From contig PMKP01000190.1 of NCBI GenBank assembly GCA_003157775.1, forward strand, positions 1 through 44,954: a stretch of DNA of 44,954 nt, written 5' to 3'. Below are positions 1-44,954 of this stretch, piece by piece. Numbering within the stretch: the stretch's first letter is position 1; each line of letters starts with the position of its first letter. Origin of the DNA: Myxococcales bacterium. GTDB lineage: Bacteria; Myxococcota_A; Polyangia; Fen-1088. The position numbers and the translations under genes are program-made. The notes under the pieces were generated by a model. It made no database searches and was not told where the DNA came from. It saw nothing but the letters and a program-made list of their open reading frames with translations.

Positions 1-293
1 GCCTTCCACGGCAGCTCGGCCGGGGACTTGGCACTGACGACCTTGATCTCCTTGCCATCGACCAGAAGGATGTCGGCGTCCTTGTCAGGGACCGACTTCT
101 TCGAGCCGACTTGACCTTCGAACTTGCCCTGGGTCGAGTCGTACTTGAGCAGGTAGGCGAGGTTGTCCGCTGGGACGATATCGCCCACGGCGACAACTTC
201 GAAATCCTTGCCGAACAGCTTCTGGCTGTACAGCGCGCGGAATATCAGTCTACCGATGCGTCCAAAACCGTTGATTGCGATTCGAGTGGCCAT
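1..293 (-). CDS. gap: Glyceraldehyde-3-phosphate dehydrogenase, N-terminal part (cut by the window edge)
   Basis: This is the first 97 codons of GAPDH, the glycolytic enzyme that oxidises glyceraldehyde-3-phosphate to 1,3-bisphosphoglycerate with NAD. The protein opens with [20 protein letters not shown], the family's NAD-binding GxGxxG stretch, and continues with [16 protein letters not shown], which is typical of the Rossmann domain. The catalytic Cys and His lie beyond the window edge. The ATG at 293-291 is preceded by an AGGAG-type ribosome site. It is divergent from queG across about 150 bases. Family assignment is secure; the isoform cannot be judged from this fragment. Confidence 0.95.
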
Positions 294-446
294 CTTTTCT
301 TGCTCCTCTATGCGGCGCCGAGGCGCCATGTGGTCCCCGCCCTACCCGCCTCTGTTCGCGCGGAATGTAGCACAGGTTGGGCGCGCGCGAGTCAACGGTT
401 TTGTCGCGGTTGGCCTACGTCGTAGCGGGCGGCATACTTGCGTTCC

Positions 447-1472
447 ATGTCGCCGCCCGTGCTCTCCGCCGACGCCGTAGTCGCTGCCGCGCGGGCATGC
501 CGGTTCACGCTTGTAGGGGTGGCGCCGGCGGCTCCCCTTGACCCGGCGCCCTTTCTCCACTGGCTGGCCGCGGGCTGGGGCTCCGGGCTCTCGGCCATGC
601 ATAGGCGCGTGGCGCAGCGGCTGGATCCTGGGGCCATCGTGCCCGGCGCACGCAGCGTGATCGCGCTGGGAATTCCCTACGGGGCGGGGGACGAGACGGC
701 TAGCCAGCCCGAGCTTCCGGTGATCGCCCGATATGCGCGCGGTCGCGACTACCACCTGGCGCATCGCGACCGCATGCGCGCCCTGCGCCGCCGCTTGCTG
801 GAGATGGACCCGACGGTGAACACCTACGCTTGCGTTGACGCGGGCGTGGCCATGGAAAAGGCGTGGGCCGAGCGCGCGGGTCTGGGGTGGATCGGAAAGC
901 ACGGCGTCCTGGTCAGCCGGCAGCACGGCTCGTGGTTCACCCTGAGCGTGATGGTGATTGACCGCAGCCTCGATCGCTACCACCAGCCTCACCCCCGCTT
1001 GTGCGGCGATTGCGACCTCTGCCTGCGCGCCTGTCCGACCGGCGCGTTCCCCTTGCCCGGCGTGGTCGACGCACGGCTATGCCTTTCCTGTCAAACCGTG
1101 GAAAACCACGAGTCGATCCCGGTCGCGCTTCGTGCAGCACTGGCCGGACGGGCGTTCGGCTGCGACGTCTGCCAGGAAGCCTGCCCGTACAATCACAGCG
1201 GGCTGCCTCCTGGCGATCCCCGGCAGGCGCCGCGCCCGCTCGGGCTCATGTCGGCAGCGAAGATTGCCACCCTCACTCGCGACGAGTTTATCCGCCTGTC
1301 TGCCGGCACCCCTATGGCGCGCGCGGGCTATCATGGTTTGCGCCGCAACGCCGCCCTGGCGCTGGGCTCCGATGCGCGGCCCAGCGCCCGCGCCGCGCTC
1401 GAGCAGCTCAGCCGCGACGCCAGCCCCATCGTCAGTGAGGCTGCGCAGTGGGCCCTCGGGTACGGCAAGTAG
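447..1472 (+). CDS. queG: Epoxyqueuosine reductase
   Basis: QueG catalyses the last step of queuosine synthesis, reducing epoxyqueuosine in tRNA with cobalamin and two 4Fe-4S clusters. The protein (about 341 residues) has the CGDCDLCLRACPTGAF ferredoxin motif and a second cysteine set, CLSC followed by CDVCQEACPYN, supplying eight cluster ligands. The upstream GLGWIGKHGVLVS segment matches the family's cobalamin and active-site region, and the C-terminal 60 residues look like the HEAT-like tail. Length is normal for the shorter QueG form. ATG 447 is preferred; a TTG at 438 in the same frame is possible. It is convergent with folD. Confidence 0.93.
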   Translation: MSPPVLSADAVVAAARACRFTLVGVAPAAPLDPAPFLHWLAAGWGSGLSAMHRRVAQRLDPGAIVPGARSVIALGIPYGAGDETASQPELPVIARYARGRDYHLAHRDRMRALRRRLLEMDPTVNTYACVDAGVAMEKAWAERAGLGWIGKHGVLVSRQHGSWFTLSVMVIDRSLDRYHQPHPRLCGDCDLCLRACPTGAFPLPGVVDARLCLSCQTVENHESIPVALRAALAGRAFGCDVCQEACPYNHSGLPPGDPRQAPRPLGLMSAAKIATLTRDEFIRLSAGTPMARAGYHGLRRNAALALGSDARPSARAALEQLSRDASPIVSEAAQWALGYGK

Positions 1473-1541
1473 ACTGCGGGCGCATGGGCACGCACACATC
1501 GCATTCGAAGTGGCCCGTGTCCGCTTCGATTCCAGCGGCCG

Positions 1542-2399
1542 TCAACCGCCAGCAGCGCGCCGACGGGCCGATTCCAGCGTATTGGCCAGCAGCATGGCGA
1601 TGGTCATGGGCCCTACGCCTCCCGGTACTGGCGTGATGGCGCCCGCGCGCTCAACCGCGGCTGCAAATTCCACGTCGCCTACCAGCTTGCCACTCGGCAA
1701 GCGATTCATTCCCACATCGATCACGGTGGCACCCGGCTTGATCCAGGCGCCGCGGATCATTTCGGCCTTGCCGATGGCCGCCACCAGGATATCCGCCGTG
1801 CCGATCACGCCGGGCAAGTCTTTGGTCTTGGAATGGCAAATGGTCACCGTGGCGTCAGCCGCAGTCAGCAACACCGCGACCGGTTTGCCCACGATGTTCG
1901 AGCGGCCCACCACCACTGCGCTGGCACCGCGCACGGGCGTTCCAGCCTCTTCGATCAGTTTCATGATCCCGTAGGGCGTGCAGGCGATGAAACGTGGTTC
2001 ACCGATGAGCAGACGACCCAGGTTCTCGGGGTGAAAACCGTCCACGTCCTTGGCCGGATCGATGGACAACAGGATGCGCTTGCTGTCAATGTGAGGTGGC
2101 AGTGGCACTTGCACGAGAACCCCGTCGACGGTGCGATCGGCACAGAGCGTCCGCACCAGGTCGAGGAGTTGGGCCTCCGAAGTGGTGGCGGGCAGGTGGT
2201 GGTCCAGGCAGCGATACCCAGCCTCGGCCAGCGCCTTGGTCTTGTTGCGCACGTAGATCTGCGACCCCGGATCCTCACCCACCAGGATCACCGCCAGTGC
2301 GGGCTGGAAACCCCGTTCGTGGAGTTTCTTTGCCTCAACCGCAAGTTCGCCGCGAATGCGAGCCGCTAGTGCTTTCCCGTCGATGATCTTGGCTGCCAT
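1542..2399 (-). CDS. folD: Bifunctional methylene-tetrahydrofolate dehydrogenase / methenyl-tetrahydrofolate cyclohydrolase
   Basis: FolD interconverts 5,10-methylene-, 5,10-methenyl- and 10-formyl-tetrahydrofolate in the cytosol, feeding purine synthesis and initiator tRNA formylation. The 285-residue length is standard. Visible signatures are [16 protein letters not shown] with the catalytic Lys, [30 protein letters not shown], the nucleotide-binding [14 protein letters not shown] and the C-terminal [16 protein letters not shown]. The ATG at 2399 has an AAAGGA-like site upstream. It is divergent from the propeller-like gene at 2573 and convergent with queG. Confidence 0.96.
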
Positions 2400-2572
2400 G
2401 ATGATCCTTTGGTCTCTGCGCCTATCACGTTTGGTTCAAGCCATGCAATGCCGATATTCGGACGCTCCTGTCCGTGACTTGCCCGGCTGGCGCGAGCCCC
2501 GGACGGCCAGCACTGCGCGCGCTGCTCTTCTGTGCTTTTTTTTGCGGCACAGCCGTTGCTTTGAGCGGGCGC

Positions 2573-4435
2573 ATGCATCTGCCAGGTCGGTATTTCGTCT
2601 CCCATCTCATCGCGCTTCTTGCGTGTCTTGCAGAATCGCCTTCAGCAGCAGCCTGGTCGCTGGCGCTGGCTGGTCGAGTCGAACGGGTGGCGGCCGCCGG
2701 GGATCGGCTGGCTGCTCTGCGCGGCGGAACGGTCATCCTGCTGCGCGAGGACGGCACGCCTTTGGGCCGGGTAGAGGACGTCGAAACGCCGCCCACCCAT
2801 CACAAGTCGCGCATCAGCGCCCACGATGAGGAGGACGTCCTCGATTTTCTCGGCATAGATGAAAGCGAGCAGGACAGCGCCTGGGTCGAGGACGAGCTGA
2901 ACGATGAAAGCACTCTGTCTGAACGCCGCGCGATGCGAGGTGGACAATCCGGCCGCGCCTCGTCCCGCGCGGGTCTTGCGCCCGCCATCGCGGCAGCGGG
3001 GCAGGAGATCTGGATTGCCAACGGGCGTGGCCTGTGGCAATTGCCAGCCGAAGGCGATCTCGTGCACGTGGCCAGCCGCGAATTCGCCGCGTCGGCGCTG
3101 GCTGCTGGCCCTGGCCACCGGCTTCTTCTGGCTTCCGGGAATCAGGTCTGGCTTGTGTCAGAGCCAGATGGCGCCCGCCGCGTTCTCTTCACCGTCGCGT
3201 CTTTGCAGCACGTGGCGCTCTCCTTGTCCGGCCAGCGCATGGCATGGGCCGACCGCACACAGGTGTTGTGGAGCGACAGCATCGACGAAGTGCCTGGCCG
3301 AGCCCTACCCTTGCCCGAACCACTCACCGACGCAAAGTTCTGCGGCGAGACCCTTTTGCTCCTGTCGCGTGGCGGCCTGGCGGTTCTGTCTCCCGAAGGT
3401 GTGCCTGAACGGTACTCGGCGCAACTTGCCGCGCGGCACATGGCTTGTCCCGCTGACGGTGTCGGTCCTTGGCTGGCCGCAGGGCCGGACCTGCTCCTGT
3501 CGTACGACGAGGGTCGCACATGGTCGTCGCTGCCCATCCCCCGCGGCACGCGTGCCCTCGATGCCGCCATGGGGGATCACTTCCTGTGGTTGGCGACCGA
3601 CAAGGGGCTCTATTGCTCTTCGCCGGATCAGCCAATGGCTGGCGATTTGGTTTCCAACCCCGGAGATCAACCTGGCCCGCGTCTCGTCGGATCGCGCGAA
3701 GCACCTTGGTGGGCGACACGGCTGCCCCGTCTGACGGTACGGGCCGGGGCGGCTTTCGCTGCTGGCCAACGTGAGTATCAGACCGTCGCCCTTGCCAGTT
3801 TCCCCCTCGATGCGGCGCCGGAACGCACCGTGCTGGTGGCTGATAGCGACGAAGCTCCATCTCCACCCGTGAACCGGCCCGTTGACTTGAGCATTCCAGC
3901 CGACGCCGAGGCGGATTGCCTGGTCGTGGCGCGTGCCAAGGCTGTGGCGTTGGCTTTGGTGGAGCCGGAACGGGGCCGGTCGTATGTGAACCGGGCGAGC
4001 CACGCGGCCTGGTTACCGGAGATCCGTTTGCGCGTGGATCGGCGCCTTGGACGCAGTGAGTCCTTGGATCAGCCTTCTACCTCCACATCCATCACTTCCC
4101 CTCTTGGGGTGGACACCGTGGATGACGTACGATACGAAGCGCGAGTCACCTGGGACCTGGCCAAGCTGGTCTTCAGCAGTGACGAACTCGCTGCCCAAGC
4201 ACAGACGATCCACATGGCTGAAATCAGACGCGACATCGAAGTCACTCTGAGCCGGCTCTACTTCGAGCGACGGCGTCTGGGGCTGGAGCGGCTGCCTGCA
4301 GGCCCAGGGGAGCGAACGGTTGCGTTGCGGCGGGAGTTGCGCCTGCGCGAGATCGAATCCGAACTGGACGCCCTATCGGGCGGTGCTTTCTCGCAGTGCA
4401 CCGCCGGACGGACATCCGCGCAAGGAGGCCCATGA
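2573..4435 (+). CDS. Secreted beta-propeller-like protein of unknown function
   Basis: I do not recognise a named family. ATG 2573 is chosen because it gives a clean signal peptide (MHLPGRYFVSHLIALLACLA, then ESPSAAA); an upstream TTG-type start in the same frame would extend it by 33 residues. The middle (about residues 170-370) has repeating hydrophobic strands with SYDEGRTWSSLPIP, an Asp-box-like BNR motif, followed by FLWLATDKGLYCS, which suggests a YCF48-like propeller. The last 130 residues differ: AWLPEIRLRVDRRLGR, then RYEARVTWDLAKLVFSSDE and a charged helix, resembling outer-membrane-associated strand/helix segments. It ends by overlapping the PilZ gene start. Envelope location is inferred. 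Confidence 0.75.
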   Translation: MHLPGRYFVSHLIALLACLAESPSAAAWSLALAGRVERVAAAGDRLAALRGGTVILLREDGTPLGRVEDVETPPTHHKSRISAHDEEDVLDFLGIDESEQDSAWVEDELNDESTLSERRAMRGGQSGRASSRAGLAPAIAAAGQEIWIANGRGLWQLPAEGDLVHVASREFAASALAAGPGHRLLLASGNQVWLVSEPDGARRVLFTVASLQHVALSLSGQRMAWADRTQVLWSDSIDEVPGRALPLPEPLTDAKFCGETLLLLSRGGLAVLSPEGVPERYSAQLAARHMACPADGVGPWLAAGPDLLLSYDEGRTWSSLPIPRGTRALDAAMGDHFLWLATDKGLYCSSPDQPMAGDLVSNPGDQPGPRLVGSREAPWWATRLPRLTVRAGAAFAAGQREYQTVALASFPLDAAPERTVLVADSDEAPSPPVNRPVDLSIPADAEADCLVVARAKAVALALVEPERGRSYVNRASHAAWLPEIRLRVDRRLGRSESLDQPSTSTSITSPLGVDTVDDVRYEARVTWDLAKLVFSSDELAAQAQTIHMAEIRRDIEVTLSRLYFERRRLGLERLPAGPGERTVALRRELRLREIESELDALSGGAFSQCTAGRTSAQGGP

Positions 4436-4878
4436 CGGAGGATCTGCGCCGCCATCCACGATTCAGTGTCGACGTTCAGGCCAACGTGCGGACCGGCGAC
4501 GGCCGCAAGCTGCCCGCACGCACGCGCGACCTTTCCCGCTCCGGCATGTGTATCATCACGACCAATTCGCTCGCCCAGCGCGACGAGTTGCTGATCGATC
4601 TCATCCTGCTCTTCGGCCCGTCCTCCGTGTCCGAGCCGCTGCCACTGCGGGCCCGCGTGGTGTGGTGCACGCCCATATCCCAGGCATTCCAGATAGGCGC
4701 CATGTTCGAGAAGCTCAGCAAGACCGAGCAGTCGTTCCTCGACATGTTCCTGCGCTATCTCGACGGAACCATCTTGCCTGCGGGGGCCGAAGTCGGATCA
4801 GTGGGCGAGCCATCAGAGTCCGGGCCAACCCCAGCCGAACCTCCGCCGGAAATCAAAGACGATCCGTTCCGTCGGTGA
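4432..4878 (+). CDS. PilZ-domain protein (probable c-di-GMP binder)
   Basis: A 148-residue protein that is essentially one PilZ domain with a disordered Pro/Glu-rich tail. The signature RRHPRF (RxxxR) occurs near residue 6, and the D/NxSxxG motif appears as DLSRSGM near residue 36, both of which bind cyclic di-GMP in the family. Its ATG overlaps the preceding gene's TGA (ATGA) and has a perfect AGGAGG at 4423-4428, so it is probably translationally coupled to the propeller-like gene. The partner and output are unknown. It may link c-di-GMP to an envelope function of the upstream protein. Confidence 0.87.
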   Translation: MTEDLRRHPRFSVDVQANVRTGDGRKLPARTRDLSRSGMCIITTNSLAQRDELLIDLILLFGPSSVSEPLPLRARVVWCTPISQAFQIGAMFEKLSKTEQSFLDMFLRYLDGTILPAGAEVGSVGEPSESGPTPAEPPPEIKDDPFRR

Positions 4879-4890
4879 GACCGCCGATTT

Positions 4891-6447
4891 CTAACCCGCG
4901 ACTCGCCGGATGATCGCGGCGGCCACCTTCGCGCCATCCAGGGCTGAGCTGACAATGCCCCCTGCGTAGCCAGCGCCCTCCCCGGCGGGATACAGGCCCG
5001 CGAGCGCCGGGGATTCCAGGGTCGTCGGATCGCGCAGGATGCGAACCGGGGCGCTGGTGCGGGTCTCGGCCGCGACCAGCAGGGCCTGTGGGTGAACGAA
5101 TCCGGGCAAACGGCAGCCGATGGCGGACAAGCCTTCGCGCAGGGCCTCGGTAATGAAGGCGGGGAAGACATCATCCAAACTGGCGGGTTCGACACCGGGG
5201 CGGTAGCTCGACTCGGGCAGGCCGTCGCTGCGGCTGCGGTGGAGGAAATCGACCGCCCGCTCTACCGGGGCACGAAAGCCGCCGCCGCCGCGCTCGAACG
5301 CCGCCGCTTCGATGCGGCGCTGGAAGTCGATTCCGGCCAGAAAACCCTGCGCCTCCGGGCCGAAATCCGAGCCAGCCACCGTCACCACCAGCGCCGCGTT
5401 GGCAAAGGGCGAGCTGCGCTTGGCCAGGCTCATGCCGTTGACCACCAAGCCACCCAACTCCGTGGCCGCGGGCACGATCCAGCCGCCGGGACACATGCAG
5501 AAGCTGTACACGCCACGGCCCGCGCTGCAAGCGCGGACCTCATAAAACGCGGGCGGCAGGCGCGGATGTTCGGCGGCTCGACCGTACTGGAGACGGTCTA
5601 TGACCGACTGCGGGTGCTCGATGCGAACCCCTACAGCGATGTCCTTGCGCTGCAGTGCCAGATGGGCCGCCGCGGCCCAGGTGTACACGTCGCGGGCCGA
5701 GTGCCCGGGCGCCAACACGACCAGATCGGCAGGAATTTCCCCTGCGCTTGTCTGCACCGCGCGGATTCGCCCTTGCTCTTCGCGTACGCCCATGAACCGG
5801 CAGTCGAAGTGGTAGCGCACGCCCAGGCCCTGCAGACGTGCGCGCAACGCCTCCAGCAGCTTGGGCAGAAGGTTCGATCCAATGTGCGGCCGAGCATCGA
5901 TGGTGATGTCGGCCGGCGCTCCCAGGGCCACAAGGTCGGCCAGCACGCCGGCAACTCCGACGCGGTCCTTGCAGCGCGTGTAGAGTTTTCCGTCAGAGTA
6001 GGTGCCCGCGCCGCCTTCACCGAAACAGTAGTTGGATTGGGGGTTGAGTTGCCCGCGGTGAAGGCTGGCCAGGTCTGCTCGCCGCGGTCCCACCGGCTTG
6101 CCTCGTTCGAGAATCGTCGAGGCCACACCGGCCTCGGCCAGGCGCAAGGCCGCCCAGGCGCCTGCAGGGCCAGAGCCCACGATCACCACCCGTGGCACCG
6201 GAACAGCGATGGGCCACGCCGGCCGTGCCGGACGCGTCCGCGGCTGGGCAAAACTCTCACCTGCGCTCGCGACTTCGACCCGCATGCGATAGCCGAGCCG
6301 ACGCTCCTTGCGGGCATCGAGCGAGCGGCGCAAGACGCGAACCTCGGCGATGCGAGTTTCCGCCCAACCCAAAGCACGCGCCACGATGGTTCGCAGAGAA
6401 TCGTCCAGCGCTTCCAGTGAAACGAAGATGTCGACGATTTCGCTCAT
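4891..6447 (-). CDS. FAD-dependent dehydrogenase of the COG2509 type
   Basis: An uncharacterised FAD-dependent oxidoreductase of about 518 residues. After an N-terminal domain of about 90 residues (RKERRLGYRMRVEV), the Rossmann motif VVIVGSGPAGAWAALRLAEA binds FAD. Next come a family-typical GEGGAGTYSDGKLYTR segment, the VVLAPGHSARDVY strand and the C-terminal GLYPAGEGAGYAGGIVSSA, which closes the FAD site. The protein lacks a signal peptide. ATG 6447 is preferred because the N-terminus (MSEIVDIFVSL) then matches the domain start; an upstream in-frame start at 6543 would add 32 residues of low-quality sequence. The substrate is unknown. It is convergent with the PilZ gene, 12 bases away. Confidence 0.88.
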   Translation of the reverse strand: MSEIVDIFVSLEALDDSLRTIVARALGWAETRIAEVRVLRRSLDARKERRLGYRMRVEVASAGESFAQPRTRPARPAWPIAVPVPRVVIVGSGPAGAWAALRLAEAGVASTILERGKPVGPRRADLASLHRGQLNPQSNYCFGEGGAGTYSDGKLYTRCKDRVGVAGVLADLVALGAPADITIDARPHIGSNLLPKLLEALRARLQGLGVRYHFDCRFMGVREEQGRIRAVQTSAGEIPADLVVLAPGHSARDVYTWAAAAHLALQRKDIAVGVRIEHPQSVIDRLQYGRAAEHPRLPPAFYEVRACSAGRGVYSFCMCPGGWIVPAATELGGLVVNGMSLAKRSSPFANAALVVTVAGSDFGPEAQGFLAGIDFQRRIEAAAFERGGGGFRAPVERAVDFLHRSRSDGLPESSYRPGVEPASLDDVFPAFITEALREGLSAIGCRLPGFVHPQALLVAAETRTSAPVRILRDPTTLESPALAGLYPAGEGAGYAGGIVSSALDGAKVAAAIIRRVAG

Positions 6448-6657
6448 GGGCTTCGGCGAGGAGCCGCGTTCACGTAATGAGAGATCATTCGCGCTTGCTA
6501 CGCGCAAGAATTTTCTTACTTGACTGGAGGAAGATCGCACCATAAGAATTCAAGTTTCGACCATACAAAACCGTTCCTGGCCCGCTGCTGGCGGGCTCGT
6601 GAACTCGGCCGGATTGCCCAGGTCGCCAAAAAAATCCACAAGTCGCGAGGATTCGCC

Positions 6658-7569
6658 TTGTTGTCTCGAATCGGTCAAAACCCACCCCGTGGCGCCGTCG
6701 CCGTCTTCGCCGGCGCGATGGCGTTCCCTGCGGCCCTGCCGGCCCGGGTGGTCCCGCGCACCGAGATCCACACGCCAGTCGTTGCATCCTCCTCTCCCGG
6801 GCAGCCCGAGCGGGGCATGCCCACCCAGGATTGTCTGGCCAACACCATTTGTGCGGTCAAGGATCGCGTGCGCTGGCGCGTGCCCGCGTGGAAGCCAGCG
6901 TTCTGCCAGAAAATCGCTCACGCCGTACTGGAATCCGCCGAGCGCTATCAGATACCGCCGGCTCTGATCCTGGCGGTCATGATCAACGAGAGCGACATGA
7001 ACGAGGCCACCTTCCGTATCACCGTACGCAACCGAGCCATCTATGCGAAAGACGGCGGCCTCATGGGAATCCGTTGCATCGTCGACAAGCAGGGCCACTG
7101 TAGCAACGGGCATGTGCGGGGCATGCGATGGAAAGAAGTGATGGACCCAGCGACCAACATCGCACTCGGTGCGCGCGAGCTGGCCCACTACCGCGATGGT
7201 GGCGGCGTGACCAAGCTGACGGTGCGTACGCGCGATAGCAAGGGCCGGCTAGTGGTTCGCCAGAAGCATGTCCCTTGTGCCCACAAGAACCACGCATACT
7301 GGGCCCACTACAACCACGGCCCACACTACATCGATCACGGGCCAGCCCGGCACTATCCCCATCACATCGGTGTTCTGTACTACGCCCTGGCCCGGGCGAT
7401 GGGCGTCGACACCACAGAGGTCACCACCACCCGTCTCACCGTGAACGATCCCGGCCGGCGCCCGCGCACCTTCGACCATCCCGTGGAGGCGCGCTACCAA
7501 AAACTCTGTCAGGCCATCCGCGATTCGAAGTCGGCGTGTGCCGGCGTGACCACGGCTGTGCTCCACTAA
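6658..7569 (+). CDS. Exported lytic transglycosylase-like protein (SLT fold)
   Basis: A probable peptidoglycan-cleaving enzyme. IPPALILAVMINESDMNEAT resembles the SLT catalytic helix with its conserved Glu, and GLMGIRC corresponds to the family's GLMQ-type motif. The N-terminus carries a signal-peptide-like stretch (GAVAVFAGAMAFPAALPA). No ATG precedes the domain. TTG 6658 is chosen because GAGG at 6647-6650 lies seven bases upstream; the frame is open back to TTG 6520. A His-rich segment (about residues 207-238, ten His) follows the domain core and may bind metal. The stop codon sits at the edge of a long palindrome. Function is inferred from the fold; the start is uncertain. Confidence 0.75.
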   Translation: MLSRIGQNPPRGAVAVFAGAMAFPAALPARVVPRTEIHTPVVASSSPGQPERGMPTQDCLANTICAVKDRVRWRVPAWKPAFCQKIAHAVLESAERYQIPPALILAVMINESDMNEATFRITVRNRAIYAKDGGLMGIRCIVDKQGHCSNGHVRGMRWKEVMDPATNIALGARELAHYRDGGGVTKLTVRTRDSKGRLVVRQKHVPCAHKNHAYWAHYNHGPHYIDHGPARHYPHHIGVLYYALARAMGVDTTEVTTTRLTVNDPGRRPRTFDHPVEARYQKLCQAIRDSKSACAGVTTAVLH

Positions 7570-7731
7570 GAGCGTGTTCAAGAAGTCAGGACCGAGCCGG
7601 GCGGAGCGCCGCGGGGCCGGATGCAAGGAGCAGCGAGCGCCGAATACTGGATGTATTCAAGCGAGCGGCGACGCCGCAGACGGCCCCGCGCCGCCCGCAC
7701 GGCGACGCGGAGGACTTCTTGAACACGCTCT
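7569..7731. repeat. 163-bp palindromic REP/MITE-like element between convergent genes
   Basis: The ends are perfect 19-bp inverted repeats (AGAGCGTGTTCAAGAAGTC at 7569-7587 and its complement at 7713-7731). The interior continues as an imperfect GC-rich palindrome, with a central GAATAC/GTATTC inverted pair around 7652-7669. The left end overlaps the stop codon of the transglycosylase gene and the right end lies three bases from the stop of the opposite gene. It encodes nothing. It could fold into a long hairpin and act as a bidirectional terminator, or it could be a non-autonomous mobile element. Confidence 0.85.
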
Positions 7732-7734
7732 AAA

Positions 7735-8340
7735 CTAAGTCTTCGGGGTCAGCGTCATCTTCTGCGCCACCACCACCGGTTCGCCGCCGAAGGTCGGGAA
7801 CTTCCAGCGCATCGCCGCGGTCTGAAAACACGACGTCATGTCGGAATCGAACGACGGCTTGATGTTGACTTCCTTCACCGCGCCCGTCGGCTTGATGGTC
7901 AATTCGACGACCAGCGCCAGCCCCGCCTGGTACTGGAGCGCAGAGTTCCGCTTGAGCGCCCGCTCGTAACACACTTGCATGGCCCGTGCATTTTGTTTGA
8001 CCACGCGGCTGGCGTCTTGAGGCTTGAGATCGCCTTTGCCAATAGTGACCTCGTCCCCTTCCCCGCCGCCGTGCCTCTGCTTCCGGAGGTCGGCAATCAG
8101 GTTGATAATCTCGGGATCATTGAGTTGTAGTCGGTTGGGGTTAGCCGCAGCCTCAGCGAGCTGGCGCTTGAGGCCCGCGACCTGATTCTTGAGTTCACTG
8201 ATTTCACTCTTGCACGTCACGACCTTGTCGTTGGCCTCGCTGATCCGGTGGATCGTGTCCTCATCGCCCCCGCCGTTGCATCCGAAGAAGCAGCAAAAAG
8301 CTGCGCCCGCAACAAGGAATCTCGCCGTGCTTCGATTCAT
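7735..8340 (-). CDS. Putative lipoprotein with coiled coil and AgmX/PglI-like C-terminal domain
   Basis: A 201-residue exported protein. The N-terminus (MNRSTARFLVAGAAFCCFFGC) is a signal peptide with an imperfect lipobox ending at Cys21. Residues 35-70 form a predicted coiled coil (VVTCKSEISELKNQVAGLKR). The C-terminal 95 residues (AMQVCYERALKRNSALQY, then LVVELTIKPTGAVKEV and MRWKFPTF) match the TonB-C-like domain that ends myxobacterial AgmX/PglI proteins. The role is unknown; related domains sit in envelope-spanning or motility proteins. ATG 8340 is preferred over an upstream in-frame start at 8394 because the signal peptide begins there. The secreted gene at 8938 lies upstream on the same strand, 58 bases away, so they may be cotranscribed. 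Confidence 0.82.
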   Translation of the reverse strand: MNRSTARFLVAGAAFCCFFGCNGGGDEDTIHRISEANDKVVTCKSEISELKNQVAGLKRQLAEAAANPNRLQLNDPEIINLIADLRKQRHGGGEGDEVTIGKGDLKPQDASRVVKQNARAMQVCYERALKRNSALQYQAGLALVVELTIKPTGAVKEVNIKPSFDSDMTSCFQTAAMRWKFPTFGGEPVVVAQKMTLTPKT

Positions 8341-8398
8341 GTGATGTTCTTTTCCAGACAGTGCGTCCGTCGGCGGCACGGCTGGCGGGATCATTGTG

Positions 8399-8938
8399 TC
8401 AGCGCAGCTTGGCTTCCTCGTCAGAGAACTCGACCTTGCCGCTATAGTTCGGGCCCTTGCCGCGTAGCCAGAATTCGGTACGCGCCAGCACGCGACCGCC
8501 GCGCTCGATGGTCATGCTGTACTTCTTGTTCGTCTCGAACTCGGGTTTGGCTAACTGAATACTCGAAGCGAAGATTCGGCTGGCCTTGTCGCGCATGTAC
8601 TGCTCGTCGCCTGCCACGTAGCGTTGTTGACCGGGGCCAATCTCCCAGAACTTGACCGTGATCTCGTTGTCGTTGAGCGGCCTGGCGAAGAACGCGATGT
8701 ACTCGATCTTCCACACCGCGTGATCATTGCCCTTTTCCTCAACTGGCCAGACCTTGTCGACAGATTGATGGCGCACGGCAGCGACGAACGCGCTCTCCGA
8801 GCCGAATCGGGTCGGCAGCCTGTTTGCTGTGATGATGATTCTTCCCTTGAAGACGTCTTCTGGCTTGGCTGCCTCGGCCCCTGTGGTGAACAACAAGAAG
8901 CAGAGAATGGTCGCTGGAATACGGTACAATTTGGACAT
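8399..8938 (-). CDS. Secreted protein of unknown function
   Basis: A 179-residue protein with a clear Sec signal peptide (MSKLYRIPATILCFLLFTTG, then AEA before AKPEDVFKG). The mature part is predicted to be mostly beta-strand, with ITVKFWEIGPGQQRYVAGDE and SMTIERGGRVLARTEFWLRG, and has no Cys and no recognised domain. The strand pattern resembles small periplasmic domains, but I assign no function. It lies just upstream of the AgmX-like lipoprotein gene on the same strand and is divergent from the Clp-type gene, with 109 bases between the starts, which suggests a periplasmic role alongside the lipoprotein. Confidence 0.75.
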   Translation of the reverse strand: MSKLYRIPATILCFLLFTTGAEAAKPEDVFKGRIIITANRLPTRFGSESAFVAAVRHQSVDKVWPVEEKGNDHAVWKIEYIAFFARPLNDNEITVKFWEIGPGQQRYVAGDEQYMRDKASRIFASSIQLAKPEFETNKKYSMTIERGGRVLARTEFWLRGKGPNYSGKVEFSDEEAKLR

Positions 8939-9047
8939 CGCGGGCCTCGTACGGTGGGTTACCTAGTCTCCCTACTGTAATCGCTTTTCCGCTCGGCTGC
9001 AGAGGGTTTTTTGACGACGCAGCCCACCCTGGTAGCGTGGTTTCTTG

Positions 9048-11318
9048 ATGCTCCAGGCTGGAGAGCCTTGCCCCGCTTCCGCCCCAACCAACTCACCCGC
9101 TGAGGTTGGCGGCGGCGCTTGTGTCAGCGCCGACTACGCGGGCGCTCTGGCCGAGGCGCGGGCTTTGGCCAAGACCGATGGCCGGACAGCGGCCTCACTT
9201 GACGTCTTGCTCGGCCTCCTGCGAGTCGGAGGGGCCGCGGCGCGGTTGCTGGGGGAGCGTGGCATCGGGGCGGCAAAGATCGAGACCGTCGCCCCCAAGG
9301 TTCATTGCGAGACGAATCTCGATCTGGCCAGGCTCGAATGCGAGGCCCAAGGCATCGCCGAGAGGGTTGGTGCCCGCCAGACGTCATCTCTCCATCTTCT
9401 TTTGGCCGTTTTGCGCGTAAGCGGCTCGGGCACCGAGGCATTGCGACGGATCGGCCACGATCCCGGAAAGATCAGGGCCCTCATCCTGCGCGCGCTCACC
9501 GGTCCAGGGCCTTCGGCCGATCGCCGAACCGACCGCGCCGGGCAGGACTTCACCACCGGGGAGGAACCCGAGCGCAGCGCGGGAGGTGACGCGCAGGACA
9601 GTGCGGTCCCGCCCGCGCGGGAAGCGAGCAAGGCCGCCGAGCCGGCCTCGCTGGGACAAACGTTGTGCGCAGCAGGCGACGACGCTGTCTGGGAGCTGCT
9701 GCCAATAGAATCTCCGCGCACGCCGGTCTTGCACCGGGAACGCGAAGTGGGCCGCGTGCTCGACCTTCTGCAAGCCAAGACCCCGCGTGTGATCGCCATC
9801 GTCGGCGATCCAGGATCCGGACGGACGGCTCTGCTGGCGGCGCTTTCCACCGCATCGGCGGAAAAGCCGCTTGCGCCCGTGGGAGATCTGGGCGCCATGA
9901 GCTCGCCAGGTGCGCTTCTGCAGGCCCTTCACCGCCGCGCGCCCCTCTCTTCCCCGATCGTGCTCGACGGAACCGCATGGCTAGGACCCGAAGGCAGCGA
10001 TGGGCCCCTGCAACTCCTGTGCACGATGAATGCGGGCCGGCGTTGGGTCATGACCATGACCCCGTCGGATGTGCGGCGCATCGAGATTGGGGCACCCGAT
10101 CTTGCGACCAGCCTGGAAACCGTCGTCCTGCCACCGCTTCAGCCCCCAGTCCTGCTGGAGATCGTGGAATCCGGCCTGGAAGCCATGGCAGAGGCCACCG
10201 GCGTGGGCTTCGCGCCCGAGGTGTGCGCCGCCCTGGTTCGCCTGGCGCCGCGCTACCCCAGCGAAAGGGCGCAGCCCGGCCGTGCCCTGGTCATCGCCGA
10301 GGTCGCGGCGGCCCGCGCCGCCCGTCTTGGCCAAACCATGGTTGACGAGACCGGCGTGGCCGAGGTGGTGGCCGACGCAGCCGCGGTTCCCGCCAGCCAG
10401 CTTCTGCGCGACGACGACGATCGTTTTCGCAACCTCGAGGATCGCCTGTGCGATCGAGTGGTGGGGCACGATGAGGCCCGCGGGCGCATTGCTGCGGCAC
10501 TACGCCGGAGCTACGCGGGCTTTCGCGGCCACCGGCCTTTGGCCTCGTTTCTTTTGCTGGGTCCGACCGGCGTCGGCAAGACCGAAACCGCCCGCGCCAT
10601 CGCCGAGGCGCTCTTCGACGGCGAGTCGGCTTTGCTGCGCATCGACCTGTCCGAATACAGCGAGCCCCATGCGGTGGCCCGGCTCATTGGCTCGCCTCCC
10701 GGCTACGTGGGTCACGAAAATGGCGGACAGCTCACCGAATCGATTCGACGCCGGCCGGCCTCAGTAGTGCTGCTCGACGAGGTCGAGAAAGCACATCGGG
10801 AAGTGCTCCTCGTCCTCTTGCAGGTTCTCGAAGATGGCCGCCTCACCGACGGTCGCGGTCGCACCGTCGATTTCTCGGCCAGTGCCATCGTGATGACCTC
10901 GAACCTGGGTAGTGAGTGCTACCGGCGCAGCCGCTCGCCCGCGGTCTCGACCATCCAGGCGCTGGCGCGCTCGCGCCTGCCCCCCGAGCTTTGGAATCGG
11001 ATTGACGAGGTCCTCTGCTATGCCCCGCTGGCCGAAGCCGAGCTGGGCGCGATCGTCGCGCGCATCGCGATCGAATCCAGCCGCCGGCTGCACGCCGAGC
11101 GCGGGATCTCCTTTGAAATCGACGCCAGCGTGGTGGCCCAGGTGCTTCAGTCAGAGTCAGACCGCAGCCTGGGAGCGCGGCCGTTGCGCCGCGCCTTCGA
11201 GCGCCTGGTGGAAAGTCCGCTGGCCACCGAAATCGTGTCCGGCCGCTTGCGGCGCGGAACCCGGCTACGGTTGCATTGCGACGGAAGTGGCCGTCTGCAG
11301 ACGACGTGCTTGGCATAG
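9048..11318 (+). CDS. ClpA-like AAA+ ATPase with degenerate first ATPase domain
   Basis: A Hsp100/Clp-family protein of 756 residues. Residues 28-150 resemble the two Clp N repeats (LDVLLGLLRV, HLLLAVLRVSG). The D1 region has GDPGSGRT at 253-260, where Arg replaces the Walker A Lys, and SPIVLDGTAW at the expected Walker B, without the Asp-Glu pair, so D1 is probably inactive. D2 is intact: GPTGVGKTETA at 505, VVLLDEVEKAH at 573, IVMTSNLGS at 614, and LGARPLRRAFERLVE near the end. No ClpB-type middle domain and no IGL/IGF ClpP-binding loop are visible, so it may remodel proteins without ClpP. GTG 9123 is an alternative start. Confidence 0.88.
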   Translation: MLQAGEPCPASAPTNSPAEVGGGACVSADYAGALAEARALAKTDGRTAASLDVLLGLLRVGGAAARLLGERGIGAAKIETVAPKVHCETNLDLARLECEAQGIAERVGARQTSSLHLLLAVLRVSGSGTEALRRIGHDPGKIRALILRALTGPGPSADRRTDRAGQDFTTGEEPERSAGGDAQDSAVPPAREASKAAEPASLGQTLCAAGDDAVWELLPIESPRTPVLHREREVGRVLDLLQAKTPRVIAIVGDPGSGRTALLAALSTASAEKPLAPVGDLGAMSSPGALLQALHRRAPLSSPIVLDGTAWLGPEGSDGPLQLLCTMNAGRRWVMTMTPSDVRRIEIGAPDLATSLETVVLPPLQPPVLLEIVESGLEAMAEATGVGFAPEVCAALVRLAPRYPSERAQPGRALVIAEVAAARAARLGQTMVDETGVAEVVADAAAVPASQLLRDDDDRFRNLEDRLCDRVVGHDEARGRIAAALRRSYAGFRGHRPLASFLLLGPTGVGKTETARAIAEALFDGESALLRIDLSEYSEPHAVARLIGSPPGYVGHENGGQLTESIRRRPASVVLLDEVEKAHREVLLVLLQVLEDGRLTDGRGRTVDFSASAIVMTSNLGSECYRRSRSPAVSTIQALARSRLPPELWNRIDEVLCYAPLAEAELGAIVARIAIESSRRLHAERGISFEIDASVVAQVLQSESDRSLGARPLRRAFERLVESPLATEIVSGRLRRGTRLRLHCDGSGRLQTTCLA

Positions 11319-11328
11319 CCGCTGAGGA

Positions 11329-11466
11329 AGCTAGCTATTTCACACAGAGCGCACAGAGAACGCAGAGGTCGGATGAGCAGAAGGGGGTCGGGCTGCGCAA
11401 GACCCAACCCTTCCCTGTCTCATCCGGCTCCGTGACCACTGTGGCCTCTGTGTGAACCAGCTAACT
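11329..11466. repeat. About 138-bp imperfect palindrome between the clp-like gene and nadD
   Basis: The two arms, about 65 bp each, pair at roughly three-quarters of positions. Each contains TTCACACAGAG and a GGATGAG block, around a short centre near TGCGCAA (11394-11400). The outer ends approach the stop codons of two convergent genes, so it may terminate both transcripts. The CACAGAG-rich sequence looks like a dispersed intergenic repeat, and degraded traces of similar sequence occur near 13275-13410 and 33335-33380. Confidence 0.8.
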
Positions 11467-11469
11467 TTC

Positions 11470-12015
11470 CTATTTCGCGTACAGTCCGCGCTCGCGGATG
11501 TAGTCGAGCACGCTGCGGGGAACCAGGCCGTCGACGGACTTGCCCGCCCGCAGCCGCGCACGAATCTCGGTGGAGCTGACCGCGGGCATTGCCACGGCCG
11601 ACCGACCCGCAGAAACACCGCGGCCCACGACCAGTAGTTGCACCGAACGACGCAACTCATCCGATCCGTACCACAACGGAAGTTCGGGCTCCAGGTCCGC
11701 GCCGATGACCAGCAGAAATTCATCGCCCGGGTGGCTCGCCTGCAGGCCCCTGATGGTCAGAAGCGTCCGGCTATCCTCCCCGCCCAACCGAGCCTCGACG
11801 TCGCTGACGCGTGCGCGCGTGCCCAAGGCAGCGGCTGCCAGCTCACTCATACGCAGCCGATCGGCAAATGCCTCCAGAGCCTTGTCAAAGGGATGTTTCC
11901 AGCAGGGCACGAACCACAGCTCGTCCACCGCAGCCGTTTCCAGCACATAGAGCGCGACCAACTGGTGCCCGACATGCGGCGGGTCGAAGCTGCCGCCAAA
12001 AATTGCCACTCGCAT
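11470..12015 (-). CDS. nadD: Nicotinate-nucleotide adenylyltransferase
   Basis: NadD adenylates nicotinate mononucleotide to deamido-NAD in NAD synthesis. The 181-residue protein begins MRVAIFGGSFDPPHVGHQLV, the nucleotidyltransferase GGSFDPxHxGH motif, and has the C-terminal SSTEIRARLRAG ISSTxIR-type motif that binds ATP. ELWFVPCWKHPFDK is a typical NMN-site segment. The ATG is at 12015. The namZ-like gene lies 47 bases upstream on the same strand. Annotation is confident; the family also contains nicotinamide mononucleotide forms. Confidence 0.93.
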   Translation of the reverse strand: MRVAIFGGSFDPPHVGHQLVALYVLETAAVDELWFVPCWKHPFDKALEAFADRLRMSELAAAALGTRARVSDVEARLGGEDSRTLLTIRGLQASHPGDEFLLVIGADLEPELPLWYGSDELRRSVQLLVVGRGVSAGRSAVAMPAVSSTEIRARLRAGKSVDGLVPRSVLDYIRERGLYAK

Positions 12016-12062
12016 GGTATGAACCTACCCCAAATTCTCAAAGGAAACAGAGACGGAGTTGC

Positions 12063-13262
12063 CTAGTAGAGCAAGAACGGCTGGCGCTGCTCCGCGAAGC
12101 GACGCTGGGCCGGCAACCAAGTCGCCTCTAACTCGTCCAGGGTGAAGCCGCGCTCGATCCCGGTGCGGATCGCATCGCCGCCGGTCAGGAGATCGATGGC
12201 CAGGCGGTCAGACACGAACTCGTAGGGTTCGTTGCGCCAGCGAAAGGCGTCGCCGCACAGTGCGTGCAATTCACGCAGGATGGCGACGCCGCAGCGATAG
12301 GGATCGAAACCCGTGCGATCCGTGACATGGACCTGGATTCCACCGCAGATCTGGCCGGCAAACTTGTGAAAGGTGGGACGGAAGCAAAGCGGACGAAAAT
12401 GCACGCCGCGAAGCCTGTGGCTGGCCAGCCGCTCGGCCAAGCGAGTTCCATCAAGGAAGGGCGCGCCGATGATCTCAAAAGGTCGAGTCGTGCCTCTTCC
12501 CTCGGACAGGTTGGTACCCTCGATGAGACAGAGGCCGGGGTAGACAAACGCCGTGTCCACGGTCGGCATGTTGGGCGACGGCATGATCCAAGGCAGTCCG
12601 GTCGCCTCGAAGGAGTCGCGGCGAAGCCAGCCCTGCATGGGCACCACCGTCAGATCCAAATCGAGGGGCGAAGCGAAGCGCGGCCCGCCCCACGGAATCC
12701 CGGCCCGCACCAGAAGTGCGACCTCACCGATGGTCAGGCCGTGGCGCGCCGGCAACGACCCCAGGCCCACGAAGGATTCATAACCCGGTTCGACCTCCCC
12801 CCCTTCAATCTCGCTGCCACCGATGGGATTAGGCCGGTCGAGTACCACCACGGCCACGCCGGCACGGACCGCAGCCTGCATGCTGAGAGCCATGGTCCAG
12901 ATGAACGTGTAGTAGCGGCAACCGATGTCCTGCAGATCGATCAGCAAGACGTCGCTGTCCGCCAGAGCCTCCTGGCTCGGCTGCAGCGATTCCAGCGACT
13001 GGCCGTAGAGGCTGGTGACGGCAATCCCGGTGCGCCCATGCCGATCGCCTTGCACGCTGACCATATCCTGGGCCTCGCCCCACACACCATGCTCGGGGCC
13101 GAAAAGGCGCACCGGCCGCACGCCAGAGGCCATCAGACGATCTACGATGTGGACGAGTTGTGTATCCACGCTGGCGGGATGGCAGAGCACGCTCACCCGC
13201 CGGCCCCGGCACAGATCAAGCCTCGTGGCGCAAAGAACCTCGAGACCAGAAGCAACTACCAT
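12063..13262 (-). CDS. NamZ-like exo-beta-N-acetylmuramidase (DUF1343), apparently not exported
   Basis: DUF1343 proteins, typified by NamZ of Bacillus subtilis, release N-acetylmuramic acid from the non-reducing end of muropeptides. The 399-residue sequence shows LFGPEHGVWG, the DLQDIGCRYYTFIW segment, VVVLDRPNPIGG, PSPNMPTVDTAFVYPG and the closing HKFAGQICGGIQ region. These span the full family length. There is no signal peptide, so the protein may act on cytosolic muropeptides in recycling rather than outside the cell. It is followed on the same strand by nadD. Confidence 0.87.
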   Translation of the reverse strand: MVVASGLEVLCATRLDLCRGRRVSVLCHPASVDTQLVHIVDRLMASGVRPVRLFGPEHGVWGEAQDMVSVQGDRHGRTGIAVTSLYGQSLESLQPSQEALADSDVLLIDLQDIGCRYYTFIWTMALSMQAAVRAGVAVVVLDRPNPIGGSEIEGGEVEPGYESFVGLGSLPARHGLTIGEVALLVRAGIPWGGPRFASPLDLDLTVVPMQGWLRRDSFEATGLPWIMPSPNMPTVDTAFVYPGLCLIEGTNLSEGRGTTRPFEIIGAPFLDGTRLAERLASHRLRGVHFRPLCFRPTFHKFAGQICGGIQVHVTDRTGFDPYRCGVAILRELHALCGDAFRWRNEPYEFVSDRLAIDLLTGGDAIRTGIERGFTLDELEATWLPAQRRFAEQRQPFLLY

Positions 13263-13399
13263 AGATGCCCGTTTCCTCCGGCCTCTGTGGCCTCCACTCT
13301 CACCTCTGTACTACTAACGTCGAACTTCTTCGCGAGCCGCGAAGATTCTTTCTGCGCACCGAGCCTCCACCTGCCGCCGCTCTGATGCCGCTGTTCCCT

Positions 13400-13530
13400 C
13401 TGCGTTCTCAGCGGCCGGCGGCTGACGGGATGAATCACCTCCCGCCCTTTGGTTGCGGCCGCAAGGCCGCCCTGTGTTCTCAGCGACGGGTAGCTGACAG
13501 AACGAATCAACTCATCCGCCTGGTTGCGAC
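13400..13530. repeat. Two-copy imperfect direct repeat, period about 72 bp
   Basis: The block at 13400-13458 and the block at 13472-13530 are alike over about 59 bp, by eye near 75 percent. Both begin with a CTG(C/T)GTTCTCAGCG sequence and end with GGTTGCG. They lie upstream of the muramidase gene and downstream of the Cache sensor gene. The adjacent 13275-13320 stretch carries CTCTGTGG-type units like those of the 11329-11466 palindrome. No function is apparent; they may be degraded intergenic repeats. Confidence 0.6.
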
Positions 13531-13539
13531 GACATTCAG

Positions 13540-15003
13540 CTATGCGATCTTCACCGGTCTAAACGAGATCTCGCCACGGTCGGTCACGATCTGAAAACGC
13601 ACGCTCTTGCACTCCCACTTCTCACGGAGTCCGGCCTCGGCCAGGCTGAGTTTGGCCATGAATGCCTGGACGCTAAGCCCTCCCGAGGGCTGGCCGAGAG
13701 CCTGCAAGGCATTCACATATTCGTTGAAGAGCCTCGGGTAGTAGGCCGCCTCGCCCTCCTCGGCCAAGGCCGCAACCGTGGCCGGAGACGCCGTGCCTCC
13801 GGTGTTGTCGATGCTCATGAGGTCGGCCTTCCAACGCTTGTCGGCCCCATTCTCCTCTTCCTCGTCAACCGCCTCCTCGTTGGGTTCCTCCCGTCCCAGC
13901 AGACGGGCCAACATGACGTTAAGGCTGTTCGACAACCCCTCGAAATCTGGGCCCACCGGCTTGAAGGTGTAGTCGATGTTGGTATTGATGATCTCAGCGA
14001 CGCCCAGCTCAATCTTGTCAAGCGGCCCAATGAACCGGCGCGCGGTCATGGCTGCCACAACCAGCGCGACGATCACCGCCAATAGGCCGAGTAAAAGGAC
14101 CCTGATTCCCTGGGACTGCACCCGGCTCATGCCATCGGCAAGTGAAGCGAGGATGGCGAAACCGCTGGTCGTATCCGCGAAGTTTCCCGGCATGGGCGCG
14201 GCCACCACCGCGTGCTCGCGGCCTTCGAGGAACCAGTGGGCCACCTGGGTGGCCGCGGAATTGGAAAGCGCCACATCTGCGAGCTTCTGGCCCGAGAACA
14301 GGAAGTTGCTGAGGGCTTGGGTCTTGGCCACATCTTCCTCCGAAGGGCCGGTGTTGGACACGAAGCTCGAGGTGTAGACCTTGCCTTCGTGGAAGTATCC
14401 GATCTCCGTACCCAGAAGATCGCGGCTCTCCTGTGCGGTTTTCGCGCTCACCACCCACGCGACGAGCACAGCCCCGACAATGGTGCCTTCCGGCCGGGTA
14501 ACCGGGGCGACCGCTACCACGTGCACCCCCCCGTCTCGCCAAGTCCAGATGTCTTTGACTGCCAGTCCCTTGAGCGCCTGACCCACCGCCGGGTACTTGG
14601 CCCGCAGGTCCTCGCCGACATCGGCGTTGGGGTTCAAGTTGCGGGCGATGATCTTCCCGGTAGAATTCAGGACGGCCAGAATGTCGGCCTTCCGCTGTTT
14701 CTTCTCCAGGGCGGCATTGAGTCCCTCGCACTCATCGAAGGCCGCCTGGCGCAAAGCCGTCTCCTCGGTCTTGTCGAACACGGCAACCACAGCAGGCTTG
14801 CGGCCAAGCTCAGCGGCGAGATTGGCCAAATCGAGGCTCACCAGTCGGCTGATTTTTTGGTAGACCAACTGGGCACGAGAAACCTTTTCCTCAACATCCT
14901 GAGTCGCCGCTGCCTTCATGTCCGAGGTGACCCAAAGGAAGAAAAAGGCCGTTGCAACCAGGATGAGTGCCGCGGCGATCAGTCCAATTCTGATGCGATA
15001 CAT
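13540..15003 (-). CDS. Cache-HAMP membrane sensor with a C-terminal domain of MXAN_5187 type
   Basis: A 487-residue inner-membrane receptor-like protein. TM1 spans about residues 7-28, the periplasmic region (30-290) looks like a double Cache sensor (AVLNSTGKIIARNLNPNADV, GTEIGYFHEGKVYTSSFV), TM2 covers about 301-323 (LLLGLLAVIVALVVAAMTAR), and a HAMP linker follows (GPLDKIELGVAEIINTN). An acidic linker leads to a terminal domain of about 75 residues (YYPRLFNEYVNALQALGQPS, then VRFQIVTDRGEISFRPVKIA), which I take from memory to resemble the MXAN_5187 C-terminal domain. It has no kinase or methyl-accepting region. Ligand and output are unknown. A GAGGAA site precedes the ATG. Confidence 0.78.
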   Translation of the reverse strand: MYRIRIGLIAAALILVATAFFFLWVTSDMKAAATQDVEEKVSRAQLVYQKISRLVSLDLANLAAELGRKPAVVAVFDKTEETALRQAAFDECEGLNAALEKKQRKADILAVLNSTGKIIARNLNPNADVGEDLRAKYPAVGQALKGLAVKDIWTWRDGGVHVVAVAPVTRPEGTIVGAVLVAWVVSAKTAQESRDLLGTEIGYFHEGKVYTSSFVSNTGPSEEDVAKTQALSNFLFSGQKLADVALSNSAATQVAHWFLEGREHAVVAAPMPGNFADTTSGFAILASLADGMSRVQSQGIRVLLLGLLAVIVALVVAAMTARRFIGPLDKIELGVAEIINTNIDYTFKPVGPDFEGLSNSLNVMLARLLGREEPNEEAVDEEEENGADKRWKADLMSIDNTGGTASPATVAALAEEGEAAYYPRLFNEYVNALQALGQPSGGLSVQAFMAKLSLAEAGLREKWECKSVRFQIVTDRGEISFRPVKIA

Positions 15004-15291
15004 GTGGTTCCTCGGGCTGGCTGGGGTGAAATGATCAGGCGCGTCAGGACACAGCGAAGCACGCGACGAGCGCCGGGGGGATTATCAGCACCTGGCACGC
15101 GGGCAGTCAAGATGAGGGAAAGGGATGGCTTCAGGAAGATTGCGGCATACGGTCGAGGTCTCCGCGTGGCCGTCGCCAAGATGCCTCAGTTCGACATTCT
15201 GAAGATCCAGACAGTCTGAGCCGGCTCCTCGACCAGTCGCTCCAATCAGAAGAATTGACAATCGACCTCTTTTGACCTACATGTAGGAATC

Positions 15292-15654
15292 ATGCATACA
15301 CGATCGCGCTCATGCAAGTCTCCGTCGAGGACCCAAGGCCACGACCGTAGAGGCGAAGCCCGCCGAGAGATAGACCTTCTAATGAATCGATTCTTGGACG
15401 GCTATCCCTACCTCTGTCGGGCCACGAACATCAGCCGAACCGGAATCCGTGTCGTGCCGCTGCATGAACCCGCGGTGGTCACACAGTTCATGGGCCTGCA
15501 GTTTCAGCTTCCCGGCAGCGAGGAAATCGTTACCGCGTCGGGAGAGGCGGTGTTCGCGTCGGGCTCCCGGGCACCCGTAGGGATTCGCTTCACGCGCATG
15601 CCACGGGCCTCGGCAGAGCAGATCGGCCGATTTGTCGCTGGCCGCCGCGACTGA
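15292..15654 (+). CDS. PilZ-domain protein
   Basis: A 120-residue stand-alone PilZ protein. It has DRRGEARREIDLLMNRF around residues 18-34, which supplies the RxxxR-type arm, then CRATNISRTGIRVVPL with the NxSxxG motif and closing strands VGIRFTRMPR. No membrane segment is visible. The upstream ATG 15292 is kept so that the Arg motif is included, although GGAAT lies only a few bases ahead; a downstream ATG at 15382 would remove that motif. No partner is nearby on the same strand within 280 bases. Confidence 0.8.
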   Translation: MHTRSRSCKSPSRTQGHDRRGEARREIDLLMNRFLDGYPYLCRATNISRTGIRVVPLHEPAVVTQFMGLQFQLPGSEEIVTASGEAVFASGSRAPVGIRFTRMPRASAEQIGRFVAGRRD

Positions 15655-15840
15655 CATTCTTCCCTCGCTGCACGCCCAAGGCAGGACGCAGTCCCAGCCC
15701 GCCGGCTCGCCATGACAAGGTGCGATCCTCGCGCGCTACCCACTTTCAATTCTTGGGGATTTGGTGGTAGTGATGCTAGGACTACAAACTGTAACCTAGC
15801 GACCTCGGCAGATCGTGATCCCGCCCTGGCAAGTCTATGC

Positions 15841-15870
15841 TTGACAGGTCTCGCCTAACCTCGCTGATAT
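15841..15870 (+). promoter_or_regulatory. Probable sigma70 promoter for the proline-rich membrane protein
   Basis: A consensus TTGACA lies at 15841-15846, followed 18 bases later by TGATAT (15865-15870), three of six matches to the -10 consensus. It sits about 65 bases upstream of the TTG start at 15936. A box at 15868-15873 is an alternative -10. Confidence 0.45.
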
Positions 15871-15935
15871 CTTGAGCCAGCCTCGCGGGAGAACCCGAGA
15901 GGCAATCCCAGAGCCACCCAGCACGGAGATACGCC

Positions 15936-17126
15936 TTGGAGCAACCGAAGAAGCCCAGTCCCGGTAAGGACATTGCAGACCTCAAAGCCCGACTCGGCCT
16001 CGCCAAGGGCCCCGCCGTTGCGCCACCACGGCCCGGCGTTCCGCCCGGCCCTGTCCCGGGCCCGAGCGCCATTCCCAACCCGCTGGCGCCACCGCCACCG
16101 CCGCCGATGCCTTTTGCGCCACCGCCGCCGGTTGCCGCGCCGGTTGCGGCGCCCAGGTTCGACGATCCCTTCGCTGCGATGCGACCACCTGAGGGCAAGC
16201 ACTTTGACCTGCAGTCTATCGACGACGGCAGGCCGGCCGTTAGCGTGCGGCGGACGGCCAGCGTGGCCGCGCTCGTCGTCTTGATAATCGGTGTCCTCGT
16301 GGCCGGCGCGGTCGGCTTTGGATTTGGCGCTTCTGCCGTGGGCCGCCGCATGTTCAACCAGGCCAACTTCGGCGCCAAGCGGGTCAAGACCGAGCTGGAT
16401 GAGATGCAGAAGACCATCACCCAGATCACCACGGCCGTGAACCTGAGTTCACAGCGGCTCGGGGCGAACCGGCAGGAGCCCCTCACCTTCGACTACAAGC
16501 TCATCGAGGATCTGGAGCTGGTGAGGCTGGACCCGCGCCCTGATACCTCGCGCATCTTCAAAGTGAACTACTACCTGCTCGAGGACTTGGCCATCGATCG
16601 CCTAATGAACTACTACTACGACACCATCGTTTTGTTTGGCGAGGTTGAGCGCCACATCAAGCGGACTAAGGCCGACAAGAGTATTCTGGAGGCGTTCGCC
16701 GCGAAGCAGGCTGCCAAGGGCGGTGATGAACCCGGCAAGCAGGTGAACTATGGGGTGGTGTTCGATTCGCGCGGCAAGCTGGCCATCTCCACCTTGGTCG
16801 AGGTGGGCAAGCCGGTGTGCAAAGGCGGAGCGGAGAACTGCGCCGCCGCAGACATCGAGGGGTTCATGATTCGTTCCAACACCGGCGCCAACTGGACCCC
16901 GCGCAAGGTTGGCCCCAAGCCCGAAGGCGACAAGCTGGTGCCCATCGAGAAGACACCACTCTTCGAGGCGGTCATGAGTGGCTCACCGGATCAGGTCCGC
17001 ATGGAACAGTACAAGCAGCGCCTGAACAACATCCGGCTCATCCTTCAGCGTCTGGCTTCCACCAGGAAGGAGCTGGGGGACGCCATCGACAAGGCCGCCA
17101 GCCGGCCCGATCTGTTTACGCTGTAG
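15936..17126 (+). CDS. Proline-rich single-pass membrane protein of unknown function
   Basis: A 396-residue protein. TTG 15936 is chosen because GGAG at 15925-15928 lies seven bases ahead. Residues 12-24 hold IADLKARLGLAKG, a motif that I associate with myxobacterial proteins, then a proline-rich segment (about 30-75), a TM helix near residues 107-130 (VAALVVLIIGVLVAGAVGFG) and a C-terminal part of about 260 residues with coiled-coil character (KRVKTELDEMQKTITQITTA). The large C-terminal part is probably periplasmic; function is not recognised. The divergent sensor gene and the PilZ gene upstream may indicate a signalling context, but this is weak. Confidence 0.72.
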   Translation: MEQPKKPSPGKDIADLKARLGLAKGPAVAPPRPGVPPGPVPGPSAIPNPLAPPPPPPMPFAPPPPVAAPVAAPRFDDPFAAMRPPEGKHFDLQSIDDGRPAVSVRRTASVAALVVLIIGVLVAGAVGFGFGASAVGRRMFNQANFGAKRVKTELDEMQKTITQITTAVNLSSQRLGANRQEPLTFDYKLIEDLELVRLDPRPDTSRIFKVNYYLLEDLAIDRLMNYYYDTIVLFGEVERHIKRTKADKSILEAFAAKQAAKGGDEPGKQVNYGVVFDSRGKLAISTLVEVGKPVCKGGAENCAAADIEGFMIRSNTGANWTPRKVGPKPEGDKLVPIEKTPLFEAVMSGSPDQVRMEQYKQRLNNIRLILQRLASTRKELGDAIDKAASRPDLFTL

Positions 17127-17141
17127 CGTATTCCTCAGCGC

Positions 17142-18158
17142 CTAGTCCAGCCCCACCTCAGCGAGGTCTTCTTCGGACATGCCGAAGAAGTGGCCGGTCT
17201 CGTGCAGGAGGGTGATGCGGATCTGTTCGCCCAATTCCTCGGCGCCGTGCACCGCACGCTCCAAATTCTTGCGGAACAGGAGAATCTGGGTGAGCTGGGG
17301 CTGGTCCCCCATCGCGGATGCGTCTGGGTAGGACGAGCCCGCAAACATGCCGAGCAGCCGCGGGTCCAGCCCCTTGTCGACCTCGTCGCGCGCGGGAAGG
17401 TCGACAATCAAGATGGGCACATTTGCGATCAGCTTACGCACGCGTTGTGGCAGCTCCCGCAGGGTTGCCTCGGCCACCTCAGCCATCTGTGCTTCCGATA
17501 AGAGAGGCGCCGCCAGCGGCCTCTCGGCGTCAAGCGCGAGAGTGCGCAGCCAGGCCCGGCGCTTCCCCGCCTCGTCGTTGCGGGCCTCGGCGCAAAGACC
17601 CAAGCCGTGCCAGGCGTCGGCATCGCGGCCGTCAGCGTCCACCACGGCCTGAAAACGCTGCGTGGCCTCGTCCAAATCGCCGACCTCAAGAAACAGATGA
17701 GCGAAATCCAGCGCGAGTCCGGGTGGCAGAGCCGCCCCTGCCTGCAGCGGCGGCAACTCCGCTAGGGTCTTGCGGGCCGCGGTAGGCTTGCCCAGATCGA
17801 TTTCGAGACCCGCCTTGAGCGCCACGGCTTCGAGAAACTCGTCTTCTTCCTCTGCGCGGTCGAGCGCCGCAGTCGCGTGTTGCAGGGCCTCACTCAGCTG
17901 TTCTGGATCCTCAGCCAGGATTTCGGCGGTCCAGATCTCGGGGGTGGCCCAATTGAGGTCGGCCTGGGCCGCCTGCTCGAGCAGCTTGAGCGCGTCCTTC
18001 ATCGCGCCCACCTGACGACAGCAGGCGGCTTGCAGGAGAATCACATCGGGATGGCCCGGGTCATCGCCGTAGAGCCTCTCCGCCAGCCGCCGGGCACCGG
18101 GCTCGTCGCCCGCTTCCAGCAGATCCCAGGCGCGCTCCAGCTCGTCGTCGAAGCTCAT
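17142..18158 (-). CDS. TPR protein with C-terminal zincin-like metallopeptidase domain
   Basis: A 338-residue fusion. The N-terminal two thirds are TPR-like helices (DELERAWDLLEAGDEPGARR, ALKLLEQAAQADLNWATPEI). The C-terminal part contains ITLLHETGHFFGMSEEDLAE near residues 317-335, an HExxH zinc site followed by the family's FGxSEEDL form of the zincin-like PF06262 type. The partner or substrate is unknown. The start ATG 18158 overlaps the TGA of the KamA-type gene (ATGA), so both are likely cotranscribed and coupled. An upstream in-frame start at 18449 would lie deep inside that gene and is rejected. Confidence 0.8.
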   Translation of the reverse strand: MSFDDELERAWDLLEAGDEPGARRLAERLYGDDPGHPDVILLQAACCRQVGAMKDALKLLEQAAQADLNWATPEIWTAEILAEDPEQLSEALQHATAALDRAEEEDEFLEAVALKAGLEIDLGKPTAARKTLAELPPLQAGAALPPGLALDFAHLFLEVGDLDEATQRFQAVVDADGRDADAWHGLGLCAEARNDEAGKRRAWLRTLALDAERPLAAPLLSEAQMAEVAEATLRELPQRVRKLIANVPILIVDLPARDEVDKGLDPRLLGMFAGSSYPDASAMGDQPQLTQILLFRKNLERAVHGAEELGEQIRITLLHETGHFFGMSEEDLAEVGLD

Positions 18159-19546
18159 CGCCGACTTCGCGCCCCTTCTAGTGCCTCCGCGATCATACGC
18201 TCGTGCTGCGACGGATCGGCCCAACGGGCTTGACCCGTCGGCGGCAGCAGGTGGATGGGATCGAAGTAGCAAAAATACTGTCCCGGATGCACTACCGGCG
18301 AGCGGTAGACCGAGATTCCGGTCTCGCGGTCGTAGTGTTCCCAGGAATGCACATCGCGCTTGCCGCCGCCCGGTGTGTCCACCACGGTGACCGGCGTGTT
18401 GTAGCCAGCGGTCAACCCGCGGAGCTGCTTTTCGAGCTGCGCTCCGCATTCCACGGTCGTGCGCAGATCTTCGACCCCCTTCACCATGTCGTGCACGTAG
18501 ATGTAGTAGGGGTGAACGTTGATGAAGCTGAGGCGTCTGACCAGGACGCCCATGACCGTGGGAGAGTCGTTGACCCCCCGAATGAGCACGGTCTGGTTGC
18601 GAACCGTGATGCCGCGATCAAAAAGCTTGCCGGTCGCGGCTTGGGTGATGGCGGTGATCTCGTCGGGATGATTGAAGTGGGTGTGAACCACCACCTCTTT
18701 GTGAAGTCGGCGCCCCCGCTCTGCAATGCCTGTCAGCGCGTCGACCCACGCGCTATCGCTGAGGAGTTTTTGCGGCATGACCGCCGGCATCTTGGTGGCC
18801 CAGCGGATACGCCGCACATGCGGTATAGCCAAGAAGGCCTCGCCCATGTAGGTCACCTGCTCGTCGCGCAGTTGCGATACGTCACCACCTGAAATGAGGA
18901 TGTCTTCCACTTCCGGCCGTGAGGCCACGTACTCGAAGGCCAGACGCCAGCGCTCGACATCGACACCGAACTGCAGCTTGGTGACCTCCTCGGTATCCAG
19001 CCCGACCGCGTAGCTGCGGGTGCAGAAGCGACAGTACACCGGGCAGGTGTCGAGCGGCAGGAAGAGAACCTTGTCGGGATAGCGGTGCGACAGCCCTGGC
19101 ACGGGCATGTCTTGCCGCTCGTGCAAGGGGTCGAGATCCACCTTGGGATGGTCGGGCAGACGGCGCGAGGCCAGCGGGATGAATTGAATACGCAGAGGGT
19201 CTTCGTAGGGCCGCGACCAGTCGATGAGCGAGAGCAGATAGGGTGAGACCCGCACCGGCATGGGCGCGTGGCGAAAGCCTTGTTCCGCGTCCCGCACAAA
19301 ATCGGCGTCGACCAGGCCCTGCAATGCAGCCAAGAGGCGCGGGACATTGGTTATGGAATTCTTCGCCTGCCAGCGGTGGTCGAGGAAATCGGATTCCGGC
19401 ACCTGGGCGTAGGCCCGCAAACGCTGCCAGAAAGGACCGTCGCGCAGTTGCCGGTGGGCCAGGGTCGTCGGATCCGCGGGCGGCTTGAGTGCAGGTGGTA
19501 AGACCGGCGCGTGGGCCTTGGGCGGGGCCAAGACTTGGGTGGACAT
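18155..19546 (-). CDS. KamA-family radical SAM protein (aminomutase-like)
   Basis: This resembles lysine 2,3-aminomutases, which move an amino group using S-adenosylmethionine, a 4Fe-4S cluster and PLP. The 463-residue protein has the radical SAM motif CPVYCRFC (Cys168, Cys172, Cys175), LISGGD around residue 217, NVHPYYIYVHD at 343-353 with the family's substrate Asp, and VVDTPGGGKRDVHSW at 388-402. Lys396 is the likely PLP lysine, though the segment has one Gly fewer than canonical LAM (GGGGK). The substrate is not predictable and EpmB-like or other amine roles are possible. ATG 19546 is used; the extension to 19729 would run into htrA. Confidence 0.85.
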   Translation of the reverse strand: MSTQVLAPPKAHAPVLPPALKPPADPTTLAHRQLRDGPFWQRLRAYAQVPESDFLDHRWQAKNSITNVPRLLAALQGLVDADFVRDAEQGFRHAPMPVRVSPYLLSLIDWSRPYEDPLRIQFIPLASRRLPDHPKVDLDPLHERQDMPVPGLSHRYPDKVLFLPLDTCPVYCRFCTRSYAVGLDTEEVTKLQFGVDVERWRLAFEYVASRPEVEDILISGGDVSQLRDEQVTYMGEAFLAIPHVRRIRWATKMPAVMPQKLLSDSAWVDALTGIAERGRRLHKEVVVHTHFNHPDEITAITQAATGKLFDRGITVRNQTVLIRGVNDSPTVMGVLVRRLSFINVHPYYIYVHDMVKGVEDLRTTVECGAQLEKQLRGLTAGYNTPVTVVDTPGGGKRDVHSWEHYDRETGISVYRSPVVHPGQYFCYFDPIHLLPPTGQARWADPSQHERMIAEALEGARSRR

Positions 19547-19592
19547 GTCCTGCAGCTTGTCTAGCCCAAACCAAGCTCCTCGGCCAGCCTTG

Positions 19593-20939
19593 CTACCCCA
19601 ACGTGAGGACAAGCTGATACCCATCACGCACGATGACCAACCTACCCCCGCCGCCGCGAGCAAGTTTCTGTTCCAGCTGCTTGAGCAGCGCAGTCGTGGC
19701 CGCCTTGCCCTGGGTGCCCAGCACCACATGGGTGATGACGTCGCCCGGTTGCAGGCTGCCGCTTGCTGGGCTGCGCCGGTCGACCGACACGACCTTTAGG
19801 CCGCCAGCCCCGATCTCTTGCGCCTCAGAGGGACTCAAGGGGACCACCTGCATGCCCAGTACTTGGGTGCCGCGCAAGTCAGCGTTCTCCGTCAGACGCA
19901 CCTGCGCCGTCGCACGACGGCCGCCGCGCAGGTAGGCCACGGCCACGGTCTCGCCCGGGGCTCGCGACTGCACGATTCTCTGGAGGCCGGCACTGGTCTC
20001 GGCCCGGCGGCCCGCGACCTCGACGATCACGTCATTGGGACGCAGGCCTGCAGCCTCGGCCGGCGATCCCGGTTGCACGACATTGACCAGGGCGCCAGAC
20101 TCGAACGGGACGCCGATGCGCTTCGCCTTTTCGGGCGTGAGGTTCTCGGTGCCGACCCCCAGGTAACCACGCGCCACGCTGCCGCCGCGCTGAATCTGGT
20201 CCGCTATCTGACGCGCCAGATTGATGGGAATGGCAAAACCAACGTTCATGGCCAGGGCGGGATTCAGGATGGCGGAGTTGATGCCGATGACCTCACCGCG
20301 AAAGTTGAAAAGCGGTCCGCCCGAATTGCCCTGATTGATGGCCGCGTCGGTCTGGATGAAGTCTTCATACTGCGTGATTCGGCCGCCCAGCATGCGGTTC
20401 TTGGCCGACACGATGCCCATGGTCACCGTCTGTCCCATCCCCAACGGGTTGCCTATGGCCAGCACATAATCGCCCACGCGAACCTGCTCCGAGTTGCCTA
20501 GCGTGGCTGGCCTCATGTCACCCGGTGGACGGTTGAGCTTGACCACCGCCACATCTGTGGCCGGATCGCTGCCCACCACGCGCGCCTCGAAGCGCCGCTC
20601 GTCGGCAAGCTGCACCCACACCTCGTCGGCTCCCGCCACCACGTGGTTGTTGGTCAGGATGATGCCGGCCTTGTTGACGATGAAGCCAGAGCCCAAACCG
20701 AGTTGGGTCTCCCGCCGGCTGGGGGCATCACCCAGGCCGAAGCGTTCGCGGAAGTACTGCGTGAAGGGATCTTCACTCATGACCCGGGGAATGACCTTCA
20801 TGCTCTGGATGGTCACCACCGAAGCCTTCACACGCTCGACCAGGGGGGCCACCGAGGCGCCCATGTCAGTCGGCGCAGGAATGGACTGGGCTGATGTCAG
20901 AACGATTGCGACAGCGAATGAAAGAGACGTCAGTGTCAT
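19593..20939 (-). CDS. Periplasmic HtrA/DegP-type serine protease
   Basis: A 448-residue HtrA-family protease for envelope quality control. The signal peptide is MTLTSLSFAVAIVLTSAQSI. The catalytic triad is visible as His99 (TNNHVVAGAD), Asp129 (DPATDVAVVKL) and Ser206 (QGNSGGPLFNF). Two PDZ domains follow, one starting near residue 265 (GYLGVGTENLTPEKAKRIGV) and a second near 375 (VVPLSPSEAQEIGAGGLKVV). The start at 20939 is favoured by the signal peptide; an in-frame start at 21068 would add a low-complexity leader. It is upstream of the KamA-type gene on the same strand with 46 bases between. Confidence 0.92.
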   Translation of the reverse strand: MTLTSLSFAVAIVLTSAQSIPAPTDMGASVAPLVERVKASVVTIQSMKVIPRVMSEDPFTQYFRERFGLGDAPSRRETQLGLGSGFIVNKAGIILTNNHVVAGADEVWVQLADERRFEARVVGSDPATDVAVVKLNRPPGDMRPATLGNSEQVRVGDYVLAIGNPLGMGQTVTMGIVSAKNRMLGGRITQYEDFIQTDAAINQGNSGGPLFNFRGEVIGINSAILNPALAMNVGFAIPINLARQIADQIQRGGSVARGYLGVGTENLTPEKAKRIGVPFESGALVNVVQPGSPAEAAGLRPNDVIVEVAGRRAETSAGLQRIVQSRAPGETVAVAYLRGGRRATAQVRLTENADLRGTQVLGMQVVPLSPSEAQEIGAGGLKVVSVDRRSPASGSLQPGDVITHVVLGTQGKAATTALLKQLEQKLARGGGGRLVIVRDGYQLVLTLG

Positions 20940-20994
20940 GGCGCCTATCTTACAATGGTGCGGACGGCATGCCCGCCCTGCCCTGCTTGCAACC

Positions 20995-21063
20995 GGGTCC
21001 GGAGCCGAATCCGGAACCGGATCCGCCCACCGGCCACCGGATCCGCCGCCGTCAACCCGGCGG
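20995..21063. repeat. GC-rich repeats and hairpin between infA and the HtrA gene
   Basis: The 12-bp sequence ACCGGATCCGCC occurs at 21016-21027 and again at 21036-21047, within a run of related CCGGA-type units. A perfect 6-bp stem (CCGCCG at 21046-21051 and CGGCGG at 21058-21063) with a 6-base loop follows infA. It could terminate or slow infA transcripts, but there is no T-run. Confidence 0.5.
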
Positions 21064-21095
21064 CTCAACCAGCTACGAACCTACCACAGGCGGCC

Positions 21096-21311
21096 CTAGC
21101 CCCGATACACGACGATTCCGCGCGTCGGATCGTACGGGGTCAGCGCCACGGTGACCTTGTCGCCGAGCACGATGCGGATGCGGTGTTTGCGCAGTTTGCC
21201 CCCAAGATGGGCGAGGACCTGGTGACCATTCTCCAGCTCGATCTTGAAGTTGCCCGCAGGCAAGACCTCGATCACGCGGCCTTGGAATTCTATGTGCTCT
21301 TCGCGACCCAT
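21096..21311 (-). CDS. infA: Translation initiation factor IF-1
   Basis: A 71-residue IF-1, which binds the 30S ribosomal A site with IF-2 and IF-3 during initiation. The S1/OB fold is complete: [40 protein letters not shown] and [23 protein letters not shown] 21311 is chosen to begin MGREEHIEF, matching the usual MA(K/R)EE-type start. It is divergent from the phospholipase D-type gene. The closest downstream gene on the strand is the HtrA protease, 156 bases away after a hairpin. Confidence 0.95.
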
Positions 21312-21399
21312 CGTGGCGGCAGAGAAGTTACTCGCTAGTCTCCCCTGGGTCAAATCAGGAAAATGGTACAGGGTTCGACTAGACTGTTTCGCTGCTGCC

Positions 21400-22596
21400 G
21401 TGGCATCGCCGCCTGTTCTCCATTCTTCGCTCGCTTCCCCGCTTGCCGCCGGACCCGGCGAAGCCTTGGCCTACATCGAAGACCTGGACGATCTGACATC
21501 TGGAAATGCCGTGCGCCTTCTGCGCAACGGGCAGGAGGCGTTTCCTGCCTGGCTGGACGCCATCGACGCGGCCTCAACCCGGGTGTCGATGGAGATGTAC
21601 ATCTTCGACGATGACCGGATCGGTCGGCGCGTCGCAGACGCCTTGTGTTGCGCAGCCCGGCGTGGGGTTTCGGTGCGCCTGCTCTACGACTTCATCGGGT
21701 GCCGTCACGCCTCGCCCGAGTTTTTCGCCAACATGCGACGGGCAGGCGTCCACACCGTGACCTACCACCCCTATCGACTCTGGCGCCCGCGCTTCTGGAC
21801 CCTCATCCGGCGCAACCACCGCAAGACCCTGGTCTGTGACGGCCAGGTGGCTTTCGTGGGCGGGATCAACGTCGCCGATGCGTGGCTGCCCGCCGCCGAC
21901 AGTGGAGGCGGCTGGCATGACGTCGCCGTCGAGGTCAGGGGCCCAGCGGTCCAAGTGATCGAGCGGACCTTTCTGCGCACGTGGAACTGGCGGGCCAAGC
22001 GACGCTTCCGCTTCAAGCGCAGCCGTGTGCACCGCCCCGCACCCGCCGGTGACGTTGCCCTGGCTGTGGTCGCCAACCGCGAGCTGGTCGACCGCTTCTC
22101 CATCCGGCGGGCCGCCTTGTACGCCATCCGGGCCAGCCGCGAACGCGCCTACCTGGTCAGCCCCTACTTCATGCCCGACATCGGCTTCATCAGCGGGCTG
22201 GCGCGCGCCGTGGCCCGTGGCGTGGACGTGCGCGTGCTGGTACCGGTCTCCAGCGACAGCCTGCTGGCCGATCTGGCTTCACGAGCCAGCTTTGCGCGCC
22301 TGCTCAAGGCCGGCATCCGGCTCTTCCAACACAACCCAGCGGCTCACAGCAAGGCCCTCTTGGTGGACCACGAGTTCGTATCCATCGGCAGCTACAACTT
22401 CGACCACCGGTCCTTGGTCTACAACCTGGAATTGGTCGTCAATGCGCTCGATCGCAAATGCAACGAAGCGCTGGCAGCCACGTTGCAAGAGGACATGGCA
22501 GCCGGAACCGAAATCCGCTGGGAAGACTTCCGCCGGCGCCACTTGCTTGAGCGCATCCTGGAACGACTGGCGTATGGCCTGCGCCACTGGCTCTAG
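21400..22596 (+). CDS. Phospholipase D-type cardiolipin synthase-like protein
   Basis: A cytosol-facing or peripheral member of the PLD superfamily, about 398 residues. It carries two HKD motifs: HRKTLVCD with GGINVAD downstream in the first half and HSKALLVD followed by [11 protein letters not shown] in the second. This doublet is typical of cardiolipin synthases of the short ClsB/ClsC kind, which join phospholipids. No N-terminal membrane pair is visible. No ATG lies between 21300 and the domain, so GTG 21400 is chosen without a good ribosome site; other GTG/TTG starts are possible. The stop overlaps the stop of xth on the other strand. Confidence 0.85.
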
Positions 22597-23363
22597 TCAG
22601 CAAAATCGGCGACTACAGGCGCATGATCCGACGGCGTCTGTCCCTTGCGGGCATCGCGATCGATGACTACCGACCGACAGCGCGCCGCCATAGCTTGCGT
22701 GCACAGGATGTGGTCGATGCGCAGACCTCGGTTCTTGGGGAAGCTGAGCTGGCGGTAGTCCCACCAAGTGTACTGACCCGGCTCAGGATGAAGCTGGCGA
22801 AACACGTCCACCAGGCCCCAGCGCCGTACCTCGGCCAGGGCGGCCCGTTCATCGGGATGGCACATCACCTGGTCGCGCCAGGCTTCCGGGTCGTGGACGT
22901 CCCGATCCTCGGGTGCGACATTGATATCGCCACAAAAAACCAGCGGTCTTTCGGCATCGGCGTGCGCCGTCAGCCAGGCTCGCCAGCGCTCTAGCCACTT
23001 CAACTTGTACTTGAACTTTTCGGTGCCAACTGCCTGTCCGTTGGGCACGTAGAGACTCCCCACCCGAACCTGGCCCACGCGAGCCACAAGAAAGCGAGCC
23101 TGTGCATCCTCGGCCCCATCGCCGAATCCGCGCACGATGTCGTCGAGCGGCTGGCGCGCCAGTACGGCCACGCCGTTGTAGGTCTTCTGGCCGTACGCCG
23201 CCACGCGATATCCGAGCGACTCCAGTTCCAATGCAGGAAAGGCACTATCCTCGACCTTGGTTTCCTGCAGGCAAATCACGTCGGGCGCCTGCGCAGCCAG
23301 CCACGCGCGCAACCGTGCCATGCGCGCGCGAATGGAGTTGACGTTCCATGTCGCGATCTTCAT
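22593..23363 (-). CDS. xth: Exodeoxyribonuclease III (AP endonuclease)
   Basis: Exonuclease III acts on abasic sites and 3' ends in base excision repair. The 256-residue protein begins MKIATWNVNSIRARMARLRA and has the catalytic CLQETKVED, VFCGDINVAPEDRDVHDPEA, LRIDHILCT and the closing SDHAPVVADF motif, all carrying metal or catalytic residues. ATG 23363 is chosen because it starts the conserved beta-strand; the frame is open upstream to 23477. It is divergent from the RpiB-Pgi gene, 33 bases between starts, and convergent with the PLD-type gene. Confidence 0.95.
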   Translation of the reverse strand: MKIATWNVNSIRARMARLRAWLAAQAPDVICLQETKVEDSAFPALELESLGYRVAAYGQKTYNGVAVLARQPLDDIVRGFGDGAEDAQARFLVARVGQVRVGSLYVPNGQAVGTEKFKYKLKWLERWRAWLTAHADAERPLVFCGDINVAPEDRDVHDPEAWRDQVMCHPDERAALAEVRRWGLVDVFRQLHPEPGQYTWWDYRQLSFPKNRGLRIDHILCTQAMAARCRSVVIDRDARKGQTPSDHAPVVADFAD

Positions 23364-23396
23364 GCTCAAGCTGGGATAGCAAGAAAAGAACGCGTC

Positions 23397-25475
23397 GTGA
23401 AGATCTACACAGGCTGTGATCATGCAGGGTTCGCCCTGCGCAACAAGTTGGTCGATCGGATGCGCAACCAGGGCCACGAGGTGGTGGACTTCGGCACCAA
23501 CTCGGAAGCCGCGTGCGACTACCCCGAGTATGCCGCCCTGGTAGCCAGTGCCGTGCGCAGCGATGTGGGCTCAGTGGGGGTGCTGGTGTGTGCCACCGGG
23601 CATGGCACAGCCATTGCAGCGGGAAAGGTGCGCGGCATCCGGGCTTTTGCTCCCAGCAGCGTCGAGGCCGCGCGCCTCTCGCGCTTTGACAACAACACCA
23701 ATGTCCTCTGCCTGGGCGGTCGCATCCTGGCGGAAAGCGATGTCTTCGAGATCGTCGACACCTGGCTGTCCACCGGCTTTGCCGGCGGCCGCCACGGTCG
23801 CCGCATCGCCAAGATTGCGGCGATGGAGACCGCAGCGGCCCTCAACTTTCTGGTCGAGAGCCAGTACCTGCGTCTGGCCGCCAAGGGTATCCCGGCCAGC
23901 ATCTGGGCCAAAGACGCCGCCGCTTTTGCACCCGCTGGTGGCGCCTGTGAAGGCATCGGCGACAACCTCGGCTGGCTAAACTCCCCCAACGACATGGAAG
24001 GTGAACTGACCAGTATCGCAGCCTTCGCGGACCAGGTGCGCAAGGCTGGGTTCCGGCGTGCCGTGCTGCTGGGCATAGGGGGCAGCGCGCTTCCGGCCGA
24101 GGTCTTGGCGCGAGTGTTTGGGCCGGCCGCGGGGTGGCTCAACGTGTTTGTGCTCGACTGCACCGATCCAGCGGCAGTGGCGGCGGTTGAGACCTCGATT
24201 GACCTCGAGCGCACCCTATTCGTGGTCGCTTCCAAGTCCGGCAACACCCCCGAGGTGTGCGCCTTTGAGCGATATTTCTGGGCCAAGGTCCTGCACCGCT
24301 GGGCTGGCGATGCGAGCCGGGCCGGGCAGCACTTCGCGGCCATCACCGATGCCGGGACCGATCTCGACCAGCGGGCCTTGGCCAACCACTACCGTCGCGT
24401 GTTCAACAACCCGCCCGACATCAGCAGCCGCTTTTCCGCGCTCGCCAGCTTTGGTCTGGTCCCGGCGGCTCTCATGGGCACGGACATCAGCCGCCTGGTG
24501 GCACGCGCCAAGGCCATGGCTGCCGCCTGCCGGGAAGCCAATCCGACGCAGAACCCTGGTGTGACCCTGGGGACTCTCATGGGGGCTCTGGCTGCAGTCG
24601 GCCGGGACAAGCTGACCTTGTTTCTGTCGCCCGAACTGGCGCCCTTAGGTCCGTGGATCGAGCAGCTCGTCGCGGGTGCGACCGGCAAGCAAGGACGCGG
24701 CATCGTTCCGGTGGAGGGCGAGCCACCAGGCGCGCCCTCCGGCTACCGTCCCGATCGCCTATTTGTCGTGGTGAGACTGCGTGGCGGAGCCCCGCCTGCG
24801 CCAGCCGAACAGCTAGAAGCCATCACCACCGCCGGGCATCCCGTCTATGAGATCGAGCTGGGCGACAAGTACGATCTCGGCGCCGAATTCTTTCGCTGGG
24901 AGTTTGCCACTGCTGTGGCGGCCAGCCTGCTGGAGGTCAATCCCTTTGACGAACCGGAGGCGGTCGAGGCCAGGCAAGCCACGACCCGCCTGCTCGACGG
25001 CTACCGACAGACTGGCCAGCTTCCCAACCCGCCGGGCGTGGTGGCTCCCACCGACGCAGCTATCGTGAAGCATCTGGCAGCGGCCAAGCCCGGCGACTAT
25101 CTCGCGATCAACGCCTTTTTCCAGCCCACGCCCGAGCGTGATCGCTTATTGGGCTCCATCCGGACGCTTTGCCGCGACCGGCTTCGCCTGGCAACCACCG
25201 TGGGCTATGGGCCGCGCTGTCTGCACGTGGCCGGGCAACTCCACAAGGGCGGCGCGGGTACCGGCATCTTCCTGCAACTGGGCGCCTCGGTCGTGACCGA
25301 CTTGCCGGTTCCCGACGAGCCATTTACCTTCGGCGTCCTGCGCGACGCCCAGGGGCTGGGCGATCTGGAATCTCTGCGAGCGCGCGGTCGCCGTGTCCTG
25401 CGGGTTGACTGCGGCCCTGATCCCGACGCCGGGCTTGCCACGCTGTTGGACACCCTCGGCGCTCTCGGCCAGTAG
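23397..25475 (+). CDS. RpiB-Pgi fusion: ribose-5-phosphate isomerase B domain joined to a glucose-6-phosphate isomerase-like domain
   Basis: A 692-residue two-domain protein. Residues 1-145 are RpiB-like: CDHAGFALR with Asp8 and His9, VCATGHGTAIAAGKVRGIRA with the catalytic Cys65, and GGRHGRRI phosphate arginines at 132 and 136. The E. coli ring-opening His99 position is Asp98 here (SRFDNNTNV). Residues 150-692 are a sugar isomerase of the Tal-Pgi type: GIGGSALPAE at 227, SKSGNTPEV at 279 and GQLHKGGAGTGIF near 615. The fusion would link pentose- and hexose-phosphate isomerisation. GTG 23397 is the start. Known Tal-Pgi fusions have transaldolase in front, so this arrangement is unusual. Confidence 0.9.
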   Translation: MKIYTGCDHAGFALRNKLVDRMRNQGHEVVDFGTNSEAACDYPEYAALVASAVRSDVGSVGVLVCATGHGTAIAAGKVRGIRAFAPSSVEAARLSRFDNNTNVLCLGGRILAESDVFEIVDTWLSTGFAGGRHGRRIAKIAAMETAAALNFLVESQYLRLAAKGIPASIWAKDAAAFAPAGGACEGIGDNLGWLNSPNDMEGELTSIAAFADQVRKAGFRRAVLLGIGGSALPAEVLARVFGPAAGWLNVFVLDCTDPAAVAAVETSIDLERTLFVVASKSGNTPEVCAFERYFWAKVLHRWAGDASRAGQHFAAITDAGTDLDQRALANHYRRVFNNPPDISSRFSALASFGLVPAALMGTDISRLVARAKAMAAACREANPTQNPGVTLGTLMGALAAVGRDKLTLFLSPELAPLGPWIEQLVAGATGKQGRGIVPVEGEPPGAPSGYRPDRLFVVVRLRGGAPPAPAEQLEAITTAGHPVYEIELGDKYDLGAEFFRWEFATAVAASLLEVNPFDEPEAVEARQATTRLLDGYRQTGQLPNPPGVVAPTDAAIVKHLAAAKPGDYLAINAFFQPTPERDRLLGSIRTLCRDRLRLATTVGYGPRCLHVAGQLHKGGAGTGIFLQLGASVVTDLPVPDEPFTFGVLRDAQGLGDLESLRARGRRVLRVDCGPDPDAGLATLLDTLGALGQ

Positions 25476-25486
25476 CGCTGTCCCCA

Positions 25487-26314
25487 ATGGTCCCCATCAT
25501 AGACTCGCACTGCCATCTGGATTTCGACGACTTTGCCCAAGACTTGCCTGCGGTGCTAGAGCGGGCTCGCCAGGCCGGCCTGGTGGCCATGATCTGCATC
25601 GGTTCAGGCTCGGACCTGCCGACGGCCGAGCGAGCCGCCAACCTGGCCGCCCGCGAGCCGGACATCTTCGCGGCCATCGGGATTCATCCCCACGACGCGG
25701 CCAAGATAGAGGATGACTGGTGGCCGGCGCTGGACAAGCTGGCTCGAAGCCCCCGCGTGGTAGGCGTCGGCGAAACTGGGCTCGACTACTTCTACGACCA
25801 CTCGCCACGTGACAAGCAGGCCGAGGTCTTCAGGCGCTTCCTGGCACTCAGTCGCTCAACTCGCCGGCCCTTCATCTGTCACGTGCGCGACGCCCACGAG
25901 GATGCGCTCGCCATCCTGCACGCGGAGTCGCTCGGCGAAACCGGTGGCGTCGTGCATTGCTTCTCGGGCAACTTGGACCATGCGCGCGGCTACCTTGATC
26001 TCGGCCTGGACCTCTCCTTCTCGGGAATCCTGACCTTCAAGAACGCGGACGAGGTCCGCCGCGTGGCCGCCTTTGCGCCCTTGCAGTCGATCCTGGTGGA
26101 GACCGACGCGCCCTATCTGGCGCCGATGCCCCATCGCGGAAAGCGCAACGAACCCGCCTTCGTGGTGAAGACCTTGGAGGCGCTCGCCCTGGTTCGCGGA
26201 ATTCCATTTTCGCGCGCGGCCGAGGCCACCACAGAAAATGCGCGAAGGCGATTCGCGCTGACGGACGTCGCGGTTTCGGCGGGCGGGACCATCCTGGCGC
26301 CGCCTGCCGCCTGA
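25487..26314 (+). CDS. TatD-family metal-dependent DNase
   Basis: A 275-residue TatD-type hydrolase, a TIM-barrel metalloenzyme with 3'-exonuclease or DNA-repair roles. Metal ligands are visible as DSHCHLD near residue 6, GVGETGLDYFYDH near 90, PFICHVRDA near 125, GVVHCFSGNLDHA and VETDAPYLAPMPHRGKRNEP, the family's closing Asp motif. It begins 11 bases after the RpiB-Pgi stop and its TGA overlaps the next ATG (TGATG), so this gene and the next are probably coupled. Whether the pairing with a PilZ protein has meaning is unknown. Confidence 0.92.
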   Translation: MVPIIDSHCHLDFDDFAQDLPAVLERARQAGLVAMICIGSGSDLPTAERAANLAAREPDIFAAIGIHPHDAAKIEDDWWPALDKLARSPRVVGVGETGLDYFYDHSPRDKQAEVFRRFLALSRSTRRPFICHVRDAHEDALAILHAESLGETGGVVHCFSGNLDHARGYLDLGLDLSFSGILTFKNADEVRRVAAFAPLQSILVETDAPYLAPMPHRGKRNEPAFVVKTLEALALVRGIPFSRAAEATTENARRRFALTDVAVSAGGTILAPPAA

Positions 26315-27039
26315 TGGGTTCTTCCGATGCCGATCCGATTGACCCCCTGAGCGCGGAGGCCGATACTCGCCTAGCCGTGGCAACCAACGATCCCTCGCTC
26401 CTTCTGGTGCGAATCTACTTGCGCTACCCTGATTTGGACACGTTCGTGCTGCGCTTTGCGCCCAACGTGACCAGGGGCGGTGTTTTCTTGGCCAGCCGCA
26501 AACCTCGGCCCGTCGGCGAGGTCATCCGTTTCGAGATCTCGCTTGCGCAGGGACCTCCCCTGCTGTGGGGCACAGGCCGCGTAACCTGGGTGCGCGAGTT
26601 CAATCCGGCGGAGCCGCACCGAGCCCATGGCATGGGAGTGCAGTTCACTTTCGTCGACCCCGAGTGCCGACCACTTCTGGATCGTTTGCTGGCGACGAAA
26701 AACGCCGCACGACCTACGCCGGTCAGCGGCGTGCCCATCATCGTGCCCCGGCAGCCCAGCAGACCGTCTCCCGCTACCAGCGACCAAGTGAAATCACCCA
26801 GCCCCGAAGACCCTGGCGAATGGGCAGACGACGCTTCGGTGCGACGGGCATCGGATCGCGCCCGCATGCTGGCAGGCGGCGCAGACGAGTTGGAATCCCT
26901 CTTGCAACGCACGCCCGACGAGCCCTCCACGCTGGAGCAGGCCCTGGCCGAATTGCCCCGCATGTTGTCGAATCGGCGCATGACCGCAGTGATGAGCACG
27001 GTGGACGACAAGGGTGGGAGCAAAGAGGGATCGACCTAG
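26314..27039 (+). CDS. PilZ-like protein of the TIGR02266 type
   Basis: A 241-residue protein with an N-terminal PilZ-like domain (residues 25-130): FVLRFAPNVTRGGVFLASRK, where the motif appears as NVTRGG rather than DxSxxG, then ILWGTG-type strands and MGVQFTFVDPECRPLLDRLL. This resembles the myxobacterial paralogous domain TIGR02266. The usual Arg motif is not evident, so c-di-GMP binding is uncertain. The rest is disordered (Pro/Ser-rich) with an acidic helix near the end. Start and upstream tatD stop overlap in TGATG. It is convergent with murJ. Confidence 0.78.
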   Translation: MGSSDADPIDPLSAEADTRLAVATNDPSLLLVRIYLRYPDLDTFVLRFAPNVTRGGVFLASRKPRPVGEVIRFEISLAQGPPLLWGTGRVTWVREFNPAEPHRAHGMGVQFTFVDPECRPLLDRLLATKNAARPTPVSGVPIIVPRQPSRPSPATSDQVKSPSPEDPGEWADDASVRRASDRARMLAGGADELESLLQRTPDEPSTLEQALAELPRMLSNRRMTAVMSTVDDKGGSKEGST

Positions 27040-28731
<1,692 letters not shown>

Positions 28732-28825
28732 CACGCGATGCTGGCTACGTTGGCACCCAGCAGATCTGGGTCACCACCGCGGCGCCTAGAACCTCGACGT
28801 CGGTACGGCGCTATTCTATTCGGCG

Positions 28826-29161
28826 CTATTGGCAGGCTGCCGCCGTCGGGTTCGCCGTGCAGCAAGTCTGGAATTTGGCAACCTGCGTCGGACAAGCGGT
28901 TTCGGTAGCGGTTTCGGTAGCGGTCAAATCTACATTGCCGCTGGAGTCGCACTTCTCATTCGAAAACATGCAGTTCAGTATTGCCTGGTACTGGCTTCCG
29001 CAAGCCGAGGCCAACGCAGCCTGGCAGGAGCTAATATCCGCCGCCGTGGGTGCAGTCTCCTGCGAGCATTTGCCCTTCTCTGAGCACGAGGCATCGCCGC
29101 TGCCGCAGCCGGAGAATGCCATCGCAGTAACGGTGATCATTGCAAGAAGAAGCTTGTGCAT
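28826..29161 (-). CDS. Small Cys-rich lipoprotein
   Basis: A 111-residue protein with a signal peptide and lipobox (MHKLLLAMITVTAMAFSGC, Cys19), so it is probably an outer-membrane lipoprotein. The mature part has nine or more Cys, for example CSEKGKC, CGSQYQAILNC and FQTCC, likely in disulphides. The tail includes TATETATETA from a 12-bp tandem repeat. ATG 29161 has a GGAGGG site upstream. No function is recognised; such small Cys-rich lipoproteins are frequent in Myxococcota. Confidence 0.8.
   Translation of the reverse strand: MHKLLLAMITVTAMAFSGCGSGDASCSEKGKCSQETAPTAADISSCQAALASACGSQYQAILNCMFSNEKCDSSGNVDLTATETATETACPTQVAKFQTCCTANPTAAACQ
28896..28924. repeat. 12-bp tandem repeat within the lipoprotein gene
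   Basis: The unit GCGGTTTCGGTA occurs at 28896-28907 and 28908-28919, with a partial third copy to 28924. In the protein it gives the Thr/Ala/Glu repeat near the C-terminus, so length variation between strains is plausible. Confidence 0.85.
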
Positions 29162-29196
29162 TTCGTGTCCCTCCAAGTTTCGCCAGGGTAAAATTG

Positions 29197-29210
29197 GTCT
29201 GGTTCCAGAC
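29197..29210. promoter_or_regulatory. Inverted repeat in the leader of the Cys-rich lipoprotein gene
   Basis: GTCTGG and CCAGAC, separated by two bases, lie 36 bases ahead of the start codon. They could be an mRNA hairpin or an operator. A possible promoter lies further upstream on the minus strand (TTGCGC, 17 bases, TAGTGT), but it is weak. Confidence 0.4.
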
Positions 29211-29344
29211 AACGGGACGCACACTACTCTACCGGGGAAAGCAGCGCAAGAAGGTGTGTGCTGACCGCCCATCAAATGGATGGTGAAGGAACTGCACACA
29301 ACCTCAACGCCGGGGCGGCGCCGTGCGATGGCCGCAGGTCGTAC

Positions 29345-32317
29345 CTACGGTCGCCGGCCGGTGCGCAACGAAAGCGGCGCCGTGTCCGCGTCCTTCGCGT
29401 CCACCACCAGGGCCAGGCCAAGCTGCTCACGCAGGTCGAGGTGCTGGGTGGTCACGCTCCAGCGCGCGAGCCCGAGGATGGCCTCCTCGGGTCGTGCGTG
29501 GCGCGCGCGCGCCTCTTTCACCAGCTCGCGTGCCGCGGCCACCACGTCGCCGCAGGCGATCAACCCAGCTCGGTTTGCGTTCTCCTCGGCGGCGGCAGCC
29601 CAGGCGTGAAGGTCTATCGATGCGGGATCGCTTATCAACTGCTCCACCGCCGAGTTCATCGATATCAGTTGCGCTTGCGGCAATGCCTTGTGCAGGAAAG
29701 CGACATACTTGCGCACCGCAACCGCGTCGGTGTCGGGCAAATCGAACTCGGGCCTCAGCAGCTTGATCGCCGCAGCCAAAATGACCCGCAGCTCGCTCTG
29801 CGTCGGCACCACCTGTGGCCACAGCAGGAACTGATCGGCGCGCAGGCCCACCAGTTTCTTTGCCAGCCGGAAAGCCAACTCGCGGTCGGTGCGGCCCGAC
29901 ACCAATCCCCGCCCGAGCACGAACGCCGGAAGCACCTGCTTGCCTTCCAGCAGGATCACCAAGTCGATCTCGTCGGGCGCGGTCGGGGGAACGTAGACCG
30001 CGGGCAGGGCCACGCCGATGAGCCGGCTGACGTATGCCAAGATCTGTGACACCGACGAGTTGTCCCTGGTCAGATCCACGCGTTGGCTGATGTCGAGCCC
30101 GCAGGCTTGCGGCTCTTTGGCCCGCGACATGGTGACGCCCCCGCTGACTGCGGCCAGCACCTGGGAAATGCGCCGGTCTTGCTCTGGGCTGCACACCCAG
30201 CCCTGCCACAGACCCTCGCTCAACCCGGCTTTGGCCAAGGGCACGCCCGGCAAGGCGTGCTGGCCGTAGAATGCCTTCTCCTGCGCATTTGCTTTCATCA
30301 GCGCGCAAAGCGCCGCGCAAGCACAGAAAGCGCGGTCGTAGCGTTGATGCTCGCTGTACAGTCGGGCCAAGGCCCGGATCTGCTTGGCGGCTCCCTCGGC
30401 ATCGCTGGCTGCCGCCAGGAAATGCTCCCGCGTCTTGACTGCCCCGGCAAGCCCTTCCGCTCCCTGGGCTTCGTACACCTCGACCAGCGCCTCGCGCTGT
30501 TTGTTGTCGTCCGGGGCCAGCGACACACATACCTCATAGGCTGCCGCCGCTGTCGCCAGGTCCGCCTGGCGAACCCGGGAGATTTCGGCCAGGCCGCGCC
30601 ACAGGGCAAGCAGCCAAGGTCGCTGGTGGTCGGGCGGAGAAGCGCCCAGACGCTTGATCATGTGCCGGTAGGCGCGCGCCAGCTCAGGCCAATCTTGGCG
30701 ACTGATGAGGATGCGCTCGATGCGCTCGAAGCTACGGTGATCCTCCGGGTCCACATCAAGCGCCTGATTGTACAGATCGACGGCCTCGACCGGGGATTCC
30801 AGCTCGTAGTTCAAGATATTGGCCATGGCGACCAGGTAGCGAGCCTTGTCCTTGCCCGACTCGGTCTTGGCGAGCTGGTCCAGCACCTCCACCGCGCGCA
30901 CCCACTGCTCTGCAAGCGTGTAAATCTCCATCAGCTCGTGCAGCGTCTCGGGGTCATTGGGACGCAGCGCCAAGGCTTGCTCGAAGGTCTCCTGGGCAGC
31001 CTTCTGGTCGTTCAATTCCTCACGTTGCAGGCCTCCGATGCGGCACAGAATCTCGAAGCTCTCATCGGGCGACCCGGCACCCGCGAGCAGCACACGATGC
31101 TGCTCCACAAGGGCTGCAGCGTCGTCCGGTCCCCGCCCTTCTATCTGGGAGTTGGCTTCGGCCAGCGCCTCGCGCAGGTCGGGTAGATCGGGCGCCAATT
31201 CGAGCGCCTTCATGAACGCGCCGGCGGCCGCGCTTGCGTCTCCCAGCGCCATGTGGGCTTGGCCGAGAGCCATGAGGTGCTCGGCCCGATCAACCGCGGT
31301 CAACTTGGCTTCAGCCTGGACGAGAACCAGGGGCACCGTGGTACGGACGTCCTGCCACCATTCTTGGGTCTGCGCGAGCTGCGACCAACAGAGCAGCGTC
31401 GGCAAATACCCAGGCTCAGCCGCGTACGCGCGCCGGTAGTTGACCCGCGCCCGTTCCACATCGCCGGTCATCTGGGCTGACCAGCCCGCCCGTTGCCAAA
31501 GCCGTGCCCGGGGTTCAAAGGTCTGTTCAGCCGCCTCGGCCAATGCCTCGAGCAACGGCAATGCGGCAGCCCAATCCTTGCGCCCCCACGCAATCTCGGC
31601 CATCACAGCCGTGGCTTGCGGATGGCCGGGGGAAAGCTCGAGCACGCGGCGGTACTGTTCCGCGGCCCCATCCACATCGTCGAGCCGGCTGCGGTAGATC
31701 TCCGCGGCGTCAAAGGCAAACTGAACCCGCGCCAGGGGATCAGATGTATTGGCTGATGCGGACGCCAGATAGGCCGCCGCGCGTGGCCAGTCGCCGCGCC
31801 GGCCATGCAACGCGACCAGCGAACGCAAGGCCGCGGGGTTGGCGGGATCGGCCGCGATGGCGGCTTCCAGCGACTGTTCGGCCGCCGCCGAATCGTCGAG
31901 ATCCTGCTGGTACCAGCCCGCTATGGCCACCAGCATGTCGGCGCGCTTGGACTCCGGCGCCATCTCGGCCACTAGGCCGTTGCATTCGGCCAGCAAGTCC
32001 TGCCAGCGGTTGTGCGTGGCGGCCATGCGCGCCAGAGCCGTGGCCAACTCCTGATTCGACGGGTCTTCCTGAAACGCAGCCAGGAAGGTGATGAATGCGC
32101 GGTCTGGGTCGGCCAGATTGGTCTCGAAGATCTGCGCGGCGCGCATCAGGCAGAGTGCTCGGCCGGCAGCGTCCTTCTGACTCTCGGTGCGCTCGATAAG
32201 CAGGCCAGCCAGGTCTTCCCAGCGCTGCTCGCGCACATAGCTCTGCTCGAGCCGATGGAATTCGTCGGCCCGCTCTGCGTCCTCTGGCATTTCGTCATCG
32301 AGCGCGTCGCTGCGCAT
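29345..32317 (-). CDS. Large TPR-repeat protein of unknown function
   Basis: A 990-residue protein without a signal peptide. Most of it is tetratricopeptide-type helical repeats, for example LYNQALDVDPEDHRSFERIE and YRRVLELSPGHPQATAVMAE, with Pro-Asn/Asp-Pro turns at regular spacing. From about residue 690 a non-repeat domain begins (QGWVCSPEQDRRISQVLAAV onwards), with IDLVILLEGKQVLPAFVLGR and a helical end. Start ATG has a GGGAGG site upstream. It is divergent from the slipin gene. It may be a cytosolic scaffold; a partner is not shown. Confidence 0.85.
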   Translation of the reverse strand: MRSDALDDEMPEDAERADEFHRLEQSYVREQRWEDLAGLLIERTESQKDAAGRALCLMRAAQIFETNLADPDRAFITFLAAFQEDPSNQELATALARMAATHNRWQDLLAECNGLVAEMAPESKRADMLVAIAGWYQQDLDDSAAAEQSLEAAIAADPANPAALRSLVALHGRRGDWPRAAAYLASASANTSDPLARVQFAFDAAEIYRSRLDDVDGAAEQYRRVLELSPGHPQATAVMAEIAWGRKDWAAALPLLEALAEAAEQTFEPRARLWQRAGWSAQMTGDVERARVNYRRAYAAEPGYLPTLLCWSQLAQTQEWWQDVRTTVPLVLVQAEAKLTAVDRAEHLMALGQAHMALGDASAAAGAFMKALELAPDLPDLREALAEANSQIEGRGPDDAAALVEQHRVLLAGAGSPDESFEILCRIGGLQREELNDQKAAQETFEQALALRPNDPETLHELMEIYTLAEQWVRAVEVLDQLAKTESGKDKARYLVAMANILNYELESPVEAVDLYNQALDVDPEDHRSFERIERILISRQDWPELARAYRHMIKRLGASPPDHQRPWLLALWRGLAEISRVRQADLATAAAAYEVCVSLAPDDNKQREALVEVYEAQGAEGLAGAVKTREHFLAAASDAEGAAKQIRALARLYSEHQRYDRAFCACAALCALMKANAQEKAFYGQHALPGVPLAKAGLSEGLWQGWVCSPEQDRRISQVLAAVSGGVTMSRAKEPQACGLDISQRVDLTRDNSSVSQILAYVSRLIGVALPAVYVPPTAPDEIDLVILLEGKQVLPAFVLGRGLVSGRTDRELAFRLAKKLVGLRADQFLLWPQVVPTQSELRVILAAAIKLLRPEFDLPDTDAVAVRKYVAFLHKALPQAQLISMNSAVEQLISDPASIDLHAWAAAAEENANRAGLIACGDVVAAARELVKEARARHARPEEAILGLARWSVTTQHLDLREQLGLALVVDAKDADTAPLSLRTGRRP

Positions 32318-32368
32318 GTCGCCTCCCTGCGAAACTCGACTAGGCCAGCCCCGCGAAATAGTGGCGAA

Positions 32369-32397
32369 AGACTAGTCGCGACGGTGGGCAAGGTCAA
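32369..32397 (-). promoter_or_regulatory. Possible promoter for the TPR-protein gene
   Basis: On the minus strand TTGACC (complement at 32392-32397) is followed 17 bases later by TAGTCT (32369-32374). The -10 matches three of six, so this is tentative. The gene start is about 50 bases downstream. Confidence 0.3.
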
Positions 32398-32464
32398 ACA
32401 CAGTTGTATCCTACGACACCGCCCGCCTAGCTGTGTCAGAATTACCTCTGCGAAGGAGCGCAGC

Positions 32465-33331
32465 ATGGAAACTTTACTCGTGGGATTTCTTGTCCTTACC
32501 GGCATCTCTTTGCTGACCGGGGTGCGCGTGCTGCGCGAGTATGAGCGCGGCGTGGTGTTTCGCCTGGGGCGCGCCCGCAAGAGCCTGGCCGGCCCGGGCC
32601 TGGTCATGCTGCTGCCGTTTGGCATCGATCGCGCGCGCATCGTGGACACCCGAATTCAGGCCATCCAGATTCCGCCCCAGGAAGTCATCACCCGTGACAA
32701 CATCTCGATCGTTGTCAGCGCAGTGGTCTACGCCAACGTCGCGTCCCCACGCCACGCCATCTTGGAGGTAGAGGAGTTCTTGCCTGCCACCTTGCAGCTC
32801 GCGGCCACCACCTTGCGCGCGGTGGTTGGCAAGCTGGAGCTGGACGACATCCTTTCCAACCGGGAAGGCATCAACTCCGAGGTGCGAAACATCCTGGACA
32901 CCCGCACCGAGCAATGGGGGGTTGAGATCACGGCAGTGGAGCTGAAAGATATCGAGCTGCCCCAGGAGATGAAGCGGGCCATGGCCCGTCAGGCCGAGGC
33001 CGAGCGCGAACGCCGCGCCAAGGTCATTGCCGCCGGCGGCGAGGTGCAAGCCGCCGCCCAACTCGCCGAAGCCGCGCGCATGATCGCGTCCACGCCGGGC
33101 GCGCTGCAACTGCGGCTCTACCAGACCCTGGTGGAGGTCTCGGCCGAGGCACGCTCGACCATCGTGTTCCCTGTGCCCATCGACATAATGGGAACCGGCG
33201 GCGCGCCGGGGCTGACCCAGGCCCAAATCCAAACCATGATGCAAAGTGCGGTCGCGCTGGCCTCATCCCAGGAGAACCGCCGGCTTGCCGATGCCGACGC
33301 CGAAAAAACCGGCAAGCTACCCGGGCGCTGA
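32465..33331 (+). CDS. Slipin-type SPFH/band 7 membrane protein
   Basis: A 288-residue stomatin-like protein that would sit in the inner membrane with its SPFH domain forming oligomers. One N-terminal TM segment (LLVGFLVLTGISLLTGVRVL) is followed by YERGVVFRLGRARKSLAGPG, the slipin signature, and by IPPQEVITRDNISIVVSAVV. The C-terminal helix is rich in Glu and Ala (AEAERERRAKVIAAGGEVQA). ATG 32465 with AGGAG at 32453-32457 is clear; the open frame extends far upstream to 32012 without other evidence. No NfeD partner is visible nearby. It is convergent with purC. Confidence 0.9.
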   Translation: METLLVGFLVLTGISLLTGVRVLREYERGVVFRLGRARKSLAGPGLVMLLPFGIDRARIVDTRIQAIQIPPQEVITRDNISIVVSAVVYANVASPRHAILEVEEFLPATLQLAATTLRAVVGKLELDDILSNREGINSEVRNILDTRTEQWGVEITAVELKDIELPQEMKRAMARQAEAERERRAKVIAAGGEVQAAAQLAEAARMIASTPGALQLRLYQTLVEVSAEARSTIVFPVPIDIMGTGGAPGLTQAQIQTMMQSAVALASSQENRRLADADAEKTGKLPGR

Positions 33332-33386
33332 GCCCCCTCTGCGCCCTCCCCTCTCTCCTCGGTGTCCTCAGCCACGTTCTGCGCGG

Positions 33387-34349
33387 CTACTTGATCCCCA
33401 AGTTTCTCCGAATCCTGCCGGCAGGCTCCTCGAAGTCCGGCACGAAACCCCGCCCAGTGATGAGCTCATAAAGCGCGATGTAGCGGCGGGCCGCTTCGCA
33501 GCGGACCTCGTCGGCAAGCGGGGGCGGCGGTCCGTCGCCCCGGTAGCCCTGATCGGCCAGCACGCGACGCAGGTACTCCTTGTCCAGCCCGCGCGGCTCG
33601 TCGCCCCGCTCGAAACGCACCTGGTAGTCGTCGGCATACCAGTAGCGCGAACTGTCGGGGGTGTGGACCTCGTCGATGAAGCAAAGGCCGCCGTCAACCC
33701 GCCGGCCGATCTCGTATTTCGTGTCGACCAGGATGAGACCGCGCTGGGCCGCGAGACTCTGACCAAAGGCGAAGATGCGCGCGCACATCTCGGCCGCCCG
33801 GTCGAAGTCGTCGGCTGACAGCACACCCGACGCCAGAATCTCCTCGCGCGACATCGACTGGTCGTGCCCGCCCTTGGCCGCCTTGGTGGATGGCGTGAGG
33901 ATGGGCTTGTCCAGCTTCTGGTTCTTGCGCATGCCATCGGGCAACTTGTGCCCACAGAAGAGGCGGCCACCCCGTTCATAGTGGTACCAGATCGATGTCG
34001 TGGTCACGCCCGTCAGATACGCGCGCATGACGAACTCCACCGGCAAGAGCTCGCACTCGGCAGCCACCATGACGGTCGGGTCAGGCACCGAAAGCACGTG
34101 ATTGGATGCGATCTGCTTGGTCGCCTCGAACCAATAGGCCGCGATCTGGTTGAGCACCTGGCCCTTGAAGGGAATAGTGCCCAGCACCACATCAAAAGCG
34201 CTGATTCGGTCGGTCACCACGATGGTGCGCTGGCCGTTCTTGCTGTAGCAGTCACGAACCTTGCCGACGTACTTGCTGCCCAGCTCGGGGAAATCCGTCT
34301 TCTCCAGGGTCTTGGCAAGCTGTGCTCGAATAAGCTCATTGGAAACCAT
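33387..34349 (-). CDS. purC: Phosphoribosylaminoimidazole-succinocarboxamide synthase
   Basis: PurC condenses CAIR with aspartate using ATP in purine synthesis. The 320-residue protein has [20 protein letters not shown] at the start, [33 protein letters not shown]-type ([14 protein letters not shown]) and the ATP/substrate region [20 protein letters not shown], then [15 protein letters not shown]. It is longer than the approximately 240-residue E. coli form, like eukaryotic-type SAICAR synthases. It is downstream of purB in the same direction with 19 bases between. Confidence 0.96.
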
Positions 34350-34368
34350 GGCGTGCCTCCCTCGGCTG

Positions 34369-35700
34369 TCAGCCGTCTAGGTCTCTTAGCGCTCGATCGA
34401 TGATGACGCCGCCCCAACGCAAATGGTGCTTGATATCGAACGCCTCATCCAAGTCAGCGGCGGTCAAATGGGCGGTGATCTCCGGATCGGCGCCCACCCT
34501 CTCGCGAAAGCTGGGCGCGGATCCAGGGGAACGCCCCAGCGCAGCCGATGCGGCCAGGGCGTGTTTCTGCACCAACTCGTATGCCATCTGGCGCGCCAAG
34601 CCTTTGCGCACAAGAGCCAGCATCACGCCCTCGCTGAAGAAAAGCCCGCCGGTCAGCTCCAGATTGTGGTGCATGCGTTGTTGGTTGACCACCAGGCCGT
34701 CGATCAAGGTGGCCGCCCGGCGCACCATGAAGTCAGCGATCCCCGTGGCATCCGGGCCGATCACCCGCTCCACCGACGAGTGCGAGATGTCACGCTCGTG
34801 CCAAAGCGCCACGTCCTCTAGGGCCGCGCCAGCATAGGCACGCAGCAGGCGCGCCAGCCCGCACAGGTTCTCAGAAAGGATCGGGTTCTTCTTGTGGGGC
34901 ATGGCGGACGAGCCCTTCTGTCGCTGACTGAAAGCCTCCATTGCCTCGCCCACCTCGGTCCGCTGCCAGTGTCTGATGGTGAGCGCGATGCGCTCGACCG
35001 CGGTGCCCAGCCGGGCCAAAGCCATGAAGTAGCCCGCGTGGCGATCGCGCGCCACGATCTGGGTGGGCACCACCTCCGGGTGCAGACCCAGGGCGCCCAG
35101 GGCACGAATCTCGATCTCCGGGTCCAAGCTGGCGTAGGTGCCGACCGCCCCGGCCAGCTTGCCGGCTGAAATCTCTTCGCGCGCTGCCACCAGCGCCCGT
35201 CGCGCGCGGCCGACCTCGCTGAAGAAGCTGGCGAACACCAGGCCAGCGGTGATGGGCTCAGCGTGGATGCCATGCGAGCGGCCGATCATAAGCGTGCTGC
35301 GATGCTGTTCGGCCTTGCGCGCGAGCGCCTGCATGAGCTGGTCGACGCCGACCACGATCTCATCGGCTGCCTGGCGCAGCAGGATGGCCAGGGACGCATC
35401 CAGCACGTCGGAAGATGTCATTCCCAGGTGGAGCCAACGCGCAGGCTCGCCCGCCAGTTCCTCGACATGGCTGAGGAATGCGATTACGTCGTGCTTGGTC
35501 TGCTCCTCGATTTCGACGATGCGCTCGGCCTGCAGCTTGCCAGCGGTCCGTTGGCGCACGCTCTCGGCCGTGCCCGCAGGCACGCGGCCCGCGGATTCCA
35601 TGGCCTCACAGGCTGCCAACTCCACCCGCAGCCAGGTTTCGTAACGGCGGGCATCAGACCACAATTCGGCCAGCGCGGGTCGCGTGTATCGTTCAATCAT
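34369..35700 (-). CDS. purB: Adenylosuccinate lyase
   Basis: PurB cleaves SAICAR and adenylosuccinate, releasing fumarate. The 443-residue sequence includes [13 protein letters not shown] with its catalytic region, [16 protein letters not shown] with the conserved His, and the fumarase/lyase signature [23 protein letters not shown] 35700 begins [16 protein letters not shown], the usual start of the short bacterial form; an in-frame start at 35754 adds 18 Arg-rich residues and is rejected. It is followed by purC, so the pair are probably cotranscribed, with the small membrane-protein gene 71 bases upstream. Confidence 0.96.
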
Positions 35701-35771
35701 GTGGCAGTGCCGGGCAGAGCGTGTCCTTCTAGCGGATCGGCGCGAACGATTCAATGGAGTCCAACTTCGGC

Positions 35772-35987
35772 CTAACGCCCGATCGGAATCGCGCCCAGCC
35801 CCACCATGATGGCCAGTACCCCCACGGTGACGAACACGATGGCCCGGGCGGTGGCCCCGTTGAAGTAGCGCTGCGCCCCGCGTTCGCGCGCACCGCGAGG
35901 CCGGGCCAGCGCCTGGGCCACACCGCTCAGAACTAGAATGGCGCCGCTTAGCACGAAGAACTTCAGTCCAGCCTGCGCGGGGTTCAT
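35772..35987 (-). CDS. Small two-helix membrane protein
   Basis: A 71-residue protein with two predicted TM helices ([19 protein letters not shown] and [20 protein letters not shown]) separated by an Arg-rich loop. Its reading frame follows the codon bias of the region. No family is recognised. It lies upstream of purB on the same strand, 71 bases ahead, and next to a decayed aminotransferase gene. It may be a real gene; the short length keeps confidence moderate. Confidence 0.6.
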
Positions 35988-35989
35988 GT

Positions 35990-36288
35990 CTACCCCTCGA
36001 CCAACTGGCGACAGAGCACCTTCAGCCGCCGACTCAAGGCGCCAGGCTTGCCATCACCCAGCCCCAGCCCATCGACCCGAGTCACAGGCAGCCGGCTGCG
36101 CACCGAGCTGGTCAGAAAAGCCTCATCTGCCCGCGGGCGATCGTCAGGGCTCATGAACAAGACCTCATGACACGTGATGCCGTTTGCGCACGCCAATTGC
36201 CGCCAAAAAGGAAACCCCTGCCAAAGACCGGAACGGGGGCCATATCGGGCGGACCGAGCTGGCCGCCGAGGTGAACGCGGATTGACAT
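35990..36288 (-). pseudogene. Remnant of a class IV aminotransferase (BCAT or aminodeoxychorismate lyase type) with a large internal deletion
   Basis: From ATG 36288 one frame reads MSIRVHLGGQLGPPDMAPVP, then VFGRGFLFGG, which is the N-terminus of a PLP class IV transaminase (the usual FDRGFLxGD). After about codon 30 the match moves to another frame, which reads to 35990 with DRPRADEAFLTSSVRSRLPV, then TRVDGLGLGDGKPGALSRRL, the C-terminus of the same family. The middle, roughly 170 residues including the PLP lysine, is missing and the two parts are out of frame, so the gene is dead. Asp-to-Gly changes in the N-terminal motif fit decay. Branched-chain aminotransferase and PabC cannot be told apart. 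Confidence 0.78.
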
Positions 36289-36314
36289 CAAAGAAATGCC
36301 AAAGCTAGTACAAT
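36282..36314 (+). promoter_or_regulatory. Possible promoter for the PilZ gene at 36367
   Basis: TACAAT (36309-36314) is a five-of-six -10 match and would place the transcript start near 36321, ahead of the TTG start at 36367. A TTGACA at 36282-36287 lies 21 bases away, which is long for a sigma70 spacer. It overlaps the start of the dead aminotransferase on the other strand. Confidence 0.35.
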
Positions 36315-36351
36315 CATGGTAAGCAAACCACCGGTAGTCTCAGGCCCCTTC

Positions 36352-36369
36352 AGGAGGGGGTGCGCATTG
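36352..36369 (+). promoter_or_regulatory. Perfect Shine-Dalgarno deciding a TTG start
   Basis: AGGAGG at 36352-36357 lies nine bases ahead of TTG 36367. The upstream ATG 36316 has no ribosome site and would sit at or before the inferred transcript start, so TTG is preferred. Confidence 0.65.
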
Positions 36370-36987
36370 AACATTCTGCGTGTCCGCTGCAGAAGTGCTG
36401 AGGAGTTTCGCAGTTTCTACAACCCTGTTCATCCCGACGGCGGGATCTTCTGCCCGACTACCAAGCAGCTCGCGCCTGATGCCGAGGTGGTGGTCGAAAT
36501 CGTCTGCCATGCGCTGCCCAACCGGGTTTTTATCCGCGGCACGGTGGAGTCATGGCGACCGGCTCTGCCCCGGCTGCGCGTGCGAGCAGGTGCCATGGTC
36601 AAGTTTGCGACCGAAGAAGGGGCCAAACGCGACTTCGTGCTGGAGACCATCGATGGGCATCGCAAACCCACGCCGCGCCGACGGCACACGCGAATTCCCA
36701 TCGGCCTGCCGGTCAAGCTCCGCCTGGCCAGCGAGCCCGAGCCGGTGAACGCTGACCTCCGCGAGATCAGTGCCAACGGCGCGCTGGTCTACGCACCGAT
36801 AGTCCCGCCGCTCGGTACCGAAGTGGTCCTGGACTTGGTGCCACCTGGCGGCGTGGCGCCCATGGCCATCGCCGGGCGCGTGATCTATCACGCTGGTCCG
36901 GGTCAGAGCGGCCTCCGATTTGTTTTTCGTGAGGGTGGCGGTTCGCGCCGGTTGCGGGAGCTGGTACGTCGATTCAAGATTTCCTGA
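36367..36987 (+). CDS. PilZ-domain protein with an N-terminal PilZ-like half
   Basis: A 206-residue protein using TTG 36367. The first 100 residues (LNILRVRCRSAEEFRSFYNP, then FIRGTVESWRPALPRLRVRA) form a beta-rich region like the first half of a tandem PilZ protein, without the Arg motif. The second half has RRRHTRIPIGLPVKLRL (RxxxR), DLREISANGALVYAP (xxSxxG) and closing strands GLRFVFREGGG, which is a complete PilZ domain. It is followed 124 bases later by the pseudokinase gene in the same direction. A link between the two is plausible but not shown. Confidence 0.8.
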   Translation: MNILRVRCRSAEEFRSFYNPVHPDGGIFCPTTKQLAPDAEVVVEIVCHALPNRVFIRGTVESWRPALPRLRVRAGAMVKFATEEGAKRDFVLETIDGHRKPTPRRRHTRIPIGLPVKLRLASEPEPVNADLREISANGALVYAPIVPPLGTEVVLDLVPPGGVAPMAIAGRVIYHAGPGQSGLRFVFREGGGSRRLRELVRRFKIS

Positions 36988-37111
36988 GATTGGCGTTACA
37001 CAGCACAAGGTCGTTCATATCCGGACATGTGGGGAGATCGCCTCCGCAGCCCAGCTCACGGAAATTCCTATTACCTTCGATAGGGAAAGAGCCTGTAATA
37101 TCACTTCGCCC

Positions 37112-38833
37112 ATGAGCCCTTCGCCTTCCCCAAACGTGAGAAGCAAGAACCAGATCGCCGCTGGCGTGCTAGTCGGTGGCCGCTTCCAAATCCAGCGCTT
37201 CTTGGGTGAGGAATGCGGCAGCGAACTCTACCAGGCGCAAGATTCCCAAGGTGGCGCTTTGGTGGCCCTGCGTGTCTTCAGCGCAGAGGGAACCCCGCGA
37301 ACCGTTGCGAAGATTGACCTTGGCCAGGCTGCTCTCGTGCCACACAAGAACTTGGCGATGCTGGTTGCCTGGGGTATCGAGGGTGATCACGTTTACGTCG
37401 CCACCGAAGCCAGCGATGGCGCTAGCCTCAGGCAACTCATTGACGCGAGACACAGCGACGGCGGAGTGATCGGCCTGACTCATGCCCACATCTTGTTGGG
37501 GCACGTAGTCAACGGCCTGGATACCGCGCATTCGGCGCTGGTTCATGGAGGCATCAACCCCGCGGCCATCAGGGTTACCTCTGCGGGCCGGGTCAAGCTA
37601 ACCGACTTGGGTCTCTCGCGGGCGTTGCCCGCGCTGACTCGGCGGGGTGGTCCTGACTCCAACTCGAAGGGCGCCTACCTCGCGCCCGAGGTGGCAGCGG
37701 GTGAAGAGCCCTCGCCTGCGGCCGACGTGTACTCCCTCGCGGCCATACTGTACGAGCTGCTCACTGGCCATGCTCCGGCCTCGCCGCTATGGCCGCCCAG
37801 TCAGGTGAACTCCGCCATCCCGCCCGCCGTGGATGCGGTGGTAGCGCGCGGCATGGCCCCGTTGCCCGAGACCCGTTTCTCCCGGCCTCAGGAACTGTGG
37901 GAAGCGCTGGGGGCCGTTCTCGCCAGCATGGCGGCGGGCGGCCCGGCTGGTCCTCGCAAGCGGCCCTCTGCTGCCCGCATGGTTGTGGGGAAGTCATTCA
38001 GTGTCGCCGATGCCGTGCGCCTCACCGAGGAGTACGAGCGCTGGCTGGTGCAGAAGGATAAACTCGACTACGGCCCCTTCTCCCTGGCCCAGGTCATGGC
38101 CCAGATGGACAAGGGCATCTTCAACGGCGACAACATCATCGTGGATGTGGACTCCGGCGACCGGCAGAAGATTCGCGAGCATCCACAACTGGTTGAGTTC
38201 ACTCGTGCAACCGAACGCCGGCTCGAAGTGCAGCGACGGGCACAGGCCGAGCGGGCCCACGAACATGTGGAACGCAAGAAGGGTCGCTGGATGATCTTCA
38301 TCATTGGCACGGCGGTCGTGGCGCTTGCCGCGGGCCTGGCCTGGTTCATCCACAAGCGAGTGGCTGCCAAGGATGACGTCCTCGCCTCACGCGTGAGCGA
38401 AGCCGACGTGGATGCCTTCCTCAAGGACGTCAAGATCTCATTCCCGGCACACAAGCGGCCGGGTGGCTTCAGGCGTGGCGGCCCCGGCGGCGGCCCGGCG
38501 GGCGTGGCCGGCCGGGCAGAGGACTTCGACAACAAGATGGAATTCGGCGACGTGAGCCAAGATGGTGGCGATGCCATCCTGGACGAAGGCACCATCGACA
38601 GAGTCATGCACGCCAACTACCGGCGGCTAGTTCCTTGCATCATGGGCAGGGGCGTGCCGATGCTTGAGGTCGACTTCGTGGTTCAGCCCACCGGACGGGT
38701 CAAGGCGGTGCGGGCCAACGGCCAAAGCAAGGGGCCGCTTCCGATGTGCGTCTTGAATCAGATGCAGGCATTCGGGTTTCCCGCCTACAAAGGCAAGAAC
38801 ACCATCGCAAGCTGGTCCATGTCGATCCGGTAG
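37112..38833 (+). CDS. Transmembrane pseudokinase with GYF-like and AgmX-like domains
   Basis: A 573-residue protein. Residues 20-275 are a Ser/Thr kinase fold lacking catalytic residues: the Gly loop is degenerate (LGEECGSELY), the VAIK Lys is Arg54 (VALRVF), HRDLKPxN reads HGGINPAA (145-152), and DFG reads DLG (165-167). Structural parts remain (APE at 191-193, DVYSLAAILYELLTG at 205-219). A GYF-like segment (LDYGPFSLAQVMAQMDKGIF) occupies about 310-365, a TM helix 393-413 (WMIFIIGTAVVALAAGLAWF), a Gly-rich linker about 450-470, and the last 90 residues resemble the AgmX/PglI C-terminal domain. It probably acts as a scaffold linking cytosol and periplasm. Confidence 0.85.
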   Translation: MSPSPSPNVRSKNQIAAGVLVGGRFQIQRFLGEECGSELYQAQDSQGGALVALRVFSAEGTPRTVAKIDLGQAALVPHKNLAMLVAWGIEGDHVYVATEASDGASLRQLIDARHSDGGVIGLTHAHILLGHVVNGLDTAHSALVHGGINPAAIRVTSAGRVKLTDLGLSRALPALTRRGGPDSNSKGAYLAPEVAAGEEPSPAADVYSLAAILYELLTGHAPASPLWPPSQVNSAIPPAVDAVVARGMAPLPETRFSRPQELWEALGAVLASMAAGGPAGPRKRPSAARMVVGKSFSVADAVRLTEEYERWLVQKDKLDYGPFSLAQVMAQMDKGIFNGDNIIVDVDSGDRQKIREHPQLVEFTRATERRLEVQRRAQAERAHEHVERKKGRWMIFIIGTAVVALAAGLAWFIHKRVAAKDDVLASRVSEADVDAFLKDVKISFPAHKRPGGFRRGGPGGGPAGVAGRAEDFDNKMEFGDVSQDGGDAILDEGTIDRVMHANYRRLVPCIMGRGVPMLEVDFVVQPTGRVKAVRANGQSKGPLPMCVLNQMQAFGFPAYKGKNTIASWSMSIR

Positions 38834-39115
38834 CTACTTCGCGAAGCCGGCTACGCGTTCCTTGCCGGGCTTGGCCGCCAGCACACGAAGACCCAAGATG
38901 AGGTCGTAGGTGAACCAGAAGTGCTCATCCTTGACCGTGTGCAGGCACAGGACCTTGTCGCGTAGCTCGACCCGGACCACCTTGTTCACCGGCATCACGT
39001 CGCCGGGTGCGGCCACCAGAAAAATGGCTTCGCGCTCCTCGGCAAGCGTGAAGGTGTCTTGACTGGCCGCCAGTCCCTCGGCCGAAAGCGCGGCGCTGAT
39101 GGTGTCCTTGGTCAT
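38834..39115 (-). CDS. Conserved-looking small protein of unknown function
   Basis: A 93-residue cytosolic protein without TM or signal peptide: KDTISAALSAEGLAASQDTF, then VVRVELRDKVLCLHTVKDEH and FWFTYDLILGLRVLAAKPGK. It is a mix of helix and beta strands and I recognise no family. It follows nnr by nine bases on the same strand, so it is probably the last gene of the ftsH-nnr run, and its stop abuts that of the pseudokinase. Function not assigned. Confidence 0.7.
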   Translation of the reverse strand: MTKDTISAALSAEGLAASQDTFTLAEEREAIFLVAAPGDVMPVNKVVRVELRDKVLCLHTVKDEHFWFTYDLILGLRVLAAKPGKERVAGFAK

Positions 39116-39124
39116 TGGTAGAGT

Positions 39125-40690
39125 CTACAACGAACGCAGCCCTTCTAGGGTACGCGCAATGGCGTCAGGCAAGTCGCCCGCCATGAGGTTGTGCGAACCC
39201 AGGGTACGAATCGCGGTCTCGGCCGATTCGCCGTGCACGAACACGCCGGCACAGGCCGCATCGGACGGCTGCAGCCCTTGCGCCAGCAGGGACGCAATAA
39301 CCCCAGTGAGCACATCGCCGCTGCCCGCGGTGCCCAGGGACGGGTTCGCGGTCGGGTTGATGTGGGCGGTTCCGTCGGGTGTCGCGACTATCGTGCGCGC
39401 GCCTTTCAGAACCACCACGGCGCGCGATCGCTCGGCCAGTCGGCGGGCATGGCCCAAACGGTCCTTCATCAATTCGGCGATGGGCAGACCGCAGAGGCGC
39501 GCCATCTCGCCGGGGTGAGGGGTCAGGATGCGAGCGGCGCGGGCCGCATACGCAACCCGGGCCACATCCTCGGCCAGGAGGTTCAAGGCATCGGCGTCAA
39601 CCACCAGGGGGATGGGCAACTCGGCCACCAACCGGCGCACCAAGGCCGCCGTACCGGGCCCAGTGGGAATGCCCGGCCCCAACGCCGCCGCCTTCATGCG
39701 GCCCGCCAGGGCCAGGATGCGGGCGTAGCTCGCCTCATCGGCATCGTCGCCGTCGGCGTAGCAAGCGGTCATCTCAGCCACCACCTTGGCGTCGAGCGCC
39801 GCCTGGCCGGCTGCGGTCGTGGCCACCGTGGCGAGGCCCGCGCCGGCTCGCAGAGCCGCCCGCGCCGCCAGCAGGGCTGCACCTGTCTTGCCAGCCGACC
39901 CGGCGATCACTAGGACGTGACCGGCGGTGCCCTTGTGGCCTCCTGGTCCCCGACGAGGCAGCATGCGCGCCACGCCTTCACGTTCCAGCCAGTAGCAGAG
40001 CGGCCCCTCGGCCTTGGCGGCTTCCACGGCCGCGTCGACTGGGACGCCCAGATCCACGACCTCGACCCGCCCAACCGGTGCGTCGGGATCCAGAACCAGT
40101 CCAAGCTTGCGGCAGGCCATGGTCGCCGTCACATGGGCGGCAAACGCAACCCCGTGCACCACGCCCGTGTCCACGTCCAGTCCCGAAGGAATGTCGACCG
40201 CCACGCGCAGGGTGTCGACCGCGTTCATGGCGGAAATAGCAGCCGCGGCCGGACCGGTCACGTCCGACCGCAAACCGGTGCCAAACACGGCATCGACAAT
40301 CACGTCTGCCCCGGCCAAGTACGCGCGCCAGGTGGTGGCATCTTCTTCGAACGAAGCATCGCGCACTAGCGCACCGGGCAGGGCTTCAAATGCGCGGGCG
40401 AAGACCGCGGCATCGCCGGCCATCTTCTCGCGCGCCATGGCCAAGAAGACCTGCACCTGAGCGCCCCGGTCGAGCAGGTGACGAGCCAGCACAAAGCCAT
40501 CGCCGCCGTTCTGGCCGGCGCCGCACACCACGCGCACGTCCAGGCCAGGGAGATGGGCCTTCTCCCGAGCAATGATCTCCGCCACCCCGCGGCCTGCGTT
40601 CTCCATCAGAACCAGGCTCGGCAGCCCGAGCTTGTCGATGGCGGCGCGGTCGACCGCTTTCATCTGGGCGGCAGAGAGAACCAGTGCCAA
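39125..40690 (-). CDS. nnr: Bifunctional NAD(P)H-hydrate repair enzyme (epimerase plus ADP-dependent dehydratase)
   Basis: Repairs hydrated NAD(P)H, a damage product. The N-terminal half is NnrE-like (GLPSLVLMENAGRGVAEIIA, then VVCGAGQNGGDGFVLARHL) and the C-terminal half NnrD-like (GGHKGTAGHVLVIAGSAGKT, then LTPHPGEMARLCG and NPSLGTAGSGDVLTGVIAS). The 521-residue length fits the E. coli-type fusion. The start is TTG 40690 with a GGAGGA site overlapping the stop of pdxJ, so translation is probably coupled. Both catalytic regions look complete. Confidence 0.95.
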   Translation of the reverse strand: MALVLSAAQMKAVDRAAIDKLGLPSLVLMENAGRGVAEIIAREKAHLPGLDVRVVCGAGQNGGDGFVLARHLLDRGAQVQVFLAMAREKMAGDAAVFARAFEALPGALVRDASFEEDATTWRAYLAGADVIVDAVFGTGLRSDVTGPAAAAISAMNAVDTLRVAVDIPSGLDVDTGVVHGVAFAAHVTATMACRKLGLVLDPDAPVGRVEVVDLGVPVDAAVEAAKAEGPLCYWLEREGVARMLPRRGPGGHKGTAGHVLVIAGSAGKTGAALLAARAALRAGAGLATVATTAAGQAALDAKVVAEMTACYADGDDADEASYARILALAGRMKAAALGPGIPTGPGTAALVRRLVAELPIPLVVDADALNLLAEDVARVAYAARAARILTPHPGEMARLCGLPIAELMKDRLGHARRLAERSRAVVVLKGARTIVATPDGTAHINPTANPSLGTAGSGDVLTGVIASLLAQGLQPSDAACAGVFVHGESAETAIRTLGSHNLMAGDLPDAIARTLEGLRSL

Positions 40691-40699
40691 GAGATCCTC

Positions 40700-41433
40700 C
40701 TACTTCGTGTTCCCCGCGCCGGCTGTGATGGCCGCACGCATGTCGACCACGGCGCGTTCCATGCCGACCAGCACGGCGCGCGCGATGATGCTGTGACCAA
40801 TGTTCAGCTCCTCCAAGAAGGGCAAAGCTGCCACAGGACCGACGTTGGTGTAGTCAAGGCCGTGCCCTGCGGCCAGGCGCAGCCCGGCGTCGGCAACAGC
40901 GCGCCCCGCTTTCTCCAGCCGGGCCAGCTCTCGACGCGCGGCCGTGCTGTTGCCAGCGGCGTGGCAGTAGTCGCCGGTGTGTAGCTCGGCGCACACGGCT
41001 CCAAGATCGGCGCTGGCCCGCGCCGCGTCCTCCTCGGGATCGACAAACAGGCTGACGCCGATCCCAGCGTCGCGCAGGGTGCGCACGGCTCGGCCGATGA
41101 CGGCACCCTGCCCGCGCAGATCGAGCCCGCCTTCGGTGGTTCGTTCCTGCCGTTTCTCGGGCACCAACGTGCACAAGTCTGGCTTGATTTCTAGGGCGAT
41201 TTCCACGATCGATGGCACCGCGGCCATCTCCAGATTGAGCACGCCGCGCACCGTCTGGCGCAACAAGCGCACGTCGCGTTCCTGGATGTGACGCCGGTCC
41301 TCGCGCAAGTGCGCGGTGATGCCATCGGCGCCGGCCAGCTCGCACAGGCCAGCGGCCAGCACCGGGTCTGGGTAGATCGTGTCGCGCTGCTGGCGCAGAG
41401 TCGCGACGTGGTCAACGTTGACGTGCAGGCGAA

Positions 41434-41437
<4 letters not shown>
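40700..41437 (-). CDS. pdxJ: Pyridoxine 5'-phosphate synthase
   Basis: PdxJ makes pyridoxine phosphate from DXP and aminoacetone phosphate derivatives in the DXP-dependent pathway. The 245-residue TIM-barrel protein has [20 protein letters not shown] at the start, the [20 protein letters not shown] phosphate-site region, and [20 protein letters not shown], with [19 protein letters not shown] at the end. Its ATG overlaps the stop of glmM (ATGA-type), so translation is coupled. Confidence 0.97.
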
Positions 41438-42801
<1,364 letters not shown>

Positions 42802-42811
42802 GCGAAGGGTC

Positions 42812-43627
42812 CTATTCTAGTACGAGTTGGTCAGCGCCCGCGATGGCTTCGACTACGCGAACCACGTCGCGCATGGCCAGGACATCGTGAACCCGCACCG
42901 CATCCGCGCCATTCATGATCGCCACGGCCACCGCCGCGGCTGTGCCGAAGACCCGCTCAGTGGTCGGTTTCCCAGTCAAGTCGCCTATGAAACGCTTGCG
43001 TGACACGCCCACCATGATGGGCACGCCCAGGTGCGCCCGCACGCGCGCCAGGTGCTTGAGCAGGCGCAGGTTGTGAGGCAGGTTCTTGCCAAACCCGATG
43101 CCGGGATCGGCCCAGACTTCGCCGCACCCCGCGGCCCGCGCTGCGGCCACCCGGTTGGCCAGCTCGCTCGACACCTCGTCGACCACGTTGTCGAAATGGA
43201 CATGGGCCATCATGTCGGCCGGCTGGCCGCGCAGGTGCCCCACCACCATGGCGGCCTGGCCCGCCGCAGCCACGCGCAGGATCTCCGGATCGAGCAGGCC
43301 CCCGGACACGTCGTTGACCGCGGTTGCACCAGCAGCCAGGGCCGCGCGCGCTGTAGCGGCCTTATAGGTGTCGACGGACACCCGAACGGTTGCCGCCAGA
43401 CGCGCTGACAGCGCGCGAATCACCGGCGCCACCCGCGCGATCTCCTCGGCTTCGGGAACTGGCACGGAGTCCGGCCGGGTGGATTCGCCGCCCACGTCAA
43501 GCCAATCCGCGCCATCCGCTGCCAAGGCCAGACCTGCGGCCACAGCATCCTCAACTGAACGAAATCGACCCCCATCCGAGAACGAATCCGGGGTCAGATT
43601 GAGAACGCCGACAATCCGCGCAGCCAT
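42812..43627 (-). CDS. folP: Dihydropteroate synthase
   Basis: FolP joins pterin pyrophosphate and p-aminobenzoate in folate synthesis. The 271-residue TIM-barrel has [15 protein letters not shown] at the start (the DPxSFSD loop), [19 protein letters not shown], the [15 protein letters not shown] and VNDVSGG regions, [20 protein letters not shown] with the conserved Asp, and [12 protein letters not shown]. It is downstream of ftsH with a 211-base spacer and followed by glmM with ten bases between, an arrangement common in bacteria. Confidence 0.97.
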
Positions 43628-43765
43628 CGGAGTGAAGGGTTACTACGCCCACCCCCTTCGAGGCGACAACGTCGATCCGTCTCCGCAACCCTCTCCCCAC
43701 CGGGGCCTGCAAGAAGCGAAGTTCCAAGCGAGCGGCCCCTCACCCGCCGACGCAGACGTCGGCGT

Positions 43766-43786
43766 CCTCTCCCCGTCGGGGAGAGG
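43766..43786. terminator. Perfect GC-rich hairpin between ftsH and folP
   Basis: CCTCTCCCC and GGGGAGAGG pair over nine bases with a three-base loop. A nearby CCGACG/CGTCGG pair (around 43747-43762) strengthens structure. No T-run follows on either strand, so it may be a repeat-type palindrome, an attenuator or a weak terminator between ftsH and folP. Confidence 0.45.
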
Positions 43787-43838
43787 CACGGATCTCGATT
43801 CGCCAGCCTCCATGCCATCACCTTGACAAGGCTGATTC

Positions 43839-44954
<1,116 letters not shown>

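Follow-up and report, generated by a model that had tools for sequence, protein, structure and literature searches.

The stretch of DNA analysed here (the window) comprises the 44,954 nucleotides of contig PMKP01000190.1, from the metagenome-assembled genome of a Myxococcales bacterium. Its positions 23397..25475 on the forward strand hold a single open reading frame of 692 amino acids, with a GTG start at 23397 and a stop at 25475, that joins an RpiB domain to a glucose-6-phosphate isomerase (Pgi) domain of the kind found in bifunctional transaldolase/Pgi (Tal-Pgi) proteins. The RpiB domain (residues 1-146; 23397..23834) is complete: the Pfam family LacAB_rpiB (PF02502) matches residues 3-140 (E 9e-45) with 152.5 bits against a cut-off of 24.7, and the NCBIfam RpiB models, which match residues 1-146, likewise pass their cut-offs (TIGR01120 with 142.9 against 138.65, PRK05571 with 157.8 against 135, and TIGR00689). 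The Pgi domain (residues 147-687; 23835..25457) is matched by Pfam PGI at 221-394 (E 1e-10) and by the Tal-Pgi model PRK09533 at residues 145-687 (E 3e-167). This latter match covers the Pgi part of the model alone (positions 387-944 of 949), where the protein is 43-56% identical to Tal-Pgi members; RpiB stands in the place of the transaldolase, and the whole-protein score against the Tal-Pgi family NF007080 is 558 bits, below the cut-off of 712. A Foldseek search of the solved structures retrieved Pgi enzymes (2q8n, E 2e-16; 1zzg, TMt 0.76), and the AlphaFold2 model of the fusion protein is confident throughout (mean pLDDT 93.8, pTM 0.88), with the two domains linked by a single continuous predicted helix at residues 131-163 (23787..23885).

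Upstream, and transcribed divergently, lies a gene for an xthA-type exonuclease (22593..23363, reverse strand; PF03372), whose predicted start is the methionine of MKIATWNVNS, 33 bases from the start of the fusion. Downstream, at a distance of 11 bases, follows a gene for a TatD DNase (25487..26314, forward strand; PF01026). Elsewhere in the window, positions 18155-19729 of the reverse strand encode a protein containing CPVYCRFCTRSYAVG that has no Pfam match at 1e-5 and that resembles a radical-SAM lysine aminomutase.

The source of the window is a metagenome assembly of 485 contigs with 87% completeness, a setting in which an assembly, binning or frameshift error could in principle have joined two genes, and the earlier note had named such an error between the domains as fatal to its claim. 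An uninterrupted reading of 689-692 residues from the same GTG start is present in five further species of the window's genus, g1 (G379, G380, G381, G382 and G384), and in G269, the representative of the sister genus g2. In the seventh g1 species, G383, the frame is broken solely by an 'nn' scaffold gap (G383:C223), and a real pseudogene there was rejected. The order degP, cls (cardiolipin synthase-like), xthA, fusion is common to g1, g2 and g239, the third genus to carry the fusion; the xthA-type gene is a conserved neighbour in g237 as well, and tatD and the gene after it follow the fusion in g1 and g2. With a continuous frame in six independently assembled g1 genomes and in G269, and with gene order conserved on both sides, an artefact is so improbable that it can be set aside.

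The fusion is real, and it is also rare. The G269 protein is 54% identical to that of the window, and in the g239 fusions (G387, G391 and G393) identity is 67-70% for the RpiB half and about 40% for the Pgi half, which ends about 170 residues early. No clean one-frame RpiB-Pgi was seen outside this one Myxococcota family in a survey of 379 genomes of the phylum, among the 80 best loci retained when 84,980 genomes were scanned for the pattern, or in 400 genomes surveyed from the phylum to which a Chloroflexota locus belongs. Among the loci listed outside the family a single one (L062, G431) spans both halves, and it has a TAG between them. A fusion common elsewhere was thus rejected by the phylum surveys and the pattern scan, and the original judgement that the pairing is unusual holds within these surveys. 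Literature searches, which extended to sources other than subscription papers, found no published report of an RpiB-Pgi fusion.

The genomic surroundings of related genes suggest where the fusion came from. Two other genera of the same family, g3 and g238, carry an rpiB gene followed by a tal-pgi gene, rpiB adjoining tal-pgi is frequent among Chloroflexota loci, and at three Chloroflexota loci a pgi lacking the transaldolase part directly follows rpiB in a separate frame. The pairs of rpiB and tal-pgi resemble the fusion in gene identity, order and neighbouring place, but their genes are separate, the transaldolase is present and the catalytic residues are kept. An rpiB beside tal-pgi is the likely source, and we infer that the locus's own rpiB fused with the Pgi portion of the adjacent tal-pgi when the transaldolase segment between them was lost. 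At the family locus the RpiB parts fall into a single clade, within which g1 and g239 group together (support 100/99); a grouping of the Pgi parts of g1 with that of G269 is not rejected (p-AU 0.448), and in trees of the neighbouring genes G269 groups with g3 with moderate support. No gap separates the g1, g2 and g239 fusions at the junction, and this equal junction length would favour a single origin over two. At the related locus in g3, zwf (encoding G6PD) follows tal-pgi in L238, L242 and L244, as it does directly in G365, and rpiB precedes in L238 and L242, making a compact pentose phosphate cluster.

The RpiB half retains much of its active site. By alignment, Cys65, the catalytic base, and Thr67 are kept (23589..23597, which also contains residue 66; roles from PMC4783025 and PMC3212906), as are Asp8, His9, Arg132, His133 and Arg136. 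The E. coli ring-opening residue His99 is replaced by Asp98 (23688..23690), so that this replacement, and the retention of Cys65, Asp8, His9 and the phosphate arginines, are as initially reported. Two further differences from the usual RpiB had escaped attention, namely Ala66 for the glycine of the oxyanion loop, a residue that follows the catalytic cysteine and has been called universally conserved in RpiB (PMC3212906), and Gly76 (23622..23624) for the asparagine of the AANK motif. How unusual these residues are was gauged from 109 unique RpiB sequences, made up of the 10 g1 and g239 fusions, the G269 fusion and 98 others. At position 98 all 10 g1 and g239 fusions have Asp, whereas the G269 fusion and 92 of the 98 others have His; the same 10 fusions have Ala at position 66, where 90 of the 98 others have Gly, and Gly at position 76, where 97 of the 98 others and the G269 fusion have Asn. 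All three substitutions are thus fixed in the g1 and g239 fusions, while the RpiBs of g3 and g238 keep the ring-opening histidine. The earlier note had allowed that the fusion might prove common and aspartate the normal residue of the family; the fusion is not common, and aspartate, though the rule in g1 and g239, gives way to histidine in G269 and the neighbouring genera. Residue 69 (23601-23603) lies in the active-site loop, and g1 has His there, as does one of the 98 other RpiBs; by residue numbering it may correspond to the base Glu75 of Mycobacterium tuberculosis RpiB.

The six other RpiBs with Asp at position 98 belong to a second RpiB subtype, recognisable by EDDDMNV or EDDNMNV, apart from one Chloroflexota genome that was sampled twice. 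This second subtype is also encoded in the window's own genome, and since it too carries the aspartate, His gave way to Asp on more than one occasion. The loci at which this Asp-bearing subtype occurs are L002 (G000:C145, in the window genome), L155, L215, L216 and L132; in G391 the gene for the second subtype adjoins a transaldolase gene.

What the loss of the ring-opening histidine may entail can be judged from mutants of other enzymes. In E. coli RpiB the H99N exchange lowers kcat 26-fold and leaves Km unchanged, H102A in Trypanosoma cruzi RpiB lowers kcat 10-fold, and H102N inactivates Leishmania donovani RpiB (PMC4783025); in LacA, H96A causes a reduction of about 25-fold (PMC3755991). 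A natural precedent is the RpiB of Coccidioides immitis, which has Ser in place of the ring-opening His and for which a different, shorter substrate was proposed, the normal reaction being left to RpiA (PMC3212906). It resembles the window protein in the replaced histidine, in the presence of RpiA in the genus and in the altered substrate that was proposed, but differs in having Ser instead of Asp, in a phosphate site that is also changed and in being unfused. By analogy with these enzymes, the earlier suggestion of a slow or altered RpiB activity gains support; Asp at this position is rare elsewhere (6 of 98).

The larger change lies in the Pgi half and had likewise gone unremarked. Its phosphate-binding loop SKSGNTPE (24231..24254) is kept, and so is Arg345 (24429..24431) in the family motif GGRYS, here SSRFS. 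The catalytic glutamate of the AESTGK motif, corresponding to rabbit Glu357, is replaced by Gly427 (24675..24677), and the otherwise invariant lysine of the FDQPxVxxxK motif by Arg526 (24972..24974). Both the glutamate and the lysine are present in 33 of 33 Tal-Pgi relatives in the comparison alignment, the G269 fusion included. The six readable g1 species all have Gly427, within AGATGK or AGVTGK, and the lysine position is Arg or Gly across the genus; the SKSGNT loop and Arg345 are retained throughout g1 (with Pro for Thr in one species). The identity of the replaced glutamate is supported by hhalign, which aligns it with the catalytic glutamate of canonical Pgi (MESNGK), and by HMMER alignment to Pgi sequences from the PDB; for rabbit Pgi, the role of the residue is established (Jeffery et al. 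2001, as cited in PMC8354745). In g239 the position is occupied by Ala, Ala and Val, and both the phosphate loop and the arginine are lost. The three g239 fusions (L043, L044 and L045) combine an intact RpiB half with a Pgi half that lacks the phosphate loop, the arginine, the glutamate and about 170 C-terminal residues and that nevertheless stays open over about 370 residues.

Towards its C-terminus the Tal-Pgi type departs from canonical Pgi. With respect to the catalytic histidine (rabbit His388), the hhalign match stops before the Tal-Pgi C-terminus, where H610, Q614 and K617 are conserved, and the last ~150 residues show no alignment to canonical Pgi. Since the canonical histidine and lysine align poorly to this C-terminus, the Tal-Pgi mechanism may differ in detail. 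The TGQLHKGG motif (residues 600-620 of the window protein), with its H...GQ..K pattern, recalls the catalytic-histidine motif NGQHAFYQ, but it comes after, not before, the lysine motif.

Despite these changes the gene is under selection. Within g1 the RpiB part has a dN/dS ratio of 0.055 and the Pgi part one of 0.186, compared with 0.083-0.257 for neighbouring genes and 0.048-0.107 for the canonical Pgi of the genus. Every neighbouring gene tested is under weaker constraint than the RpiB half, which argues that the altered form of this half is strongly constrained. The Pgi parts of intact Tal-Pgi genes in g3 and g238 evolve similarly or faster (0.12-0.31), so the value of 0.186 is by itself no evidence of relaxation. 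No stop or frameshift occurs in the fusion in six g1 species at a dS of about 0.5. The Pgi part is less constrained than the RpiB part, yet it is not decaying freely.

For both steps further enzymes are available in the window genome, which also encodes RpiA, the second RpiB, separate transaldolases and a canonical Pgi, whose gene is split by a scaffold gap (an apparent frameshift in it proved to be an 'nn' gap, G000:C208, and a broken pgi was rejected). RpiA and a separate Pgi likewise occur in most g1 and g239 genomes. The situation differs in G269, whose 97% complete genome contains a single match to RpiB and a single match to Pgi, and each of these is the fusion; RpiA, another RpiB or Pgi, PF10432 and PF06560 were searched for in this genome and none was detected, while separate transaldolases and G6PD are present. 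The G269 fusion keeps His, Gly and Asn in the RpiB half and Glu in the Pgi half. The fusion without back-up therefore retains its catalytic residues whereas the window fusion, with back-ups, has lost several, which is one contrast and not a statistical test; a single clade shows both the residue loss and RpiA plus Pgi, so that this amounts to one evolutionary event and carries no statistical weight, and g3 and g238 have RpiA yet keep the ring-opening histidine. A direct link of pentose phosphate to hexose phosphate isomerisation, as first envisaged for the window protein, finds no support in the window genome, where the Pgi half has Gly427 and Arg526 and where RpiA is encoded alongside a separate canonical Pgi. 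To judge by the residues kept and the absence of other RpiA, RpiB or Pgi matches, such a link may exist in G269, where it is the more plausible.

Taken together, we lean towards the view that in the g1 fusion the RpiB still works, though retuned, and that the Pgi half attached to it is folded but no longer isomerises. The fusion with its conservation and synteny, the substitutions, the other enzymes of the genome and the selection measures are observed; the catalytic consequences that follow are those we infer from the residues and their conservation. The g1 and g239 fusions would have changed after fusing. With fold and phosphate loop kept and the proton-moving glutamate lost, the Pgi half probably does not isomerise glucose-6-phosphate and might serve as a scaffold or as a phospho-sugar-binding half. 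The RpiB half, with its catalytic and phosphate residues and strong purifying selection, probably still isomerises some sugar phosphate; Asp98, Ala66 and Gly76 would let it handle ring-form ribose-5-phosphate poorly, so its main substrate may be open-chain ribulose-5-phosphate or else a shorter sugar phosphate that is likewise open-chain, with RpiA and canonical Pgi taking the housekeeping reactions.

The same changes could mean that both halves are conserved pseudoenzymes that bind pentose and hexose phosphates for signalling or for allosteric control of partners such as RpiA and canonical Pgi. Catalytic residues are altered in both halves while binding residues (the SKSG loop, Arg345 and the RpiB arginines) are kept under purifying selection on both, in a genome with other enzymes for both steps; the retention of Cys65 and Thr67, the 4-10% of kcat left in ring-opening histidine mutants elsewhere (PMC4783025) and the lack of any visible partner or regulatory domain make this a minority view, if one to be taken seriously. 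That the window protein is still bifunctional, coupling the Rpi and Pgi reactions by means of atypical catalytic residues, would fit the confident fold predicted for both halves and a G269 version that keeps all residues and looks bifunctional, but a glycine is unable to serve as the proton-shuttling base, the glutamate is invariant in 33 relatives, and the genome holds a tightly constrained canonical Pgi, all of which renders continued bifunctionality improbable. Slightly less credible still is a redundant relic in decay, with the Pgi half going and the RpiB half to follow. The g239 Pgi half, stripped of the loop, the arginine, the glutamate and its last ~170 residues, looks like a step in that direction; in g1 the frame is intact across the six species at a dS of about 0.5, and an RpiB half tighter than any neighbour tested, with three substitutions fixed in 10 of 10 fusions, makes decay unlikely. 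A more speculative proposal, which we rate between the pseudoenzyme and the bifunctional readings and so as doubtful, is that a fusion that is one genus's only detected Rpi and Pgi was converted in the sister genera into a conserved pseudoenzyme or retuned enzyme, the Pgi half sensing hexose phosphate and controlling the RpiB half as a single-protein sensor between the pentose phosphate pathway and glycolysis.

Automatic annotation would label the window gene a working Rpi/Pgi, and the retuned RpiB with a non-isomerising Pgi half that we prefer is a warning against such transfer. If this reading is true, one family would hold a natural before-and-after pair: G269, with its catalytic residues kept and no detected back-up, and g1, with back-ups, both active sites rebuilt and the gene under selection. 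With such a pair it could be tested directly whether an Rpi-Pgi fusion yields a working double enzyme, and also how a metabolic enzyme turns non-catalytic or retuned.
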